Below are positions 1 to 64,000 of a stretch of 64,000 bases of DNA, in pieces; positions within the stretch are counted from its first letter, which is position 1; each line of letters opens with the position of its first letter. Both the position numbers and the translations under genes were made by a program. The stretch lies in contig JAIMAG010000011.1 in the NCBI GenBank assembly GCA_023512135.1, positions 1 through 64,000 on the forward strand, read 5' to 3'. Source of the DNA: Terriglobia bacterium (lineage in GTDB: Bacteria > Acidobacteriota > Terriglobia > Acidiferrales > UBA7541). The notes beneath the pieces are model-generated. The model was given only the letters and a program-made list of their open reading frames with translations. It did not search any database and had not been told where the DNA came from.

Positions 1-2
1 CA

Positions 3-194
3 ATGGCGCAGCGATGCGAACTCTGCGGCAAAGGCCCGCGCTATGGCAACACGATCAGTCACGCGAACAACGCGCGACGGCGCCGGTGGCATCCGAATCT
101 GCGCCGGGTGAAGGCGCTGGTAGACGGCGTGCGCATGCACCTACGCGTCTGCACTGCCTGTTTGCGTTCGGGCCGCGTGGTCAAAGCCGCTTAA
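3..194 (+). CDS. rpmB: 50S ribosomal protein L28
   Basis: This 63-residue basic protein matches ribosomal protein L28, a small component of the large ribosomal subunit. It starts with [12 protein letters not shown] and shows the L28 pattern of a Cys pair near the N-terminus (C5, C8) and a second Cys pair (CTAC) near residues 50-53, which together look like the zinc-ribbon form of L28. The middle has the typical [15 protein letters not shown] stretch. It is complete, with ATG two bases from the left edge of the window, so its ribosome binding site cannot be judged. The next gene begins 99 bases downstream on the same strand. Confidence 0.95.
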
Positions 195-293
195 CCCCGC
201 CCCGTCGAACCCGTGTCTGCCCGCCATCGAGTTCAGAACCCGGAGCCGGCCGCACAGCAGCCGAGGGGCGGTCGTGCCGCCAAAGGAGCCGCC

Positions 294-1421
294 GTGGGAA
301 ATTGCCGAAGTGACGATCACGCCCGGGCACACCGTCTGCCCGCCTTCCTGCTGGTTGCCACCCTGCTCGCCGGCGCTGCGTGCCGTTCGCAGGCGCCGCC
401 GGGGCCGGACGTCTGGGCGGTGGTGAACGGGAAGGAGATCCGGCGCGAGGAAGTCGAAAAGCTCTATCGCTCGCAGCTCGCGCTCGACCAGCCGCCCCCG
501 CCGCACGAGCAGGCCCTGTCGATGAAACTGGCCATCCTGGATGAGCTGATCAATAACGAAATCCTGCTCGAACGGGCGCGGAAGCTGGGCATGGAGGCCA
601 CCGACGGTGAAGTCGAAGACAAGTTCATCGAAATGAAAGCGCCCTATACCGAAGAGGAGTTCCAGCGGCAACTGCGGGAGCGCGAGCTTACCGTGGAGGA
701 TTTGAAACGCGACCTCCGGCGGCAGCTGACCGTGCAAAAGGTGTTCAACCGCGAAGTGTTTTCCCGGGTCAGCGTGTCCGATCAGGAGATCGCAGAGTTC
801 TACGAGCAGAACCGGGAGCAGTTCAACGTCCGCGAGCCGCAGTATCGCATCGCCCAGATCGTGGTGACGCCCCGTCCGGATCCGGGACTGCGCAACCGCA
901 AAGGCGACGACGCCACCACCGACGCCGAGGCCCGCCGAAAAGCGGCCAGCCTGCTCCAGCAGATCCAGGCCGGCGCGGACTTCAACCAGCTCGCCATGGA
1001 CTACTCGGAAGACCCCACCACCGCTTCAACCGGCGGTGACCTGGGCTATATTCCCGAGTCGGCGCTGAACAACACGGATCCGGCCGTGAAACGGATCATC
1101 ACCGGCATGCGCCCGGGCGAGGTGAGCAACGTCGTGGGCATGGGCGGCACCTACCGCATCTTCAAGATGGTCGCCCGGGAGGCAGCCGGACAGCGCCAGC
1201 TCGAAGATGTGCGCACGAAGGAGTTCATCCGCGATACGCTGCGGAACCGCAAAGAACAACTGCTCCGTGCTGCGTTCCTGACCATTGCCCGCGAGGAAGC
1301 CCGCGTGACCAACTACCTGGCGCGCCAGGTGCTCGAGTCGGCCGGGAAGCTGCCCGCGAGCAGCTCGCCTGCTCCGGCTGCCGGCGCGCCGGGTGGCACG
1401 ACGCCGCCACCGCAACCGTAA
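294..1421 (+). CDS. SurA-like periplasmic peptidyl-prolyl isomerase (parvulin)
   Basis: The 375-residue product is an exported foldase of the SurA/PrsA type. The N-terminus has a hydrophobic signal (LPAFLLVATLLAGAAC) ending in a Cys, so it may be a lipoprotein although the lipobox is imperfect. A SurA-type N-terminal chaperone region covers about residues 35-170, and a parvulin rotamase domain about 180-295, including the GGDLGYIPES and MRPGEVSNVV type motifs. The C-terminus is a Pro/Ala-rich tail. I chose GTG at 294 because AAGGAG lies at 283-288 with 5-base spacing and the signal peptide follows directly; an upstream ATG at 213 has no such site. Expected role: outer-membrane or secreted protein folding in the periplasm. 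Confidence 0.85.
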   Translation: MGNCRSDDHARAHRLPAFLLVATLLAGAACRSQAPPGPDVWAVVNGKEIRREEVEKLYRSQLALDQPPPPHEQALSMKLAILDELINNEILLERARKLGMEATDGEVEDKFIEMKAPYTEEEFQRQLRERELTVEDLKRDLRRQLTVQKVFNREVFSRVSVSDQEIAEFYEQNREQFNVREPQYRIAQIVVTPRPDPGLRNRKGDDATTDAEARRKAASLLQQIQAGADFNQLAMDYSEDPTTASTGGDLGYIPESALNNTDPAVKRIITGMRPGEVSNVVGMGGTYRIFKMVAREAAGQRQLEDVRTKEFIRDTLRNRKEQLLRAAFLTIAREEARVTNYLARQVLESAGKLPASSSPAPAAGAPGGTTPPPQP

Positions 1422-1595
1422 CGGATTGAACCCGCACACCCTCTCTATCCTGCCGACGGGCTCGGCGAGGCAACCGGCCCGGGCGGTGCAGTGAGTTCAC
1501 CGACCCCAAGCGCATGCCGGCAGAGTACAATCGTTGCGGTTCAGCCGTATCTCGGCGCTCCGGAACCGGATACAATTCACGCGGAGTGTTCGCGT

Positions 1596-2564
1596 ATGCG
1601 GGGCAACAGCAGGAAAGGAAACCGGACGAACTGGCTGTGCGTGCTGGTCTGTGCGGTGGCACTGGCCGAGATCACCGCAGCGCGGTCCGTGCAACAGGAG
1701 CCTGCCGGAGACTGGCAGGACGTCGCGCGTGCCCTGGGCCGCGCGGGCACCGAGGAGGAAGGTGTCTATTCGGTTTCGTTCCCGCGCGAAGACCTGGACG
1801 TGAGAATCGAAAAGGTGCGGTTGCGACCGACGTTTGCGCTCACTTCCTGGGCCGCATTTCAGCGTGTCGGCGATGTCGTGCTGGTGCTGGGGGACCTGGT
1901 GCTGCAGGAGAAAGAATTGGCCGAGGTGATTCGCCGCCTGACGGACGGCGGACTGATCGTCACCGCAGTGCACAATCACCTGGTTGGCGAGTCGCCGAAG
2001 CTCATCTATGTTCATTTCTACGGCCGCGGCGACGCGGTCTCCCTGGCGCGGAACGTGCGGGCTGCCCTGGAGGTTACCGGCACGCCGCTCGAAGCGCGTC
2101 CGCCGCGCGCACCGCGGCTGCCCGCGCTGAGCGATGCCCTCCCGCCCAGCGAGATGCGGTTGCGGGAAATTCTGGGGCATCGCGGCTGGAGCTCGGTGGG
2201 CGTGACGCACTTCCGCATCCCGCGCGCGGAGACCATTACAGCAGGCGGCGCTGTCCTCGGCCCACGGATGGGTGTGGCCACGATGATGAATTTTCAGGCC
2301 GTGGGCAGCAGCGCGGTGGCGACGGGAGATTTTGTCCTGCTCGCCGAAGAAGTGCCGCGCGTGGTGCGCGCGCTCAGCGAAGCGGGCATTGCGGTCACCG
2401 CGCTGCACAATCACCTGCTCGAGGAACAGCCGCGGCTGTTCTTTCTCCACTTCTGGGGTCACGCGGACGCACCCACACTGGCTGCGGGGCTGCGTCGTGC
2501 GCTCGATCTGACCAACCACGGCAAACCCTCAGAAACCTCAGCCGGTGCGAGCGAGCCACGATGA
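1596..2564 (+). CDS. Secreted tandem DUF1259 protein (LppY/LpqO family)
   Basis: This 322-residue protein has an N-terminal signal sequence (about residues 8-28) and two related halves. Each half contains the DUF1259 pattern: a stretch reading F-x-R-x-G-D-V/F-V-L (first half) or NFQAVGSSAVATGDFVLL (second half), followed by a T-A-V/L-H-N-H motif and a L/F-F/Y-L/V-H-F motif. The two HNH sites look like metal or active-site residues, but no reaction is known to me for the family. ATG 1596 is preceded by GGAG at 1583-1586. The last four bases (ATGA) overlap the start of the biotinyl-domain gene, so the two are translationally coupled. Confidence 0.75.
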   Translation: MRGNSRKGNRTNWLCVLVCAVALAEITAARSVQQEPAGDWQDVARALGRAGTEEEGVYSVSFPREDLDVRIEKVRLRPTFALTSWAAFQRVGDVVLVLGDLVLQEKELAEVIRRLTDGGLIVTAVHNHLVGESPKLIYVHFYGRGDAVSLARNVRAALEVTGTPLEARPPRAPRLPALSDALPPSEMRLREILGHRGWSSVGVTHFRIPRAETITAGGAVLGPRMGVATMMNFQAVGSSAVATGDFVLLAEEVPRVVRALSEAGIAVTALHNHLLEEQPRLFFLHFWGHADAPTLAAGLRRALDLTNHGKPSETSAGASEPR

Positions 2565-3058
2565 AACTGGAGGTACGCATCGGAACGGGCACGCGCACCG
2601 TCGAGCTGGTCCGGCGCGAAGGTCGCTGGCGGGCCCTGCTGGACGGCACGCCGGTCGAAGCCGACGTCGTGGAGATTGCTGCGGGCGTCTATTCGGTGCT
2701 GCTCGGCGGCAGAGTCTACGAAGTGCACGTGCAGCCCGAGGCACGGCGGCTGCGCGTCACGGCCGGCACGGAAGAGTTTTCCGCCGAGGTTTTCGACCCG
2801 CGCACCTGGCGTGGCCGACGCGGCAGTGCACTGGAAGCCGAAGGCCAGCAGCAGGTGACCGCCCCCATGCCGGGGAAAGTCGTGCGCGTGCTGGTGCGGC
2901 CCGGCGAGCAGGTGCAGGCGCGGCAGGGTCTGGTGGTGGTCGAAGCCATGAAGATGCAGAACGAAGTGCAGTCGCCAAAAACGGGCCGGGTGGAACGGCT
3001 GCTCGTGCAGGAAGGGCAGGCCGTCAATGCCGGCGAAGTGCTCGCCGTCATCGCATGA
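2561..3058 (+). CDS. Biotinyl/lipoyl-attachment domain protein
   Basis: The 165-residue product ends in a biotinyl domain (about residues 95-165) with the biotin-accepting motif E-A-M-K-M and the preceding PMPGKV turn. The first 90 residues are a beta-rich region like that found N-terminal to the biotinyl domain in acyl-CoA carboxylase biotin carrier proteins of acidobacteria and in oxaloacetate decarboxylase subunits. It probably acts as a carboxyl carrier for a biotin-dependent carboxylase, but no carboxylase or carboxyltransferase subunit is encoded nearby, so the partner must be elsewhere. Start ATG overlaps the preceding DUF1259 stop. A strong terminator follows 10 bases after the stop. 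Confidence 0.85.
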   Translation: MKLEVRIGTGTRTVELVRREGRWRALLDGTPVEADVVEIAAGVYSVLLGGRVYEVHVQPEARRLRVTAGTEEFSAEVFDPRTWRGRRGSALEAEGQQQVTAPMPGKVVRVLVRPGEQVQARQGLVVVEAMKMQNEVQSPKTGRVERLLVQEGQAVNAGEVLAVIA

Positions 3059-3068
3059 GAAATGCAGA

Positions 3069-3092
3069 CCAGCTTTGAAGCTGGCCTTTTTT
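3069..3092 (+). terminator. Rho-independent terminator after biotinyl-domain gene
   Basis: CCAGCT at 3069-3074 pairs with AGCTGG at 3079-3084 around a short loop and is followed by CC and six T residues. It lies 10 bases after the biotinyl-domain stop and ends the DUF1259-biotinyl unit. Confidence 0.85.
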
Positions 3093-3105
3093 GGAGCAGG
3101 CTTCT

Positions 3106-3196
3106 GCGGGGCAGGCGGAACGCCTGCCCCGCATTTCCCCGGGCTCGCCCGGTGGCCAAAGGCCTGTTCAGAGCCCCGTGCAGGCCGGGCCTGCAC
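3106..3196. repeat. Two strong inverted repeats between convergent genes
   Basis: A perfect 12-base-pair stem (3106-3117 with 3121-3132, loop GAA) and a perfect 9-base-pair palindrome (3178-3186 with 3188-3196) lie between the convergent biotinyl and lipoprotein genes. Neither is followed by a T run on either strand, so they are not classic terminators; they may block read-through or be dispersed palindromic elements. Confidence 0.6.
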
Positions 3197-3219
3197 CCCA
3201 CCGAAGCCTGCTCGACCGG

Positions 3220-4605
3220 TCAGCGTTTGCGGACTTTCTTCGCCACCAGCACGGGGATTCCGCCGGTGCGCCGGAACAGCAGTCCGCGTAGAGAGACGCG
3301 GTCGCCGGCAATCAGTGCCGCCGCCCCGCTCACGTTGTCGAAGTCGGTTTCGGCCGACGTGCGCACCTCGATGCTGGTGATTCCGTTCGCGGTGAACAGC
3401 GCGGGCAACTGATTCACCTGGAAGGTCTGCGCACCGGGCGTCTGCACGCTGGCGGTGAAGCGGGTCCGCCGCAGTCGCACGCGGTCCGTGTTGATGTTCG
3501 TGCCCGAGGAACCGCTGCGTCGCCGCACCTGCACGGTCTGACCCACCAGCAGGTCCGCGCCGGACTCGAACCGCAAATCGGCTGGAATCGTCAGTCCGTT
3601 CGGATCGATCCGGAAATTGGCCCCGCTCTGCACCGTCACATTGATCAGGTCGCCGACTTCGATGTCGGCCAGGTTCGGCACTTCGTTCAGCACCACGATC
3701 TGGAATTGCGTCGTGCTCTGGATGGCCACGATGATGCCTTCCACTTCTTCGGCGTTCGGACCGTCTTCGAACTCCACCTTACGGGCGCGGAGCACGCCGC
3801 CGGCCAGGATGCGCAGGTCCACCTCCAGGATCTGTCCGACCTGGATACAGGAAAAATTGTTCGCCGGGCACAGACCGTCGTCATCGAAGTCCTCGAATTC
3901 GGTCTGCGCATCCACGACGACGACCAGTTGCTGTCCGGAGAGGGTCAGCTCGAGCGTGAACCGGCTGTTCGCTGCATCCACCGACACAACCCGACCAAAC
4001 ACGTCTTCGATCTCTTCGATCTGGCCGGTGCCCTGCACCGCCGGCAGCGTCACAATCGAAATCACCGGCGCGACCGACAGGGTCTGGCTGAGCGAGTTCT
4101 GCAGATCAAAATCGACCAGCAGCCCGAGGGAACTGTTCGCCGCAATCGTGAGCGGGAACGGCGGGCCGGCGAAGTTCACCGTCACCGGACTCAGCGGCGG
4201 GTCGATCTTGCACACCTGTCCATTCGGGCAGCCCGCCAGCGTCACGCCGGTGTTGTTGAAGAAGGTCAGCTCGGGATTGGCAAAGGTCAACTGGATGCTC
4301 GTGTAGGTTCCCGCCGGCACCTGGACCGCGTTCAGGAACGCCAGCTCGACTTCGAGTTGCTTCAACTCGATGCGAATCGGCGTGCTCACCAGGCTAACGT
4401 TGCCGGGCTGGAGGACGGCGCCCGTCAGGCTCACCTCGAAGGAGAGAACCGTCACACCGTCGGGAGGCGCATCGCCCATCATCACCGCAACGTTGCCCGT
4501 GCCGACGGTACCACCACCGCCGCCTCCGACCGTCCCGCTGCTGCAACCCAGCAGACTGCCGGCCACGACCAGAATCAACCCAAGAAAAGACCACCGCATG
4601 CGCAT
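3220..4605 (-). CDS. Lipoprotein with DUF4382 and DUF5666-like repeats
   Basis: The 461-residue product has a lipoprotein signal ending in S-L-L-G-C at about residues 16-20, then a Gly-rich linker. The region about 35-180 resembles DUF4382 (VAVMMGDAPPDGV at its start, a beta-sandwich of unknown role). The remainder is made of DUF5666-like beta repeats with the pattern G-x-V-x-x-V-D followed by F-x-V. The family is common among acidobacterial surface proteins; a binding or surface-layer role is only a guess. The ATG at 4605 has AGGAGG at 4616-4621, about 10 bases away. A second in-frame ATG lies two codons in. It is transcribed alone toward the terminator region at 3.1 kb. Confidence 0.7.
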   Translation of the reverse strand: MRMRWSFLGLILVVAGSLLGCSSGTVGGGGGGTVGTGNVAVMMGDAPPDGVTVLSFEVSLTGAVLQPGNVSLVSTPIRIELKQLEVELAFLNAVQVPAGTYTSIQLTFANPELTFFNNTGVTLAGCPNGQVCKIDPPLSPVTVNFAGPPFPLTIAANSSLGLLVDFDLQNSLSQTLSVAPVISIVTLPAVQGTGQIEEIEDVFGRVVSVDAANSRFTLELTLSGQQLVVVVDAQTEFEDFDDDGLCPANNFSCIQVGQILEVDLRILAGGVLRARKVEFEDGPNAEEVEGIIVAIQSTTQFQIVVLNEVPNLADIEVGDLINVTVQSGANFRIDPNGLTIPADLRFESGADLLVGQTVQVRRRSGSSGTNINTDRVRLRRTRFTASVQTPGAQTFQVNQLPALFTANGITSIEVRTSAETDFDNVSGAAALIAGDRVSLRGLLFRRTGGIPVLVAKKVRKR

Positions 4606-4977
4606 TGTCTTCAGACCTCCTCGCCTGTTGGCTTTCAACGTACTCCGGTGCCATGCGCGGCGCAAATGCAAAATCGGTATTCACCCGTTTGGGCTAGCCG
4701 CGTCGGGCACTCACGGCAGGCTGGGCACCGCGTGACGAATGTGATGCAATTCTGCCCGCAGAAGTCGCCTCGGTGCTGTCTGCTTTTCCAAAAACATAAC
4801 CCCCTTCCCGGTTTCTGTTCCCGTAACCCGAAAGACAACTGCACACCACAAACGCGTCGGGGCGGCTCGATGCCGCCCCGGTCATTCCATTTCTTTTGAG
4901 TTCTTTTGAGACCAGTCTCCCCTCACCGTCAGCTCGGTGGCCCGACTCACACTGTCTGTACGGCTGGTTTGGCGCGG
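4606..4977. other. Intergenic region, no gene seen
   Basis: This 372-base stretch lies upstream of the lipoprotein gene and downstream of a small membrane-protein gene, both on the minus strand. It contains a strong GC stem (CGGGGCGGC at 4858-4866 with GCCGCCCCG at 4872-4880) and a tandem direct repeat of TTCTTTTGAG at about 4891-4910. No open frame in it looks coding. The promoter of the lipoprotein gene should be at its left end, but no convincing hexamers were found. Confidence 0.5.
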
Positions 4978-5175
4978 CTAAGGAGCTACGCGCCCGGACA
5001 ACACACTCAGGATTTCCAGCAGCAACAGGGTTTGTGCGAACGCCAGAAATCCCATGGCACCCCGCCACCAGACCGTGCCTTCGTGATGTCGCACAAATCG
5101 CGCCACTGCGCCAAACAGAAAACACACTGCCGCCGCAGTCGTCAAAGCATAGACCGTCGTTACCGTGTTCGGCAT
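4978..5175 (-). CDS. Small membrane protein of unknown function
   Basis: This 65-residue protein has two hydrophobic segments, about residues 7-23 and 38-60, separated by a short charged stretch with a His pair (RFVRHHEGTVWWRG). It is likely an inner-membrane hairpin protein. I do not recognise a family. It is called because ATG 5175 has an excellent GGAGG six bases upstream (5182-5186) and the hydrophobic pattern is coherent, whereas longer open frames on the same strand across this site have low-complexity Arg/Gly-rich compositions. It sits alone between the lipoprotein gene and an AT-richer region. Confidence 0.55.
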   Translation of the reverse strand: MPNTVTTVYALTTAAAVCFLFGAVARFVRHHEGTVWWRGAMGFLAFAQTLLLLEILSVLSGRVAP

Positions 5176-5402
5176 GGCCGCCTCCGTGGGCTTGCGTCGC
5201 AAGCGGGGGCACGCCTGCTGCAAGCCGCGCCATTCTAATCCCGCCCGCAGCCGCACACCAGCTCGCCGCTCTGCGCAGGACGGTCTGAGAGAAACATGCG
5301 GCCTGTGCGGGGAAAAGACGTCAAAAACGGGCACGACGGCGTGGTCAGAGAAAAGGGGGAAGAGCTCAGCTTCAGGAGTTTTCAAACAGCAATTCAAGGA
5401 AT

Positions 5403-6404
5403 CTACCAAACGTCATCGAGTACCTTTGCGGTTTCTAAGCGTTTCCGGCTGGTGTACCGAAGGTTCTGCAACGCTTTTACGCGTCCGTTTCTGACTAACT
5501 CAATGGGGCCGATCTCTCGCGCAGGCTCCGCGAAGTTCACAACGAACTTGCCAGTGTCATACCATGGCTCAATGGACTTGACGGGTGCGATGTGAGTGAT
5601 GGCGGACTTGGGAGCGACTTGGTAAACGGCAATGTTCTTGATCTGCGGACGCATTGTTCCATGGATCCGGACTGCGTACCAGCGGTTCTCGCCGAGAAAT
5701 ACCTTCTTAAAGCCTTCTTCCCGAGCCGGAACCACTATTGTGTCCAGTTCGTATGCATCCAAGCGGCTATCACCGGCCTTCACAGCCTGCTCAGCAGCCA
5801 CCACATCTTCACGCAAATCAGCCAGGAAAGGCTCAAACTGGTATAGGCGATCTCCCGTCTCGTTCTCATACCGCGCCAATTCCAGCACTTCCACAACAAA
5901 CGGAAGCTGCTTAGCCAGGATAGATTCCAGCATCTCAGGCAGTTTATCAATCACTACGATTGCGGCGAATGGGCTCTCGAAAACCATGTGCTCAAGCATG
6001 TGGTCGAGATTCCGGAATCCGTGGGAAGAGGAGTATTTTTCGCATCGCTGCTTCGCATCCGGCCGAGACTGAAGTGCACTGAACAGGACCGTTTTCACGA
6101 CCCGGGGCTCCTTTTCGAAAGAATGTGAGAATTGGAAAATTTGGGAGACAATGTGGCGGAACGGATCGTGGGCAGCAAGCTCGTTTTCGATAACGTACAG
6201 GCGTGGCTGGCGTCCGCTCAGATCAATCAGATAGCCGTCCGGGATGTTCCGGAGGCCACCCTTGGCCCCGATCTTCTTCTTTGTATCCAAGTAAATGCGA
6301 TGGGGACCAAACAGTGCCGCTTGAACTTCAACAATAGCTGCTTCCAGATCGGCCTCGTTTTCGTATTCCACGCGACGGTAGCAGCCTTCTCTTGTCCAAA
6401 TCAT
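5403..6404 (-). CDS. Putative restriction-endonuclease-like protein
   Basis: The 333-residue product is soluble, without a signal or membrane segments. I do not recognise a named family. The N-terminal third contains IPDGY (D56) followed 17 residues later by VIENEL (E73, E75), then HDPFRHIVSQIFQF. This D-(17)-E-x-E spacing resembles the catalytic D/ExE site of PD-(D/E)xK nucleases such as BamHI (D94, E111, E113). That resemblance is an inference from motif spacing. The C-terminal region has a second alpha/beta part that could bind DNA. The gene and its surroundings are visibly poorer in GC than neighbours and the codon use is less biased, which suggests horizontal transfer. No methylase or specificity subunit is adjacent. 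Confidence 0.6.
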   Translation of the reverse strand: MIWTREGCYRRVEYENEADLEAAIVEVQAALFGPHRIYLDTKKKIGAKGGLRNIPDGYLIDLSGRQPRLYVIENELAAHDPFRHIVSQIFQFSHSFEKEPRVVKTVLFSALQSRPDAKQRCEKYSSSHGFRNLDHMLEHMVFESPFAAIVVIDKLPEMLESILAKQLPFVVEVLELARYENETGDRLYQFEPFLADLREDVVAAEQAVKAGDSRLDAYELDTIVVPAREEGFKKVFLGENRWYAVRIHGTMRPQIKNIAVYQVAPKSAITHIAPVKSIEPWYDTGKFVVNFAEPAREIGPIELVRNGRVKALQNLRYTSRKRLETAKVLDDVW

Positions 6405-6547
6405 GCTGATTCCCCGGGTGTGAACTTGCTACTCGACAAGTAGATATTACAAGGTCCATATTTAAATCTACGTTGATGTTTTCGTTTGAGCCCAAAAAGG
6501 AAGCAGCGGTTATTGGTTCGGTAGGGTCTGGCGCACGGGAGGGACGC

Positions 6548-7441
6548 GTGACGGGAACCGCAGCCGACGTGGAAATCAGTCCCGTGAAGGAGCCGAGCAC
6601 CACGACGGTGGTCACCGGCGCCACCGACGGGCTCGGACGGGCCACGGCACTGCTGCTCGCCAAGCGCGGCTTCCGTGTGTTCGCCTGCGGCCGCAACGCC
6701 GAAAAGCGCGCGCGGCTGGAAGCCGAAGCGCGCCAGCGCCAGTTGCCGCTCACCGTGCTGGAGATGGACGTCACCCGCGACGACTCCGTCGAACGCGCGC
6801 TCGATGAAATTCGCACCCAGGCCGGCCCGATCTACGCCGTGGTGAACAACGCCGGCATCAGCATCGTCGCTGTGGCCGAAGAGCTGCGGCTCGAACATTT
6901 CCGGCAGGTTTTCGAAACCAATTTCTTCGGCGCGGTGCGCGTCACGCAGCGCGTGCTGCCGGAGATGCGCCGAGCCGGCCGCGGCCGCATCATCAACATC
7001 AGCTCGATTGCCGGGCGGGTGGCGCTGCCGCTGTTCGGCGCGTACAGCGGCAGCAAGTTCGCGCTCGAAGGCTTCAGCGATGCCCTGCGACTCGAAGTCC
7101 ATCCCTTCGGCATCTACGTGAGCGTCCTCGAGCCCGGTTTCATCCCGACCAGCATGCAGCAGACGGCCATCGAACTTTCCGGAGAATACGTGGCCGGCGC
7201 CGCCACCAGTCCCTACGCGCGTGTCTATAAAGGATTCGTCGAGGGCTGGAAGCGGCGGACCCAGGGAGTACGAGCCACTCCCGAAGATTGTGCGCGGGTG
7301 GTGTTGCGGGCGATGACGGAAACGCCGCCGCGACCGCGCTACACGGTCACGCGTGGCGCCGCCTGGATGAGCTTCTTCCGCAGATGGCTGAGCGACCGCG
7401 CAGTGGACCGCCGGCTGCTCCGCGCCTTCCGCCTGGAATAG
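6548..7441 (+). CDS. Short-chain dehydrogenase/reductase
   Basis: This is a classical SDR of about 297 residues. Visible are the cofactor glycine motif TGATDGLGR near residue 24, the structural NNAG motif, and the catalytic Ser-Tyr-Lys series in NISSIAG...AYSGSKFALEG. The C-terminus is extended and ends in an Arg-rich tail with a hydrophobic-aromatic patch (WMSFFRRWL), as in SDRs that associate with membranes and act on lipid or retinol-like substrates. The substrate is unknown. GTG at 6548 is favoured because GGAGGG lies at 6538-6543; an in-frame ATG at 6476 would add a 24-residue unstructured extension that falls within the AT-rich segment. The gene stands alone. Confidence 0.85.
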   Translation: MTGTAADVEISPVKEPSTTTVVTGATDGLGRATALLLAKRGFRVFACGRNAEKRARLEAEARQRQLPLTVLEMDVTRDDSVERALDEIRTQAGPIYAVVNNAGISIVAVAEELRLEHFRQVFETNFFGAVRVTQRVLPEMRRAGRGRIINISSIAGRVALPLFGAYSGSKFALEGFSDALRLEVHPFGIYVSVLEPGFIPTSMQQTAIELSGEYVAGAATSPYARVYKGFVEGWKRRTQGVRATPEDCARVVLRAMTETPPRPRYTVTRGAAWMSFFRRWLSDRAVDRRLLRAFRLE

Positions 7442-7604
7442 ATCGTCTGCGGCGATGCGGCACGATCGAGCGGGCGCCGCCGGCGCGCTGCTGCGCCGGG
7501 CTGCTGCGAGGCTATGAAAAATCTCCGCACCGGTCAGGTGGAAATCCACCCCGCAAGAAACTCTGCCCTCGCCCCAGAGGCCCAGTGGTCAGTTTGCCGT
7601 GCGC

Positions 7605-7991
7605 CTAATTCGTTGCCTGCAGCGAGCGCGACTCCTGTCGGATCGTCTGATAGTGCTGATTCCACTTTTCGTGTGCCGGATGGGTCGCGTACACTTCCGC
7701 CGCCTTGGCGTCGGCAAATTCGATCACGAACAGGTAGTTGTACTCGCGCGGCTGGATCCGCAGTGGCTTCAGCCAGATGTTGCGGATGCCCGGAATCTCT
7801 CGTGCCATCTGTTCGACACCGGCCAGTGCTTTCTGTTTTTCTTCTTCCGGGGTGCCTTCTTTCCATTTCCCGGACACCACGTGGATCACCGTGGTCGGCT
7901 TGCGATACTCGTTCTGTCCCACCACATAGCCGGCACCGAACAAGCCGGCGGCAATCAGCAGTCCCATCGAGATACGCAGCGTACGAGTCAT
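7605..7991 (-). CDS. Exported Dabb (stress-responsive A/B barrel) domain protein
   Basis: The 128-residue product begins with a hydrophobic export or anchor segment (about residues 5-24) and then has a single Dabb domain. Supporting features are the VIHVVSGKWKEGT start strand, the NYLFVIEFADAKAAEVYATHPAHEKW core and the terminal helix. Dabb proteins are ferredoxin-like dimers; most are of unknown function. ATG 7991 has GGGGAG about 7 bases upstream. Its start lies about 180 bases from the divergent EF-Tu-domain-like gene. Confidence 0.7.
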   Translation of the reverse strand: MTRTLRISMGLLIAAGLFGAGYVVGQNEYRKPTTVIHVVSGKWKEGTPEEEKQKALAGVEQMAREIPGIRNIWLKPLRIQPREYNYLFVIEFADAKAAEVYATHPAHEKWNQHYQTIRQESRSLQATN

Positions 7992-8169
7992 TTCGTTCTC
8001 CCCTCGCGGCTTCGGCTCCGCAGTTGAACTGGCGTGCATCGGCAATGGTACGCAACCCGGCCGTCCCCGACAAGCACGACCGCACTCTCCGGCCGGAGCA
8101 ACGGTACGCCGCCGGCTCTATGCTGCGCACGATGTTGTCCCATGCGGTAGAATCCAGCGGGGAGGCGCT

Positions 8170-8463
8170 GTGCCACCCACCACATTCCGTTTCGTCGTGC
8201 AGCAGGTGTTCCCGCTGGCGACCGGCGGCGCTGTGCTGGAAGGACGCGTCGAGGCGGGTCGTCTTCGCGAAGGTCAGCCGGTTGCCTTCCGCACCCCCGG
8301 CGGTCGCACAGGGGCGGCCTGCGTAGTCACCATCGAGCGCGCTGCAGACCGCCAGCTCATAGCCGAAGCCGCCGCCGGCGAAGAGGTTCGTCTGCTGCTG
8401 CCCGACGTCAACCCTGCGGCACTTGCGCCCGGGGTCATCCTCGAGTCAGGTAGAGACGACTGA
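8170..8463 (+). CDS. EF-Tu domain-2-like small protein
   Basis: This 97-residue protein resembles the second (beta-barrel) domain of translation elongation factors on its own: FRFVVQQVFPLATGGAVLEGRVEAGRLREGQPVAFRTPGG followed by an IERAADRQLIAEAAAGEEVRLLL strand and a final exit loop. There is no GTPase domain next to it, so it cannot act as an elongation factor by itself. The role is unknown; similar stand-alone barrels occur in bacteria. GTG 8170 is chosen because GGGGAGG ends 4 bases upstream and there is no suitable ATG. It is a monocistronic gene converging on the anti-sigma gene. Confidence 0.65.
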   Translation: MPPTTFRFVVQQVFPLATGGAVLEGRVEAGRLREGQPVAFRTPGGRTGAACVVTIERAADRQLIAEAAAGEEVRLLLPDVNPAALAPGVILESGRDD

Positions 8464-8600
8464 TACCGCCACGGCTCTTTCGGCACTGACTTCAGCCGGC
8501 GCGGGCCCCTGAACAAGCCCACGCACACAGTGCTTGCCTGAGCAAAAAGCAGACTGCCGGCGGTGCGGGCGGCCCCGCAGCAGAGGTCTGCTGCGCCGCG

Positions 8601-10229
8601 TTATACGGCGGGTGCGGCAGCAGGGGCAGCCGGCTGGTGTCGCACGCGATGGTAGAGCGCGAGCAACAACGCACCAAATCCCCAGGCCGCGGCCAGCAAC
8701 GTGGCCAGCCAGCCGACATAGGGCAGGTTGGCGGCGATGCGATAGAGCAGCAGTCCGAGGGCAAGCTGGCTGAGCAGGGCGCCGCGCGCAGGATTCGGGC
8801 CGAGCAGGCGGCGGCCGAGCCACGCACTGAAGATGATGTGGCCGGCGTAGGCCGCCACAGCGTAGAGCAGCAGCGTACCCAGGCCCAGTGCCAGTCCCAC
8901 CACAGTGAAACAGACCAGCGCGGCAACAATCGGCGTGGCCAGCAGGCCCAGCAAACCGAATCCGACGGACGCTCCAATCTGCGCACTGTGGCGTTGCAGG
9001 TCGTGGTAGAAGCCCGGCAGCAGCAACAGCAGGACAGTGCCGAGCAGGAACGCAGCCGCCCAGCGCACGGCCTGCCAGAAGTAAAACTTCGGTTGGAGGA
9101 AGCGAGGCAGACGGGATTCGATCTCGATGCTGAGCGGGCTGGCCAGGCGGGCCTGCGGGGAGACGTTGGGCTGCTGGCGGCCGCGATAGCTGGCCGTGCC
9201 CAGCAGTTCGGCTTCCGGTCCAATGCTCAGGCTGCGGGCCCGCACGGTGAGGTTGCCCTCGATGCGGCCGTTCAGCGAGGGCCGGTCGACGAACAGGGTC
9301 ACGTCGCGCGCGACCTGGCCGCCATCCAGCATGAAGTTGCTGGCGAAGGCCATCAGGCTGCCCGCGACCCGTGCGTTGCGGTCCACCGTAACCGACTCTG
9401 CAAACGTGGTCAGATTGCGCTCCACGACACCGTCGAGCAGGAGTGTGTTGAGGAAAGCACGGATGTTGCCGCCCACCTCGCCTTCCACCCGCAGCGTCTG
9501 GGCAAAAGCAAGGATGTCGCCCTGCACCTTCCCGGTGATGGTGGCCTGGGAGGCGAACAGAATCAGGTCGCCTTCGACAGTGCCCTCGATGCGGGCTGAG
9601 CCCGCGTAGATGACCAGGTCATTCGGGATGACCTCGTCCTTAGCGAGGCGGAAGGTGTCGGCTTTGCGCACTTCCGCGGCGACGGCGGCAGGTGGCAGGG
9701 CGAGCAGGGCAAACAGCAGGCCCAGCGCCACCAGCGCTCCGCCGGTGCCGACCAGGTGCGGACGCCGTCGCAGCCAGCGGTGCAGCAGCAAAAGTCCCAG
9801 GGCACCGGTCGTGATTGCCGCCAGAAACTGAATCAGAGTGAGCATATCCAGCCATCCCTCCCAGAAGATTCCACCGAACAGGAACATGGTGAGCAGGTTG
9901 TTGCCGCCGAAACCGACCTGTTCGAGCTGCTGCTGCCAGGGTTCGATGAATTCGGTCCAGAGCGTGAAGAGGCCGAGTGCAGCGAGTCCCAGCGAGAGAG
10001 CCCAGGCCCAGGCGGTGCGCGTGCCGTGCGCCGCCAGCAGGCGTGCGGGTACGGCTTCTTCCTGTTCGGTCAGTGCGCCGCGGAGCCATGCCGTTTCCTG
10101 CTCCAGCACATGAAGCAGTGCGCCGCAGTCGGAACAGGCGCGAACATGCGCGACGAGCGCGGCGCTGCGTTCGGCGCTGAGCTGGCCATCCAGATAGAGC
10201 AGGCAGGTGAGTTCGTCCAGGTGATTCAT
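8601..10229 (-). CDS. Membrane anti-sigma factor fused to a polymer-forming (bactofilin-like) domain
   Basis: The 542-residue product begins with a zinc-finger anti-sigma motif, H28-x3-C32-x2-C35, like ZAS/zf-HC2 anti-sigma factors. Then come membrane segments at about 74-92, 108-125, 130-150 and 165-185. The region from about 195-355 is a right-handed beta repeat with short periodic strands (IYAGSARIEGTVEGDLILFASQATITGKVQGD and onward), the pattern of polymer-forming cytoskeletal proteins. The last 160 residues hold four to five more membrane helices. It presumably sequesters the sigma factor encoded just upstream, with which it shares a 4-base overlap. Reading an envelope signal through the repeat domain is my inference. 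Confidence 0.75.
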   Translation of the reverse strand: MNHLDELTCLLYLDGQLSAERSAALVAHVRACSDCGALLHVLEQETAWLRGALTEQEEAVPARLLAAHGTRTAWAWALSLGLAALGLFTLWTEFIEPWQQQLEQVGFGGNNLLTMFLFGGIFWEGWLDMLTLIQFLAAITTGALGLLLLHRWLRRRPHLVGTGGALVALGLLFALLALPPAAVAAEVRKADTFRLAKDEVIPNDLVIYAGSARIEGTVEGDLILFASQATITGKVQGDILAFAQTLRVEGEVGGNIRAFLNTLLLDGVVERNLTTFAESVTVDRNARVAGSLMAFASNFMLDGGQVARDVTLFVDRPSLNGRIEGNLTVRARSLSIGPEAELLGTASYRGRQQPNVSPQARLASPLSIEIESRLPRFLQPKFYFWQAVRWAAAFLLGTVLLLLLPGFYHDLQRHSAQIGASVGFGLLGLLATPIVAALVCFTVVGLALGLGTLLLYAVAAYAGHIIFSAWLGRRLLGPNPARGALLSQLALGLLLYRIAANLPYVGWLATLLAAAWGFGALLLALYHRVRHQPAAPAAAPAV

Positions 10230-10810
10230 GCCATGCCTCCTGCGCGCAGCTCGCGCGGCATGCGGCTGCCTTCCAGTTGCTCGCGCAGCTGGTGCCGGGC
10301 GCGGAGCAGAACAACGCCAACAAAATTGCGGCGGATGCCCAGGGTGTCGGCAATTTCTTCGTAGCTCATCTCCGCAAAGTAGCGCAGCACCAGGGCCATC
10401 CGTGCGCGCGCAGGCAGCCGTTCCAGCGCGCGGCGAACTTCCAGACTGGTATGGCGGTCAAGAAGCTGCTCGATCTGGCTCGGCGCAGGGTGAGCGAGGG
10501 GAAGCGCATCGGCTTCTTCGGTCTCCAGATCCTGGCGCAGCCGGCGGCGCCGGAGCAAGTCCCAGCAGTGGTTGGCCGCGACTTTGTAGAGCCAGGCGCG
10601 AAAGGGACGCGAGGGGTCGTACTGGCTGAGTTTTTCCCGAAGTTTGATGAAAATCTCCATGGTCGCGTCCTCGGCATCTTCGCGGGTGGGCAGCGCGCGC
10701 CGGCAAAAACGATAGATGGCCGGGGCGTACTGCTGGTACAGCTGGCCCCAGGCTTCCCCGTCACCGGCCCGGGCGCGGGCAATCAGTTCCCCCGGCTCTG
10801 CGCCAGCCAT
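10226..10810 (-). CDS. ECF-type RNA polymerase sigma factor
   Basis: The product is a sigma-70 family factor of the extracytoplasmic function group. Region 2 is seen in the stretch YQQYAPAIYRFCRRALPTREDAEDATMEIFIKL and the RAWLYKVAANHCWDLLRRRR that follows; region 4 in the RALERLPARARMALVLRYFAEMSYEEIADTLGI helix-turn-helix. No region 1 or 3 is present. The stop overlaps the start of the downstream anti-sigma gene (ATGA), the usual sigma/anti-sigma arrangement. I prefer ATG 10810, giving 194 residues; an ATG ten codons upstream at 10840 is possible. Such pairs normally autoregulate, but no clear ECF promoter was identified in the divergent region. Confidence 0.88.
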   Translation of the reverse strand: MAGAEPGELIARARAGDGEAWGQLYQQYAPAIYRFCRRALPTREDAEDATMEIFIKLREKLSQYDPSRPFRAWLYKVAANHCWDLLRRRRLRQDLETEEADALPLAHPAPSQIEQLLDRHTSLEVRRALERLPARARMALVLRYFAEMSYEEIADTLGIRRNFVGVVLLRARHQLREQLEGSRMPRELRAGGMA

Positions 10811-10840
10811 TCCCGCTTTCCGCTCCCCTGGCTCTACCAT

Positions 10841-11143
10841 GAGATACGCAGTCTCGTACCGGATTCTTTCACTCGACGGCCGGTGAGTGCCACTACTCTA
10901 CAACCGAGTGCAGGGCAAATGAAACTGCCGGTTGCGCCAGCTCGAACCTGGCGCATCGGCATGGGCCGCGATGGCACAGCAAGAGGTGCTCGTACCGGGC
11001 CGGCGGAAGGCTGACCTCGCACCGCGAAGCTGTACCCACTGCAAGCTCTGAGGTAGATTCATGACCGAGGCGGAGCGAGCCGACTTCCGCCGTTCCGCAG
11101 CAAGGGTGAACGGAACGCGCAGGCGGAGGTCTGCGACACGACG
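10841..11143. other. Divergent intergenic region with a strong hairpin
   Basis: This 303-base region between the sigma gene and der must hold divergent promoters. It has a perfect 8-base-pair stem, TGCGCCAG at 10933-10940 with CTGGCGCA at 10948-10955 around a 7-base loop. It also has a CACTC...GAGTG dyad at about 10872-10891. No clear promoter hexamers or coding frame were recognised. Confidence 0.5.
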
Positions 11144-12592
11144 ATGGTAGAGCCATTGCCGAGCGTGGTGATTGTCGGGCGGCCGAACGTGGGCAAATCC
11201 ACGCTGTTCAACCGCCTGACCGGGACGCGGCGCTCGATTGTGACCGACGAGCCGGGGATCACGCGGGACCGCATCTACGGCACGGCGGAGTGGCGCGGGC
11301 GGGCTTTCGAAGTCGTGGACACCGGCGGCATTGTTCCGGAGGAAAAGGCGGAAATTCCCCGCGAGGTGCTGCGTCAGGCGGAGATGGCCATCGCTGCCGC
11401 AACGCAGCTTGTGCTGGTGGTGGACGCGCGCGCCGGACTCACACCACTCGATGCCGAGCTGGCGCGGCGGCTGCGGCGCACCGGACGGCCACTGGTGGTG
11501 GCCGCCAACAAGGTGGACCACGCCGGACAGGAAGGTCTGGCAGCACCGTTCCATGCGCTGGGAGTGCCGGTGTTCCCTATCTCGGCCGAACACGGCCTGG
11601 GCGTGGATGCCCTGCTCGACGCCATCACGGAGCGCTTTCCGGTGGCAGCCGCCACGGAAGCCGCCGAGGCGGTGGTGAACATCGCCATCATCGGACGGCC
11701 GAATGTAGGCAAGTCCACGCTGCTGAACCGGCTGGTGGGCGCCGAGCGGGCCATTGTTTCTGCGGAGCCGGGCACAACGCGCGATGCCGTGGACACGGTG
11801 GTGGTGCGCGGGCAGCGCCGCTACCGGTTCATTGACACGGCGGGCATCCGGCGCAAAGCCAAGACGAAACTGCTGGCAGAGCGGCTGAGCGTGATGATGG
11901 CGCGCCGGCACCTGGAACGCGCCGACGTCGCGCTGCTGGTGGCGGATGCGGCGCAGGGCGTCACCTCGCAGGATGCGGCCATTGCCGGCTACGCCGAGCA
12001 GTCCGGCTGCTCGGTCATTCTGGTGCTGAACAAGTGGGACCTGGCGCTGGAGCAGGCCCGGCAGGCGCGGGCGGCCGATTCGGGACGTGCGCCGCGCTCA
12101 CAGGATGTGGAGGAAGCCGAACTGCTGGAAGAGTACACGCGGCTGGTGCGGGCGAAACTGAAGTTTCTCGACTATGCGCCGGTGGTGTTCGTATCGGCGC
12201 GGACGGGGGAGCGCGTCAGCCGGCTCTACCCACTGATCGACGAGGTGGCCGAGGCGCGTCGCCGGCGCATCCCCACGGCCGAGCTGAACCGCTGGCTGCG
12301 CGAAGTGGACCTGGAGCGCGGCAGCGCGCCGGCGGGCCGCGCCGCGAAGATTCTCTACATGACGCAGGCCTCGGTAGCGCCGCCGGTGTTCGTGTTGTTT
12401 GCGAGCCGGGCCGGCACGCGCCGTGCGGGCACGGCAGCTTCCGGGGCCGGCCGGCTGCATTTCAGTTTTGCGCGATTTCTGGAGAACCGGCTGCGGGAAC
12501 GTTTTCCGTTCCCCGGCACACCGATTCGATTCCTGCTGCGGACGCGGCCGCCACGCACCCGCCGCGAAAGCCGCGGGCGACAGCCGCGTTGA
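11144..12592 (+). CDS. der: Ribosome-biogenesis GTPase Der (EngA)
   Basis: Der is an essential GTPase with two G domains in tandem that helps assemble the 50S subunit. The 482-residue product shows both: G1 motifs GRPNVGKS at 12-19 and about 184-191, DTGG and DTAG Walker B motifs, and NKVD and NKWD base-recognition motifs. The C-terminal KH-like domain follows from about residue 370 and ends in a short Arg-rich tail. The central linker contains a charged insertion (ARQARAADSGRAPRSQDVEEAE). ATG 11144 gives the usual N-terminus directly before the first G1 motif. The MerR gene follows after 43 bases. Confidence 0.96.
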   Translation: MVEPLPSVVIVGRPNVGKSTLFNRLTGTRRSIVTDEPGITRDRIYGTAEWRGRAFEVVDTGGIVPEEKAEIPREVLRQAEMAIAAATQLVLVVDARAGLTPLDAELARRLRRTGRPLVVAANKVDHAGQEGLAAPFHALGVPVFPISAEHGLGVDALLDAITERFPVAAATEAAEAVVNIAIIGRPNVGKSTLLNRLVGAERAIVSAEPGTTRDAVDTVVVRGQRRYRFIDTAGIRRKAKTKLLAERLSVMMARRHLERADVALLVADAAQGVTSQDAAIAGYAEQSGCSVILVLNKWDLALEQARQARAADSGRAPRSQDVEEAELLEEYTRLVRAKLKFLDYAPVVFVSARTGERVSRLYPLIDEVAEARRRRIPTAELNRWLREVDLERGSAPAGRAAKILYMTQASVAPPVFVLFASRAGTRRAGTAASGAGRLHFSFARFLENRLRERFPFPGTPIRFLLRTRPPRTRRESRGRQPR

Positions 12593-12616
12593 CAGCCGCG
12601 GAAAACGGCATAGGAT
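12589..12616 (+). promoter_or_regulatory. Sigma70-type promoter for the MerR gene
   Basis: TTGACA at 12589-12594 matches the -35 consensus fully and is followed after 16 bases by TAGGAT at 12611-12616. It overlaps the der stop codon and sits just before the MerR ribosome binding site (GAGGAGG at 12623-12629), so the MerR transcript would have a leader of only about a dozen bases. Confidence 0.6.
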
Positions 12617-12635
12617 AAGACCGAGGAGGCCAACC

Positions 12636-13016
12636 GTGAGCAGTGCCGCCAACGCCGCCGCGGCGAGCAGTGAGCGGCTGTATCGCATCGGGGAGGTGTG
12701 CCGGCTGACGAACACGAAAGCCTTCGTGCTCCGCTACTGGGAAACTGAATTCCCGATGCTGCAGCCGGTGAAGACGCCGAGCGGACACCGGCTGTACCGC
12801 CGCGAAGACATCGACCTGGTGGTCGAGATCAAACGGCTGCTCTACGAGGAAGGGTTCACGATTGCCGGCGCACGCAGACACCTGGCCGCCCGCCACGGTA
12901 CGGCCAATGCGCCCGCGGCCGAGTCGGCTCCGCGGATCTCCCGAACCCCGCAGCAGGTGTTGCTGGACCTGCGCGCCGAACTGGAAGCGATCTTGACGCT
13001 GCTCGAACGCGGGTGA
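12636..13016 (+). CDS. MerR-family transcriptional regulator
   Basis: This 126-residue protein has an N-terminal MerR winged-helix domain: YRIGEVCRLTNTKAFVLRYWETEFPMLQPVKTPSGHRLYRREDIDLVVEIKRLL. The C-terminal part is a short coiled coil without Cys residues that would suggest metal sensing, so it belongs to the short MerR group found downstream of translation genes in acidobacteria and deltaproteobacteria. GTG 12636 is chosen because GAGGAGG lies 6 bases upstream. The target is unknown; it may act on itself or on neighbouring genes. A tRNA gene begins 58 bases after its stop. Confidence 0.85.
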   Translation: MSSAANAAAASSERLYRIGEVCRLTNTKAFVLRYWETEFPMLQPVKTPSGHRLYRREDIDLVVEIKRLLYEEGFTIAGARRHLAARHGTANAPAAESAPRISRTPQQVLLDLRAELEAILTLLERG

Positions 13017-13022
13017 GAAAAT
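12993..13022 (+). promoter_or_regulatory. Possible promoter of tRNA-Pro
   Basis: TTGACG at 12993-12998 and GAAAAT at 13017-13022 are separated by 18 bases. The -35 lies inside the 3' end of the MerR gene. It would start transcription about 45 bases before the tRNA. Confidence 0.4.
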
Positions 13023-13074
13023 GGCCGGTTGGAAGCGAAGCCGCAGATTTCGCGAGGCGCAAGCACGCAGCGGT

Positions 13075-13151
13075 CGGGACGTGGCGCAGCCTGGTAGCGC
13101 GCACGCTTGGGGTGCGTGAGGTCGCTGGTTCAAATCCAGTCGTCCCGACCA
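13075..13151 (+). tRNA. tRNA-Pro (anticodon GGG)
   Basis: A complete 77-base cloverleaf. The acceptor stem pairs CGGGACG with CGTCCCG, the D arm contains GCGCAGCCTGGTAGCGC, the anticodon stem CACGC/GCGTG frames the loop TTGGGGT with anticodon GGG, and the T arm is CTGGTTCAAATCCAG. The 3' ACCA is encoded. It reads CCC codons (and CCU by wobble), important in this GC-rich genome. Confidence 0.96.
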
Positions 13152-13266
13152 TTCGTTTGCGGAGCCGCGGGCACAACGAAAAACGCCGCGCGATGACAGC
13201 CGGTGCCCGGACGCCCCGCCTCCTTCCCTGCCGGGGCGCTGCGGTACGCAGCACAAACAAGTTCCG

Positions 13267-14028
13267 ATGCCGCACATTCTGGTCACGAACGACGATGGAA
13301 TCGCTGCTGCCGGTCTGCGCGCGCTGGCCGAGGCCATGCGCGCACTCGGTTCGGTGAGCATTGTGGCCCCGAACGGCGAACGCAGCGCCACGGCCCAATC
13401 CATCACCCTGCGGCAGCCGATTGCCTGCGAGCGGCTGGCCGACGGAGAGTGGGCCGTGGAAGGCACGCCGGCCGACGCCGTGATCGTGGCCCTGAACCGG
13501 CTGCTGACCGCTCCGCCGGACCTGGTCGTCAGCGGGATCAATCGGGGCGGGAATCTGGGCGAGAACATTTTTTATTCCGGCACCGTGGGCGCCGCTGCGG
13601 AAGCGACCATCCACGGCATCCCGGCGCTGGCGATTTCGCTGGTCGCGCGCGACGGGGAATACCGCTACGAAGAAGCTGCCGCGGTGGCCCGGCAGCTGGC
13701 GGAACTGGTGCTGCGCGAAGGGTTGCCGGAAGGCGTGTTGCTGAACGTGAATGTGCCCCTGCCGTGGAACGGCCGCGTGCGTTTCACCCGTCAGTCGCAC
13801 CGGATCACGCGGAACCTGCTGCAGGAAGGCACCGACCCGCGCGGGCGGCGCTACTTCTGGCTCCACGAACAGAAGGCCACCGATGGCTTCGAGCCCGATA
13901 CCGACTACGCCGCCGTGCAGGCCGGAGCGGTGTCGGTTACCCCGCTGCAAATCGAACGCACCCACACCCTCTCGCTCAACCACCTGTCTCACTGGGCGCG
14001 CTGGCTCGAGGATTCCCTGCGCCGCTGA
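13267..14028 (+). CDS. surE: 5'-nucleotidase SurE
   Basis: SurE is a metal-dependent nucleoside monophosphate phosphatase involved in survival in stationary phase. The 253-residue protein starts with MPHILVTNDDG, whose D8/D9 pair are metal ligands. It also has the family motifs VDGEWAVEGTPADAV-like around residue 60-75, SGINRGGNLGENIFYSGTVGAAAEA with a metal-binding Asn, and the late DTDYAAVQAGAVSVTPL motif. Length is normal. In some bacteria surE sits beside pcm; no pcm is seen here. The gene stands alone, 115 bases after the tRNA. Confidence 0.96.
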   Translation: MPHILVTNDDGIAAAGLRALAEAMRALGSVSIVAPNGERSATAQSITLRQPIACERLADGEWAVEGTPADAVIVALNRLLTAPPDLVVSGINRGGNLGENIFYSGTVGAAAEATIHGIPALAISLVARDGEYRYEEAAAVARQLAELVLREGLPEGVLLNVNVPLPWNGRVRFTRQSHRITRNLLQEGTDPRGRRYFWLHEQKATDGFEPDTDYAAVQAGAVSVTPLQIERTHTLSLNHLSHWARWLEDSLRR

Positions 14029-14493
14029 CCGATAGCGGCACGGCGAACCACCGCCACAGGTCGCACGTCACCCAGCTGCGCTGCGCACGGCACCCTCACA
14101 GGGCTGCGCGCGCCTTCGCGCCCGCCGCTCTTCCGGTGCGACTTGTCCGCTGATGCCCGCCAGGTTCACTTCTGTTCTTCGTCCCGGGCGGGAGCTGACT
14201 CCGGCGGCGGTGTGCGCGGCCGGCGCAACCCGGCCGCGGGCCGCGACAGGCAACCACGAACAGGAACAGACCGCACGGCCGCAGCTTCATTTCTGCGACC
14301 TTTTCCTTTCTGCGCCTTCTGAGCAGGAAACCCTGCCGCGGCGGAGGAGCTGCTCGGAATTGCCCAGCGTATGCTCTGCACATTAGAATGCGCCGGCACG
14401 AAGGTAGTCGCAAAGTCGCAGCAGGACGAGTCGCCCGCAGGCAGCGTCCTGGTGCGGGAACAGGCAGCGCAACCTTACCCCGGAGGTGGACTC
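14029..14493. other. Intergenic region upstream of the S9 peptidase
   Basis: This 465-base region between surE and the S9 peptidase gene holds a candidate promoter at 14360-14389 and little else that I can support. Open frames on the minus strand here (for example 14096-14413) have low-complexity Arg/Pro/Gly-rich translations and I do not call them. Confidence 0.5.
14360..14389 (+). promoter_or_regulatory. Candidate promoter for the S9 peptidase
   Basis: TTGCCC at 14360-14365 is followed after 18 bases by TAGAAT at 14384-14389. TAGAAT occurs as a likely -10 before several other genes in this window. The predicted start lies about 100 bases before the ATG. Confidence 0.4.
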
Positions 14494-16587
14494 ATGAAGC
14501 ACCATGCTGCACGGTTTCGCATGGAGTGTTTCGCTGCGGTGCTGCTGGCTGCAGCGATGCTGGCGATGCTCGCGGTGTCGCCGACCGCAGCGGCACAGCC
14601 GAAGCGGCCGTTTTCGGCCGAAGACGTTTTCCAGATCGAATACGCCGCCGACCCGCAGATTTCTCCTGACGGCACGAAGATTGTCTATGTGCGTCGGTTC
14701 GCCGACGCGATGACAGACCGCAACTACGGCAACCTGTGGCTGGTGAATTTCGACGGTTCGGGCCACCGTCCACTGACCACGGGCAATTTCAACGACAGCT
14801 CGCCGCGCTGGTCTCCGGACGGGACGCGGATTGCCTTCACCAGCGACCGGAGCGGACAGGGACAGGTCTGGGTGCTGTGGCTGGCCACCGGACAGATGCA
14901 GCCGGTGACGCACGTCACCGAGGCGCCTTCGGGCATCGCCTGGTCGCCCGATGGCCAGTGGATTTCGTTTGCGATGCTGGTGCCGGAGGCTCCACCGTCG
15001 ATTGCGCGGCTGCCGAAGCCGCCCGAAGGGGCGAAGTGGGCCGAGCCGGCGCGAGTCATCGACCGGCTCATGTATCGCTTCAACGGTCCCGGGTACCTGA
15101 AGCCCGGCTTCCATCATCTGTTCGTGGTGCCCGCCGAAGGAGGAACGCCGCGACAGATTTCTTCCGGCAATTTTCACCACGGCGGGCCGGGCTTCCGCGC
15201 GAGCGAGGCGGTGTGGACACCGGACGGCAAGTATCTGATTGTTTCGGCGAACCGGCGTCCGGACTTCGAGCTCGAGCCGCTGGACTCGGAAGTGTACGAA
15301 TTCAACGTGGAAACCGGGGCCGTGCGCGCGCTGACGAATCGGCGCGGGCCGGATGAGGCTCCACGAGTTTCGCTGGACGGCAGCCGAATCGCCTATCTGG
15401 GCTTCGACGACCGTTACCAGGGCCATCAGAACACGCTGCTGTACGTGATGAACCGCGACGGCACGGGCAGCCGCGCCATCAGCGCCGCGCTCGACCGCGA
15501 GATCATGGACGCGCAGTGGGCCGGGACGCGCGCCGAGCAGGGGCTGCTGATTGCCTACGAGGATCGCGGCGTCACCCGCATCGAGCACATCGCACTGGAC
15601 GGGAACCGGCGCGAAGTGGCCCGGCACATGGGCAGCGGCCAGTCGGCCTATTCCGGCGGGTCGTTCAGCGTGGCGCCGACGGGGCGGCTGGCCTTCACCT
15701 ACTCACGCGCCACCCACATCAGCGATGTGGCCGTGGCCAGTGTGAGCGGCGGCGCACAGCGCGTGATCACCGCAATCAACGACGATCTGATGGCCCAGCG
15801 CACCCCCGCCACCGTCGAAGAAATCTGGTATGAGTCTTCCAAGGACGGCCGGCGGATTCAGGGCTGGATCCTCAAGCCGCCCGATTTCGATCCCGCAAAG
15901 AAGTATCCGCTGATTCTGGAGATTCACGGCGGGCCGTTCGCCGACTACGGCGATCGGTTCGACATCGAAAAGCAGGTGATGGCGGCTCACGGCTACCTGG
16001 TGCTGTACACGAACCCGCGCGGCTCGACCGGCTACGGCGAAGAGTTCGGCAACCTGATTCACCACGCTTACCCGGGCGACGATTTCTACGATCTGAACTC
16101 GGGCGTGGACGCGGTGTTGGCCAAAGGCTATGTGGACCCGCAGCAGCTCTACGTGACGGGCGGTTCCGGCGGAGGCGTGCTGACCTGCTGGATGATCGGG
16201 CGCACGGACCGGTTCCGCGCCGCCGTCACCGTCTATCCGGTGATCAACTGGTATAGCTGGGTGCTGACGGCCGATATCGCCAGCTTCGGAGTGAAGTACT
16301 GGTTCCCGGGGCTGCCGTGGGATCACGCGGCGCACTACGAGAGCCGGTCGCTGCTCTCGGTGGTGCGGAATGTGAAGACGCCCACGATGGTGCTGACCGG
16401 CGAGGAAGACTGGCGCACGCCGATGTCCGAGTCAGAACAGTACTACACGGCGCTGAAACTGCTGGGAGTGCCGGCGGTGCTGGTGCGCGTGCCCGATGAG
16501 CCACACGGCATCCGTCGCCGGCCCAGCCATCACATCAGCAAAATGCTCCACATCGTCGGCTGGTTCGAAAAATACCGCACGCACTGA
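14494..16587 (+). CDS. Secreted S9-family peptidase (prolyl oligopeptidase type)
   Basis: The 697-residue product carries a signal peptide (about residues 10-35, ending in AAAQ). An N-terminal beta-propeller with WD40/TolB-like repeats (ISPDGTKIVYV, WSPDGTRIAFTSD, WSPDGQWISFA) gates a C-terminal alpha/beta hydrolase domain. The likely triad is S558 in GGSGGG, D639 in EEDWRTP and H671 in EPHG. Most S9C/DPP4-like enzymes have GGSYGG, so the Gly after the Ser is a variation. It should cleave short peptides in the periplasm. ATG 14494 has GGAGGTGG immediately upstream (14482-14489). Confidence 0.92.
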   Translation: MKHHAARFRMECFAAVLLAAAMLAMLAVSPTAAAQPKRPFSAEDVFQIEYAADPQISPDGTKIVYVRRFADAMTDRNYGNLWLVNFDGSGHRPLTTGNFNDSSPRWSPDGTRIAFTSDRSGQGQVWVLWLATGQMQPVTHVTEAPSGIAWSPDGQWISFAMLVPEAPPSIARLPKPPEGAKWAEPARVIDRLMYRFNGPGYLKPGFHHLFVVPAEGGTPRQISSGNFHHGGPGFRASEAVWTPDGKYLIVSANRRPDFELEPLDSEVYEFNVETGAVRALTNRRGPDEAPRVSLDGSRIAYLGFDDRYQGHQNTLLYVMNRDGTGSRAISAALDREIMDAQWAGTRAEQGLLIAYEDRGVTRIEHIALDGNRREVARHMGSGQSAYSGGSFSVAPTGRLAFTYSRATHISDVAVASVSGGAQRVITAINDDLMAQRTPATVEEIWYESSKDGRRIQGWILKPPDFDPAKKYPLILEIHGGPFADYGDRFDIEKQVMAAHGYLVLYTNPRGSTGYGEEFGNLIHHAYPGDDFYDLNSGVDAVLAKGYVDPQQLYVTGGSGGGVLTCWMIGRTDRFRAAVTVYPVINWYSWVLTADIASFGVKYWFPGLPWDHAAHYESRSLLSVVRNVKTPTMVLTGEEDWRTPMSESEQYYTALKLLGVPAVLVRVPDEPHGIRRRPSHHISKMLHIVGWFEKYRTH

Positions 16588-16616
16588 AGGGTGCGGTGCG
16601 GCTGCGTCGTCGCGGA

Positions 16617-16654
16617 GAAGCCGCGCGCGAAGGCTACTTTTTGCGCGCGGCTTC
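16617..16654. repeat. Perfect 12-bp inverted repeat across a stop codon
   Basis: GAAGCCGCGCGC at 16617-16628 pairs perfectly with 16643-16654 around a 14-base loop that contains the stop codon of the minus-strand SDR gene. It lies between the convergent S9 and SDR genes and may act as a bidirectional barrier, although no T run follows. Confidence 0.65.
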
Positions 16655-17476
16655 CAGTTGCTGCCAGACCGCAGCGGGCAGTTCGGTCAGCGCGTTGAAC
16701 TGGCCGGCACCGCGCAGCCAGAGTCCGCCGTCGAGGATGATGCATTCGCCGTTCAGATACTCGGCCATCGGGCTGAGCAGATAGACGGCCAGATGGGTGA
16801 GCTCTTCGTGGCGGCCGAAGCGCTTCAGCGGATGGAAATTGCGCGCGCGCTCTTCGAATTCGCGCGTGGGCATCAGGCGCGACCAGGCCCCTTCGGTGGG
16901 AAACGGCCCCGGGGCGATGGCGTGAAAACGAATCCGGTAGGGCGCCCACTCGATGGCCAGCGAACGCGTCATGGCCAGCACCCCGGCTTTGGCGCACGCC
17001 GACGGGACGACGTAGGCAGAGCCGGTTTCGACGTAGCTCGTCAGGATATTCAACACAACGCCGGGTGTGCCCGCGGCAATCCAGCGGCGCCCGAGCGCCT
17101 GCGTGCAGTGAAAGCTGCCATGCAGGACAATGCCGACGACGGCGGCAAAGGCGTTGGCGGAAAGCGTTTCGGTGCGAGCGAGAAAATTGCCGGCGGCGTT
17201 GTTCACCAGCGTATCCACACGGCCGAAAGCGTTCCAGGCGGCTTCCACGGCAGCTTCGACAACTTCGGGATGGCGCACGTCGCCGGTGGCGTAAGCGGCC
17301 TGGCCGCCGCGCCGCCGGATTTCTTCGGCTGTTTCCCGCAACGGCGGTTCGCGGCGCGCAAACAGAAAAATTCTTGCGCCCAGTTCGGCAAAATGCAGCG
17401 CCATCGAGCGGCCCAGGCCGGTGCCGCCGCCCGTCAGGAAGATGGTGCGGTCGGCCAGCAGACGGTTTGCGAACAT
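16634..17476 (-). CDS. 2,4-dienoyl-CoA reductase-like SDR
   Basis: The 280-residue protein is an SDR that resembles 2,4-dienoyl-CoA reductases of the mitochondrial DECR1 group rather than a generic SDR. Shared features are TGGGTGLG at 15-22, NNAAGNF at 92-98, the T-S-Y148-x-E-T-G-S stretch, and VPSACAKAG with K163. The Tyr is placed before the usual SDR position, as in DECR1. It should use NADPH to reduce dienoyl-CoA intermediates in unsaturated fatty acid oxidation. The neighbouring acyl-CoA/ACP ligase fusion supports a role in lipid metabolism. Its start lies 48 bases after the ligase gene's stop, so they may be cotranscribed. Confidence 0.8.
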   Translation of the reverse strand: MFANRLLADRTIFLTGGGTGLGRSMALHFAELGARIFLFARREPPLRETAEEIRRRGGQAAYATGDVRHPEVVEAAVEAAWNAFGRVDTLVNNAAGNFLARTETLSANAFAAVVGIVLHGSFHCTQALGRRWIAAGTPGVVLNILTSYVETGSAYVVPSACAKAGVLAMTRSLAIEWAPYRIRFHAIAPGPFPTEGAWSRLMPTREFEERARNFHPLKRFGRHEELTHLAVYLLSPMAEYLNGECIILDGGLWLRGAGQFNALTELPAAVWQQLEAARKK

Positions 17477-17523
17477 CGTTCACCTCGCCGCGCTACACGA
17501 TACCATCGACACCGGCGCTGTAC

Positions 17524-20379
17524 CTATTTTTGTTGAAGCGATTCTTCCGCAGGCGATCGCGCAGGGCTTTCGGCAGCGGCACGAAGGGCCTGCCAGTGGG
17601 TTTCGACCGCACGGCGGAGGGCGTCTGTGTAGGCGGCGTAGCGGGTTTCTGCTTCAGGCAAGCAGATGCCTTCCGGCAAGGGCGGGGGTGGGTCCAGAGC
17701 CGGGCCGAAGTGCAGGCGGAGACGGCTGCCGCGCCAGGGCAACCACAGCGACCACTGCGGGCCGCGGGTGCGGGGCCAGCGTTCGAACGCGCCGTCGATC
17801 GCCACGGGCACGATCGCGGAGCGGGTATGGAGCGCAAGAATCGCCGCACCTTTTTTGAAGCGGCGCACGGTGCCGTCCAGGGAGCGTTCGCCTTCCGGGA
17901 ACAGCACCAGGATTTTGCCGTGACGGAGTCCGTAGGCGCCGGCCTGCATGGCGCGGAGCAAGTTCGTGTCCGGATCCACCGGAATCAGATTGATCAGCCG
18001 GGCCAGGCGGCGCGTGAGCGGTCCGGAGAAATATTCACTGGCGCCGACGAAGAACAGTCGGCGAAAAACGCAGAAGGGCAACGCACCGACCAGGACGAAG
18101 GGGTCGAGATAGCTCTGGTGGTTCGGGCAGAGCAGCAGGCTCTGGGTGCGGGCGCGGCCGAGAGCGGCGCGGAGATGTTCGCGGCCGGTCACGCGCAGCT
18201 GCAGGAACAGGCGGCAGAACAGATAGAGCAGCTTCGCAACGGGAAACAGCAGCGCGGCGCGGAAACGCGAAGGCCGACGCAGCGCGGCCAGCGCGGAGTC
18301 GTCTTCGGCCACTTCGGCAAGCAGCCGGGACCAGGGGTCGGCGGTCGGTGCCGGCGCAGCCACAGCGGCCGTGGGGCGCAGGGCTTCGACCAGGTCGCGC
18401 ACCGTGAAGAGGTTGTGGGCGACCTCTTCGCCCAGGCGCGTGCCGAATTCCAGTTCCAACTGGGCAAACAGCTCGACGCGCTCCATCGAATCCAGACCGA
18501 GGTCCAGTTCGAGATGGGCGTCGCCGCGCACGGCGTCCGGCTGGCGCACGTGGCGACGGATGGCCGACAGGGCGTGGGCCACGTGCGGGTCGGCGCGCCA
18601 GGCGGGGTCGTCTTCCGGCGCGGCCGTTTTTTCAGCGAGCGCAGCCCGGGCAGTGGCGGCGCGCACGCGCCGTTCGATTTCGAAGCGCTTCAGTTTGCGG
18701 GTGGTGGTGCGGGGCAGCTCCTCGGTCCAGATTTCGTAGCTGAGGATGCGCTTCTGCGGCGGCAACTGCGCGGAGAGCCCTTCGATTTCCCAGCGCAGCA
18801 CTTCTTTCAGGTTCAGCACCTTGCGCGCACGCAGCCGGTCGAAGTCGGGAACGATGACGCCATGGAGCCGTTCGGCGGCCGGTTCACCCGTCCGCGCGAG
18901 GCCGACGACGCAGAGTTCCCGGATGTACTCGCACTGCTGGTAGTGGGCTTCGATTTCTTCCGGGTAGATGTTTTTTCCGGAGCTGGTGACGATGAGTTCT
19001 TTTTTGCGGCCGGTGATGTAGAGCCGTCCGCGGGCGTCGAGATAGCCGAGGTCGCCCGAAAGAAACCAGCCATCGCGAAAGGCAGCGGCGGTGGCGTCGG
19101 GACGGTTGTAGTAGCCGGCCATGACGATGGGGCCGCGGATGGCGACTTCGCCGTCGCGGGCTTCCGCGTCGGCGGCTTCTTCCGGTGCACGCGGCAGGAT
19201 GCGCACTTCGCAACCGGGCAGCGGCAGGCCACAGGAACCGATGCTGCGGTCGCCCGGACGGGTCAGCGTGGCGGCACCGGAGGTTTCCGTCAGTCCGTAG
19301 GCCTGCAGGATGTCCACACCCATGCGCCAGAAGTCTGCGGCGATCGAAGGATCGAAGCGCGATCCACCGGTCACCAGCCAGCGCATCCGCCGCCCGAACA
19401 GCCGGTGCACCGGCGCGAACAGCAGCGGGCCGGCGTTGATCCCGAAGCGGCGCAGCCGGCCATGGGTAGCCAGCAGAACGCGGAAAAAGCGATGGCGCAG
19501 CCGGCTGCGTTTTACTTCCTGCAAGATGCGCTGGTGGATCAGGTAGAAAAACTGGGGCACGCAGGCAAACGCTGTGGCTCCGCGCTCGGCCAGGGCGCGG
19601 AGCAGCTCGGTGGTGTTCAGCGTTTCCAGATACACGACGCTGGCGCCGATGCTGAACGGGAGCAGCAGGTTGGCCATCTGCGCCAGGGCGTGGAACAGCG
19701 GCAGCACGCCGAGCACACAGTCGCGTTCGTTCACCGGGAGGATTTCGAGCACGGCTTCTATCTCGGCGAGCAGGTTGCCGTGGGTGAGCACGACGCCTTT
19801 CGGATCGCTGGTCGTGCCTGAAGTGTAGAGAATCACGGCCGGGTCGGCGCGGGTCACCGGCGACGGCAGCACCGCTGCGTCGCGGCTGTTTTCCTTCCCG
19901 AAAGATTCCGGTTCCGGCACAACCACGAAGTCGGGTTCGAGCAGCACGAGCCGGGTGCCGGCCGGCGCAGCCTGCCGCGCCACCGGCAGGTAGCGCGCCG
20001 AGGTGAACAGGATGCGCGCGCCGGAATCGCGCAGCAGCGCTGCGACCTGTGCCGGCTGGTACGCGGTGTCCAGTGGAACGGCGACGGCACCGAGCCGCAG
20101 CGTGCCGAGATAGGCGGCGCACCAACGAGCATGATTGCCGGCGAGGATCGCGCAACGGTCACCGGTCGTCACGCCGAGCTGCGCCAGGCAGGCGGCGGCC
20201 CGCTCGGCCAGGCGATGCAGTTCGCCGTAGGAGGTCGTTTCCACGACGGAAGCGGCGCGCTGCACGAAGACCGCGGGGCGGGCAGCGTGCTGCGTGGCGA
20301 CGCGGGCAAACAGCGCATAAAAGTTTTTTACGTCGGCGAAGCGGCTCATGCGTGCCGGCGCTGCGGGAGCGGAATGCAT
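17524..20379 (-). CDS. Acyl-activating ligase - acyl carrier protein - acyltransferase fusion
   Basis: This 951-residue protein joins three lipid enzymes. Residues about 15-560 are an AMP-forming acyl ligase with YTSGTTSDPKG at 185-195, YGLTE near 361 and the GRKKELI hinge near 457. Residues about 595-670 form an acyl carrier domain with the phosphopantetheine site DLGLDS, Ser631. Residues about 710-920 are a PlsC-type acyltransferase with NHQSYLD (H754, D759) and FPEGERS at 827-833. The likely job is to activate free fatty acids, hold them on its own carrier and pass them to lysophospholipid or glycerol-3-phosphate. E. coli Aas has the two enzymes in reverse order and no carrier. The start at 20379 has GGAGG 12 bases upstream; ATG 20349 is an alternative. 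Confidence 0.9.
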   Translation of the reverse strand: MHSAPAAPARMSRFADVKNFYALFARVATQHAARPAVFVQRAASVVETTSYGELHRLAERAAACLAQLGVTTGDRCAILAGNHARWCAAYLGTLRLGAVAVPLDTAYQPAQVAALLRDSGARILFTSARYLPVARQAAPAGTRLVLLEPDFVVVPEPESFGKENSRDAAVLPSPVTRADPAVILYTSGTTSDPKGVVLTHGNLLAEIEAVLEILPVNERDCVLGVLPLFHALAQMANLLLPFSIGASVVYLETLNTTELLRALAERGATAFACVPQFFYLIHQRILQEVKRSRLRHRFFRVLLATHGRLRRFGINAGPLLFAPVHRLFGRRMRWLVTGGSRFDPSIAADFWRMGVDILQAYGLTETSGAATLTRPGDRSIGSCGLPLPGCEVRILPRAPEEAADAEARDGEVAIRGPIVMAGYYNRPDATAAAFRDGWFLSGDLGYLDARGRLYITGRKKELIVTSSGKNIYPEEIEAHYQQCEYIRELCVVGLARTGEPAAERLHGVIVPDFDRLRARKVLNLKEVLRWEIEGLSAQLPPQKRILSYEIWTEELPRTTTRKLKRFEIERRVRAATARAALAEKTAAPEDDPAWRADPHVAHALSAIRRHVRQPDAVRGDAHLELDLGLDSMERVELFAQLELEFGTRLGEEVAHNLFTVRDLVEALRPTAAVAAPAPTADPWSRLLAEVAEDDSALAALRRPSRFRAALLFPVAKLLYLFCRLFLQLRVTGREHLRAALGRARTQSLLLCPNHQSYLDPFVLVGALPFCVFRRLFFVGASEYFSGPLTRRLARLINLIPVDPDTNLLRAMQAGAYGLRHGKILVLFPEGERSLDGTVRRFKKGAAILALHTRSAIVPVAIDGAFERWPRTRGPQWSLWLPWRGSRLRLHFGPALDPPPPLPEGICLPEAETRYAAYTDALRRAVETHWQALRAAAESPARSPAEESLQQK

Positions 20380-20538
20380 CCGAACCGGGCACCTCCTCGG
20401 CCCGCCGGGCTGACGCGGGTGTCTGGCCAGCAGCGCACTTCCGCGCTCAGGACAGGGGCACCCGAAAGACCAAGAAAGTTCGCGCTTTTCAGTATTGCAC
20501 AGCCGGGCAGGCAGCGCACAGGAGTTCTGCAGCGGAGT

Positions 20539-20922
20539 TCAGTCGAGTTGCAGGCGCCGACGCAGCTCGGCTGCAAGGCCTGCGGCGCGCTCCCGTGCGC
20601 CGGCCGAGGCGGGCTGGCCGTCGGCGGCGTCGCGCTCGCGCAGCAGCAGCCAGAGGCCGGGACGAAAGCGTGAGCCAGCTTTGCAAATCTGGCCGGTGAG
20701 CTGGACGAGCTCGAGCGGCGTGCCCTCGAGCAGGGTGCGGAGTGCCGTGCGAGCGTCGTCCACCAGATCGCGGAAGCCCTGCGAGACGAGGATTTCGTCC
20801 ACGTCCCGGGTGGATTCCCGCTCGACTTCGACGATGTCGTAGTCTTCGAGCGGACGGACGAGCGGGAGTTCAATGGCCACGGTGGGCGCGTGAGCATCCA
20901 GTTCGATGCGGATGTGGCTCAT
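20539..20922 (-). CDS. Conserved-looking hypothetical protein
   Basis: The 127-residue product is acidic in its first half (MSHIRIELDAHAP...LEDYDIVEVERESTRDVDEILVSQGF) and ends in an Ala/Arg-rich helix. There is no signal or membrane segment. I do not recognise the family. The coding call rests on the balanced composition of the first 90 residues and on the fit between the OmpA-like gene upstream (47 bases) and the ligase gene downstream. The ribosome binding site is weak (CCGGAA), so translation may be coupled to the upstream gene. No function is proposed. Confidence 0.6.
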   Translation of the reverse strand: MSHIRIELDAHAPTVAIELPLVRPLEDYDIVEVERESTRDVDEILVSQGFRDLVDDARTALRTLLEGTPLELVQLTGQICKAGSRFRPGLWLLLRERDAADGQPASAGARERAAGLAAELRRRLQLD

Positions 20923-20969
20923 GGTTCCGGACAGGCAACGATTGTACACCAGCGGTGAAACGCGTGCGG

Positions 20970-22637
20970 CTACGGTGCCGACGGCGGGGCGCACAGCGGC
21001 ACCGCATCGCCGCGCGGGAAGAGCAGCACGACGCGGCGGTTCGCGGCGCTGGGCCCGCCGGTGTCCTCGAGAACTTCGCGTTCGCCGCGGCCTTCGACGA
21101 CGCCGAGCTCGGCCAGGGCCCGTTCCCGCTGCGCCCGTTCGCGCAAGGCGCGGAAGTAAGGCACATCGAGAATCTGCTGCACGCGCGCGATCTGCTGCTC
21201 GAGCGTCTGGCGTGCGGCCGGATCGGCTTCTGCGTTCCGGCGCCATTCCAGGAAGAAGCGGTAGACGGAGAGCGCGCGCTGCTCGCTGAGCCACTGATTG
21301 TAGTCGGCTTCGCCGACGCGATCGGTGTGCCCGATGTAGCGGGTGCCGTCGCCCGGGAAGAAAACGGGCGCGAGGGCAGCCAGCCGCGCCAGCAGCTCGC
21401 GCGCCGCAGGCGTGAGCTCGTAGCTGCCGGAGGCGAACAGGGCGTCGGAGGGCAGGGTGAGCGCCAGCACACCCTGCTGGGTGTCCCAGGTGCCGAGCGC
21501 TTCGAGCTGGTGGCGCAGGGCACCGCAGATGCGATCGCGTTCTGCGGTCGTGCTTTCCAGTTGCCGGTGCAGGTCGCGGACGTCCCGCTGGAAAGCGGCT
21601 TCGAGCGATTCCAACTGGCGCGCGAGCTCGGCCAGGCGCTGCTCGGCCGCTTCGGCGCGTTCCTGCAGCGGAGGCAACTGGCGGGCGAGCTCGGCGGACT
21701 GGCGTTCGGCGGCGGCCAGTGCAGTGCGCAAGCGTTCGGTTTCGGCGCGAGCTTCGGCGAGTTGCTGCTCGAGCCGGCGGAGCCGCGCCGCGCCCGTAGC
21801 GCCAACAGCAAGGGCGCGGGCGGCTTCGGCCAGCTCCGTGGCGGTGCGGGCCAGTTGCGCGACACGACGGGCATCCTGGCCGGCGCGGAAAGCCTGCTCG
21901 GCTTCCGAGCGGAAGCGCTCGGCCTGGGCGAGCAGCCCGGCGATGCGTTCCGCTTCGGGAACTTCTCCGGCGGAGCCGCGGGCCGCGGCAGCCAGCTCGA
22001 TGGCTTTCTGCGCCTGGAGCAGTTCGCGCGGCAGCCGCGGACGCTGCGGGGCCGGCGCGGCGCTGTAGTCGGCAAAATGGGTGAAATAGACGAGCGGGGC
22101 TTCGAGAGCCAGCGGAGCGTTGCGTGCGCCTGCCGGCGGCGCCAGGCTGTAGAGCACGGCCTGTCCGCTGGGCTCACTGACGGCGAAGTGGGGTTCGGCG
22201 GTCACCAGCAGCCAGAAGGTCTGCGCCGGCACCGTGATTTTCCAATCGGCGGCTCGGCCGTCTTCGAGGACGAGTTCCCCGAGATTGCTGGCCCGGCCGG
22301 CAGGGCTGACGCTCCAGAGGACGTAGGTGAGAAAATCGCGGCCCAGGCTGGATGGGGGCGGCAGTCCGCGCAGATCGCTGCCTTTCAGCTCCAGCTCCAG
22401 GGTGCCCGCACGACCCTCGACCTTCAGTTTTGCCGAGGCGCCGGAGGCGGCGCCGGTGCCGCGCAGCACAACTTCGGTCGCACCGGAAAACGAAGCGAAA
22501 CTGAGCAGTGCCCCGCCCGGCTCGCGGATTTCCAGGGCGCGCAAATCGGCGGCGCCGGTTGTTGTTGCGCCGACCTGCGCGGCGGCAACCACGGGCAGGG
22601 CGAGTCCACCGAGAATGAGCAGCCATCCGAGGCGCAT
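20970..22637 (-). CDS. OmpA-like outer-membrane/periplasmic protein with long coiled coil
   Basis: The 555-residue protein starts with a signal peptide (MRLGWLLILGGLALPVVAAAQ). About residues 25-185 form a beta-rich domain of unknown type that includes VPAQTFWLLVTAEPHFAVSEPSG. From about 195-370 there is a long Ala/Glu/Arg-rich coiled coil (LRRLEQQLAEARAETERLRTALAAAERQ). A C-terminal OmpA-like domain follows from about 385 with LPSDALFASGSYELTPAARELL and the peptidoglycan-binding IGHTDRVGEADYNQWLSEQRA motif. It likely tethers the envelope to peptidoglycan. There is no good ribosome binding site before ATG 22637, so the start is less certain. Confidence 0.8.
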   Translation of the reverse strand: MRLGWLLILGGLALPVVAAAQVGATTTGAADLRALEIREPGGALLSFASFSGATEVVLRGTGAASGASAKLKVEGRAGTLELELKGSDLRGLPPPSSLGRDFLTYVLWSVSPAGRASNLGELVLEDGRAADWKITVPAQTFWLLVTAEPHFAVSEPSGQAVLYSLAPPAGARNAPLALEAPLVYFTHFADYSAAPAPQRPRLPRELLQAQKAIELAAAARGSAGEVPEAERIAGLLAQAERFRSEAEQAFRAGQDARRVAQLARTATELAEAARALAVGATGAARLRRLEQQLAEARAETERLRTALAAAERQSAELARQLPPLQERAEAAEQRLAELARQLESLEAAFQRDVRDLHRQLESTTAERDRICGALRHQLEALGTWDTQQGVLALTLPSDALFASGSYELTPAARELLARLAALAPVFFPGDGTRYIGHTDRVGEADYNQWLSEQRALSVYRFFLEWRRNAEADPAARQTLEQQIARVQQILDVPYFRALRERAQRERALAELGVVEGRGEREVLEDTGGPSAANRRVVLLFPRGDAVPLCAPPSAP

Positions 22638-22728
22638 GATGTTCGCTGCGCTGCGGCGCAGGGCGCGCAGACGCGGAACGATTATACGGGCGCGGCGCGC
22701 AGCACGCAGCAGTTTCGCGCAGACCGGG

Positions 22729-23160
22729 CTATCGCGGGTAGGGATGACCGGCGAGCGAGGCAAAGGCGCGATAGAGCTGCTCGAGAAGCACAACGCGAGC
22801 GAGCTCGTGCGGCAGGGTCAGCGGGGAAAGGGAAAGATGGCTGTGCGCAAGCCGTCGGAAGCAATCCGGGATGCCTTCGGCGGCACCGCAGAGGAAAACC
22901 AGCTCGCGCACGCCGCGGTCGCGCAGCCCGGCGAGCCAGCCGGCGAATTCTTCGGAGGTGAACCGGCGGCCTTCGGCCGCCAGCAGCACCCAGTGCGCAG
23001 CAGGAGCCGGGGGAGCAGTTCGCGCGGCGGCGCGGGCGGCATCACGCAGCTCGAGCAGTTCGATGTCCGCATAGCGGCGGATGCGGCGCAGGTAATCGTC
23101 CTGGAGCGCGCGCAGCTCGCGCTGGCGGGTCTTGCCGAACAGAATCAGCCGAAGCTTCAT
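22729..23160 (-). CDS. rlmH: 23S rRNA (pseudouridine1915-N3)-methyltransferase RlmH
   Basis: RlmH is a SPOUT-family enzyme that methylates pseudouridine 1915 of 23S rRNA on assembled ribosomes. The 143-residue product has the expected length, the N-terminal MKLRLILFGKTR strand, the SPOUT knot region with EGRRFTSEEFAGWLAG and ELVFLCGAAEGIPDCFRR (usual motif GGxxG, here GAAEG), and the C-terminal LSLSPLTLPHELARVVLLEQLYRAF knot that binds S-adenosylmethionine. The start is ATG at 23160, 22 bases after the preceding SDR gene, so the two are likely cotranscribed. Confidence 0.95.
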   Translation of the reverse strand: MKLRLILFGKTRQRELRALQDDYLRRIRRYADIELLELRDAARAAARTAPPAPAAHWVLLAAEGRRFTSEEFAGWLAGLRDRGVRELVFLCGAAEGIPDCFRRLAHSHLSLSPLTLPHELARVVLLEQLYRAFASLAGHPYPR

Positions 23161-23182
23161 CGCAGCCGCTCGTGATCTCGCA

Positions 23183-24010
23183 TCAGCGGCGCAGGGTTAG
23201 GCCGCCATCCACCAGCAGCACTTGACCGGTCAGATAGTTGTCGGGCTCGAGGAAGAAGCGCACGGCACGGGCGACATCTTCCGGGCGGCCGAAGCGGGCG
23301 ATGGCGCCGCGCTCGAGCGCGAAATCGTACTTGCCGCTGCGGACGCTGGCCTCGGCCATGCCGACGACCGTGGCCCCTGGGGCAACCACGTTGACGCGCA
23401 CGCGAGGCCATTCGGTGGCGAGGATGCGCGCGGCGTGCACGAGCGCGGCTTTGGCCCCGGCGTAGTTCACGCTGCCGGGGAAAACCGCCAGGGCCTGCAT
23501 GGTGGCAATCAGGACGATGCCGGCGTCCTTGCCGGTGGCGGCGAGGCTCGCGCCCAGGTCACGCGCCAGCAGCAGCGGGCCAATGTAGTTGGCCCGCAGC
23601 GAGGCTTCCATAGTTTCGCAGTCGAGTTCGGACAGCGGGGTGCGTGCTGGTTCACCGGAAAAAATCGCTGCGCCGGCCAGCGCCGAAAACCCGCCCGGCA
23701 GCGCTCGCACCCGCTCGAGATAGGCGCGGCGCGTCTCCGGCGCGGACAGCTCCCCGGCAACCAGCGTGAGCGGCTGGCCGGTTTGCCGTTCGATGGCCCG
23801 GGCCAGGGCTTCGGCCCGCTGGTGGTTAGAGCGGTAGCCCACAATCAGGCGCGCACCTTCGCGGGCGAGCAGAGCAACCAGAGCGGCGCCCAGCCCACCG
23901 GTGCCGCCGGCAACGATGACGGTCTTTGCGGCGAGCGTTTTTTCCGGGAAGTCGTACTGGAAGGCGCGGTAGCGCGCGGCCTGCTGTTCATCCCAGTATG
24001 CAGAGGTCAT
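23183..24010 (-). CDS. Short-chain dehydrogenase/reductase (Rossmann)
   Basis: This 275-residue SDR has the cofactor motif AGGTGGLG near residue 35 and the catalytic region ATMQALAVFPGSVNYAGAKAAL with Tyr and Lys four residues apart. The Ser of the triad is not obvious (the strand reads IATMQAL), and the NNAG motif is replaced by GAAIFSG, so catalysis may be altered. The C-terminal PEDVARAVRFFLEPDNYLTGQVLLVDGGLTL is typical of the 3-oxoacyl-ACP reductase-like group. The substrate is unknown. It lies just before rlmH on the minus strand and after the HU terminator. Confidence 0.82.
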   Translation of the reverse strand: MTSAYWDEQQAARYRAFQYDFPEKTLAAKTVIVAGGTGGLGAALVALLAREGARLIVGYRSNHQRAEALARAIERQTGQPLTLVAGELSAPETRRAYLERVRALPGGFSALAGAAIFSGEPARTPLSELDCETMEASLRANYIGPLLLARDLGASLAATGKDAGIVLIATMQALAVFPGSVNYAGAKAALVHAARILATEWPRVRVNVVAPGATVVGMAEASVRSGKYDFALERGAIARFGRPEDVARAVRFFLEPDNYLTGQVLLVDGGLTLRR

Positions 24011-24052
24011 CGCAGGACTCCCCGACTGCGCCCGGCGGTGAATGCGCCAGAA

Positions 24053-24108
24053 AAGACAAAACCCCCAAGGCGCGAGCGAAAAAGCCGCTGTGCCGCACGC
24101 CTGAGGGT
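24053..24108 (-). terminator. Terminator of the HU gene
   Basis: On the minus strand an ACCCTCAGGCG arm (24098-24108) pairs, with minor mismatch, with a CGCC...GGGGGT arm (24061-24072) and is followed by TTTTGTCTTTT. It lies 29 bases after the HU stop and before the SDR start. Confidence 0.65.
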
Positions 24109-24136
24109 TGTCGTGCCGCGTGTGGCCCGCGGCGAA

Positions 24137-24433
24137 CTACTTGCCCAGGACCGCTTTTTTGAAGCTGCCGGCCGGGCGCAGGCGCACCACGGTCTTGGCC
24201 GGGATTTTGATGGTTTCGCCGGTCTGGGGGTTGCGGCCCAGGCGCGCTTTGCGATGCGCCTTGACGGCGCGGCCGATTCCCGGAATCACGAATTTGCCCG
24301 CCGCCCCTTTGCATTCTCGAACGGCTAGTTTGAAGAGCTCGTCGAAAAACTGGGCGACGGCTTTTTTCGGCACACCGACCTTGTCGGCCAGGTGGGCGAC
24401 AATCTTTGTTTTGCTCATGGGCTTGGCTGCCAT
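24137..24433 (-). CDS. HU-family DNA-binding protein
   Basis: The 98-residue product matches HU/IHF histone-like proteins. It has the two N-terminal helices (KTKIVAHLADKVGVPKKAVAQFFDELFKLAVRECK), the beta arm region with a GRNPQTGETIKIPAKTVVRL stretch that intercalates into DNA, and the short closing helix PAGSFKKAVLG. It bends and compacts DNA as a dimer. A GAGGAG site lies about 11 bases before ATG 24433; the in-frame ATG at 24418 is an alternative. A terminator follows. Its upstream region is divergent from the rplU promoter. Confidence 0.93.
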   Translation of the reverse strand: MAAKPMSKTKIVAHLADKVGVPKKAVAQFFDELFKLAVRECKGAAGKFVIPGIGRAVKAHRKARLGRNPQTGETIKIPAKTVVRLRPAGSFKKAVLGK

Positions 24434-24685
24434 GGAGTTCGCTTCTCCTCGATATGGATGTGCCCCCGTCACGTGCTGCAGACGGGAGGCGGTGCCCGGG
24501 TGGGCTGGCCGCGCGTCCGGCCGGGCGAGGGAGCTCGCGACGCCCCCGCAGCGCGACACTGCCGCGCGTTCCCGTGGCGCACTATATCCACTGGCCGTGC
24601 GGAACGCAAGGGGCAAGCGAAAAATTTCCAGAAAAAATGCGGGTTCTGCAGCAGTTCTGCCACGCAGAAGGCAGGGCGAAGCGCG

Positions 24686-24714
24686 TTGACGGTTCGCAGT
24701 GGCGACTCTATAAT
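24686..24714 (+). promoter_or_regulatory. Near-consensus sigma70 promoter of the rplU-rpmA-obgE cluster
   Basis: TTGACG at 24686-24691 and a perfect TATAAT at 24709-24714 are separated by exactly 17 bases. The predicted transcript starts at about 24721, leaving a leader of about 24 bases with AGGAGG before the rplU ATG. This is the strongest promoter seen in the window, as expected for ribosomal protein genes. Confidence 0.88.
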
Positions 24715-24744
24715 GTTGAATTTGCACGAGCCCCAGGAGGCAAC

Positions 24745-25053
24745 ATGTACGCAGTGATCCGCAGCGGCGGCAAGCAGTATCGTGTGGTGCCGGGCCAGCG
24801 CGTCCGGCTGGAAAAGCTGGACGGCAAGGTGGGCGCGAAGGTGAACTTCGAGGTGGTGGCCGTGCGGACCGACGAAGGTCTGCTCACCGGTGCCGCAGCC
24901 GCCCGCGTGAAAATTTCCGGCAAGATTGTCGAGCAGGGCCGGGGACGAAAGGCGCTCGTGCTGAAATACAAGAAGACCAATCAGTACAAGATTCTGCGCG
25001 GCCACCGTCAGGGATACACGGCGGTGGAAGTGGGCAACTTTCACGTTTCCTAA
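24745..25053 (+). CDS. rplU: 50S ribosomal protein L21
   Basis: L21 binds 23S rRNA near L20. The 102-residue product starts MYAVIRSGGKQYRV, the L21 signature, and ends with the conserved KYKKTNQYKILRGHRQGYTAVEV region. Length is normal. AGGAGG lies 4-5 bases before ATG and a near-consensus promoter stands upstream. rpmA follows after 18 bases. The order rplU-rpmA-obgE is conserved in most bacteria. Confidence 0.97.
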   Translation: MYAVIRSGGKQYRVVPGQRVRLEKLDGKVGAKVNFEVVAVRTDEGLLTGAAAARVKISGKIVEQGRGRKALVLKYKKTNQYKILRGHRQGYTAVEVGNFHVS

Positions 25054-25071
25054 CCCGCCCGCGAGGACCAT

Positions 25072-25392
25072 ATGGCACACAAAAAAGGTGGCGGTTCTTC
25101 GACCAACGGACGCGACTCGCAGGCCAAGCGCCTGGGCACGAAATGCGGGGATGGACAGTTCGTGCGTGCCGGCGCGATTCTGGTGCGACAGCGCGGGACG
25201 CGGCACAAGCCCGGGGCCAATGTCGGGCGCGGGCAGGACGACACGCTGTATGCCCGCGTGGACGGCTACGTGCGGTTCGAGAATAAGGGCCGGCTGGGCC
25301 GTTTTGTGAGCGTCCTTCCGGCGGAGACGACCGTGGCTGCCGAGCGCCCGCCACAGGCGGCGCCGGAACCGGTCGCCGCTTCTGCCGATTGA
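25072..25392 (+). CDS. rpmA: 50S ribosomal protein L27
   Basis: L27 sits near the peptidyl-transferase centre. The 106-residue product starts [17 protein letters not shown], the standard L27 N-terminus without the cleavable extension found in Firmicutes, and contains the [17 protein letters not shown] motif. The C-terminal 20 residues are an Ala/Pro-rich extension beyond the usual 85 residues. A terminator follows 17 bases after the stop, which would lower expression of obgE relative to the ribosomal proteins. Confidence 0.97.
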
Positions 25393-26541
<1,149 letters not shown>

Positions 26542-26543
26542 GC

Positions 26544-27215
26544 GTGGTCAGCACTCCGCGGCGGTTGCAGCGCATCGGCCTGCTGGGCGGTTCGTTCGAC
26601 CCCGTCCACGTGGGACATCTGGCCGTGGCCCGGGCTGCCTGCCGGAGATTTCATCTGGACGAAGTGCATTTCATCCCCGCAGGACGGCCGCCGCACAAGC
26701 CGCGACAGGAACTCGCACCGTTTCCGCATCGCTATGCGATGGTGGCGCTGGCCTGCGCCGAAAACGCGCACTTTGTGCCCTCGCTGGCAGAAGCGGGCGC
26801 CGACTACAGCGGACGGCAGCCGCATTATACGATCGAAACCGTGCGGCGCTACCGGCGAGAGTATCCGCATGCGCGGCTCTATTTCATCGCCGGCGTGGAC
26901 GCGTTCCTAGAGATTCCCACCTGGAAGGAGTACGAGCGGCTGCTCGGGCTGTGCGATTTCATTGTGGCGAGCCGGCCCGGCTACCGCCTAGAGGCGCTGC
27001 GACTGGTGATTCCGCCGGAGCTGCTGGGGCGGACTGCCTCACCGGCCCGGAACGTGATTGCGCTGCGGCACACCGCGGTCCACTTGCTGGACACCGTGGC
27101 TAGCCATGTGAGCGCGACGGAGATCCGCCGGCGGCGCCAGCGACGGCAGTCGATTCACGGGCTTGTGCCCGTGCGCGTTGAGGAATACATTGTAAAGCTG
27201 GCGTTGTACACGTGA
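26544..27215 (+). CDS. nadD: Nicotinate-nucleotide adenylyltransferase
   Basis: NadD converts nicotinate mononucleotide and ATP to deamido-NAD. The 223-residue product has the nucleotidyltransferase signature GLLGGSFDPVHVGHL, the FIPAGRPPHK motif that binds the pyridine ring region, FIAGVDAFLEIPTWKEY and the C-terminal VSATEIRRRRQ. It starts at GTG 26544, two bases after the obgE stop, with AGGAGGGG upstream. Together with pncB and pncA downstream it gives most of the nicotinamide salvage route to NAD. Confidence 0.96.
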   Translation: MVSTPRRLQRIGLLGGSFDPVHVGHLAVARAACRRFHLDEVHFIPAGRPPHKPRQELAPFPHRYAMVALACAENAHFVPSLAEAGADYSGRQPHYTIETVRRYRREYPHARLYFIAGVDAFLEIPTWKEYERLLGLCDFIVASRPGYRLEALRLVIPPELLGRTASPARNVIALRHTAVHLLDTVASHVSATEIRRRRQRRQSIHGLVPVRVEEYIVKLALYT

Positions 27216-27604
27216 TGCCGAATTCGTTCCCACCTGAGATTGGCTGGGCCATTGCGGCCGCGCAGGCCAAGCACGCCGCCGACGTTGTGCTGCTCGATTT
27301 GCGCCGGCTGGGGGCGTTTACGGACTACTTCGTGCTCTGCACCGGTTTCAGCACGCGGCAGGTTCAGGCGATCCGAGAAGCCATCACAGAGGAGCTGGTT
27401 CGCTATGGGCGTCCGCTGCGGCACGTGGAAGGCGGCGAAGGCGCCGAGTGGGTACTGCTCGACTACGGCGATTTCGTGGTGCACATCTTCAGCGAGCGTG
27501 CCCGGCTCTACTACGATCTGGAGCGACTGTGGCGGGCGGCGCCGCGCACGGAGTTCCCCGACGCCGTCCTCCGCGAAACGGAACCACACGACAGCCTGCG
27601 ATGA
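27215..27604 (+). CDS. rsfS: Ribosomal silencing factor RsfS
   Basis: RsfS binds L14 and keeps the ribosomal subunits apart under starvation. The 129-residue product has the family core: AADVVLLDLRRLGAFTDYFVLCTGFSTRQVQAI, EGGEGAEWVLLDYGDFVVHIFSERARLYYDLERLW. The ATG overlaps the nadD stop by one base, and its own stop overlaps the next gene (ATGA), so this is a tightly coupled run. The nadD-rsfS pair is widely conserved. Confidence 0.95.
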   Translation: MPNSFPPEIGWAIAAAQAKHAADVVLLDLRRLGAFTDYFVLCTGFSTRQVQAIREAITEELVRYGRPLRHVEGGEGAEWVLLDYGDFVVHIFSERARLYYDLERLWRAAPRTEFPDAVLRETEPHDSLR

Positions 27605-28566
27605 CTCAAGCCGACCAGAGCGTCCCGGCCGCTGCGCGCGTGGATTGGGTGGCGCATGACCCGGCTTCGCAGCGCGTGCTGGAACTGGCCCGGCGGGTGG
27701 CCGAGACGAACACGACCGTCTTGATCACCGGCGAGAGCGGGACGGGTAAGGATCAACTGGCCCGGCTCATCCATGAGCTCAGCCCGCGGCGAGACGCTCC
27801 CTATCTGAAAATCGACTGCGCCAGCCTGCCGCCCGAACTGGTGGAATCGGAGCTGTTCGGGCACGAGCGGGGCGCGTTCACCGGTGCCGTGGAGCGGAAA
27901 CTCGGCCGGTTCGAGCTCGCGCGGGGCGGCACGATTGTGCTCGACGAGGTCGCAGCGCTCTCGCTGCCCGCACAGGCAAAACTGCTGCGGGTACTCGAAG
28001 AGCGCACGTTCGAGCGGCTGGGGGGCACGGAAACCCTGCGCATCGACGCGCGGCTGATCGCGCTGACGAATGCCGATCTGGCCCGCGTGGTCGCAGAAGG
28101 CTGCTTTCGCGAAGACCTTTATTTTCGGTTGAACGTGCTGACCATTGCCGTGCCACGACTGCGCGACCGTCCGGCCGACATCGTGCCGCTGGCGGAACAG
28201 TTGCTGGGGCGACTGGCCGTCATCCACGGGCGGCCCGGGGTGACGCTGAGCGACGGGGCGCGGCGGCTGCTCGAGACGTACGCCTGGCCCGGGAACGTGC
28301 GCGAGCTGAAGAACGCTCTGGAGCGTGCGCTCGTGCTTTCCGGCCAGTCGGTGCTGCAGCCCGAAGATTTTCCGGATGTGCTCCGCGCCGCCGCGGACGC
28401 GGTGGCCGGGCTGACGGCCGGATTGCGTTCGCTTGAGGAGATCGAGCGGGACGCCATCCGGCAGACCCTCGAAGCGACACGCTACAAGATCACGCGCGCG
28501 GCAGAAATTCTGGGCATCAGCCGCAAGACGCTGCTCGAAAAGCGGAAGAAGTACGGCCTGGATTGA
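27601..28566 (+). CDS. Sigma54-dependent activator without a receiver domain
   Basis: The 321-residue protein has an AAA+ sigma54-interaction domain with GESGTGKD Walker A near 44-51, FGHERGAFTGA (the GAFTGA loop that contacts sigma54), a GGTIVLDEV Walker B motif and FREDLYFRLNV. A Fis-type helix-turn-helix closes the protein (EEIERDAIRQTLEATRYKITRAAEILGISRKTLLEKRKKYGL). There is no response-regulator or sensory domain, only about 20 residues before the AAA+ domain, so activity may be constitutive or controlled by another protein. It overlaps rsfS by 4 bases. A sigma54-like promoter is seen at 36.5 kb, but a link is only speculative. Confidence 0.92.
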   Translation: MTQADQSVPAAARVDWVAHDPASQRVLELARRVAETNTTVLITGESGTGKDQLARLIHELSPRRDAPYLKIDCASLPPELVESELFGHERGAFTGAVERKLGRFELARGGTIVLDEVAALSLPAQAKLLRVLEERTFERLGGTETLRIDARLIALTNADLARVVAEGCFREDLYFRLNVLTIAVPRLRDRPADIVPLAEQLLGRLAVIHGRPGVTLSDGARRLLETYAWPGNVRELKNALERALVLSGQSVLQPEDFPDVLRAAADAVAGLTAGLRSLEEIERDAIRQTLEATRYKITRAAEILGISRKTLLEKRKKYGLD

Positions 28567-28703
28567 TCCCGCGCGTCTGCGGCGCAACTCCTCGGTCGGG
28601 CCGATGCCTGCCTGGCGTTCGCTGCCGGCGGTCACGGCACGGCTGCGGCGCCGTTGCGGTAGAATCACGGAAACCGGCGCGTGCACGATACGGAGAGGAG
28701 CAG

Positions 28704-30092
28704 ATGGCGCATCCCTACTCGGGCCTGCTCACCGACCTCTACGAGCTGACCATGGCGGCAGGCTACGTGCAGACCGGCTTCCAGGCGCGGGCCACGTTTG
28801 AGCTGTTTGTGCGCGAGATGCCGCCGCACCGCAGCTATCTGGTGGCGGCGGGGCTGGAGCAAGCGCTCGACTATCTCGAACAGGTGCACTTTGCAGCGGA
28901 CGAGATTGCCTATCTGCGCCGGCATCCCGCGTTCGCGCATGTGGGCGAAGCGTTCTTCCGCTACCTCGAGCAGTTTCGCTTCACCGGCGACGTCTGGGCG
29001 ATGCCCGAGGGCAGCATTTTCTTTCCCTCCGAACCGCTGCTGCGGGTGACGGCGCCGATCGCGGAAGCGCAGATCCTGGAAACCTATCTCCTGGCGACCC
29101 TGAACTACCAGTCCCTGGTGGCGACCAAGGCGGCGCGCATCGTCACCGCGGCGTGCGGCCGGCGAGTCATCGACTTCGGCACGCGACGCGCGCACGGCAT
29201 CGAAGCCGGCGTGCTGGCCGCGCGCGCCGCCTACATCGGCGGGTGTGACGGGACGTCGAATGTCGCGGCCGGCCACCGCTTCGGCATTCCGACCTACGGC
29301 ACCCAGGCGCATTCCTGGGTCATGGCCTACGACCGGGAAGAAGAAGCCTTCCGCCGCTTCCAGGAAGTGTTCCCGGAACATGCAATCCTGCTGGTGGACA
29401 CCTACGACGTGCGCGCCGCCGTGGAAAAAATCATCGCCAGCGGACGCAAGCCGCGCGGCATTCGGCTCGACAGCGGCGACCTGGTCGCCGACAGCCAGTG
29501 GGCCCGCCAGCGTCTGCGACAGGTTGGCTGGGAGGACGTGCAGATTTTCGCTTCGGGGAATCTGGACGAATACCGCATCGCGGCCCTTCTGGAACGCGGT
29601 GCGGAAATTGACGGCTTCGGCGTGGGCACGGCGCTGGTCACTTCCGAGGACGCTCCGTCGCTGGGAGTGGTCTACAAACTGGTGGAAGTGGAAGCGGAAG
29701 AGGAACGCCGGCTGGCAGCGAAGTTCAGCGACGCCAAGACGACCTACCCCGGACGCAAGCAGGTGTTCCGCTTCCGCGATGCGCGCGGCGAGTTCTATCA
29801 GGACCTGATTGCGCTCGAAGGGGAACAGCCGGCCGGCGGCGAGCCGCTGCTGGTGCCGGTGATGCGGGGCGGCCGGCGACTGCACCCCTCGTCCCCGCTG
29901 GTGGAGCTGCGTGAGCGATGCGCAGATGCGCGGCAGCATCTGCCCGCCGCGCTGCGGCAGCTCGAGGCCGCGGGTACCTACCCGGTGCGATACAGCCAGC
30001 AGCTGGAGGCGCTGCAGCAAGCCGTGCGGCAGCGGTATCGCGGCGGCGTCGAGGAAAAACAACAGAAAGCGGCTCCGACCCGACGGGGATGA
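28704..30092 (+). CDS. pncB: Nicotinate phosphoribosyltransferase
   Basis: PncB makes nicotinate mononucleotide from nicotinate and PRPP. The 462-residue product starts MAHPYSGLLTDLYELTMAAGY, typical of the family, and has the FGTRRAHGIEAG loop and the IRLDSGDL and FASGNLDEYRI phosphate-binding strands. The length and the C-terminal extension fit the bacterial clade-1 type that is coupled to ATP hydrolysis. ATG 28704 follows GGAGAGGAG. It lies 137 bases after the sigma54 activator and ahead of pncA. Confidence 0.94.
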   Translation: MAHPYSGLLTDLYELTMAAGYVQTGFQARATFELFVREMPPHRSYLVAAGLEQALDYLEQVHFAADEIAYLRRHPAFAHVGEAFFRYLEQFRFTGDVWAMPEGSIFFPSEPLLRVTAPIAEAQILETYLLATLNYQSLVATKAARIVTAACGRRVIDFGTRRAHGIEAGVLAARAAYIGGCDGTSNVAAGHRFGIPTYGTQAHSWVMAYDREEEAFRRFQEVFPEHAILLVDTYDVRAAVEKIIASGRKPRGIRLDSGDLVADSQWARQRLRQVGWEDVQIFASGNLDEYRIAALLERGAEIDGFGVGTALVTSEDAPSLGVVYKLVEVEAEEERRLAAKFSDAKTTYPGRKQVFRFRDARGEFYQDLIALEGEQPAGGEPLLVPVMRGGRRLHPSSPLVELRERCADARQHLPAALRQLEAAGTYPVRYSQQLEALQQAVRQRYRGGVEEKQQKAAPTRRG

Positions 30093-30289
30093 CTGGCCGA
30101 GGGCGCGAACGGCCTGACACTGCGTGCGCATCGTCGAAAAATAAAATGGGCGCAGCGGCAGCCCGTCGCAAGCCTCTTCCAAATCACGCGGAGTAAAATG
30201 GTGAATGGAGATGGTTGTTGCCGGAGGAGAGGGATGAGTCCATCTCGACCGAAGCGTCAAAACAGGCAACCCGGAAGCGAGGATGCGCC

Positions 30290-30907
30290 ATGGCAGTTTC
30301 CTCCAAAGTGATTTTCTGGGACGTGGACACCCAGGTGGACTTCATGCTCGCCGGCGGCAAGCTCTACGTGCCCGGCGCCGAGCAAATCATTCCGAATCTG
30401 CAGCGGCTGGTGGCGGCGGCCGAGCGCGGGCAGGTGTTTCTGGTGTCTTCGACGGATGCGCACACGATGGAAGACGCAGAATTTCAGCAGTGGCCGCCCC
30501 ACTGCCTGCGGGGCACCGCGGGACAGTTGAAAATTCCCGAGACCACCGTGCCCGGCTTTTACGTGATCACCAATTGCCCGCAGGCGCCGGTTCCGGAGAA
30601 CATCACCGAAAAATACCGGCAGGTCGTTCTGGAAAAACAGGCGCTCGACGTGTTCACCAACCCGAATACCGAGCGGTTGCTGGCCGTGCTGGGCCGGCAG
30701 CCGGAGTATGTTGTGTTCGGGGTGGTGACCGAGTATTGCGTGTGGCATACGGCGAAGGGCTTGCTGGAACGCGGATGCCGCGTGGCGCTGGTCGAAGACG
30801 CCATCCGGACGTTGCGCGACGCCGACGGGCAACGAACCCTGCAAGAACTGCAGGCGCGCGGCGCGCGGTTGATTTCGACCGATGCCGCACTGGCGATGTT
30901 GAAGTAG
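30290..30907 (+). CDS. Nicotinamidase/isochorismatase-family hydrolase
   Basis: The 205-residue protein belongs to the isochorismatase-like cysteine hydrolases. D13 in WDVDTQVDF, K116 in VVLEKQALDVF and C150 in VTEYCVWHT form the Asp-Lys-Cys triad; D56 and H58 in STDAHT and H71 in WPPHC are probable metal ligands. This combination and the position beside pncB support nicotinamide deamidation to nicotinate (PncA function), although the sequence is closer to the broader family than to E. coli PncA. ATG 30290 has GAGG 7 bases upstream. PncA, PncB and NadD would together turn nicotinamide into deamido-NAD. Confidence 0.82.
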   Translation: MAVSSKVIFWDVDTQVDFMLAGGKLYVPGAEQIIPNLQRLVAAAERGQVFLVSSTDAHTMEDAEFQQWPPHCLRGTAGQLKIPETTVPGFYVITNCPQAPVPENITEKYRQVVLEKQALDVFTNPNTERLLAVLGRQPEYVVFGVVTEYCVWHTAKGLLERGCRVALVEDAIRTLRDADGQRTLQELQARGARLISTDAALAMLK

Positions 30908-31022
30908 CCGCGCAGCACACCAAAAAGTCACGTTCGGCCGCGGCGTTGCTGCCGAGATGCGCGGAAAACCATGCGCGCCGATCTGTCCACGAGGGTGCGT
31001 GGGAGGCGAGAGCGGCGGAAGC

Positions 31023-31400
31023 TCACAGGGTTTTCAGGTAGGCAAGCAAGTCCGCGAGTTGCTGCGGCTTCAGGATTTTTTCGAATCCCGGCATGTTCTT
31101 CCCGCCCTTTTCGATCCAGCGGCGCATGGTCTGGTCGTTGACGGGTGTGCCGTCTTCGAATTTGCCGCGTACATAGATGGCCTTCAGTCCCGGGCCGATT
31201 TTCTTGGCCGTGGTGGCGGGATAGTGACAGGCAGCGCAGTAGCGGTCATAGAGCTCCTTGCCGTTTTCGACGCTGGCTGCGGAAGCGGATTTTTCTGAAA
31301 CCGCTTGCGCGGAGGTGGGCGGAGGCGCGGTGGCCGCGCCGGCCAGTGCGAGGGCAGTGGCGAGCGCAACCGCAAACGCGATCCCGAGCTGCCGTTTCAT
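31023..31400 (-). CDS. Periplasmic class I cytochrome c
   Basis: The 125-residue product has a signal peptide (MKRQLGIAFAVALATALALAGA) and one haem-c site C55-A-A-C58-H59. M103 in KNMPGFEK is the likely axial haem ligand. After the signal there is an Ala/Ser-rich linker before a compact 80-residue cytochrome domain, so it may be tethered. It could carry electrons in respiration, but no oxidase genes are nearby. Its ATG begins 3 bases after the stop of the POT transporter gene upstream; the two are likely translated from one transcript. Confidence 0.9.
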   Translation of the reverse strand: MKRQLGIAFAVALATALALAGAATAPPPTSAQAVSEKSASAASVENGKELYDRYCAACHYPATTAKKIGPGLKAIYVRGKFEDGTPVNDQTMRRWIEKGGKNMPGFEKILKPQQLADLLAYLKTL

Positions 31401-31403
31401 TCT

Positions 31404-32759
31404 CTACTCCGACTTGACGCTGTTCGGCACGGCGACGGAGCTGGCCGCCGGCCGCACGAATCGATCGTACAACACCATCAGGGCGGTGGTCAGCAGTCCG
31501 ACGCCGAAGACGACCCACCACAACTGCTGCGGCGCACCGCGCACTTCCCCGAAATAGTGCACCAGCCGCCCGCCGATCACCCCGGCCAGCGCCGAGCCGA
31601 TGGCGATGGGCAGAAACGCGTAGCCCATATAGACGCCCTGCTGGCCCGGGGGCGCCAGGCGGGAGACGTACTCGTAGAACCGGGGCGACTGGATCATTTC
31701 CCCGACCGCCAGCACGAACAGCGCCACCGCCGCCCAGATGGGCAGACCGACCAGCTCCAACTGCCACGGGCCGAGTGAATACGTCCCGTCGATCTGCCAG
31801 CTCAGGTCCGCCACGGCCAGAATCATCCAGGAAAAGCTGGCCACGAGCACGCCCAGCGTCATCGCCGGGAAGGGTGGGATGCGGCGCGTCAGGTAGCTGA
31901 TGGGAATCTGCAGCAGGATCACGGCAAGCGGGTCAATCGTGAGCAGCAGCTCGACATCGGCGCGCGGGTTGACGTAGTTGCGGATGAACAGGACCAGGGC
32001 GATGAACTCCTGCCAGAACATCACCCAGAAGCCGGAGAAAATCACCAGAAACAACACGAAGCGCAGATTGCCCAACACACGGAACAGATTGCCTATCGCC
32101 TGGCGCACGGTGGCGACCTGGGGTTCGCCCTGGCTGTGCGGCTCGCGGTAGAACAGCAGGGTGGCCACGGCCATCAGCAGCATGCAGGCCGCGCTGACAT
32201 AGAAAACATTCTCCAGACCAATCGAGCGGCGCACGGCAAAGGCCATCACCGGCCCGAAGGTGCCTCCGACGTTCACCAGCGTGTAGTAAATCGAATAGCC
32301 CAGCGAACGCACATTTTCCGTCGAAGCCCGCGCCGTCGTGCCCACCACGCATGGCTTCACGATCGCCGGGCCGAACGCAGGAATCGCCAGAAACACCAGC
32401 ACCAGCCAGGAAAGAGGCACCGACCGGCGGATGGGTTCCAGCCAGGCCGCATCCAGCGAGCCCAGCAGGAAATACCCGAGGCCGAGCACCAGATAGGCAA
32501 ACGCGAGCGAGCGACGAAATCCGAAGCGGTCGGCCAGCGCGCCGCCCAGAATCGGCAAAAACCAGACCAGCGCACTGAAAAAACCGATCTTGTCGCCGGC
32601 TTCGGCTTCCGAAAAGCCCAGCGACTCGGTCAGGTAGATGGCCAGGACAGCGAAAACGGCGTAGTAGGCCAGTCGCTCGACCAGTTCGGTCAGGTTTGCC
32701 ACCCAGAAGGCAGGTTGGAAACCTTCGCGGATTTCCCGCAGGCGTTCTCCGAGGACCAC
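31404..32759 (-). CDS. POT/PTR-type MFS transporter (oligopeptide-proton symporter family)
   Basis: The 451-residue product has about twelve membrane segments and belongs to the proton-dependent oligopeptide transporter branch of the MFS. Supporting motifs are the N-terminal FxxANLTELVERLAYYAVFAVLAIYL helix, the loop GGALADRFGFRRSLAFAYLV and the YxxYTLVNVGGTFGP helix. The usual ExxERF/Y motif is present as E-L-V-E-R-L-A-Y-Y. Substrate is probably di- or tripeptides, which would fit the many secreted peptidases in this window. GTG 32759 is chosen because GGGAGG lies 5 bases upstream; longer frames run into an unstructured region. Confidence 0.87.
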   Translation of the reverse strand: MVLGERLREIREGFQPAFWVANLTELVERLAYYAVFAVLAIYLTESLGFSEAEAGDKIGFFSALVWFLPILGGALADRFGFRRSLAFAYLVLGLGYFLLGSLDAAWLEPIRRSVPLSWLVLVFLAIPAFGPAIVKPCVVGTTARASTENVRSLGYSIYYTLVNVGGTFGPVMAFAVRRSIGLENVFYVSAACMLLMAVATLLFYREPHSQGEPQVATVRQAIGNLFRVLGNLRFVLFLVIFSGFWVMFWQEFIALVLFIRNYVNPRADVELLLTIDPLAVILLQIPISYLTRRIPPFPAMTLGVLVASFSWMILAVADLSWQIDGTYSLGPWQLELVGLPIWAAVALFVLAVGEMIQSPRFYEYVSRLAPPGQQGVYMGYAFLPIAIGSALAGVIGGRLVHYFGEVRGAPQQLWWVVFGVGLLTTALMVLYDRFVRPAASSVAVPNSVKSE

Positions 32760-33038
32760 AGGCGCCTCCCGCCGCGCGAGTTGCGCGAACAATCGCGGCG
32801 AATTGTACCGGAAGCGCGCGGCCGGTGGCGTGAATTTTCCACTGCCGACGCTGCGGCGCGGGTCGCGCATACCTCGATGTGGGCGCCGGTCCCCCAGCAA
32901 AGCCCGAATCGAAACGCGGGCCGGGCCGAGAGCCGGTTCCACCAGCAGAGCTCAAAAGATTCGCAACTTTCCTCGGCACGGGCTCGCATGGCGGCGCTAG
33001 AATGACCTTCCTTTTTTGAGTGTTTCCGGGAGGCTGAC

Positions 33039-35084
33039 GTGAAGCGAACTTTTCTTTTGTTGCTGACGGGCATTGTGCTCGCTGTTGCGATGCCGACGGC
33101 GGCGCAGGGGCCACCCCTGCTGCCGGAAGAGACCGTGGCAGCGCTAGCCGAAGAACTTTCCGGTGAGCTGGCCAAACGGAATCTGGAGCTGCTGGCGCAG
33201 TACCACCGCATGCGCGGGTCGCGGCAGTTTCGGGCTGCTGCTGAATTCATCGCCGCCCGCGCCCGCGAGTACGGCCTGGCCGGAGTGGAAATCCTGCAGT
33301 TCCCTGCTGACGGCAAACTCTTCTATGGCACGCAGCGTTCGCGGCCGGCCTGGGACGCAGAATTTGCCGAGCTGTGGGAGGTGCGAGAAGAACGCGGCCG
33401 CCGGGTGCGCATCGAGCGACTGGCCAGCTTCGACGCCATGCCCGTTTCGCTGGCGCAGGATAGCGAAAGCGCCGCGGTGACGGCCGAGCTGGTCGACTGC
33501 GGCGAAGGCACCCGCGAAACCGACTATGCCGGAAAAGATGTCCGCGGAAAGATTTGTCTGGTGGCGGCGCAGCCGGGCGCCGCGATGCCGCTGGCGGTCG
33601 AGCGATTCGGCGCCGCGGGCCTGATCAGCTACGCACAGAACCAGCGACAGGCCTGGTGGGGAGAAAACCGCAACCTGGTCCGCTGGGGACATCTGGACAG
33701 CTTCACGCCGACGAAGACGTTTGCCTTCATGGTGTCGCCGGGCCGTGCCGCGACGCTGCGGGAGCGGCTGGCACGCGGTGAACAGATTGTCCTGGAAGCA
33801 AATGTGAACGCAGGACGGCGGCCCGGTTTCTACGATGTGGTGACTGCGACGATTCCCGGTGCAGATGTCCGGCGCGAAGAGGAGATCGTCTTCAGTTGCC
33901 ATCTGGACCACCAGCGCCCCGGCGCCAACGACAATGCCAGCGGCTGCGCAACGATTCTGGAAGTGGGGCGCACGCTGGCGAAACTGATCCGCGAAGGACG
34001 CCTTCCGCGGCCGGCGCGCACGCTGCGCTTCATCTGGCCGCCGGAGATCGAAGGCACGATGGCGCTGCTGAACGCTCGGCCGGAGCTGGCCGCGCGCTTT
34101 GTGGCTGTCGTCCACATGGACATGGTCGGGGGCGGACCGGAGACGAAAGCGGTCTTTCACGTCACACGCAGCCCGATGAGTCTGCCGACGTTCGTCAACG
34201 ACGTCGCCGAAGCTTTCGCTGAGTTCGTCAACGAACAGTCCTATCAGTTCGCGACGACTGGCCGGGCAGCGTACCCGCTGGTGGCACGCGAAGGCGGCAA
34301 GGAACCGCTCGCGGCGCGCCTGGCACCGTTTTCCATGGGCAGCGACCACCAGGTGTACGCCGACAGCTCCTGGGCCATCCCGGCGATTTACCTGAACGAC
34401 TGGCCCGACCGCTACATCCACACCAACTTCGATTCCCCCGCGAACATCGACCCGACCAAGCTGCTCCGCGCCGGATTCATCGGCGCCGCGAGCGGTTATT
34501 TTCTGGCACGCTTCGCCCCGGAAGACGAAGCGGCCGTGCTGGCCGTGCTCGAACGCGGACGCCTGCGCCGGCTCGCCGCCGCCTTGCAAATGAGCGCAGC
34601 TGTTCCGCCGCCGGAAGCAGAAATTCTGAAGCGGGAGGCGGTCCGGTACGAAGCGAGCCTGGTTATGTCGCTCGAACGGTTTCTGCCGCTGACTCCGCAG
34701 CGCGCGAAAGCCCTGGAACAGATTCCGCAATTGGCCTCCCTGCTCGGCATCGCGGGCGAAGGGGCTGGCGCAGCGGGGCCGGGCGCGTTCGTCTTCCGGC
34801 GCAGCGGCGAGAAGAAAGGGCCGATGTCGGTGTTCGGCTACGACTATTTTGCGGACCACTGCGCAGCGCGCAACGTCTGCGACCCGCGGCTGCTGCGCTT
34901 TCAGGGTTTGTGGGGTGCGGGCAGCGAGTACGCCTACGAGGTGCTGAACTTCGCCGATGGCATCCGCACCGCGCAACAGATTCGCGACGCCGTTTCCGCC
35001 GCATACGGTCCCGTTCCGCTCGAGCTCGTGGTGGAATATCTGCAGGCGCTGGAAGCCATCGGAGTCGTGGAGCGGGTGCAATAG
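33039..35084 (+). CDS. Secreted M28-family aminopeptidase with PA domain
   Basis: The 681-residue protein has a signal peptide (MKRTFLLLLTGIVLAVAMPTAAQ). A protease-associated (PA) domain is inserted at about residues 145-250. The M28 zinc peptidase domain follows, with likely ligands H288 in SCHLDH, D298 in GANDNASG, E336 or E338 in PPEIEGT, D361 in HMDMVGG and a late His in HTNFDSP. A C-terminal helical extension of about 180 residues is unusual and ends in a region that looks like a winged helix (ADGIRTAQQIRDAVSAAYGPVPLELVVEYLQALEAIGVVE). GTG 33039 follows GGGAGG. It likely trims peptides in the periplasm or outside. Confidence 0.88.
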   Translation: MKRTFLLLLTGIVLAVAMPTAAQGPPLLPEETVAALAEELSGELAKRNLELLAQYHRMRGSRQFRAAAEFIAARAREYGLAGVEILQFPADGKLFYGTQRSRPAWDAEFAELWEVREERGRRVRIERLASFDAMPVSLAQDSESAAVTAELVDCGEGTRETDYAGKDVRGKICLVAAQPGAAMPLAVERFGAAGLISYAQNQRQAWWGENRNLVRWGHLDSFTPTKTFAFMVSPGRAATLRERLARGEQIVLEANVNAGRRPGFYDVVTATIPGADVRREEEIVFSCHLDHQRPGANDNASGCATILEVGRTLAKLIREGRLPRPARTLRFIWPPEIEGTMALLNARPELAARFVAVVHMDMVGGGPETKAVFHVTRSPMSLPTFVNDVAEAFAEFVNEQSYQFATTGRAAYPLVAREGGKEPLAARLAPFSMGSDHQVYADSSWAIPAIYLNDWPDRYIHTNFDSPANIDPTKLLRAGFIGAASGYFLARFAPEDEAAVLAVLERGRLRRLAAALQMSAAVPPPEAEILKREAVRYEASLVMSLERFLPLTPQRAKALEQIPQLASLLGIAGEGAGAAGPGAFVFRRSGEKKGPMSVFGYDYFADHCAARNVCDPRLLRFQGLWGAGSEYAYEVLNFADGIRTAQQIRDAVSAAYGPVPLELVVEYLQALEAIGVVERVQ

Positions 35085-35312
35085 AGAAACAGAGTGCCGG
35101 GTGTGTGTTCGGTGAGCGGCGGGCCCCGGCGCAGATGGAGTCGGCAGGAGGGTGCGCGCTTCCGGCTGCGGTTTTCACTGCAGCGTGTGGCGCGCCAGGG
35201 AAAGACTGGATGGGCCACGGGGCCTAGACGCAGCGAGCTGTGTTACCATCGCCGCTTGCCGCGCCCGGGGGAGTCGGTGGCCGTGAGCAGGTCTACGGGA
35301 GTGCCCGCGAGG

Positions 35313-36356
35313 ATGAAAGCGTTGCGCAAAACGCGCCCCGCACGGGGCGCAGAGCTGGAAACCATTCCAGTTCCGGAAATTGGCCCGCAAGAGGTGCTGG
35401 TGGAGGTCACCGCGGCCTCCATCTGCGGCACCGATCTGCACATTTACGCTTGGGACCGCTGGGCGGCGTCCCGAATCCGGCCCCCGCTGACGTTCGGGCA
35501 CGAGTTCTGCGGTCGCATTGCACGCGTTGGCTCGGAAGTAGAGGGGTTGGCCGAAGGTGAATTCGTCAGTGCCGAGATGCACGTCAACTGCGGGCACTGC
35601 CACCAGTGTCGGGTGGGCCAGCCGCACATCTGCCAGAACCTGAAAATCATCGGGATCGATCAAGACGGCTGCTTCGCACAGTACGTGCGCATCCCGGCCC
35701 GCAATATCTGGAAGATCGATCCCGCCATTCCCGAGCGGTACGCAGCCATTCTGGATCCGCTGGGCAACGCCGTGCACACCGTGCTTTCCGGAGAAATTGT
35801 CGGGCAGACGGTGGCCGTGACCGGTTGTGGCCCGATTGGCTTGATGGCCATTGCGGTGGCGAAGGCCTGCGGCAGCGGGCCGGTGTTCGCCACGGAGATC
35901 AACCCGCACCGGCTGGCCATGGCCCGGCGGATGGGAGCGGACCTGGCACTGAATCCGGCTGAAGCAGACCCGGTCGGTGCCGTGCTCGAGGCCACCAAAG
36001 GAGTCGGAGTGGATGTGTTGCTGGAAATGAGCGGTAGCCCCCGGGCAGTCGAACAGGGGCTGGCGATGTTGCGTGCCGGCGGACGCGCAGCTCTGCTGGG
36101 CGTGCCCACAGAAAAGGTCACACTGGACCTGGTGCGCGACATTATCTTCAAAGGAGTGACGCTGCAGGGAATCTACGGCCGGAGAATGTTCCAGACGTGG
36201 GTGCAGATGACCGAACTGCTCAAAACCGGGCGACTGAATCTCGATCCTTTATTCACTACCGAGGTGGCACTGGAAGAGTTTTCGACCGCATTTGAGCTGC
36301 TCCAGGCCGGCAAAGCCGATAAAATCATTGTCTACCCCAACGGAAAACCGAAGTAG
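35313..36356 (+). CDS. tdh: L-threonine 3-dehydrogenase
   Basis: Tdh oxidises threonine to 2-amino-3-ketobutyrate with NAD. The 347-residue protein is a zinc medium-chain dehydrogenase. C38 in SICGTD, H63 and E64 in GHEF are catalytic zinc ligands; C93, C96, C99 and C107 form the structural zinc site. The NAD-binding motif is TGCGPIGLMAIAVAKA. The motif GTDLHIYAWDRWA distinguishes Tdh from sorbitol dehydrogenase. ATG 35313 gives the expected N-terminus, with GGGAG about 11 bases upstream. kbl lies downstream, separated by a PEP-CTERM gene, so the threonine-to-glycine pathway is present. Confidence 0.93.
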   Translation: MKALRKTRPARGAELETIPVPEIGPQEVLVEVTAASICGTDLHIYAWDRWAASRIRPPLTFGHEFCGRIARVGSEVEGLAEGEFVSAEMHVNCGHCHQCRVGQPHICQNLKIIGIDQDGCFAQYVRIPARNIWKIDPAIPERYAAILDPLGNAVHTVLSGEIVGQTVAVTGCGPIGLMAIAVAKACGSGPVFATEINPHRLAMARRMGADLALNPAEADPVGAVLEATKGVGVDVLLEMSGSPRAVEQGLAMLRAGGRAALLGVPTEKVTLDLVRDIIFKGVTLQGIYGRRMFQTWVQMTELLKTGRLNLDPLFTTEVALEEFSTAFELLQAGKADKIIVYPNGKPK

Positions 36357-36498
36357 CGCCGTCTGTCAATCAAGAGAATTTAAAGAAAAGTGGAAAACAG
36401 ATGCACTTCCTTGCAGGTTAATTCCATTGCCTTGCACTGAAAAGCTAGCCAAAAACATTTCCCTCCACTGAAAACAAAGGGGTTAGCTCAGTTTCAAT
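36357..36498 (+). other. AT-rich upstream region of the PEP-CTERM gene
   Basis: This 142-base segment after tdh is markedly AT-rich compared with the surrounding genes. No gene is seen. It probably contains binding sites for an activator of the sigma54-type promoter at 36499, but no specific dyad was recognised. Confidence 0.4.
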
Positions 36499-36515
36499 CT
36501 GGTAAGGGAATTGCT
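36499..36515 (+). promoter_or_regulatory. Likely sigma54 promoter (-24/-12)
   Basis: CTGGTAAGGGAATTGCT carries GG at 36501-36502 and GC at 36513-36514 separated by exactly 10 bases, with TTGCT at the -12 element. This fits the sigma54 consensus TGGCACG-N4-TTGCW with two mismatches. A start near 36525 gives a leader of about 50 bases. PEP-CTERM genes in other bacteria are often under sigma54 control. Confidence 0.65.
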
Positions 36516-36534
36516 CAGAAATGAAACGGCAAAA

Positions 36535-36553
36535 GACGCTCTGAGGGGGCGTC
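36535..36553 (+). promoter_or_regulatory. 5' UTR hairpin before the PEP-CTERM gene
   Basis: GACGCTC at 36535-36541 pairs with GGGCGTC at 36547-36553 around a 5-base loop (one G-T pair). It lies between the predicted start and the Shine-Dalgarno site (GGGAGGA at 36559-36565), close enough to influence ribosome access or stabilise the mRNA. Confidence 0.45.
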
Positions 36554-36574
36554 AAAGGTGGGAGGACTTTTCTG

Positions 36575-37198
36575 ATGAGGACGACTTTGTGGGTTTTGGT
36601 GCTGGGCCTGTTGTTGCTGGCGCCGGGGGTGGTCGAGGCAGACACGCTGACCTTCCGCTTCCAGGGCGGCACTGTCGCCGGTACAACTGCGCTCAGCAAC
36701 TCGGATGACCCCTCGGAACTGACCGAAGTGTCTACGACAGGCGTTACCATTCAAGGCGCCCTCGGGACGGTAGAATTTACTACCGGCGCGTGGAACGACA
36801 GCACGTGGAGTTTCGATCCCGGTGGCTCGATCACGATCACCTCGAACGGCACCGGTGGTCTGCCGGCGGGGGTTCTGTTCAGCGGGTCGTTCACGAGCGC
36901 AGGCACGTGGACACTGATCAGCTATGCCGACGGCACCAGCGAGTGGGTGTTCGAGAGCCAAGTGAGCGGCTCGGCCAGCCCTGAGTTGCTGGCGGCGCTG
37001 GGCCTCTCCTCGGACATTTCTCAGTTTACGGCGACAATCACCATCAAGATCAACGCCGCGACGGGCATCGGGACCGTGGAATTCGGCAGCATTGTCAGCC
37101 ATACCCCGGAACCCGGGACTCTGGCCCTGCTCGGGGTCGGTCTGGGCGGAGTTGCACTGGCGCGGATGCGCCGGTTGAAGAACGGCAAGAACAAGTAA
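36575..37198 (+). CDS. PEP-CTERM sorting-domain surface protein
   Basis: The 207-residue protein has a signal peptide (MRTTLWVLVLGLLLLAPGVVEA), a beta-rich, Thr/Ser/Gly-rich domain of about 150 residues and a C-terminal PEP-CTERM signal: TPEPGTLALLGVGLGGVALARMRRLK, i.e. PEP, hydrophobic helix and Arg cluster. Such proteins are cut and anchored by exosortase (EpsH/XrtA), often with exopolysaccharide. No exosortase is in the window. It has its own predicted sigma54 promoter and a strong terminator, so although it sits between tdh and kbl it is an independent unit. The function of the mature part is unknown. Confidence 0.9.
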   Translation: MRTTLWVLVLGLLLLAPGVVEADTLTFRFQGGTVAGTTALSNSDDPSELTEVSTTGVTIQGALGTVEFTTGAWNDSTWSFDPGGSITITSNGTGGLPAGVLFSGSFTSAGTWTLISYADGTSEWVFESQVSGSASPELLAALGLSSDISQFTATITIKINAATGIGTVEFGSIVSHTPEPGTLALLGVGLGGVALARMRRLKNGKNK

Positions 37199-37228
37199 CA
37201 GAATCCGAAAACCCAACCAAGTCGCCTC

Positions 37229-37264
37229 AAAAAGCGCCCGTTTCACACGGGCGCTTTTTTGTTT
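37229..37264 (+). terminator. Strong rho-independent terminator after PEP-CTERM gene
   Basis: AAAAAGCGCCCG at 37229-37240 pairs with CGGGCGCTTTTTT around a 7-base loop and continues into GTTTT. The symmetrical A and T tracts let it work on either strand. Confidence 0.92.
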
Positions 37265-37387
37265 TGGACAACGAAGATGCCGGGGCCTGGGTTCACGCAG
37301 CGAGCCTGTGTCCGGTGATAGCACGTGACAGCACCGCCGGCTGAGACGGAATGCTGCCGGCGCGTGGGCAGCTCCGCGACGATTCGT

Positions 37388-37393
37388 TATAAT
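37388..37393 (+). promoter_or_regulatory. -10 element upstream of kbl
   Basis: A perfect TATAAT 44 bases before the kbl ATG. No convincing -35 hexamer is seen 16-18 bases upstream, so the promoter may need an activator. Confidence 0.45.
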
Positions 37394-37437
37394 GACGCCT
37401 CGCCGCAGACAAACGCCGCGCGAACCGGGGGACCGTC

Positions 37438-38640
37438 ATGACCACGACGACACGACCGCAACTGCAATATTTGGCAGAGGAAATCGAGCAACTAAAGGCC
37501 AAGCATCTCTACTTCCGCCTGCGCGTGCTCGAGGGCGAGCAGAAGCCGATTGCCAGATTCGACGGGCGCGAAGTCATCAACCTGAGCTCGAACAACTATC
37601 TCGGGCTGACCACGCACCGCGCACTGCGCCGCGCCGCAATCGAGGCCACGCGGCGCTACGGAGTGGGCTCGGGTGCGGTGCGCACCATCGCCGGCACGAT
37701 GAAGATTCACATGGAGCTGGAAGAGCAGATTGCGCGCTTCAAGGGCACGGAGGCCTGCGTCGTGTTTCAGTCCGGCTTTGCGGCGAATGCCGGCACGGTG
37801 GCGGCGATTCTGGGCAAGGATGATCTGATCATCTCCGACCGGCTGAACCACGCTTCGATCATCGACGGGGCACGGCTCTCGAAGGCCACCATCCGCATCT
37901 ACGAGCACAAGGACCTGGCCGACTGCGAACGAATCTGCCAGGAGACGCGCGACTGGCCGGGACGAAAACTGCTGATCACCGATGGCGTGTTCTCGATGGA
38001 TGGCGACATTGCGCCGTTGCCCCAGCTCTGCGAGCTGGCCGAGCGCTACCACTGCATCATGATGGTGGACGATGCGCATGCCTCGGGCGTGCTGGGCCGC
38101 GGCGGTCGCGGCACGGTGGACCACTTCGGCTGCCACGGCCGGGTGGACATTCAGGTCGGCACGCTGAGCAAGGCGATCGGGGCGCTGGGCGGTTATGTGT
38201 GCGGGTCGCGGGAGCTGATCGAGTATCTCTATCACCGCGCGCGTCCGTTTCTGTTTTCCACTTCCCATCCACCGTCGGTCACCGCCACCTGCCAGGCGGC
38301 ATTCGCTCTGCTCGATTCGGCCGAAGGCGATCGGCTGATCCGGAAGCTCTGGTCGAACACGAAGTTTTTCAAGCGGGGCCTGAAAAAACTCGGCTTCAAC
38401 ACGGGCATGAGCGAAACGCCGATCACGCCGGTGATCGTCGGCGACGCCGCCCGGGCATTCGAGTTTTCGCGGCGGCTGTTCGAGGCCGGAGTCTTTGCGC
38501 AGGCCGTCGGCTACCCGACCGTGCCGGAAGGACAGGCGCGCATTCGCACGATCGTCACGGCGGCGCACAAACGGGCCGACCTGGAACGTGCGCTGGAGAT
38601 TCTGGGGCGCGTCGGACGCGAGATGGAGCTGATTCACTGA
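37438..38640 (+). CDS. kbl: Glycine C-acetyltransferase (2-amino-3-ketobutyrate CoA ligase)
   Basis: Kbl splits 2-amino-3-ketobutyrate with CoA to glycine and acetyl-CoA, completing threonine breakdown begun by Tdh. The 400-residue product is an alpha-oxoamine synthase: LSSNNYLGLTTH near the start, HASIIDG, MVDDAHASGVLG and the PLP lysine K245 in GTLSKAIGALGGYV. The presence of tdh 1.1 kb upstream supports Kbl over the closely related BioF or serine palmitoyltransferase, although the sequence alone cannot fully exclude them. The gene has its own -10 element and is separated from tdh by the PEP-CTERM unit. Confidence 0.9.
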   Translation: MTTTTRPQLQYLAEEIEQLKAKHLYFRLRVLEGEQKPIARFDGREVINLSSNNYLGLTTHRALRRAAIEATRRYGVGSGAVRTIAGTMKIHMELEEQIARFKGTEACVVFQSGFAANAGTVAAILGKDDLIISDRLNHASIIDGARLSKATIRIYEHKDLADCERICQETRDWPGRKLLITDGVFSMDGDIAPLPQLCELAERYHCIMMVDDAHASGVLGRGGRGTVDHFGCHGRVDIQVGTLSKAIGALGGYVCGSRELIEYLYHRARPFLFSTSHPPSVTATCQAAFALLDSAEGDRLIRKLWSNTKFFKRGLKKLGFNTGMSETPITPVIVGDAARAFEFSRRLFEAGVFAQAVGYPTVPEGQARIRTIVTAAHKRADLERALEILGRVGREMELIH

Positions 38641-38768
38641 GCGCGGCAGCGGGCGACGGCACGTCCGGCTGTGGAAACCGGCGGAAAGAGGAACACGTCT
38701 GGGAAGTCTGGGCGGGGCGGAAAAAACCGCAGGCGCAATTCTGTGCTGTTCTCAGAAGGAGAGGTGTC

Positions 38769-41939
<3,171 letters not shown>

Positions 41940-41986
41940 CCGCAGGGGGACGCCGACACCCCGTCGGCGCAGAAAAAATACTTTAC

Positions 41987-42025
41987 AAGCTGCGCGTTTC
42001 CTCTTCGAGGTGCGCGCAGCTTTTT
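41987..42025 (+). terminator. Terminator after the M14 gene
   Basis: AAGCTGCGCG at 41987-41996 pairs with CGCGCAGCTT at 42013-42022 around a 16-base loop and runs into TTTTTG. A second hairpin (CGCCGAC...GTCGGCG, 41951-41969) precedes it. The genes on either side converge, so it may serve both. Confidence 0.75.
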
Positions 42026-42079
42026 GTTTGTGCAGGAAATTCAACCGGAGAAAGGGCAGTCGGCCGGAACAGACGGCGG

Positions 42080-44170
42080 TCACACCGTGCGCAGAACAGC
42101 GCCGAGTTGCTGGCCGAGCGCCTCTACGATGCGCACGACGAATTCGTTCACCTGTGCGTCGGTGAGGGTAGCGCGAAGGCTCTGAAAGGTAAGGCGCACC
42201 AGCAAAGAATACTTTCCCGGTGGAATCGTGCCGCCGTGAAAGCGATCGAGCGCTTCGATGCGCACCAGTTCGGGCAGGTCGAGCGCGCGGATGGTGTCGC
42301 GCACCTGCGCAAAGCGAACGGATCGGTCCAGCAGGAGCGAGAGATCGCGTTCGACAGCAGGAAACCGCGGGAGTTCGCGGAAACGGAGCGCAGCGCGGCG
42401 GGCCTCGTAGGCAGCGCAGAGGGGATCGAGCAGCAGCTCGGCGAGAAAGATTTCCTGCCGGAGCTTCAGCCGCGAGGTCAGGCGGCGATCGAGCATTCCG
42501 GCCACTCCGATTCCGCCGAAATCATCGCCGGCGGAGCAGAGCAGGCGCGCGCTCTGTTCCGGCGCCAGCCAGTCCGGCGCGCCCGGCTCCCACAGGAATC
42601 CGCCGACTCGTTCCCCCAGCGCCTCGAGGTCGCCCTTCAGGTCGGCAAACGAGAAGGCGCGCTCGGGCTCATGTATGGATTTGCGGCGGGCTAGGCCAGT
42701 GGCGCCGACCGTGAGCACAGCCCGTTCGACGGGCTGGCCGTTGTGCAGCTCGTAGCTGCGTCCGAATTCGAACAAGCGCAGGTTCCGCTGGCCGTGATTC
42801 AGGTTCCATTCCAGCACATCCACCATGCTGACAATTCCGCTGCGGCGCATCTGCGAAGTTTCGGCCGAGAGGGGATTGGCGATGGGCACGGGCTGGCGCT
42901 GCGGGGGCGCGAACAGGGCGTCGCGGTCCGGATGGACGAGCGGGCTGGCGATGATTTCGTCGTAGCCGAGTGCGAGCAGGGTGGCGCGCAGCTCGGCGAG
43001 GGCTTCGGCGTGGGGACGGAGCTGCGCCGGCTGGCGCGCGGGAGGCATGCGCGCGGGGAAGCGGTCGTAGCCGTAGTGGCGGGCGACCTCTTCGATCAGG
43101 TCGATTTCGCGGGTGACGTCGTGGCGCCAGGTGGGACGGACGCATTCCCAGGCGGCCATCAGCGAGCCGGCTCGGCCGCGAGTTTCATCCACCCGGACGG
43201 GAGCAAAGCCAAGCGCAGAAAGGATCGCTTCGATTTCGCGGTCCGGCACATCGGCGCCCATGACGCGGAGCAGCTCGCGGCGGGTGAGGAGGAGTTTCTG
43301 GCGTTCGGGCGGGCGCGGATAGACGTCCACGACGCCTGCGAGGACTTCTCCACCGGCGAGCTCGTGGATCAGCTCGGCGCAGCGGCGCGAGGCCAGCTCG
43401 GCCATCTCCGGGTCCATGCCGCGTTCGAAACGCGTGGAGGCCTCCGTGCGCAGTCCGAGGGCGCGGGCGGTGCGGCGGATCGAGACGGGATCGAACCAGG
43501 CGCATTCGAGCAGCACGTTTTTCGTCTCGAGTGCGATTTCGCTGGCCGCCCCGCCCATCACGCCGGCAATGCCCTGCGGGTGTTCGGCGTCGGCGACAAC
43601 GAGCATTTCCGGCGTGAGCTTGCGCTCAATGCCGTCCAGCGTGGTGATGCGCTCACCGGGCCGGGCGCGGCGGACGACAATGCGGCCCCCGCTCAGGCGG
43701 TCCAGGTCGAAGGCGTGCAGCGGATGGCCGAGTTCGAACATGACATAGTTCGTGGCATCCACGATGTTGTTGATGGACGCCTGGCCGAGCGCTTCCAGCC
43801 GCTCGCGCAACCAGGCCGGTGAAGGCCCCACCCGAACACCGCGAATCACCCGGGCGGTGAAGCGCGCGCAGAGCTCGGGCGCTTCGATGGTGACGCTGGT
43901 GGCGGCCGCGGCCTGTTCCCGCGCTTCGTTCAGTTTCGGCTGGATGCGCTTCAGAGAGGCGCGGAACGCGGTCGCCGCTTCCCGGGCCAGGCCGTAGTGG
44001 CCCAGGCAGTCGGGGCGGTTCGTGGTCAGATCCACTTCGAAGCGCGGGCCGGCCGGGGAATCTTCCACAGCATCCACGGTGATGCCGGCGGCGGAGAGCG
44101 CAGCGCGGAGTTGCTCCGGCGAAGCCGGCAGCTCCACGAATTCGAGCATCCATGCGTAAAGAGCTTTCAT
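42080..44170 (-). CDS. pheT: Phenylalanyl-tRNA synthetase beta subunit lacking the tRNA-binding (EMAP) insert
   Basis: PheT forms the alpha2beta2 phenylalanyl-tRNA synthetase with PheS. The 696-residue product starts with the B1 domain (MKALYAWMLEFVELPASPEQLRAALSAAGITVDAVED) and then moves within about 10 residues into FEVDLTTNRPDCLGHYGLARE, the B3-side motif. The OB-fold/EMAP tRNA-binding domain of about 110 residues found at this place in E. coli PheT is absent. B3/B4 editing, B5, the catalytic-like and the anticodon-binding C-terminal domain are present (ending VRIVEALGQQLGAVLR). The start overlaps the pheS stop by one base. Confidence 0.93.
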   Translation of the reverse strand: MKALYAWMLEFVELPASPEQLRAALSAAGITVDAVEDSPAGPRFEVDLTTNRPDCLGHYGLAREAATAFRASLKRIQPKLNEAREQAAAATSVTIEAPELCARFTARVIRGVRVGPSPAWLRERLEALGQASINNIVDATNYVMFELGHPLHAFDLDRLSGGRIVVRRARPGERITTLDGIERKLTPEMLVVADAEHPQGIAGVMGGAASEIALETKNVLLECAWFDPVSIRRTARALGLRTEASTRFERGMDPEMAELASRRCAELIHELAGGEVLAGVVDVYPRPPERQKLLLTRRELLRVMGADVPDREIEAILSALGFAPVRVDETRGRAGSLMAAWECVRPTWRHDVTREIDLIEEVARHYGYDRFPARMPPARQPAQLRPHAEALAELRATLLALGYDEIIASPLVHPDRDALFAPPQRQPVPIANPLSAETSQMRRSGIVSMVDVLEWNLNHGQRNLRLFEFGRSYELHNGQPVERAVLTVGATGLARRKSIHEPERAFSFADLKGDLEALGERVGGFLWEPGAPDWLAPEQSARLLCSAGDDFGGIGVAGMLDRRLTSRLKLRQEIFLAELLLDPLCAAYEARRAALRFRELPRFPAVERDLSLLLDRSVRFAQVRDTIRALDLPELVRIEALDRFHGGTIPPGKYSLLVRLTFQSLRATLTDAQVNEFVVRIVEALGQQLGAVLRTV

Positions 44171-45249
44171 CAGCGGAACTGGCGCAGGAAGCGCACGTCG
44201 TTCTGGAAAAACAACTGAATATCGTTGATGCCGTACTTCAGCATGGCCATGCGCTCCACGCCCATGCCGAAGGCGAACCCGGAGAATTTTTTCGCGTCGT
44301 ACTGCACGAAGCCGTACACGGCCGGGTCCACCATGCCGGCGCCGCAGAGCTCGATCCAGCCGGACTGTTTGCACAGGCGACAGCCGGCACCCTGACAGAC
44401 GAAACAACTGCCGTAGACATCGGCCGAAGGCTCGGTGAAGGGGAAGTAGCTGGGCTGCAGGCGCGTTTTCACCTTGGGTCCGAAGAATTCTCTGACGAAG
44501 TAGTCCATCACGCCGCGGAAGTCGCAGAAGGTGATGTCCGTATCCACGGCCAGACCTTCGACCTGGTAGAAGGCGAAAGCGTGTGTGGCGTCGGGGTTGT
44601 CGTGGCGATAGACCTTGCCGGGAACGATGATCCGCACCGGGGGCTGATGCTGTTCCATCCAGCGGATTTGCATCGGCGAGGTGTGCGTGCGCAGCAGCAA
44701 CTCACCCGGCCGCGGCGTTTGGACGTACAGTGTATCCCACATATCGCGCGCGGGGTGGTCGGCCGGGATGTTCAGGGCTTCGAAGTTGTAGTACGGAGTT
44801 TCGATTTCCGGCCCGTCCACGACGGTGAAGCCGATGCGCAGAAAGATTTGCTGGATTTCGTCCAGCACCTGGCCGAGGATGTGCCGCACGCCGAGGTAGC
44901 GTTCGAGGCCCGGGAGGGAGAGGTCGGGCTGCTCGGCCGGCTCTGCGGCGCGCGCAAGCGCCGGGGACTGCTGCAGGGTTTGCTCAACGTGCTGCCGCAG
45001 GGCATTCAGGAGCTGGCCGATGGCGCGCTTCAGCTCCGGCGGTGCCGGCTGGAGCCAGTTTTCGGTGATCTGCCGGATCCGGCCGGATTTGCGACCCACC
45101 CAGGCCACCCGCAGGGCTTCCCAGGCTGCCTCGTCGTGCGCTTCGGCAGCAGCGCGGTCGAATTCCGCACGCAGAGCTGCGAACAGCGCCTCCAGCTGGG
45201 CTGGCTCGGCCACGCCCAGTTCGGCAAGTGATTTCCGTGTGTCGGTCAC
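44170..45249 (-). CDS. pheS: Phenylalanyl-tRNA synthetase alpha subunit
   Basis: PheS carries the class II catalytic site that charges tRNA-Phe. The 359-residue product has the N-terminal coiled coil that contacts tRNA, then motif 2 (RTHTSPMQIRWM...PVRIIVPGKVYRHDNPDATH), the FxxVEGLAVD strand, and motif 3 (GFAFGMGVERMAMLKYGINDIQ). A Cys cluster (CFVCQGAGCRLCKQSGW) forms a small zinc-like knot seen in many bacterial PheS proteins. GTG 45249 is chosen since the family starts shortly before the coiled coil; the ribosome binding site is weak. It is in the thrS-infC-rpmI-rplT-pheS-pheT cluster. Confidence 0.94.
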   Translation of the reverse strand: MTDTRKSLAELGVAEPAQLEALFAALRAEFDRAAAEAHDEAAWEALRVAWVGRKSGRIRQITENWLQPAPPELKRAIGQLLNALRQHVEQTLQQSPALARAAEPAEQPDLSLPGLERYLGVRHILGQVLDEIQQIFLRIGFTVVDGPEIETPYYNFEALNIPADHPARDMWDTLYVQTPRPGELLLRTHTSPMQIRWMEQHQPPVRIIVPGKVYRHDNPDATHAFAFYQVEGLAVDTDITFCDFRGVMDYFVREFFGPKVKTRLQPSYFPFTEPSADVYGSCFVCQGAGCRLCKQSGWIELCGAGMVDPAVYGFVQYDAKKFSGFAFGMGVERMAMLKYGINDIQLFFQNDVRFLRQFR

Positions 45250-45340
45250 AGTGGTTCGGTCGCCCCAGTACGCCCGCAGGCGCAAAAGATTACACCAAAG
45301 CCCGGAAAAACGCGCAGCGGAGCCTGCTTGCCGGGCGGCG

Positions 45341-45700
45341 CTAGCCGGCCGCAGCCTGTTTGGCCTGGGCAGCCAGCTGGGCGAAGGCTTCGGCATCGCG
45401 CACGGCGATGTCTGCCAGTACCTTGCGGTCGAGTTCAATGCCACTCTTCTTCAGCCCGTGGATGAATTGGCTGTAGGAGAGGCCGTTCGTGCGGGCGGCC
45501 GCGCCGATGCGTTGAATCCAGAGCCGGCGGAACTGGCGCTTGCGCTGCCGGCGGTCGCGGTAGGCGTAGCGCAGGGCGCGCTCGACCGATTCTTTCGCCG
45601 CGCGGTACAGCTTGCTTTTGGTCAGGAAATATCCTTTGGCGCGCTTCAGGTATTTTTTGCGGCGGGCGCGCCGTTTGGTGCCGCGTTTGACTCTGGCCAT
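45341..45700 (-). CDS. rplT: 50S ribosomal protein L20
   Basis: L20 is an early assembly protein of the 50S subunit and, in E. coli, represses its own operon. The 119-residue product has the signature [24 protein letters not shown] and the [39 protein letters not shown] region. ATG 45700 has AAGGAGAG 6 bases upstream. An unusually long 246-base gap with stable hairpins separates it from rpmI. Confidence 0.97.
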
Positions 45701-45946
45701 TTCGGCTCTCCTTGGCTTTGTTGTCGGACGTTCCGGAGACAGACGTGGCAGGAGGCGGGCGCTCCGGCCGCAGTGGCCCGCGATGCCACGGGTTTGTCTC
45801 ACAGATGCCCGCAAGCGGCAGCTAGCCGCTTCTCAGCCGGCAGGCACCCGTGTGCGCACTGCCTGGCTGCGGCACGCAGCGCCGCGAGTTTCTGCGGCGC
45901 GCGTGTGCGGGAACGATGGGCGGTATGCCGCCGCCCGGAAAAAATT
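45701..45946 (-). promoter_or_regulatory. Structured rpmI-rplT spacer, possible L20 leader
   Basis: This 246-base spacer contains at least two strong stems: GCGCCGC/GCGGCGC at 45879-45885 with 45894-45900, and AAGCGGC/GCCGCTT at 45813-45819 with 45825-45831. No gene is seen. In E. coli and B. subtilis L20 binds structures in this operon to control it. Whether this spacer is such a leader, or carries a promoter, cannot be decided by eye. Confidence 0.35.
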
Positions 45947-46165
45947 CTATGCGTAGGGCAGCATCGCGCGAACGTTGCGCGCGTCCGCGGGATGCACGGC
46001 AGCAGCTTTGCGCAGGCGCCGGATGCGCTTGGCCGGTTTGGTACTCAGCAAGTGACGCTTGTGCGAGCGTCGACGCAGCAGCTTACCTCCGGCGGTCACC
46101 TTAAAGCGCTTGGCGGCGCCGCGATGCGTCTTGATTTTCAGCTTCGTTTTTGGTTTGCGAGCCAT
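45947..46165 (-). CDS. rpmI: 50S ribosomal protein L35
   Basis: L35 is a small basic protein of the 50S subunit. The 72-residue product shows the family pattern MARKPKTKLKIKTHRGAAKRFKVTAGGKLLRRRSHKRHLLSTKPAKRIRRLRK. It begins 31 bases after infC, with a GAGGAG-type site in the spacer, in the conserved infC-rpmI-rplT order. Confidence 0.96.
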   Translation of the reverse strand: MARKPKTKLKIKTHRGAAKRFKVTAGGKLLRRRSHKRHLLSTKPAKRIRRLRKAAAVHPADARNVRAMLPYA

Positions 46166-46196
46166 GCCGGGCTCTCCTCGGTGAACGTGCGCTGGC

Positions 46197-46808
46197 CTAT
46201 CCGGCGGGCGGCGATTCCTGCGCCGCGCTGCCCGGCTGGGCGCCGGAAGTGCTGCGGCGACTGAGCCCCTTTTTGGGAGCCAGCAGGGCGAACAGAATAT
46301 TGGCCTCCATACGCGGAGGCATTTCCACCTGCGCCACGTGCTCCAAATCTTTGAGCAGGCGCTGCATTTTTTCTCGGCCCACTTCCGGGTGCGCCATTTC
46401 GCGGCCGCGGTGGAAAATCATCACCCGCACTTTCAGGCCGCGGGAGAGGAATTCCTCGATATGGTTTTTGCGCACCTGATAGTCGTGTTCGGCGGTGGAG
46501 GGGCGCAGCTTGATTTCTTTGATCTGTCCCGCACGCTGGTGTTTGCGCTGTTCGTGCTCCTTTTTGCTCTGCTGGTAGCGGTAGCGCCCGTAGTCCACGA
46601 TTTTGCAGACGGGAGGATCGGCGTTGGGCGAAATTTCCACCAGGTCCAGCCCGGCTTCGCGCGCCAGCTTGAGCGCTTCGTGCGGCGGCATGACGCCGAG
46701 CTGGTTGCCCTCCTCGTCGATCACGCGGACTTCGCGCGCGCGAATGCGTTCATTCACCCGGATGCGGTCCGGAGCCATCCGGGGACCACGAAAGAAACGC
46801 TGCTGGAT
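46197..46808 (-). CDS. infC: Translation initiation factor IF-3, probable AUC start
   Basis: IF-3 binds the 30S subunit and rejects non-canonical start codons. The 203-residue product has the N-domain (RIRVNERIRAREVRVIDEEGNQLGVM...ALKLAREAGLDLVEISPNADPPVCKI), the Lys-rich linker and the C-domain (KEIKLRPSTAEHDYQVRKNHIEEFLSRGLKVRVMIFHRGREM). The only strong Shine-Dalgarno site, GGAGG at 46816-46820, is 7 bases before an in-frame ATC at 46806-46808. The ATG at 46778 has no site. Rare AUU or AUC starts on infC are known in E. coli and Myxococcus and serve autoregulation. The C-terminus has a 25-residue Ser/Pro-rich extension. Confidence 0.92.
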   Translation of the reverse strand: MQQRFFRGPRMAPDRIRVNERIRAREVRVIDEEGNQLGVMPPHEALKLAREAGLDLVEISPNADPPVCKIVDYGRYRYQQSKKEHEQRKHQRAGQIKEIKLRPSTAEHDYQVRKNHIEEFLSRGLKVRVMIFHRGREMAHPEVGREKMQRLLKDLEHVAQVEMPPRMEANILFALLAPKKGLSRRSTSGAQPGSAAQESPPAG

Positions 46809-46821
46809 AGGCCCACCTCCG

Positions 46822-46848
46822 GAAACAAAAGGGCCGCACAAACGCGGC
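46822..46848 (-). terminator. Terminator-like hairpin just upstream of infC
   Basis: On the minus strand GCCGC pairs with GCGGC around GTTTGT and is followed by CCTTTTGTTT, immediately before the infC Shine-Dalgarno site. It is downstream of both thrS and the candidate infC promoter, so it could act as an attenuator as well as ending thrS transcripts. Confidence 0.5.
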
Positions 46849-46918
46849 ACCTGCGGGAGCCCCACCCCAACGTGAGGTCCGCCCCCGTCCCGCCCATCGG
46901 GCTGGGCACGGGGCGTTC

Positions 46919-46927
46919 AGTATACCA
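46919..46927 (-). promoter_or_regulatory. Extended -10 promoter candidate for infC
   Basis: On the minus strand the sequence TGGTATACT contains TATACT (46919-46924) preceded by the extended TGn element. A poor -35 (TTGCCG) lies 19 bases upstream. It would allow infC-rpmI-rplT transcription separate from thrS. Confidence 0.45.
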
Positions 46928-46964
46928 CGGGGTCGGCGCGAAGCGGCAAGCGAAACCGGCAGAG

Positions 46965-48929
46965 TCAGCGCACGGCCCGAGATTCGACTTCGCGACGGAG
47001 GTCGCCGAGAAACTCGGTCAGCGGGCGCGCGCCCAGGTCCCCGCCCGAGCGGTGGCGAACGCTGACGGTGCCGGCCGCCTGCTCGCGAGCGCCCACGACG
47101 AGCATATAGGGAATTTTGGCGAGCTGGGCATCGCGGATGCGGGCCTGAAGTTTTTCGTTCCGGTTGTCCAGTTCGGCGCGGAAGCCGGCTGCCTGCAGTT
47201 GCCCGGTGACCTGGCGGGCATAGGCTTCGAACTTTTCGCTGAGCGGGAGCACGACGGCCTGCACCGGGGCGAGCCACGCGGGGAAGGCACCGGCATAGTG
47301 TTCGATGAGCACGCCGAAGAACCGTTCGACCGAACCCCACAGGGCACGGTGCACCATGACCGGCTGCTGCCGGGTGCCGTCCTCGGCGACGTATTCCAAC
47401 CCGAAGCGACGGGGCAGGTTGAAATCGAACTGCACGGTGGAAAGCTGCCAGGGCCGGCCGATGGCATCGAACAGCTTGACGTCGATCTTGGGTCCGTAGA
47501 AGACGGCTTCGCCGGGCATGGTGCGGAAGGGGATGCGCATCTGTTCCAGGGTGTGACGGAGGGCCTGTTCGGCCCGTTCCCATTCTTCTTCGGTGCCGGC
47601 GTATTTTTCCGGGTTCGCGGGATCGCGGGCGGAAAGCTCAACTTCGAACTGGTCGAAGCCGAAGGTGCGCAGCACAGCCTGGGCGAAATCCAGCGCTCCG
47701 GCGATTTCCTGTTCCAGTTGCGCGGGCGTGCAGAAGATGTGCGCGTCGTCCTGGGTGAAGCCGCGCACGCGCAGCAGCCCGTGGAGCACGCCGGAGCGCT
47801 CGTAGCGGTAGACGGTGCCGAGCTCGGCCAGTCGCAGGGGCAGCTCGCGATAGCTGCGCAGGCGGGACTTGTAGATCAGGATGTGTCCCGGACAGTTCAT
47901 CGGCTTCAACTGGTAGAGTCCTTTTTCGACCTCCATCGGGCCGAACATGTTCTCGCGGTAGAAGTCGGTGTGGCCGCTGGTCTCCCAGAGTTCGCGGCGC
48001 ATGGCGTGCGGGGTGAAAACCAGATGGTAGCCGCGGCGCAGATGTTCTTCGCGGGACCAGTCTTCCATGATTTTCCGCACCAGGCCGCCCTTGGGATGCC
48101 AGAAAATCAGGCCCGGGCCGGCCGCATCCTGAATGCTGAACAGGTCGAGTTCGGGGCCGAGCCGGCGGTGGTCGCGCCGGCGAGCCTCCTCCAGACGGTG
48201 CAGGTAGGCATCGAGCTCCGCCTGAGTGAAGAAACAGGCACCATAGATCCGCTGCATCTGCGGATTGCCTTCCTGGCCCTTCCAGTACGCGCCGGCGACG
48301 TTCATCAGTTTGAAGGCCCGGATGCGTCCCATCGAAGGGATGTGCGGGCCGCGGCAGAAGTCGATGAACTTGCCGGTCACGTAGAAGGAGACCATCGGCT
48401 CGGAAGCTTTCTCTTCGACCAGCTCGCACTTGAAGGGCTGGCCCTGTTCGCGGTAGAGCCGCAGGGCTTCGTCTTTGGGCAGCAGGCGCCGTTCGTTGGG
48501 CAGGTCGCGCTCGGCGAGTTCACGCATTTTGGCTTCGATTCTTTCCAGGTCTTCCTGCGTGAACGGCTCGTTGCGCAGGAATTCGTAGAAAAAGCCGTAC
48601 TCGATCGGCGGGCCGATGCCGAGCTTGACGTCGGGGAACAGCTCGAGTACAGCGGCAGCCAGCAGGTGCGCCGCCGAGTGGCGGAAGACCTCCAGGGCCT
48701 CGGGATCCTTCTCGGTGAGGATCTGCAGACGCACGTCGGCTTCGAGCGGACGGGTCAGGTCGATCAGCTCGGAGTCGCCGTTGCGCTGGATGCGGGCAAC
48801 GAGCGCCTGCTCGGCGAGCCGCGGCGAAATCTGCCGCGCAATGTCCAGCGGGGTGGTACCGCGAGGCACGTGCCGCTCGGAACCGTCCGGCAGGGTAATT
48901 TTTATGGCCGCTTCGGTGTTGGTGGTCAT
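46965..48929 (-). CDS. thrS: Threonyl-tRNA synthetase
   Basis: ThrRS charges tRNA-Thr. The 654-residue product has the N-terminal TGS domain (KITLPDGSERHVPRGTTPLDIARQISPRLAEQALVARI), the editing domain with HSAAHLL and the FCRGPHIPSMGRI motif, and the class II core with MNCPGHILIY (zinc and active-site Cys), YRYERSGVLHGLLRVRGFTQDDAHIFC motif 2 and LWGSVERFFGVLIEHY motif 3, followed by the anticodon-binding domain. ATG 48929 gives the usual start; the ribosome binding site is weak. It heads the cluster thrS-infC-rpmI-rplT-pheS-pheT. No T-box-like leader was recognised. Confidence 0.96.
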   Translation of the reverse strand: MTTNTEAAIKITLPDGSERHVPRGTTPLDIARQISPRLAEQALVARIQRNGDSELIDLTRPLEADVRLQILTEKDPEALEVFRHSAAHLLAAAVLELFPDVKLGIGPPIEYGFFYEFLRNEPFTQEDLERIEAKMRELAERDLPNERRLLPKDEALRLYREQGQPFKCELVEEKASEPMVSFYVTGKFIDFCRGPHIPSMGRIRAFKLMNVAGAYWKGQEGNPQMQRIYGACFFTQAELDAYLHRLEEARRRDHRRLGPELDLFSIQDAAGPGLIFWHPKGGLVRKIMEDWSREEHLRRGYHLVFTPHAMRRELWETSGHTDFYRENMFGPMEVEKGLYQLKPMNCPGHILIYKSRLRSYRELPLRLAELGTVYRYERSGVLHGLLRVRGFTQDDAHIFCTPAQLEQEIAGALDFAQAVLRTFGFDQFEVELSARDPANPEKYAGTEEEWERAEQALRHTLEQMRIPFRTMPGEAVFYGPKIDVKLFDAIGRPWQLSTVQFDFNLPRRFGLEYVAEDGTRQQPVMVHRALWGSVERFFGVLIEHYAGAFPAWLAPVQAVVLPLSEKFEAYARQVTGQLQAAGFRAELDNRNEKLQARIRDAQLAKIPYMLVVGAREQAAGTVSVRHRSGGDLGARPLTEFLGDLRREVESRAVR

Positions 48930-49087
48930 CGGGTGTTGCGTGCTTCTTTCTCGCCCACGATCGGCAGAACTTCCACTCAGAACACCGAAGCTTACCATGC
49001 GCCGCCAAGCAGGTGTAGCGCCCCTCTTCGGGCAGAGGAAACGGAACCACTCAAAGCAGGGCGGGGCCGGGGAAGCCGCGGCGGAAG

Positions 49088-49645
49088 TCAGAAGCGAATC
49101 TGGACGTCGGCGCGCTCTTCCGGTGCGGCCTGGAACAGCGGTTTCGGGGTGTAGTGCAGCAGGCGGGCGACGAAGACGTCGGGCAACTGCTGGATGCGGA
49201 TGTTGTAGGTGTTCACGGCGTCGTTGTACAGCTCGCGGCGGTCAGCGATTTGCGATTCGAGCTGGCTGATGCGGCCCTGCAGGTGGAGAAACGTCTGATT
49301 GGCCTTCAGCTCGGGATAGTTTTCGGCCACGGCAAACAGCGTCTTCAGCGCCTGCTGGGACTGCTGGTTGGCTTCGAGCTTGCCTTCGATCGTGGTGGCC
49401 CCGAGCCAGCGGGTGCGTGCGTCCACGATTTTCTGCAGCGTTTCCTGCTCGTACTGCATGTAGCCCTTGCAGGTCTCCACCAGCTTGGGCAGCTCGTCGA
49501 AGCGTTGCTTGAGCAGAACGTCGATGTTCGACCAGGCCCGGTCGCATTCGTTGCGGATGGCCACCAGCGAGTTGTACACGATGACGAAGTACAGCACCAG
49601 GCCGAGGACAACAAAAAGAACGATCGCCAGCAACAGCAGGGTCAT
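49088..49645 (-). CDS. LemA-family membrane protein (copy 1)
   Basis: LemA proteins have one N-terminal membrane segment and a helical bundle facing outward; their function is not settled. The 185-residue product has the segment MTLLLLAIVLFVVLGLVLYFVIVYNSLVAIRNECDRAWSNIDVLLKQRFDELPKLVETCKGYMQYEQETL, the LemA signature, and ends NIRIQQLPDVFVARLLHYTPKPLFQA. ATG 49645 has GGAGGAG 6 bases upstream. A second LemA gene and a GIDE-domain gene precede it on the same strand; similar LemA/GIDE clusters occur elsewhere. Confidence 0.92.
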   Translation of the reverse strand: MTLLLLAIVLFVVLGLVLYFVIVYNSLVAIRNECDRAWSNIDVLLKQRFDELPKLVETCKGYMQYEQETLQKIVDARTRWLGATTIEGKLEANQQSQQALKTLFAVAENYPELKANQTFLHLQGRISQLESQIADRRELYNDAVNTYNIRIQQLPDVFVARLLHYTPKPLFQAAPEERADVQIRF

Positions 49646-49769
49646 CGGCTCCTCCAGCAAAGTACCGCGAACACACAGATGCAAACCGCCTGCTCGTTCA
49701 GACGCACCGGGCCGGCCGAGCCCCCGGCCTCCGCCCTCGGCCGGTTGCGGCTGCCGAATGGCCCATTTC

Positions 49770-50330
49770 CTACGCGAAACTGATTTTCACATCGCCGCGG
49801 TCTTCCGGCGCAGCAGCGAACAGTTCGCGCCGCGTGAACCCGAGCAGCCGCGCGACGATGGCGTCTGGAATCTGCGCGATGCGGATGTTGTATTCATTCG
49901 TATCGGCGTTGTAGCGCTCGCGTCGCGCAGCGATTGCCGACTCGAGCTCCGAGATGCGTCCCTGGAGCTGCCGGAAATTTTCGTTGGCCTTCAGCTCCGG
50001 GTAGTTTTCCGCCACAGCGAACAACTGGCGCAGTGCGGCGGTGAGCAGGCTGTCGGCCTGGGCTTTTTCGGCGACCGAGCCAGCACTCATCACCCGCGAG
50101 CGGGCCTCGGTGATGCGCTGCAGCGTTTCCTGCTCGTACTGCATGTAGCCCTTGCAGGTGTCCACCAGCTTGGGCAGCTCGTCGTGGCGCTGGCGGAGCA
50201 GGACGTCGATGTTGGCCCAGGCGCGGTCGACGTCGTTGCGCAGGCGCACCAGACGGTTGTAGACGCCGACGAACCACAGCACCAGTCCCGCCAGAATCGC
50301 CAGCACCACCAGCAGCAGAATCAGTCCCAT
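49770..50330 (-). CDS. LemA-family membrane protein (copy 2)
   Basis: This 186-residue LemA paralogue closely parallels copy 1: a membrane segment (MGLILLLVVLAILAGLVLWFVGVYNRLVRLRNDVDRAWANIDVLLRQRHDELPKLVDTCKGYMQYEQETL), then a helical bundle and NIRIAQIPDAIVARLLGFTRRELF at the end. The two probably arose by tandem duplication and might form hetero-oligomers. The gene lies 111 bases after the GIDE-domain gene and 124 bases before copy 1, all on the minus strand. Confidence 0.92.
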   Translation of the reverse strand: MGLILLLVVLAILAGLVLWFVGVYNRLVRLRNDVDRAWANIDVLLRQRHDELPKLVDTCKGYMQYEQETLQRITEARSRVMSAGSVAEKAQADSLLTAALRQLFAVAENYPELKANENFRQLQGRISELESAIAARRERYNADTNEYNIRIAQIPDAIVARLLGFTRRELFAAAPEDRGDVKISFA

Positions 50331-50441
50331 GTTGCCTCCCGTGCCGAAGTCCGGGCCCTCCGCGTGCCGCAGGCGATTGCGGCGTGCAATTCGGCCTGCA
50401 CACCAGATGCCCGACCGGGCAGGCGCGAACCTGCCCCGTCG

Positions 50442-51233
50442 CTAGAAGCTCAGCCAGCCGAAACGGTGCAGCAGCCAGGCGAGCGCAACGAGCGCCACAA
50501 CAGCGCCACCGAAAACGCTCAGCCAGGTGTTGCGGCTGAGCTTCGAAAGCACCTCCTTCTCGCTCGCTTCGGCGATGAAATACCACGGATGATGCTGGCC
50601 TTTGCAGATGATAATCCGCTCCTGCTCATCCTGCGCGCCAGGAACCTCCGTGGCTGTGCCGAGAACATACACCGGGTCGCCCTGGCAAAGATTTTTTTCC
50701 GTGAAACGCATCGGGCCGGTGAAGCGTACGCCGCGCGATTCGCAAAAGTCGCGGAAGCGGCGTTCGATTTCCTGCTCCAGCCGGTTGCGACCGGAGTCGC
50801 CGAAGAAAAACCGGACGAGTTTTTCGACGCCGCTCTCGGTGGTGTACTGGATATCGACCGGTAAGTCGAGTTCGGCGCCGGTGGGGTCCACCTTGACGCG
50901 GCCGGTGTCGTCTTCCACATAAAACGGGATGCCCAGATTTTCCTTGTGCACCGTGACCCAGCGGGAGCTTTTGCCGCGGCGCTCGTAGCGTTCGATCATG
51001 ATTTGCGAGCAGTAACAGGGCACTTGGCCGATTCCGCTTGGCACGGTGGTGTTGCCCGCGGCGCGGCCGGCCACTTCCACCAAGCCCATGGCGACCGAGC
51101 GACACTTGCTGGTCGGAATGTTTTCCACCAGACGCTTGTTGCGCAGGTGGCGGAAACCGTAGAAGAAGAAAAACAGGCCGAGACCGAAGAAGACCAGCGC
51201 GCCGATGACGTCGTCGTTGATTTCAACGCTCAT
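50442..51233 (-). CDS. GIDE-domain (E3-ligase-like) membrane protein
   Basis: The 263-residue protein has a membrane segment at about residues 10-28 and another at about 238-256. Between them is a GIDE domain, a beta-rich region named after the human mitochondrial E3 ligase MUL1: VPSGIGQVPCYCSQIMIERYERRGKSSRWVTVHKEN and a later GDPVYVLGTATEVPG. The RING finger of the eukaryotic proteins is absent, so ubiquitin-ligase activity is not expected. It is the first gene of a likely GIDE-LemA-LemA unit, suggesting that the three form a membrane complex. ATG 51233 is chosen because it directly precedes the first membrane segment. Confidence 0.82.
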   Translation of the reverse strand: MSVEINDDVIGALVFFGLGLFFFFYGFRHLRNKRLVENIPTSKCRSVAMGLVEVAGRAAGNTTVPSGIGQVPCYCSQIMIERYERRGKSSRWVTVHKENLGIPFYVEDDTGRVKVDPTGAELDLPVDIQYTTESGVEKLVRFFFGDSGRNRLEQEIERRFRDFCESRGVRFTGPMRFTEKNLCQGDPVYVLGTATEVPGAQDEQERIIICKGQHHPWYFIAEASEKEVLSKLSRNTWLSVFGGAVVALVALAWLLHRFGWLSF

Positions 51234-51395
51234 GGAACAAGCGGCCGCTGCGCCGCGGATCGTCCGCGCAGGCTGCCTCCCTCGGCCGCTGCACTTGCCG
51301 CAGCAGCATAGCCAGGCGGCCTGCGCAAGTCTAGAACACCACTGCGGATGCGCACAGCCCCGGCCGGGGGACACACAGCCGGGTACAGGTCTGCG

Positions 51396-52439
51396 TCAGC
51401 GTGCGGCGGTGGAAGGCAGCAGGTAGCGAGGATAGTGAACGTATCCGTCCGGAATCCTTTCGCCTTTGTGCCCGAGGATTTCCAGTTTTATCTTTTTCGG
51501 TTTGTCGAGCGCGCGGTCCGGTTCCAGTTCCAGCAGGTAGATATTCCGCAGCGTCCAGTAACTCATTCTCGCGGTGCGGGAGAGCTGGTGCGGGTGCGGC
51601 CACACCTCGAGGTTTACAACGAAATTCCCCTCTGCATCCCAGGGATCCCAAACGATTCCGCCTGTTTCCTGGGCAAAACTTTCAATTTCCCCGAAGAGTC
51701 CTCCCAAAGCGGATTGGCGCCGCAACTCGGTAACACTGATTCCAACAGGCATGGCACCCCAGAACGGGTCACTGGGAAAGAAAGAAGGAGGCGCGCAGAG
51801 AACAATGGACACCCGCATTCCGGTGTCGCTGAGACGGCGACTGAGTTTGCGGAAGGGCTTTTTAACTCCAGCAATAATTCCATCAGAGAAAACAACGACG
51901 CCATCCCCGGGCTGAATCTGACCGGCGATCGTATTCAGCATCGCTTCGAGGGCAATGCCGAACTCTGTGTTGTCACCGGTGTCTTTTTTTGCGGAGGCCG
52001 TTCCGGGCTCGGGAAGACTCTCGAGGGCCTGCCGAAGGATCGTTCTGTCGCTGGTGAACGGGACAACGATGCGGTGCTGATCCGCAAACGCCTGCAGGGA
52101 AAGCTGGTCGTCAGGCTGCACCCAGTTGAAAAACTCCTGCACGGCTCGTTTGGCCACCTCCCACGGACTGAACTCACCGACTTTGCGCATACTGCCGCTC
52201 CGGTCGAGCAGAAGGACAATCCGGCGCGGTTTCGAATCCTGCACGACTTTCGTGATGCGTGCGCTCAGGCCTTTGACGGTAATCTGCTCGGGCTTCAGGC
52301 CCATCAGCAGGCGACCCTCGCGGTCATAGATGCCGAGCGGGAGGATGTACCGCTCGACCGGCTGCTGCGCGCGCAGCGCCAAGCCCGCCAGCACAACGAC
52401 AACGCAGCCGAAAAGGCTCAGCCGGCAAGCGACTTTCAT
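51396..52439 (-). CDS. Acidobacterial-type VWFA-domain secreted protein
   Basis: The 347-residue product begins with a signal peptide (MKVACRLSLFGCVVVVLAGLALRAQ). It then has the short N-terminal strand region and a von Willebrand factor A domain with the metal-binding MIDAS motif D79-R-S-G-S83. The layout (signal, GIYDREGRLLMGLKPEQITV, LDRSGSM) matches the VWFA-related domain family expanded in Acidobacteria. It probably mediates protein binding at the cell surface. There is no ribosome binding site before ATG 52439; ATCGTATA boxes in the divergent spacer may give a promoter with a very short leader. Confidence 0.8.
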   Translation of the reverse strand: MKVACRLSLFGCVVVVLAGLALRAQQPVERYILPLGIYDREGRLLMGLKPEQITVKGLSARITKVVQDSKPRRIVLLLDRSGSMRKVGEFSPWEVAKRAVQEFFNWVQPDDQLSLQAFADQHRIVVPFTSDRTILRQALESLPEPGTASAKKDTGDNTEFGIALEAMLNTIAGQIQPGDGVVVFSDGIIAGVKKPFRKLSRRLSDTGMRVSIVLCAPPSFFPSDPFWGAMPVGISVTELRRQSALGGLFGEIESFAQETGGIVWDPWDAEGNFVVNLEVWPHPHQLSRTARMSYWTLRNIYLLELEPDRALDKPKKIKLEILGHKGERIPDGYVHYPRYLLPSTAAR

Positions 52440-52497
52440 GGTCGAGCGATCGTATATTCCAGCGTGAAGTGACTGGATTCTATCGTATAGCCAGCCA

Positions 52498-52525
52498 TTG
52501 TGCCAGCAGAAAACACAGGTAGAAT
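52498..52525 (+). promoter_or_regulatory. Candidate promoter of archease, leaderless mRNA
   Basis: TTGTGC at 52498-52503 and TAGAAT at 52520-52525 are 16 bases apart. The expected start, 6-7 bases after the -10 element, is the GTG start codon itself at 52532. There is no Shine-Dalgarno site, so the transcript may be leaderless. Confidence 0.5.
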
Positions 52526-52531
52526 TCTGTC

Positions 52532-52969
52532 GTGAAGCAAAAATTCGAAATTATCGAGCATCCGGCGGATGTGGGCTTCCGGGCCTATGGTGCGACGCTC
52601 GAGGAGCTGTTTGTCCACGCTGCCGAGGCGCTGCTCGCGCTGGCCTGCGAGCCGGAAGGCATCGAAGAACGCGAGCAACGTACCGTCTATGCCTCGGGTC
52701 GCGATCTCGAATCGCTGCTTTTCGCCTGGCTGGCGGAAATTCTGGCCGCAGGCGACGCCGAGAAAATGTTTTTTCGCCGCGCGGAAGTGAAGGAGCTGCA
52801 GCCGCCCGACGGCAACCGCGGCGGAGAAGTTCGCGGCGTCGTATACGGAGAGCGGTTCGACCGCAGCCGCCATCATCCGGGCACCTACATCAAGGCGGTC
52901 ACGTATCATCAATTGCGCGTGGAACGCACGGCCGATGGCTGGCGCGCGACGGTGTACCTGGATGTTTGA
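52532..52969 (+). CDS. Archease
   Basis: Archease helps the RNA ligase RtcB guanylylate and turn over. The 145-residue product has the conserved features: FEIIEHPADVGFRAYGATLEELFVHAAEALLAL, an acidic middle, DLESLLFAWLAEIL, and the C-terminal IKAVTYHQLRVERTADGWRATVYLDV with the conserved metal-binding Asp at the end. No rtcB is in the window, so the partner must be elsewhere or the protein acts with another enzyme. It is divergent from the VWFA gene and appears to start without a leader. Confidence 0.88.
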   Translation: MKQKFEIIEHPADVGFRAYGATLEELFVHAAEALLALACEPEGIEEREQRTVYASGRDLESLLFAWLAEILAAGDAEKMFFRRAEVKELQPPDGNRGGEVRGVVYGERFDRSRHHPGTYIKAVTYHQLRVERTADGWRATVYLDV

Positions 52970-53073
52970 AGTGCCGGCGGGCGGCATAGAGCCGGCGCAG
53001 AAGCATTTCGTAAGGTTCGTGCTTTTTTGTGTTCCCCGGGATGATTCTCGATTCTGTTCGCTGGAGGCCGAAC

Positions 53074-54207
53074 ATGTGGCGAATTTTGATTGGAATTTTT
53101 CTGGCCAGTCTGTGCGCGGGCAGCACGGCCGTACAGGGCTCCGATGTCACCACGCCCCGTCCGGTCGGCGCGAAGGCAGATGAGGTGGCGACGCAAAATT
53201 CAGCGCACGCCGGCGTGTCGGCCGAGGTGAAAAGCAATCCGGAAAAGGCGCGTCCGAGCACCGCAGAGAGCCTGCCGACCCGGGTGGCCAGCCGACCCGT
53301 GGCGACGTATTCGATTGTCGCGCGAGACCCGGAGACCGGAGAGCTGGGCGTGGCGGTGCAGTCGCACTGGTTTTCGGTGGGCTCGATTGTCTCGTGGGCG
53401 GAGGCAGGCGTGGGCGCGGTGGCGACGCAGTCGTTCGTCGACCCAAGCTACGGCCCGAAAGGACTGGCGATGATGCGCATGGGGATCCCGGCACCGGCGG
53501 CCCTGGCGGCGTTGCTGGCTCAGGATGAAGGGCGCGAAGTTCGCCAGGTCGCGTTCATCGATGCAGAGGGCCGCGTGGGCGTGCACACCGGGTCGAAGTG
53601 CATCGCGGCGGCCGGGCATCGCACCGGCGCGAACTACTCCGTGCAGGCCAACCTGATGGACAAGCCCACGGTGTGGGAGGCGATGGCGCGCGCATTTGAA
53701 AACACAAAGGGAGACCTGGCCGAACGCATGCTGGCCGCGCTGGAAGCCGCCGAGGCCGAAGGCGGCGACATCCGCGGGAGGCAGTCGGCGGCGATGGTGA
53801 TTGTCAAAGCGAAATCCACAGGCCGGCCGTGGGCCGACCGGCTGATCGACCTGCGGATCGAGGACCATCCGGACCCGCTCGGGGAGTTGCGGCGACTGGT
53901 GCGGGTCAACCGCGCCTACAATCACATGAACGCGGGCGACCTGTGCGCGGAGCGGCGCGACTGGGACTGCGCCAGCCGGGAATACGCCGCGGCGGAAAAG
54001 CTGCTGCCGGAAATGGCCGAGGTCACGTTCTGGCACGCGGTCACGCTGGTGACCGGCGGACGCGTGGAGCAGGCGCTGCCGCTGTTCCGCCATGTGTTCG
54101 CGCGCGAGCCGAAGTGGGCTGAACTGGTAGGACGGCTGCCCGCTGCTGGGCTGCTGCCCGACGATGCCGCGCTGCTGGCCCGGATACGAGCGCAGGCCAG
54201 GCAATAA
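53074..54207 (+). CDS. Secreted DUF1028 (Ntn-hydrolase-like) protein with C-terminal helical domain
   Basis: The 377-residue product starts with a signal peptide (MWRILIGIFLASLCAGSTA) and a linker, then a DUF1028 domain (about residues 80-285): ATYSIVARDPETGELGVAVQSHWFSVGSIVSWAEAGVGAVATQSFVDPSYGPKGL, VGVHTGSKCIAAAGHRTGANYSVQANLM. The domain belongs to the Ntn-hydrolase fold; the substrate is unknown. The C-terminal 95 residues are TPR-like helices (LRRLVRVNRAYNHMNAGDLCAERRDWDCASREY). ATG 53074 is chosen as GGAGG lies 6 bases upstream; earlier in-frame starts at 53029 and 53041 lack a site. Confidence 0.82.
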   Translation: MWRILIGIFLASLCAGSTAVQGSDVTTPRPVGAKADEVATQNSAHAGVSAEVKSNPEKARPSTAESLPTRVASRPVATYSIVARDPETGELGVAVQSHWFSVGSIVSWAEAGVGAVATQSFVDPSYGPKGLAMMRMGIPAPAALAALLAQDEGREVRQVAFIDAEGRVGVHTGSKCIAAAGHRTGANYSVQANLMDKPTVWEAMARAFENTKGDLAERMLAALEAAEAEGGDIRGRQSAAMVIVKAKSTGRPWADRLIDLRIEDHPDPLGELRRLVRVNRAYNHMNAGDLCAERRDWDCASREYAAAEKLLPEMAEVTFWHAVTLVTGGRVEQALPLFRHVFAREPKWAELVGRLPAAGLLPDDAALLARIRAQARQ

Positions 54208-54253
54208 CGCGGCAGGAACAGTTCGCGCCGGTGCACAGTTGGTCGTCGCTGGA

Positions 54254-54997
54254 CTAGAAAGGTCGTGCTGCGGGAAGGAACGCGCGCCAGATGAGCACCG
54301 CGCCGAGCACAGCACTCGCCGTTCCCGCCGTCATCTGCAGGGCGGCGAGCCAGGTGTGCCGTCGCGAGGCCCGTGCAAGCGGCACTCCCAGCAACGCACT
54401 GAACGCAACCATCCCGAGCAACGCACCCGCACCAAAAACCACCAGGAAAAGCACGCCGAGCAGGCGCGAGGAAATCGAGCTGAGCACGAGCAAAGCCAGG
54501 CCAGCCGTGCCGGCCATGCCGTGAGCCATGCCGACAAGCAAGGACTGCAGGTCGCCCCGGCGGAGCCGGTGCGCCAGCGTGCCAACAGCGGCCCAGGCGT
54601 GCGCATCGTGAACGTGTTCCGGTTCCTCGCGCGGGTGGTAGTGCAGGTGTGTGTGTTCGAGCAGGCCGTGCCGGTGTTTGTGGAAGTGGAACCGTCCGGT
54701 GAGGCCCCGGCGAATCGTGCGCACGCCCAGCCAGACAAGCACCGCCGCGACCACCAGCTCGAGTGTCCATTCGACCGGCGGGGCCAGCCGGAGGTGCAGG
54801 GCGATCAGCAGGCTGCCAAACAGAAACACGGTCAACAGATGGCCCAGGCCCCAGAGCGCGCCAAAACGAAGACCCTGGCGCGGGTCGCGGGCAGTGCTGA
54901 CCAGTGTGCTGACCGCAGCAATGTGGTCGGCGTCGGTCGCATGGCGCAGGCCGAGCGCGAAGCCAAACAGCAATGTCGCCAGTGTGGAACCTTCCAT
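54254..54997 (-). CDS. Nickel/cobalt transporter (NiCoT-like)
   Basis: The 247-residue product has about six to seven membrane segments and the NiCoT signature H-x4-D-H in the first segment (H19 and D24-H25 in LRHATDADHIAA). A His-rich hydrophilic loop (about residues 100-138; HFHKHRHGLLEHTHLHYH) is a likely metal-binding stretch. It should take up nickel or cobalt. No nickel enzyme or cobalamin gene is adjacent. It is followed on the same strand by nothing closer than the DUF1028 gene, which converges on it. The ABC-2 permease gene ends 55 bases upstream, so read-through from that unit is possible. Confidence 0.85.
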   Translation of the reverse strand: MEGSTLATLLFGFALGLRHATDADHIAAVSTLVSTARDPRQGLRFGALWGLGHLLTVFLFGSLLIALHLRLAPPVEWTLELVVAAVLVWLGVRTIRRGLTGRFHFHKHRHGLLEHTHLHYHPREEPEHVHDAHAWAAVGTLAHRLRRGDLQSLLVGMAHGMAGTAGLALLVLSSISSRLLGVLFLVVFGAGALLGMVAFSALLGVPLARASRRHTWLAALQMTAGTASAVLGAVLIWRAFLPAARPF

Positions 54998-55052
54998 GGC
55001 GCAGGAGTATACAGAAAAATCCGGAATCGCGTTGCGGGAAAATGCAGCCGCT

Positions 55053-55874
55053 TCAGAAATGGGTCAGCGTGCCCGCCATTTTGGTGCGGCGGAGCGACCA
55101 GGCAAACACCGCCAGCGAGAGCGGCAGCAGCACCGCAGCAAACAACAGCAGGGCGCGCACCGACGGCCAGACGGAAGCAAAGGAGGCACTGGCGAGCAGT
55201 GCGCTGCGCACCGCTTCCAGGGAGTAGCTGATCGGAGTCAGCCGCGCCAGCCATTGCAGTGGTTCAGGCAGCACCGCGACGGGATACATGACCCCGCCGA
55301 CCAGCGCAGAAATCCCCAGGATGGCCCAGCGGGCGGGATTGCCGCGCTTGAACAGCAGAATGTAGCTGGCCGAGAGAATGCCCAGTCCGGCGAAGGCCAG
55401 CACGGAGGCCAGCAGCACGGTAGCGGCCGCAGGCCAGTTGGCTGAGGTCACCGGGAAATCGAATACAAGCACTGCCCAGCCGAGATAGACCAGCGTGCGG
55501 AGTGAAGCACTCAGGAAAGGATAGAGGGACGAGCCGGCCAGCAGCAGCGGGACAGGAGTCTGCGTGACGAGCAGGGCTTCCAGGGCGCCGTTTTCGCGGG
55601 CTTCGCGCAGGCTGAGCTCCACCGCCACCACGGCGACGGTCAGGTAGTCGAAAAAGACGAAGCCGACAATAGCGAAGGAGAAGTAGTCGTGCCCCTGCGG
55701 CAGCGTGCGGGCGAGCGCTTCGGTCTGCACGAATTTGGAAAGATAGTAGAACGAAGCCACGCCCATCAGCGCTTCCAGCATCTCCACCAGAAAAGTGATG
55801 CGATAGCTGCGCGTGATCAGCCAGTCGCGGCGGAGAATCGCCATCAGCTTGCGGAGCGGCCGGTACAGGTTCAT
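55053..55874 (-). CDS. ABC-2 type transporter permease (possible lasso-peptide exporter)
   Basis: The 273-residue product has about six membrane helices and the layout of ABC-2 permeases: N-terminal cytoplasmic helix (LRKLMAILRRDWLITRSYRITFLVEMLEAL), VELSLREARENGALEALLVTQTPVPLLLAGSSLYPFL, and the late ISALVGGVMYPVAVLPEPLQWLARLTPISYSLEAVRSALL motif. It pairs with the ATPase gene by a 4-base overlap. The pair stands divergent from the lasso operon with no gene between, which is why I suggest it exports the lasso peptide. Typical lasso exporters are fused single-chain ABC proteins, so this is an inference. Confidence 0.85.
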   Translation of the reverse strand: MNLYRPLRKLMAILRRDWLITRSYRITFLVEMLEALMGVASFYYLSKFVQTEALARTLPQGHDYFSFAIVGFVFFDYLTVAVVAVELSLREARENGALEALLVTQTPVPLLLAGSSLYPFLSASLRTLVYLGWAVLVFDFPVTSANWPAAATVLLASVLAFAGLGILSASYILLFKRGNPARWAILGISALVGGVMYPVAVLPEPLQWLARLTPISYSLEAVRSALLASASFASVWPSVRALLLFAAVLLPLSLAVFAWSLRRTKMAGTLTHF

Positions 55875-56668
55875 GGTGCGGGCTCCGGGGACGGCAGCAG
55901 GCGGGCCAGGGCCGCTTCGAGCGTATCGGTGGCGGTGCGGCGCAGCAGCTCGGCAGGGGAAGCGCAGGCCAGCAGGCGCCCGGAGTCGAGCAGCAGAATG
56001 CGGTCGGCCAGGGCGCGCACTTCCTCCAGCGCGTGCGAGCTGAACAGAACCGTGATGCCCTCACGGTCCATCAATTCCTCGCGGAGCAGGCGGCGGAAGG
56101 ATGCCGCGGCGAGCGGGTCCAGGCTGCGGGTGGGTTCGTCGAGCAACAGCACCGGTGGCCGATGCAGCAGTGCCCGCGCGAGACTGAGGCGGTGGACCGT
56201 ACCGGTCGAAAGCGTGCGCACCTGGCGGTCGAGCGCCGGCCCCAGGTGCAGCCATTCGGCCAGCTCGGCGATGCGGGCGCGTGCTTCGGCGTCCCGAAGA
56301 TTGTTCAGGGTGGCGAAGAAGCGGAGATTTTCCCGGGCAGTGAGCCGGGCATAAAAACCGCCGTCAGTGCCGCTGTGCACGCCGATGCGGCGGCGAACTT
56401 CGGCCGGGTGCCGCACAACGTCGAAACCGGCCACGCGCGCCGTACCCCGGGTGGGCAGCAGCAGCGTGGCGAGAATGCGCAGCAGGGTGGACTTGCCCGC
56501 TCCGTTCGGGCCCACAAGGGCCATGGCGGTGCCCGGTTCCTGCGTGAAGGAAACCGCCGCCAGCGCGCGGAGCGTGGCGCGGGCGAGCGGTTGCAGCATG
56601 GCGCGCCAGCCCGTTTGCGCCGGCGGGAAATACTTGAACAGGTTTTCGACAATCAGAACCGGAGCCAC
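55871..56668 (-). CDS. ABC transporter ATP-binding protein
   Basis: The 265-residue ATPase has Walker A GPNGAGKST, the signature LSTGTVHRLSLARALL (with LSTGT in place of LSGGQ, as in antibiotic and multidrug ABC-2 ATPases), Walker B PVLLLDEPTRSLDP and a switch His (SSHALEEV). It powers the permease encoded just downstream. The start is uncertain: GTG 56668 gives the usual N-terminus (VAPVLIVENLFKYFPP) and ATG 56749 would add an unusual Cys/His-rich stretch. Confidence 0.87.
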   Translation of the reverse strand: MAPVLIVENLFKYFPPAQTGWRAMLQPLARATLRALAAVSFTQEPGTAMALVGPNGAGKSTLLRILATLLLPTRGTARVAGFDVVRHPAEVRRRIGVHSGTDGGFYARLTARENLRFFATLNNLRDAEARARIAELAEWLHLGPALDRQVRTLSTGTVHRLSLARALLHRPPVLLLDEPTRSLDPLAAASFRRLLREELMDREGITVLFSSHALEEVRALADRILLLDSGRLLACASPAELLRRTATDTLEAALARLLPSPEPAP

Positions 56669-56754
56669 AAGTTGCCCGACACAGCAATGCTTCGCTGCGT
56701 AATGATGTTTTGCGTGCACGGTTGTTATACACGAGAAGAAAGCGAACAATCCAG

Positions 56755-56783
56755 TTGCGGCTCGGGTAGGCTCTTCCTAGAAT
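56755..56783 (+). promoter_or_regulatory. Candidate promoter of the lasso-peptide operon
   Basis: TTGCGG at 56755-56760 and TAGAAT at 56778-56783 are exactly 17 bases apart. The -10 element overlaps an ATG at 56782, so that ATG cannot be the start of B1, which supports GTG 56899. Confidence 0.5.
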
Positions 56784-56898
56784 GAATGGCGGTCATCCAG
56801 CAGGAAAGCGATCCTGGAGGCTGTGCGGCCGAGTTCCGGCCAACGACGCAGGCGCAGCGCGGGGATTCACCACTACAAGCAGGGGGCGATTCGCAGTA

Positions 56899-57198
56899 GT
56901 GGAGCGCAGAATTTCACCACACACGATCGTTCGTGCGGTCAACGAGCAGGTTTTCTGCGAGCTGGCCGGTGAAGCAACCATCCTGAACCTGAAAAACGGC
57001 GTCTATTACGGGCTCGACCGGGTCGGCAGCCGCATCTGGAGCCTGCTGCAGCAGGCACGCCGGGTACAGGAGATTCGCGACACGCTGCTGGAAGAATACG
57101 AAGTCACGGCCGAGCGGTGCGAACGGGATCTGCTGGTGCTGCTCGAGCAACTCTCCGCTGAGGGTCTGATCGAGATCCAAGATGGGTCGGCTGCGTAG
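56899..57198 (+). CDS. Lasso peptide B1 / PqqD-like leader-recognition protein
   Basis: This roughly 99-residue protein is a PqqD-like RiPP recognition element. It has the strands TIVRAVNEQVFCELAGEATILNLKNGVYYGLDRVGSRIW and helices LLQQARRVQEIRDTLLEEYEVTAERCERDLLVLLEQLSAEGLI that form the winged-helix leader-binding fold. In lasso pathways B1 holds the precursor leader and presents it to the B2 protease. The start is uncertain: GTG 56899 gives the family length; ATG 56782 would add 39 Arg-rich residues and lies on the candidate promoter. It overlaps B2 by 17 bases. Confidence 0.82.
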   Translation: MERRISPHTIVRAVNEQVFCELAGEATILNLKNGVYYGLDRVGSRIWSLLQQARRVQEIRDTLLEEYEVTAERCERDLLVLLEQLSAEGLIEIQDGSAA

Positions 57199-57610
57199 AT
57201 ACCTGGGGCTGCCGGCCGCGGAGCGGCGGCTGTTCCATCGCGCCCTGGCGGCCGTGGTGCGGGTCCGCGTGCGCCTATGGTTGCTGCCGTTCGCGGTGAT
57301 TCGCAGGCAGATCGATCACGAGTCGGCGCCCCGTTCTGCACCTCGGCAGCTCTGGACGCCGGAGCAAATCGCCCGGGCCGTGCGCCGGGCCGGCCGGTGT
57401 GTGCCCCGGGCAAGCTGTCTGGTGCTGGCGCTGGCGGCACGCGAATTGTGTGCTGAGGCAGGCCACCCGACGCGAGTGCACGTGGGCGTGCGCCCGGGCG
57501 GGAAGTTCGCTGCACACGCCTGGCTGGAATGCGCGGGTCGCGTACTGCTGGGTGGCGAGGATGCCGACGACTATGCGCCGCTGCTGACGCTGGGAGAACG
57601 ACAGACATGA
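57182..57610 (+). CDS. Lasso peptide B2 protease (transglutaminase-like)
   Basis: B2 cuts the leader from the lasso precursor. The 142-residue protein has the B2-type transglutaminase core: C79 in the ASCLVLALAAREL helix and H112 in FAAHAWLE, with acidic residues (126, 127, 129, 130) after the next strand. The N-terminal helix (FHRALAAVVRVRVRLWLLPF) is typical of stand-alone B2 proteins. It overlaps B1 by 17 bases and the cyclase gene by 4 (ATGA), so all three are translationally coupled. The order B1-B2-C followed by precursors differs from clusters in which the precursor comes first. Confidence 0.88.
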   Translation: MGRLRRYLGLPAAERRLFHRALAAVVRVRVRLWLLPFAVIRRQIDHESAPRSAPRQLWTPEQIARAVRRAGRCVPRASCLVLALAARELCAEAGHPTRVHVGVRPGGKFAAHAWLECAGRVLLGGEDADDYAPLLTLGERQT

Positions 57611-59592
57611 GCGGGTTGGCGGGCATCTGGAATCTGGATGGGCGTCCGGTGGAGCGCCGGCTGCTGGCAGAGATGAACGCACGGCTGGCACACCGGGGCG
57701 GCGATGGCGAAGGTCTGTGGGTGAAAGGTGCCACGGGTCTGGCCTGCCAGTTGCGTCGCGTGACGCCCGAATCGCTGCAGGAGCGGCAGCCGCTGGTGGA
57801 TGCGGCCGGGCGCGTGCTGGTGTTCGACGGGCGGCTCGACTGCCGCGAGGAGCTGCTTGCGGCGCTGCCCGCAGGTGCTCCGGTCGCCGCCGACGCTCCG
57901 GACCCGGAGCTGCTGCTGGCCGCCTATGACGCGCTGGGCGAGCGGCTGTGGGAGCGGCTGGACGGCGATTTCGCGCTGGCCCTGTATGACGCCGGCCGAC
58001 GCGAGCTGCTGCTGGTGCGCGACCGGTTGGGCGTGCGTCCGCTGTACTACTACCAGGCCGGCGCGGTGTTCCTGTTCGCTTCGGAAATCAAACCGCTCCT
58101 GGCGCATCCGGAAGTGCGCACGCGGCCCAATGATCTCGACCTGGCCGATTTTCTGCTGGCCGATAGTCCCCTGCACCACAACGGCGTGACGTTTTTCAGC
58201 GACATCCGGCATGTGCCGCCTTCGCATCTGCTCCGCATCACGCCGCAGCAGACCGCGCTGCGCCGTTACTGGGATTTCCCCGTCGAGCGCCGGCTTCGCT
58301 TCCGGCAGCGGAGCGAATATGCCGAAGCGCTGCGGCACTACCTGGAGCGAGCGGTGCGGCGGCGACTGCGCAGCGCGTATCCGGTGGCTGTTTCGGTAAG
58401 CGGGGGTCTGGATTCTTCTTCCGTGTTCTGCCTGGCCGAGCGGCTGCGCGCTGCCGGAGCGGTGCCCCAGGTGCCGTTGTGTGGATTCACGTTCGCTACG
58501 CCGTCGGGCACGATTGCCGACGAGATGATGTATGTCGAGGCCATCGAGCGTGAATACGGCGCACGCATCGAACGCGTGCCCGTATGCCGCGGCATGCTGG
58601 ACGGGGACGCAGAGGCGATGGAGGCGGTGCGCGAGCTGGTGACGGTCACCGAGATGCCCTTCCTCGACGAACAACTGGCGACCTCGCGGCGACTCTACGC
58701 GGCCATCCGGGCGACGGGCGCCCGTACCCTGCTGACCGGGCACTGGGGCGACCAGGTGCTGTTCGCCCAGGCCTACCTGGTGGAGCTCGTCCGGCGGCTG
58801 CGCTGGCTGACCGTGTACGCACACCTGCGCGAGTACACGCGCTGGCTCACCGATACCGACCCGCGCGCGCTGTGGCAGCGCTTTCTGATGGACCTGGTGA
58901 AATATCACACGCCCGCTCGTGCGCTGCCGCTGCTGCGGCTGCTCCGCCGGAAGTTGCTGGGACGGACGCGCGATTGCGCCTGGTATGCGGACTGGTTCCG
59001 CGAGCTGGCCACCCGCGGCGTGTACCGGAATCCGTATGACGGCAAGCGGTTCGCATCGCTGCATGCGCGCTCGTTGTACGAGGATGCACGCGCGCGCTAC
59101 TACGTGCTCAGCCTGGAGTGGAACGACAAGGTCGGCGCCGCCGAGGGTTTCCAGATGGCGTTCCCGTTTCTCGATCCCGAGCTGCTCAGTTTCCTGATGG
59201 CGATTCCCGGTGAAGTGCTGACGGCCGACGGTGTCCCGAAAGCCCTGCTGCGCGAAGCCATGCGCGGCATCCTGCCGGAAGAGATTCGCGGGCGCACCTG
59301 GAAAGCGGATTTCACGGCGTTCATCCGGGAGGGCATGCAGCAGGACCTGCCGGCTCTGCTCCGGCACCTGCGGGCGGATCGGCGGCTGCGTTTGTCCGAT
59401 TATGTGGACGAAGCGCGGCTGGAGGCGATGCTGGCGGCACTGGAAGCTAACGGACTGCGACAGGGCGATCCCGAAGGCGCTCAGCTCTGCAACCTGATCG
59501 GGCTTTCGATCTGGCTGCGCCAGTTCTTTGGTGGGGACAGCGTCGCACGGACTGAAACGGCGCCATGTGAACCCGCAGCCCAGTGCGCTTGA
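57607..59592 (+). CDS. Lasso peptide cyclase C (asparagine-synthetase-like)
   Basis: The cyclase adenylates the ring-closing Asp or Glu side chain of the core and joins it to the freed N-terminus. The 661-residue protein has an N-terminal glutaminase-like domain (MSGLAGIWNLDGRPV, GEGLWVKGATGLACQLRRVTPESLQERQPL) whose catalytic Cys2 is replaced by Ser, and an AsnB-like synthetase domain with the ATP-pyrophosphatase motif S265-GGLDSS-271. The loss of Cys2 agrees with an enzyme that does not use glutamine. The start is ATG 57607, overlapping B2. The precursor gene A1 follows 36 bases after the stop. Confidence 0.88.
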   Translation: MSGLAGIWNLDGRPVERRLLAEMNARLAHRGGDGEGLWVKGATGLACQLRRVTPESLQERQPLVDAAGRVLVFDGRLDCREELLAALPAGAPVAADAPDPELLLAAYDALGERLWERLDGDFALALYDAGRRELLLVRDRLGVRPLYYYQAGAVFLFASEIKPLLAHPEVRTRPNDLDLADFLLADSPLHHNGVTFFSDIRHVPPSHLLRITPQQTALRRYWDFPVERRLRFRQRSEYAEALRHYLERAVRRRLRSAYPVAVSVSGGLDSSSVFCLAERLRAAGAVPQVPLCGFTFATPSGTIADEMMYVEAIEREYGARIERVPVCRGMLDGDAEAMEAVRELVTVTEMPFLDEQLATSRRLYAAIRATGARTLLTGHWGDQVLFAQAYLVELVRRLRWLTVYAHLREYTRWLTDTDPRALWQRFLMDLVKYHTPARALPLLRLLRRKLLGRTRDCAWYADWFRELATRGVYRNPYDGKRFASLHARSLYEDARARYYVLSLEWNDKVGAAEGFQMAFPFLDPELLSFLMAIPGEVLTADGVPKALLREAMRGILPEEIRGRTWKADFTAFIREGMQQDLPALLRHLRADRRLRLSDYVDEARLEAMLAALEANGLRQGDPEGAQLCNLIGLSIWLRQFFGGDSVARTETAPCEPAAQCA

Positions 59593-59628
59593 TTCCAATA
59601 CATGTGTTTCGGGAGGTAGGAAACCGAC

Positions 59629-59793
59629 TTGCGCCGAATCGAGGCGAATGCATGCACAAAGAAAACCTATCTGCGGCCGCGGCTCATCGTCTATGGCGAC
59701 CTGTTCCGCCTGACGCAGGTCAAGGGCGGAGCGATGGGCGATGGCGGCGGCGGTGCCAAACCCCGTACCCGGTTAGCAGGCCCTCGCACTTGA
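59629..59793 (+). CDS. Lasso peptide precursor A1 (start or frame uncertain)
   Basis: A very short gene in the gap after the cyclase. Its leader contains T-Y-L-R-P-R-L-I-V-Y-G-D-L-F-R-L-T-Q, matching the lasso leader pattern Y-x2-P-x-L-x3-G-x5-T. After T-Q comes a core of 24 residues beginning VKGGAMGD, with Asp at core position 8, then a Gly run, AKPRTR and a C-terminal GPRT. The only in-frame initiator is TTG 59629, with a GGGAGGTAGG stretch at 59611-59620, giving 54 residues. A better start, ATG 59652 with GAGG 7 bases upstream, is in the frame that would read MHKETYLRP if one A of the AAAA at 59662-59665 were missing. So this may be a frameshifted gene or a sequencing slip. The second half is nearly identical to A2, which supports coding. 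Confidence 0.6.
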   Translation: MRRIEANACTKKTYLRPRLIVYGDLFRLTQVKGGAMGDGGGGAKPRTRLAGPRT

Positions 59794-60161
59794 TCGTTGC
59801 AGGCAAGCAGGTAACCAAGGAGGACAGCGGCCAGCGCGCTGCGCAGTCGAGGCCCAGGGAACGCGTGATAGTGAATCTGCGATGAACCGCGGAAGGCTGT
59901 CCCTGCTCGGCCTCCGAAAGTGGAGCATGCGACGCTGAAGCCACTGCGAAAGTCCGGGAATCAGTGCCTCGCTGGCCGGGAAAGCGGACGTATTGAATGA
60001 TATTGTTAATTGCTGTAGCAGAACAAAAAATTATCTTGCAGCCACTGCAACCTCACGTTATTCTAATCCCGCTTTGATGGTCGGCCACCAGTGGTGCTGG
60101 CTGACGAGAGGAACGCTTCAGGTTAAAAACCAGCCATTCAGAGCGGTGGGGAGATAGGGCC
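59794..60161 (+). other. A1-A2 spacer with AT-rich promoter-like region and two dyads
   Basis: This 368-base spacer has no supported gene. Its right part (about 59990-60075) is AT-rich. It contains TTGCAG-CCA-CTGCAA (60036-60050), a perfect dyad, and an imperfect one, TGCT-GT-AGCA (60011-60020). TTGCAG at 60036 is 17 bases from TATTCT at 60059-60064, a weak candidate promoter for A2. The dyads could be a binding site for a regulator. Confidence 0.45.
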
Positions 60162-60317
60162 GTGAAAGAAGCAAAACCAGTTCCCAAGAAACCCTGGTCG
60201 GTTCCCCGTTTGACGGTTCATGGCGACCTGCTCCGCCTGACGCAGGTCAAAGGTGGAGCTTCGGGAGATGGCGGGGGCGCGAAACCAAATACCAAGTCGG
60301 CTGGTTTCCCCACTTAA
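60162..60317 (+). CDS. Lasso peptide precursor A2
   Basis: This 51-residue peptide starts at GTG 60162 with GGGGAG 8 bases upstream. Its leader of 28 residues contains W12-S-V-P15-R-L17-T-V-H-G21-D-L-L-R-L-T27-Q28, the lasso leader pattern with Trp for Tyr. Taking cleavage two residues after the conserved Thr, the core is 23 residues beginning V-K-G-G-A-S-G-D, with Asp8 the likely ring-closing residue (8-residue ring from the Val1 amine), then G-G-G-A-K-P-N-T-K-S and G-F-P-T at the end. The terminal Thr could be a target of the neighbouring kinase. It is a paralogue of A1 with the same GDLx-R-L-T-Q-V-K-G-G-A stretch. Confidence 0.78.
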   Translation: MKEAKPVPKKPWSVPRLTVHGDLLRLTQVKGGASGDGGGAKPNTKSAGFPT

Positions 60318-60402
60318 CATCAAAAGAATCCGCACGGAATTGCCCGGCCGCTCTCGGAGTATGTTTCCCCGGCGGTGTATCTGAGAACGGCTCGCACCGA
60401 AG

Positions 60403-60408
60403 TATAAT
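60403..60408 (+). promoter_or_regulatory. TATAAT element for the lasso kinase, leaderless mRNA
   Basis: A perfect TATAAT ends 8 bases before the kinase ATG and no Shine-Dalgarno site lies between. A transcript from here would start at or within 2 bases of the start codon. No good -35 hexamer is seen. Confidence 0.4.
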
Positions 60409-60416
60409 CCACCTGC

Positions 60417-61352
60417 ATGCCAATCCACCGGCTGTACGGGCTTGCTGTGCGTTGCCAGTGGCCTTTGCCATGGCCCGACGCGGAGGTAGAACCATTTGCC
60501 AGCGTGGAGGTCGGCGAAGGCGCGCCGGAAATTTTTCATGAGGGCGCCGAGCGAGCGCGGAACGGCCCCCGGCCGGATGACTGGTTTCACTGCGTGCGCC
60601 TGAGCGGTGGCGGCACCTATCTGCGGTGGGCCGGGCTGTTCGAGTTTGTGGTTTCGCCCGACGGGCACCGCATTTTTGGCCGGCCGCTGGCCGAGGCAAC
60701 CGCCGAATCGTTTCACACCTACCTGTTCGGCCAGGTGCTTTCCTTTGCGCTGCTGCGACAGGGGTGCGAACCGCTCCACGCCACCGCCGTGGTCATCAGC
60801 GGCGAGGCGGTGGCTTTCCTGGCCGACCCGGGCGGCGGGAAGTCCACGCTGGCCGCCACGTTTTTGCAAGCCGGGTTCCCGCTGCTGACGGACGACCTGC
60901 TGGTGGTCCGCCGACAGGGAGAAAGATTTTTCGCCTATCCGGGCCCGGCGCGGCTGAAGCTGTTTCCGGAAATTGCGCGTGCGGTATTGGGCCCTGTGGC
61001 CGATGGCGTGCCGTTGAACAGCGGCACACCGAAGCGCATCCTGCCGCTGGGCGAAGACCAGTGGCACCGCCGTCCGGCGCCGCTGCGCGTGCTCTATGTG
61101 CTGGACGCGGCGGAAGGCGCAAGCAGTTCGCAGCGCATTCGCATCCAGAAGCTTTCGCCTTCGCGCGGGCTGGTGGAGCTGCTCCGCGGGACCTTCAATG
61201 CGGTGATCACCGAGCCGGAGCGACTGAAGCAGCAGTTCCTGCAGACCGCGGAGCTGGCCCGGGCCATCGCGGTCAAGCGGCTCTGCTACCCGCGCGAGTT
61301 GCAGCAACTGGCTGCGGTGCGCGAGGCGGTACTGGCTGACCTGGCCCGATGA
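60417..61352 (+). CDS. HprK-like lasso peptide kinase
   Basis: The 311-residue product resembles the kinase domain of HPr kinase: H121 in LHATAVVISG, a P-loop ADPGGGKST (136-144) and the acidic pair D159-D160 in PLLTDDLLVV. It lacks the long HprK N-terminal domain. Kinases of this kind beside lasso genes (for example PadeK and ThcoK) phosphorylate the C-terminal Ser of the precursor. Here both precursors end in Thr rather than Ser, so specificity may differ. Its stop overlaps the next gene by 4 bases. Confidence 0.85.
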   Translation: MPIHRLYGLAVRCQWPLPWPDAEVEPFASVEVGEGAPEIFHEGAERARNGPRPDDWFHCVRLSGGGTYLRWAGLFEFVVSPDGHRIFGRPLAEATAESFHTYLFGQVLSFALLRQGCEPLHATAVVISGEAVAFLADPGGGKSTLAATFLQAGFPLLTDDLLVVRRQGERFFAYPGPARLKLFPEIARAVLGPVADGVPLNSGTPKRILPLGEDQWHRRPAPLRVLYVLDAAEGASSSQRIRIQKLSPSRGLVELLRGTFNAVITEPERLKQQFLQTAELARAIAVKRLCYPRELQQLAAVREAVLADLAR

Positions 61353-63016
61353 CGACCCTTTCCAAATCTACTGCCAGCAACGCAGCCGCACTCCGCCCGG
61401 AGCAGGCCGCGCTGTTGCTGCTGGCGCGAACGGAACTGGACACCACCCAGCAGGCGCAACTGCGCTCCCTGCTCGGCCAGGTGGACTGGGATAGTTTGAT
61501 TCTTCTGGCCGAACGACACGGGCTGCTGCCATTGCTGAACGAGCATCTGGCCCGCATCGAGCCAGGCGCGCTGCCGCCACACTGGCAGCCGTTTGTGGCG
61601 CGCTACGTGGAAGCGGCTGCGGTCAACGGGTTGGAGCTCACCGCGGAGCTGGTGCGCGTGGTCCGCGCCCTGGCCGAGCAGGGCATCACCGCCGTGCCGT
61701 ACAAGGGCCCGGTGGTGGCCAAACAGCTCTTCGGCAATCTGGCGCTGCGCATGTTCGGCGACCTGGACCTTCTGGTGCGGGAGCGCGACATAGTCGCAGC
61801 GGCTGCCGTGCTGGAGCGATGCGGCTACGCCGCAACGTTCGGCTTCGATACAACCAGGCCCTGGCGCCACGGCGCACCGGGCCAGTATGCATTCCGGCAC
61901 CGTGAGCAGCACCGCCTGGTGGAACTCCACACCGAAGCGACCCTGCGCTATTTCCCCGTGCGCGCTGATTTCGATGAATTCTGGCTCCGGCTGCAGCCCC
62001 TGCCGATGGGCGACGCAAGCCTCTCCACGCTGGCTGCGGAAGACCTGCTGCTGTTTCTGTGCGTGCATGGCGCGAAGGATTTCTGGGAGCGGCTGGCGTG
62101 GATTGCCGATGTGGCGCAGCTGGTGCGGAAGCATCCGGATTTGGACTGGGCAGCGGCGCTGGAGCGCGCGGAACGCTACGGCGCCGGACGAATCGTGCGG
62201 CTGGGGCTGACGCTGGCGCAGGATTTGCTGGATGCGCCGCTGCCGGAAAGCATCGCCGCGCAGGTGCGCGCGGATGCGGTTGCCGTTTCGCTGGCGCGGC
62301 AGATTGCCCGGGAGTTGTTCGCCGAAGCGAGCAGCTTCGAAGGGCTCATGCGACGGTTCTGGTTTCGCCTGCGACTGCACGGCCAGGTGGGCGGAGGGCT
62401 GCGCTATGCGTCGCGGATGGTGCTCCTGCCCACGGAGGAAGACTGGGAGGCGGTGCGACTGCCGCAGGCATTGCACGGGCTGTATTACCTGGTGCGGCCG
62501 GCGCGGCTGGCGTGGCGGTATGGCATGGGGCTGCTGGGTCGCGCGAAGGTACCGGACCTGGGCAACTACGTGCCGACGCCGGAAGAAGTGGTCGTGCGGA
62601 TGCTGGAGCTGGCCGAGGTGAAGCCAGAAGACGTGGTCTACGACCTGGGCTGCGGCGATGGCCGCTGCGTGGTGCTGGCGGCGAAGCGATTCGGCGCGCG
62701 CGGCGTGGGCGTGGAGATCGACCCGCGGCGCATTGCGGAAGCGCGTGCACGCGTCCGGCGCGAGGGCGTGGCCGACCGGGTGCGCATCCTGCAGCAGGAT
62801 GCGCGCCGCGTGTCCCTGCGCGAGGCCACTGTGGTGCTGTTGACCCTGACCGGCATGGCCCACCTGAAGCTGCGGGAGAAGTTGCGCCGGGAGCTCCCTG
62901 CCGGAGCACGCATCGTGGCCCGGCGGAATCACCTGGGCGCCTGGGCACCGGCGCATTCGGAAGAGTTTGTGGACCATGGGGGCGCGGTGAACGTGCTCTA
63001 CCTGTGGCGGTTGTGA
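61349..63016 (+). CDS. Nucleotidyltransferase fused to a class I SAM methyltransferase
   Basis: The 555-residue protein has two parts. Residues about 1-380 match the nucleotidyltransferase family found in lasso clusters with kinases (as in paeninodin): VPYKGPVVAKQLFGNLALRMFGDLDLLV, with D138 and D140 as likely metal ligands, and a later helical region. Residues about 395-555 form a class I methyltransferase: NYVPTPEEVVVRMLEL, VYDLGCGDGRCVVLAAKRFG (DLGCGDG at 432) and VEIDPRRIAEAR. I do not know this fusion from described lasso clusters. Possible target: the phosphorylated or C-terminal carboxyl end of the peptide; this is speculation. It overlaps the kinase gene by 4 bases. Confidence 0.8.
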   Translation: MTTLSKSTASNAAALRPEQAALLLLARTELDTTQQAQLRSLLGQVDWDSLILLAERHGLLPLLNEHLARIEPGALPPHWQPFVARYVEAAAVNGLELTAELVRVVRALAEQGITAVPYKGPVVAKQLFGNLALRMFGDLDLLVRERDIVAAAAVLERCGYAATFGFDTTRPWRHGAPGQYAFRHREQHRLVELHTEATLRYFPVRADFDEFWLRLQPLPMGDASLSTLAAEDLLLFLCVHGAKDFWERLAWIADVAQLVRKHPDLDWAAALERAERYGAGRIVRLGLTLAQDLLDAPLPESIAAQVRADAVAVSLARQIARELFAEASSFEGLMRRFWFRLRLHGQVGGGLRYASRMVLLPTEEDWEAVRLPQALHGLYYLVRPARLAWRYGMGLLGRAKVPDLGNYVPTPEEVVVRMLELAEVKPEDVVYDLGCGDGRCVVLAAKRFGARGVGVEIDPRRIAEARARVRREGVADRVRILQQDARRVSLREATVVLLTLTGMAHLKLREKLRRELPAGARIVARRNHLGAWAPAHSEEFVDHGGAVNVLYLWRL

Positions 63017-63083
63017 ACCCGGACCGCGGCGGGCGCGGTTTTTTGTTGCGCGGCGGCCCGGGATGCCGGCAGACTTTCGACCC

Positions 63084-64000
63084 ATGGAGTATGCGCTGAC
63101 CTCCCCTTCCCGGCGTATTCTGTTTCTCGGCGCCGTACTGCTGGTGGCGCTCGTGTTGGTGGGCGCTGGCGGCAGGGTGTATCTGGCCGCCCGGGCTGCG
63201 GCATCCGAGTCTCCGGAGGCACTGGCGCGGGCGCTGCGGCTGGAACCCGGCAACGCCGCGTACTGGCACCGCGCCGGATTGTTCTATCAGTTCGATTTCA
63301 CCCGGGCCGACATCGAAACCGCCATCGCGCATCTGCGGCGGGCCGCGGAGCTGAATCCGCACGAGGCAAACTACTGGCTCGATCTGGCCGCGGCACACGA
63401 AGCCGCAGGACGCATCGAACCGGCTCGCGAAGCTTTTCTGCGAGCCCGGCAGGCGTACCCGATCTCGGCGGAGGTCGGCTGGAAATACGGCAACTTTCTG
63501 CTGCGGCAGGGAGAGCTGGAAGCGGCGCTGGCCGAAATCCGTCGGGCGGTGGACACCGACCCGCGACTGGCCCGACTGGCTGTGGCGCTGTGCTGGCGCG
63601 CGACGGGCGACGCCGAGCGCGTGCTCGGCGAAGCGCTGCCGCAACGACGGGAAGCTTATCTGGCGGCACTGAGTTTCCTGCTGAGTGAGCGGCAGGCGGA
63701 GGCCGCCTTGGCCGCCTGGACGCGACTGGTGGTCCTGGGTCCGCCGGTGCCGTTGCGCGAGGTGCTGCCGCTGGTCGATGTGCTGATGCGCGGCGGTGGA
63801 GTGGACCGCGCGCGGCAGGTTTGGCTCGAAGCGTTGCGGATGGCAGGTGAGGACCCTGAAGGCAAGGCCGCGACTACGCTGGTGTGGAACGGCGGATTCG
63901 AACGGGATTTGGTGAATGGCGGATTCGGCTGGCGCACCCAGCCCGTGTCGGGAGCGGAAGTGGAACTGGACAGCCAAGTATACCGTTCCGCGCCGCGTGC
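63084..64000 (+). CDS. Membrane-anchored TPR protein (3' end off the window)
   Basis: The open frame begins at ATG 63084 and runs off the right edge, so only 305 residues are seen. It has an N-terminal membrane segment (residues 10-29, RRILFLGAVLLVALVLVGAGG), then about six tetratricopeptide-like helix pairs, for example DIETAIAHLRRAAELNPHEANYWLDLAAAHEAAGRIEPAREAFLRARQA and ELEAALAEIRRAVDTDPRLARLAVALCWRATGDAERVLGEALP. The visible end (WNGGFERDLVNGGFGWR) resembles the start of a carbohydrate-binding-like domain. The gene follows the fusion gene by 67 bases. Its part in the lasso pathway, if any, is not evident. Confidence 0.7.
   Translation, partial: MEYALTSPSRRILFLGAVLLVALVLVGAGGRVYLAARAAASESPEALARALRLEPGNAAYWHRAGLFYQFDFTRADIETAIAHLRRAAELNPHEANYWLDLAAAHEAAGRIEPAREAFLRARQAYPISAEVGWKYGNFLLRQGELEAALAEIRRAVDTDPRLARLAVALCWRATGDAERVLGEALPQRREAYLAALSFLLSERQAEAALAAWTRLVVLGPPVPLREVLPLVDVLMRGGGVDRARQVWLEALRMAGEDPEGKAATTLVWNGGFERDLVNGGFGWRTQPVSGAEVELDSQVYRSAPR

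Follow-up and report, generated by a model that had tools for sequence, protein, structure and literature searches.

The described systems closest to the locus reported here are the paeninodin and pseudomycoidin clusters of Bacillota (PadeK, ThcoK, PsmK, PsmN). They have in common with it a split B1/B2 pair, a cyclase C and an HprK-like kinase with the H/K/D/D residues, and a PF14907-type nucleotidyltransferase, PsmN, to which ours is likened by family description, has been named in pseudomycoidin (PMC9266682). The same gene set of kinase and nucleotidyltransferase is found outside Bacillota in the bsf cluster of Bradymonas sediminis (BsfA, BsfB1, BsfB2, BsfC, BsfK, BsfN), where the kinase acts on the precursor, aided by B1; phospho-lasso precursors have also been described from Acidobacteriaceae and Sphingomonadales (PMC10368454). 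Cluster-encoded enzymes that methylate a lasso precursor are likewise known, namely StspM and LasF (lassomycin type), but these are C-terminal O-methyltransferases (mitomycin-7-O-methyltransferase model), set apart by the family descriptions from the methyltransferase domain described below.

We analysed a 64,000-nucleotide stretch of DNA (the window) from an uncultured acidobacterium. Positions 55053-63016 almost certainly represent a lasso-peptide biosynthetic cluster, and our full reading, to which we give a probability of about 0.72, is a complete cluster of the phospho-lasso type with two precursors. The core of the cluster is of a known kind; the fusion of a nucleotidyltransferase to a methyltransferase, the putative acceptor sites consisting of Thr only and the recurrent adjacency to polysaccharide genes are new. 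The cluster differs from the paeninodin type in its missing C-terminal Ser and predicted Thr acceptors, its ABC-2 exporter pair, its fused methyltransferase and its second precursor. The features are:

55053-55874, minus strand: predicted ABC-2 exporter permease (PF01061, 52 bits)
55871-56668, minus strand: predicted ABC exporter ATPase, GTG start (PF00005, 103 bits; DrrA-like TIGR01188, 211 bits)
56899-57198, plus strand: B1, PqqD-like leader-binding protein (RRE), GTG start (PF05402, 68.7 bits)
57182-57610, plus strand: B2, transglutaminase-like leader peptidase (NF033537, 83.7 bits, cut-off 33; PF13471, 78.5 bits)
57607-59592, plus strand: C, asparagine-synthetase-like lasso cyclase (PF00733, 152 bits; PF13537)
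59629-59793, plus strand: precursor A1, TTG start (lasso family NF033528, 25.4 bits, below the cut-off of 33)
60162-60317, plus strand: precursor A2, GTG start (NF033528, 26.7 bits, below the cut-off of 33)
60417-61352, plus strand: predicted HprK-like lasso precursor kinase (TIGR04352, 36.9 bits, cut-off 200; Hpr_kinase_C, 18.9 bits)
61349-62524, plus strand: nucleotidyltransferase domain of the fusion gene, which spans 61349-63016 (PF14907, 201 bits, cut-off 31, aa 44-294)
62555-63016, plus strand: aKMT4-like class I SAM methyltransferase domain of the fusion gene, with altered acceptor motifs (about aa 403-555)
63084-64000, plus strand: TPR protein (Pfam TPR), first gene of an exopolysaccharide operon, directly downstream of the lasso cluster

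The first-pass annotation had proposed B1, B2, C, two precursors, a kinase, a nucleotidyltransferase-methyltransferase and a divergent ABC-2 exporter, and all were found where it had placed them, with the overlaps it had claimed between B1 and B2 (17 bp), B2 and C (4 bp) and kinase and transferase (4 bp). It had also named a lack of lasso profile matches for B2 and C as the outcome that would speak against it, and this outcome did not occur. In the lasso-profile search that it suggested, B2 scored above its cut-off, while C and the precursors matched lasso families below theirs. The best NCBIfam match of C was the lasso cyclase family NF033535 (380 bits, under the 525 cut-off), the kinase also stayed under its own NCBIfam cut-off, and B1 reached 74.3 bits with the lasso PqqD family NF033536 (cut-off 80). 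The N-terminus of C (MSGLAG) is without the Cys2 of asparagine synthetase, and the PP-loop SGGLDSSS is retained. An alternative ATG start of B1 upstream at 56782 is possible; relatives show similarity from residue 3 onwards when B1 is read from 56899. A single copy of B2 is present in the window's own genome. Six clusters of the family have, divergently from B1, an exporter permease 55-64% identical to the one here and, in the equivalent place, the ATPase at 60-64% (L142, L144, L147, L149, L150 and L154; L111 and L150 are one contig). The contig scan, based on patterns of one protein at a time that pick up no more than close relatives, reached 7 loci.

A second species of the genus, G396 (JAIMBE010000040.1), carries the entire set in unchanged order at 67-91% identity (permease 91%, B1 86%, C 85%, A2 80%). 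The dN/dS values in this comparison, 0.11-0.36 (A2, 0.18), indicate purifying selection, and the precursors retain their TTG and GTG starts. As a genome of the same genus keeps the whole set in order under purifying selection, the cluster is more than a chance arrangement. Together with the profile matches, this conservation supports the earlier claim of a lasso cluster with kinase, nucleotidyltransferase, fused methyltransferase and two precursors. The acidobacterial setting that had been thought likely is supported as well, since MAGs of Acidobacteriota are the closest relatives that bear a name, and a genome from the same family is also one of these. The MAG of the same genus, though, carries a Bacillota label. 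Among 396 sampled Acidobacteriota genomes, 52 had kinase homologues (E<=1e-8); with the Bradymonas bsf cluster possessing both genes, the earlier view of kinase plus nucleotidyltransferase as a pairing of Firmicutes does not hold.

Both precursors have a lasso-type leader with Thr(-2) and an Asp at core position 8, which is retained in G396; in A1 the leader motif reads YxxPxLxxxGx5T. Each leader terminates in LTQ, followed by the core VKGGAMGDGGGGAKPRTRLAGPRT in A1 (59719-59790) and VKGGASGDGGGAKPNTKSAGFPT in A2 (60246-60314). The cores are rich in Gly and show no clear bulky plug, and lasso rings seldom begin with Val; both features count against our reading. Both cores terminate in Thr and have no C-terminal Ser, which excludes a phosphate acceptor like that of paeninodin. 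The A1 core is without Ser altogether; Thr17 and Thr24 are the sole residues with a hydroxyl group in it, and G396 retains the two. BsfK targets Ser3 within the ring and the bsf leader has Ile(-2), in contrast to the Thr(-2) found here and to core positions 2-5, which are without Ser or Thr in both precursors. In the kinase, H121, G141-K142-S143 and D159-D160 were invariant among 9 kinases, giving the catalytic His-Lys-Asp-Asp set; the equivalent residues are essential in PadeK/ThcoK and BsfK. These data suggest that the kinase very probably phosphorylates the precursor, and Thr is the likely acceptor. Against a Thr acceptor, replacement of Ser by Thr was not accepted by LppK, a described HprK-like RiPP kinase (PMC13381572), although BsfK was reported to be somewhat tolerant (PMC10368454).

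In the PF14907 domain of the fusion KG...FGDLDLLV is invariant and the catalytic DxD is present. A sequence search against solved structures returned zero matches for this domain; its model (pLDDT about 90) matched nucleotidyltransferases in Foldseek, among them the sugar-phosphate transferase FKRP. The methyltransferase domain contains the SAM motif DLGCGDGR and aligns end to end with the archaeal protein-lysine N-methyltransferase aKMT4 (5fa8, 115 bits; 5jwj, 111 bits) and with Salinibacter 5bxy (115 bits). It differs from aKMT4 in being fused to PF14907, in scoring 109 bits against the curated family NF041081 (cut-off 200), and in reading LTLTG and ARRNHLG where solo relatives have LYLL and SHxFxMG. 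A lysine target is doubtful because these signatures are lost, and one precursor adjoining the fusions, in G148, has no Lys whatever. The methyltransferase model had a pLDDT of 30-48, too low for use, since only two fused sequences entered the alignment. The fused aKMT4-like domain was found in 3 genomes. A PRMT-like gene, unrelated to it, occurred at 24 of 54 kinase loci. Its place was often between the kinase and nucleotidyltransferase genes, and it never shared a locus with the fused domain. A methyltransferase, fused or PRMT-like, recurrently accompanies kinase and nucleotidyltransferase, which counts for a tailoring role. No relevant paper on lasso together with arginine methyltransferase was found in the open-licence literature.

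The sequence establishes the genes, their motifs, their conservation and the selection on them, from which we infer each of the following chemical steps. B1 would bind the leaders of A1 and A2, B2 would cleave after LTQ, and C would couple Val1 to Asp8, yielding an 8-residue ring with the tail threaded through it. Before or during maturation, the kinase would phosphorylate a tail Thr, either that of the P-x-T-[RK] motif (A1 Thr17, A2 Thr16) or the C-terminal one (A1 Thr24, A2 Thr23). The PF14907 domain may well then act on this phosphate, adding a sugar or a nucleotide. The fused domain probably methylates the lasso product, either the peptide or the added group; in the peptide, Lys in the core is the foremost candidate target, yet only a tentative one. 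The ABC-2 pump would export the product. The +80 (phosphate) shift put forward in the first-pass annotation is reasonable, whereas its +14 (methyl) shift is conjectural; the calculated neutral monoisotopic masses are 2248.197 Da for an A1 lasso and 2042.018 Da for an A2 lasso, or 2328.163 and 2121.984 Da with a phosphate (+79.966).

Could the phosphate sit on the C-terminal Thr only, like that on the Ser of paeninodin, with the internal P-x-T-[RK] serving threading and its Arg/Lys acting as the plug? We consider this possible, at somewhat less than even odds. All four cores, two each in the window and G396, terminate in Thr, the C-terminal residue is the modification site in paeninodin, ThcoA and pseudomycoidin, and in many relatives [KR]T lies at the end or at most three residues from it (20 of 50 kinase-linked cores, where shuffling, which ignores sequence relatedness, predicts 2.4, and 0 of 9 cores without a kinase). 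However, in the kinase's own clade the cores end in residues other than Thr (G116 ...AAP, G261 ...PQA, G095 ...GTA, G088 ...SRI), and it is the internal site that recurs there: across this well-supported clade of 10 kinases (99/100) from several families, the tails share Asp8-Gly...-[PN]-x-[TS]-[RK] (PRTR, PNTK, PKTR, PKTR, PNTR, GNTK, NMSR). An association of [KR]T ends with methyltransferase presence (Fisher p 0.014) vanished once phylogenetically independent pairs from the tree of kinases were compared, and was dropped. It is far less probable that the genes form a cassette of HPr-rel-A-like kinase, PqqD protein and nucleotidyltransferase serving the adjoining polysaccharide locus, in which the precursors would be substrates of a kind other than lasso. 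HprK_rel_A is indeed the best NCBIfam match of the kinase, a polysaccharide operon follows immediately, and a Bacillota RiPP family combines HprK-like kinase, RRE and NTP transferase without a lasso cyclase (PMC13381572). Yet B2 scores 50 bits above the cut-off of its lasso family, and the lasso-cyclase-like C without Cys2 and the lasso leader motif, Thr(-2) and Asp8 of A1 and A2 argue the same way.

The fused methyltransferase might also be a stray from a housekeeping family, joined by chance and inactive on the lasso product, which we regard as unlikely. Solo members of its family are very common in Acidobacteriota (about 50% identity), and 38 of the 42 PF14907 proteins of lasso loci are without a fused methyltransferase (4 have one). 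On the other hand, with a dN/dS of 0.127 between the window and G396 the domain is among the most constrained parts of the cluster and the most constrained within its tailoring genes, its altered acceptor motifs are common to both species, and the PRMT-like gene occupies a similar place elsewhere. Moreover, a second fusion, in an unrelated family, again adjoins a lasso kinase. The nucleotidyltransferase tree rejected a single origin (AU p 0.032) and the methyltransferase tree gave p 0.285 for it; the fusion probably arose twice.

The exopolysaccharide operon continues past the window with Wzy, Wza, Wzc and an epimerase (Pfam Wzy_C, Poly_export/SLBB, GNVR/Wzz) and is tied to the lasso cluster by position only. 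Other kinase-lasso loci have like neighbours: exopolysaccharide genes lay no more than 10 kb away at 19 of the 57 lasso loci with a kinase, versus 1 of 24 without one. A search of the open-licence literature for lasso, exopolysaccharide and PqqD returned no relevant paper, and the recurrent linkage of phospho-lasso clusters to genes for exopolysaccharide export is apparently undescribed so far. It is a speculative and rather improbable extension that the kinase-lasso clusters of Acidobacteriota are functionally part of exopolysaccharide loci, the peptide being attached to a sugar or polysaccharide or signalling to the pathway, with methylation as a regular third tailoring step. If so, the phosphate and the PF14907 transferase, with its FKRP-like modelled fold, would couple the peptide to the Wzy/Wza/Wzc product, methylation would be carried out by the fused aKMT4-like domain here and by the PRMT-like enzyme in relatives, and the lasso peptide would be a regulator of the polysaccharide pathway or a conjugate instead of a free antibiotic. 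The cluster extends the phosphorylated lasso peptides, a small group that has been opened biochemically, by a clade with an expected Thr acceptor, and its natural nucleotidyltransferase-methyltransferase fusion connects two tailoring steps, both of them poorly understood, with a single substrate. For phosphorylated and glycosylated lasso peptides, the proximity to polysaccharide genes hints at a role at the cell surface that can be put to the test.

The gene positions of the first-pass annotation proved exact to the base, and so did its overlaps among B1 (PqqD-like leader-binding protein), B2 (leader peptidase) and C (lasso cyclase), of 17 bp and 4 bp, and between kinase and transferase, of 4 bp:

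55053-56668 (opposite strand), divergent exporter, a two-gene ABC-2 pair
60417-61352 (+), HprK-like kinase
61349-63016 (+), nucleotidyltransferase-methyltransferase fusion
63084-64000 and beyond (contig stretch L178, 1085-8126), exopolysaccharide operon; its first gene, TPR, begins 68 bases past the fusion gene

In profile searches against lasso families, B2, present once in the genome (2.83 Mb, 51 contigs), passed the curated lasso B2 model (83.7 bits, cut-off 33). The top NCBIfam models for B1, a PqqD protein (PF05402), and for the asparagine-synthetase-like C were the lasso PqqD family and lasso cyclase, scoring slightly below and below cut-off, respectively. C keeps the PP-loop SGGLDSSS and starts with MSGLAG, and thus lacks the Cys2 of true asparagine synthetase. 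As the exporter pair occupies the same divergent place beside B1 in at least six further clusters of the family (55-64% identity), we consider it part of the cluster. Elsewhere in the window, 49088-50330 (-) encodes two similar small one-helix membrane proteins in tandem, LemA-like by eye.

The sole same-genus genome compared (G396, a MAG identical to JAIMBE010000040.1) has the same gene order (exporter, B1, B2, C, precursors A1 and A2, kinase, fusion) and also keeps the downstream exopolysaccharide genes. Its record says Bacillota and its kin are Acidobacteriota; the label is probably wrong. Pairwise dN/dS was low across all genes (0.11-0.36) and the start codons TTG (A1) and GTG (A2) are kept, indicating that both precursors are real genes. 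Within the fusion, constraint is stronger on the methyltransferase domain (0.127) than on the nucleotidyltransferase domain (0.263).

The A1 and A2 leaders end in ...LTQ, fitting the Thr(-2) rule, and in the window they precede the cores VKGGAMGD-GGGGAKPRTRLAGPRT and VKGGASGD-GGGAKPNTKSAGFPT, for which a Val1-Asp8 ring is predicted; the G396 counterparts are VKGGGMGDGGGGAKPRTRLSGQRT and LKGGAANDGGGGKPNTRSTGLPT. By the same rule, the first Asp of precursors at three other loci of the family (L138, L142, L143) stands at core position 10 or 11 (TKAHTSTNMD, SITKTHVTAD, SATMTVTHMLD), beyond the positions 7-9 at which the ring usually closes. A sister group of clusters in the same family (L144, L149, L150, L152) has cores with His/Cys, e.g. 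TASSGTCDNPSNPQSCGNHSTGAVK, and carries kinase and nucleotidyltransferase without a PRMT-like gene.

H121, GKS 141-143 and DD 159-160 of the kinase are invariant in nine relatives and are the residues needed in PadeK/ThcoK and BsfK (PMC9266682, PMC10368454). In a tree of 56 kinases, all from lasso-type loci, the window kinase belongs to a ten-member clade (support 99/100) spanning several families, whose cores share Asp8-Gly...-[PN]-x-[TS]-[RK]. Another, larger core group has [KR]T 0-3 residues before the C-end; this motif occurred in 20 of 50 kinase-linked cores against 2.4 expected in shuffled cores, a rough guide only as the sequences are related, and in 0 of 9 cores from kinase-less clusters. 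From these core motifs we infer that the phosphate acceptor is Thr, either of two threonines, whereas that of paeninodin is the C-terminal Ser. A1 has no Ser residue at all, which leaves Thr17 and Thr24 as the only sites available to any kinase that acts on it.

The kinase-nucleotidyltransferase pairing had been attributed to Firmicutes, but it already occurs in the Bradymonas bsf cluster, and phospho-lasso precursors are reported from Acidobacteriaceae and Sphingomonadales (PMC10368454). The general cluster type is therefore not new. Our search of openly licensed papers found no nucleotidyltransferase-methyltransferase fusion described in a lasso cluster. The N-terminal part of the window's fusion belongs to PF14907 (201 bits), and its KG and GDLDLLV motifs are invariant; its model (pLDDT ~90) matched nucleotidyltransferases including MenAT1, LnuA, ANT(2'') and FKRP, with modest scores. 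Since PsmN of pseudomycoidin adds hexoses onto phospho-Ser (PMC9266682), this domain may, by analogy, perform a PsmN-like addition to the phosphorylated residue. The second part, correctly called a methyltransferase, aligned end to end, at 115 bits, with the archaeal protein-lysine methyltransferase aKMT4 and with a relative from Salinibacter. Solo members of this family are widespread in Acidobacteriota (~50% identity); the fused forms retain the SAM motif but have lost the LYLL and SHxFxMG signatures that the solo enzymes carry, which suggests a different acceptor. Four of 42 PF14907 proteins from the collected loci are fused: those of the window and G396, and two in a genome of another family (G148), where lasso kinase, cyclase and precursor genes lie close by. 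A single clade of the four was rejected by the nucleotidyltransferase tree (AU p 0.032); the same test on the methyltransferase tree gave p 0.285. It is likelier that the fusion arose twice, with the caveat of long branches.

Downstream of the fusion lie TPR, Wzy_C, Poly_export/SLBB, GNVR/Wzz kinase and epimerase genes, then more sugar genes. Counting matches to these operon proteins near B1 or B2, we found Wzy/Wza/Wzc within 10 kb at 19 of 57 kinase-bearing lasso loci versus 1 of 24 kinase-less ones (Fisher p 0.0046), and within 6 kb at 13 of 57 versus 1 of 24 (p 0.055). The one kinase-less locus with such a match (L084) is a truncated contig, and its C shares 60% identity with that of the window. 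The matches near kinase-bearing loci span several families and varied gene orders. We treat this link, for which the openly licensed literature yielded no description, as a lead, because related genomes inflate the counts and the comparison was with kinase-less rather than random loci.

Of 54 kinase loci, 24 have within the cluster a PRMT-like methyltransferase distinct from the fused type; in the family to which the window belongs, its gene often separates the kinase gene from the nucleotidyltransferase gene:

L154, 7387-8526, PRMT-like gene
L141, 10399-11538, PRMT-like gene
L085, 8279-9415, PRMT-like gene
21 other loci, PRMT-like gene

The one full-length protein tested exceeded the cut-off of PF22528 (PRMT_C). 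No paper on such a gene in kinase-bearing lasso clusters of Acidobacteriota was found in the openly licensed literature. A statistical association between methyltransferase and tail motif was lost after tree correction. The fusion loci (the window, L081, L082) carry no PRMT-like gene. As the two never occur together, they look like two solutions for the same need, and our reading of this gene content is that the fusion and the PRMT-like gene may be alternative routes to methylate a phosphorylated lasso peptide.
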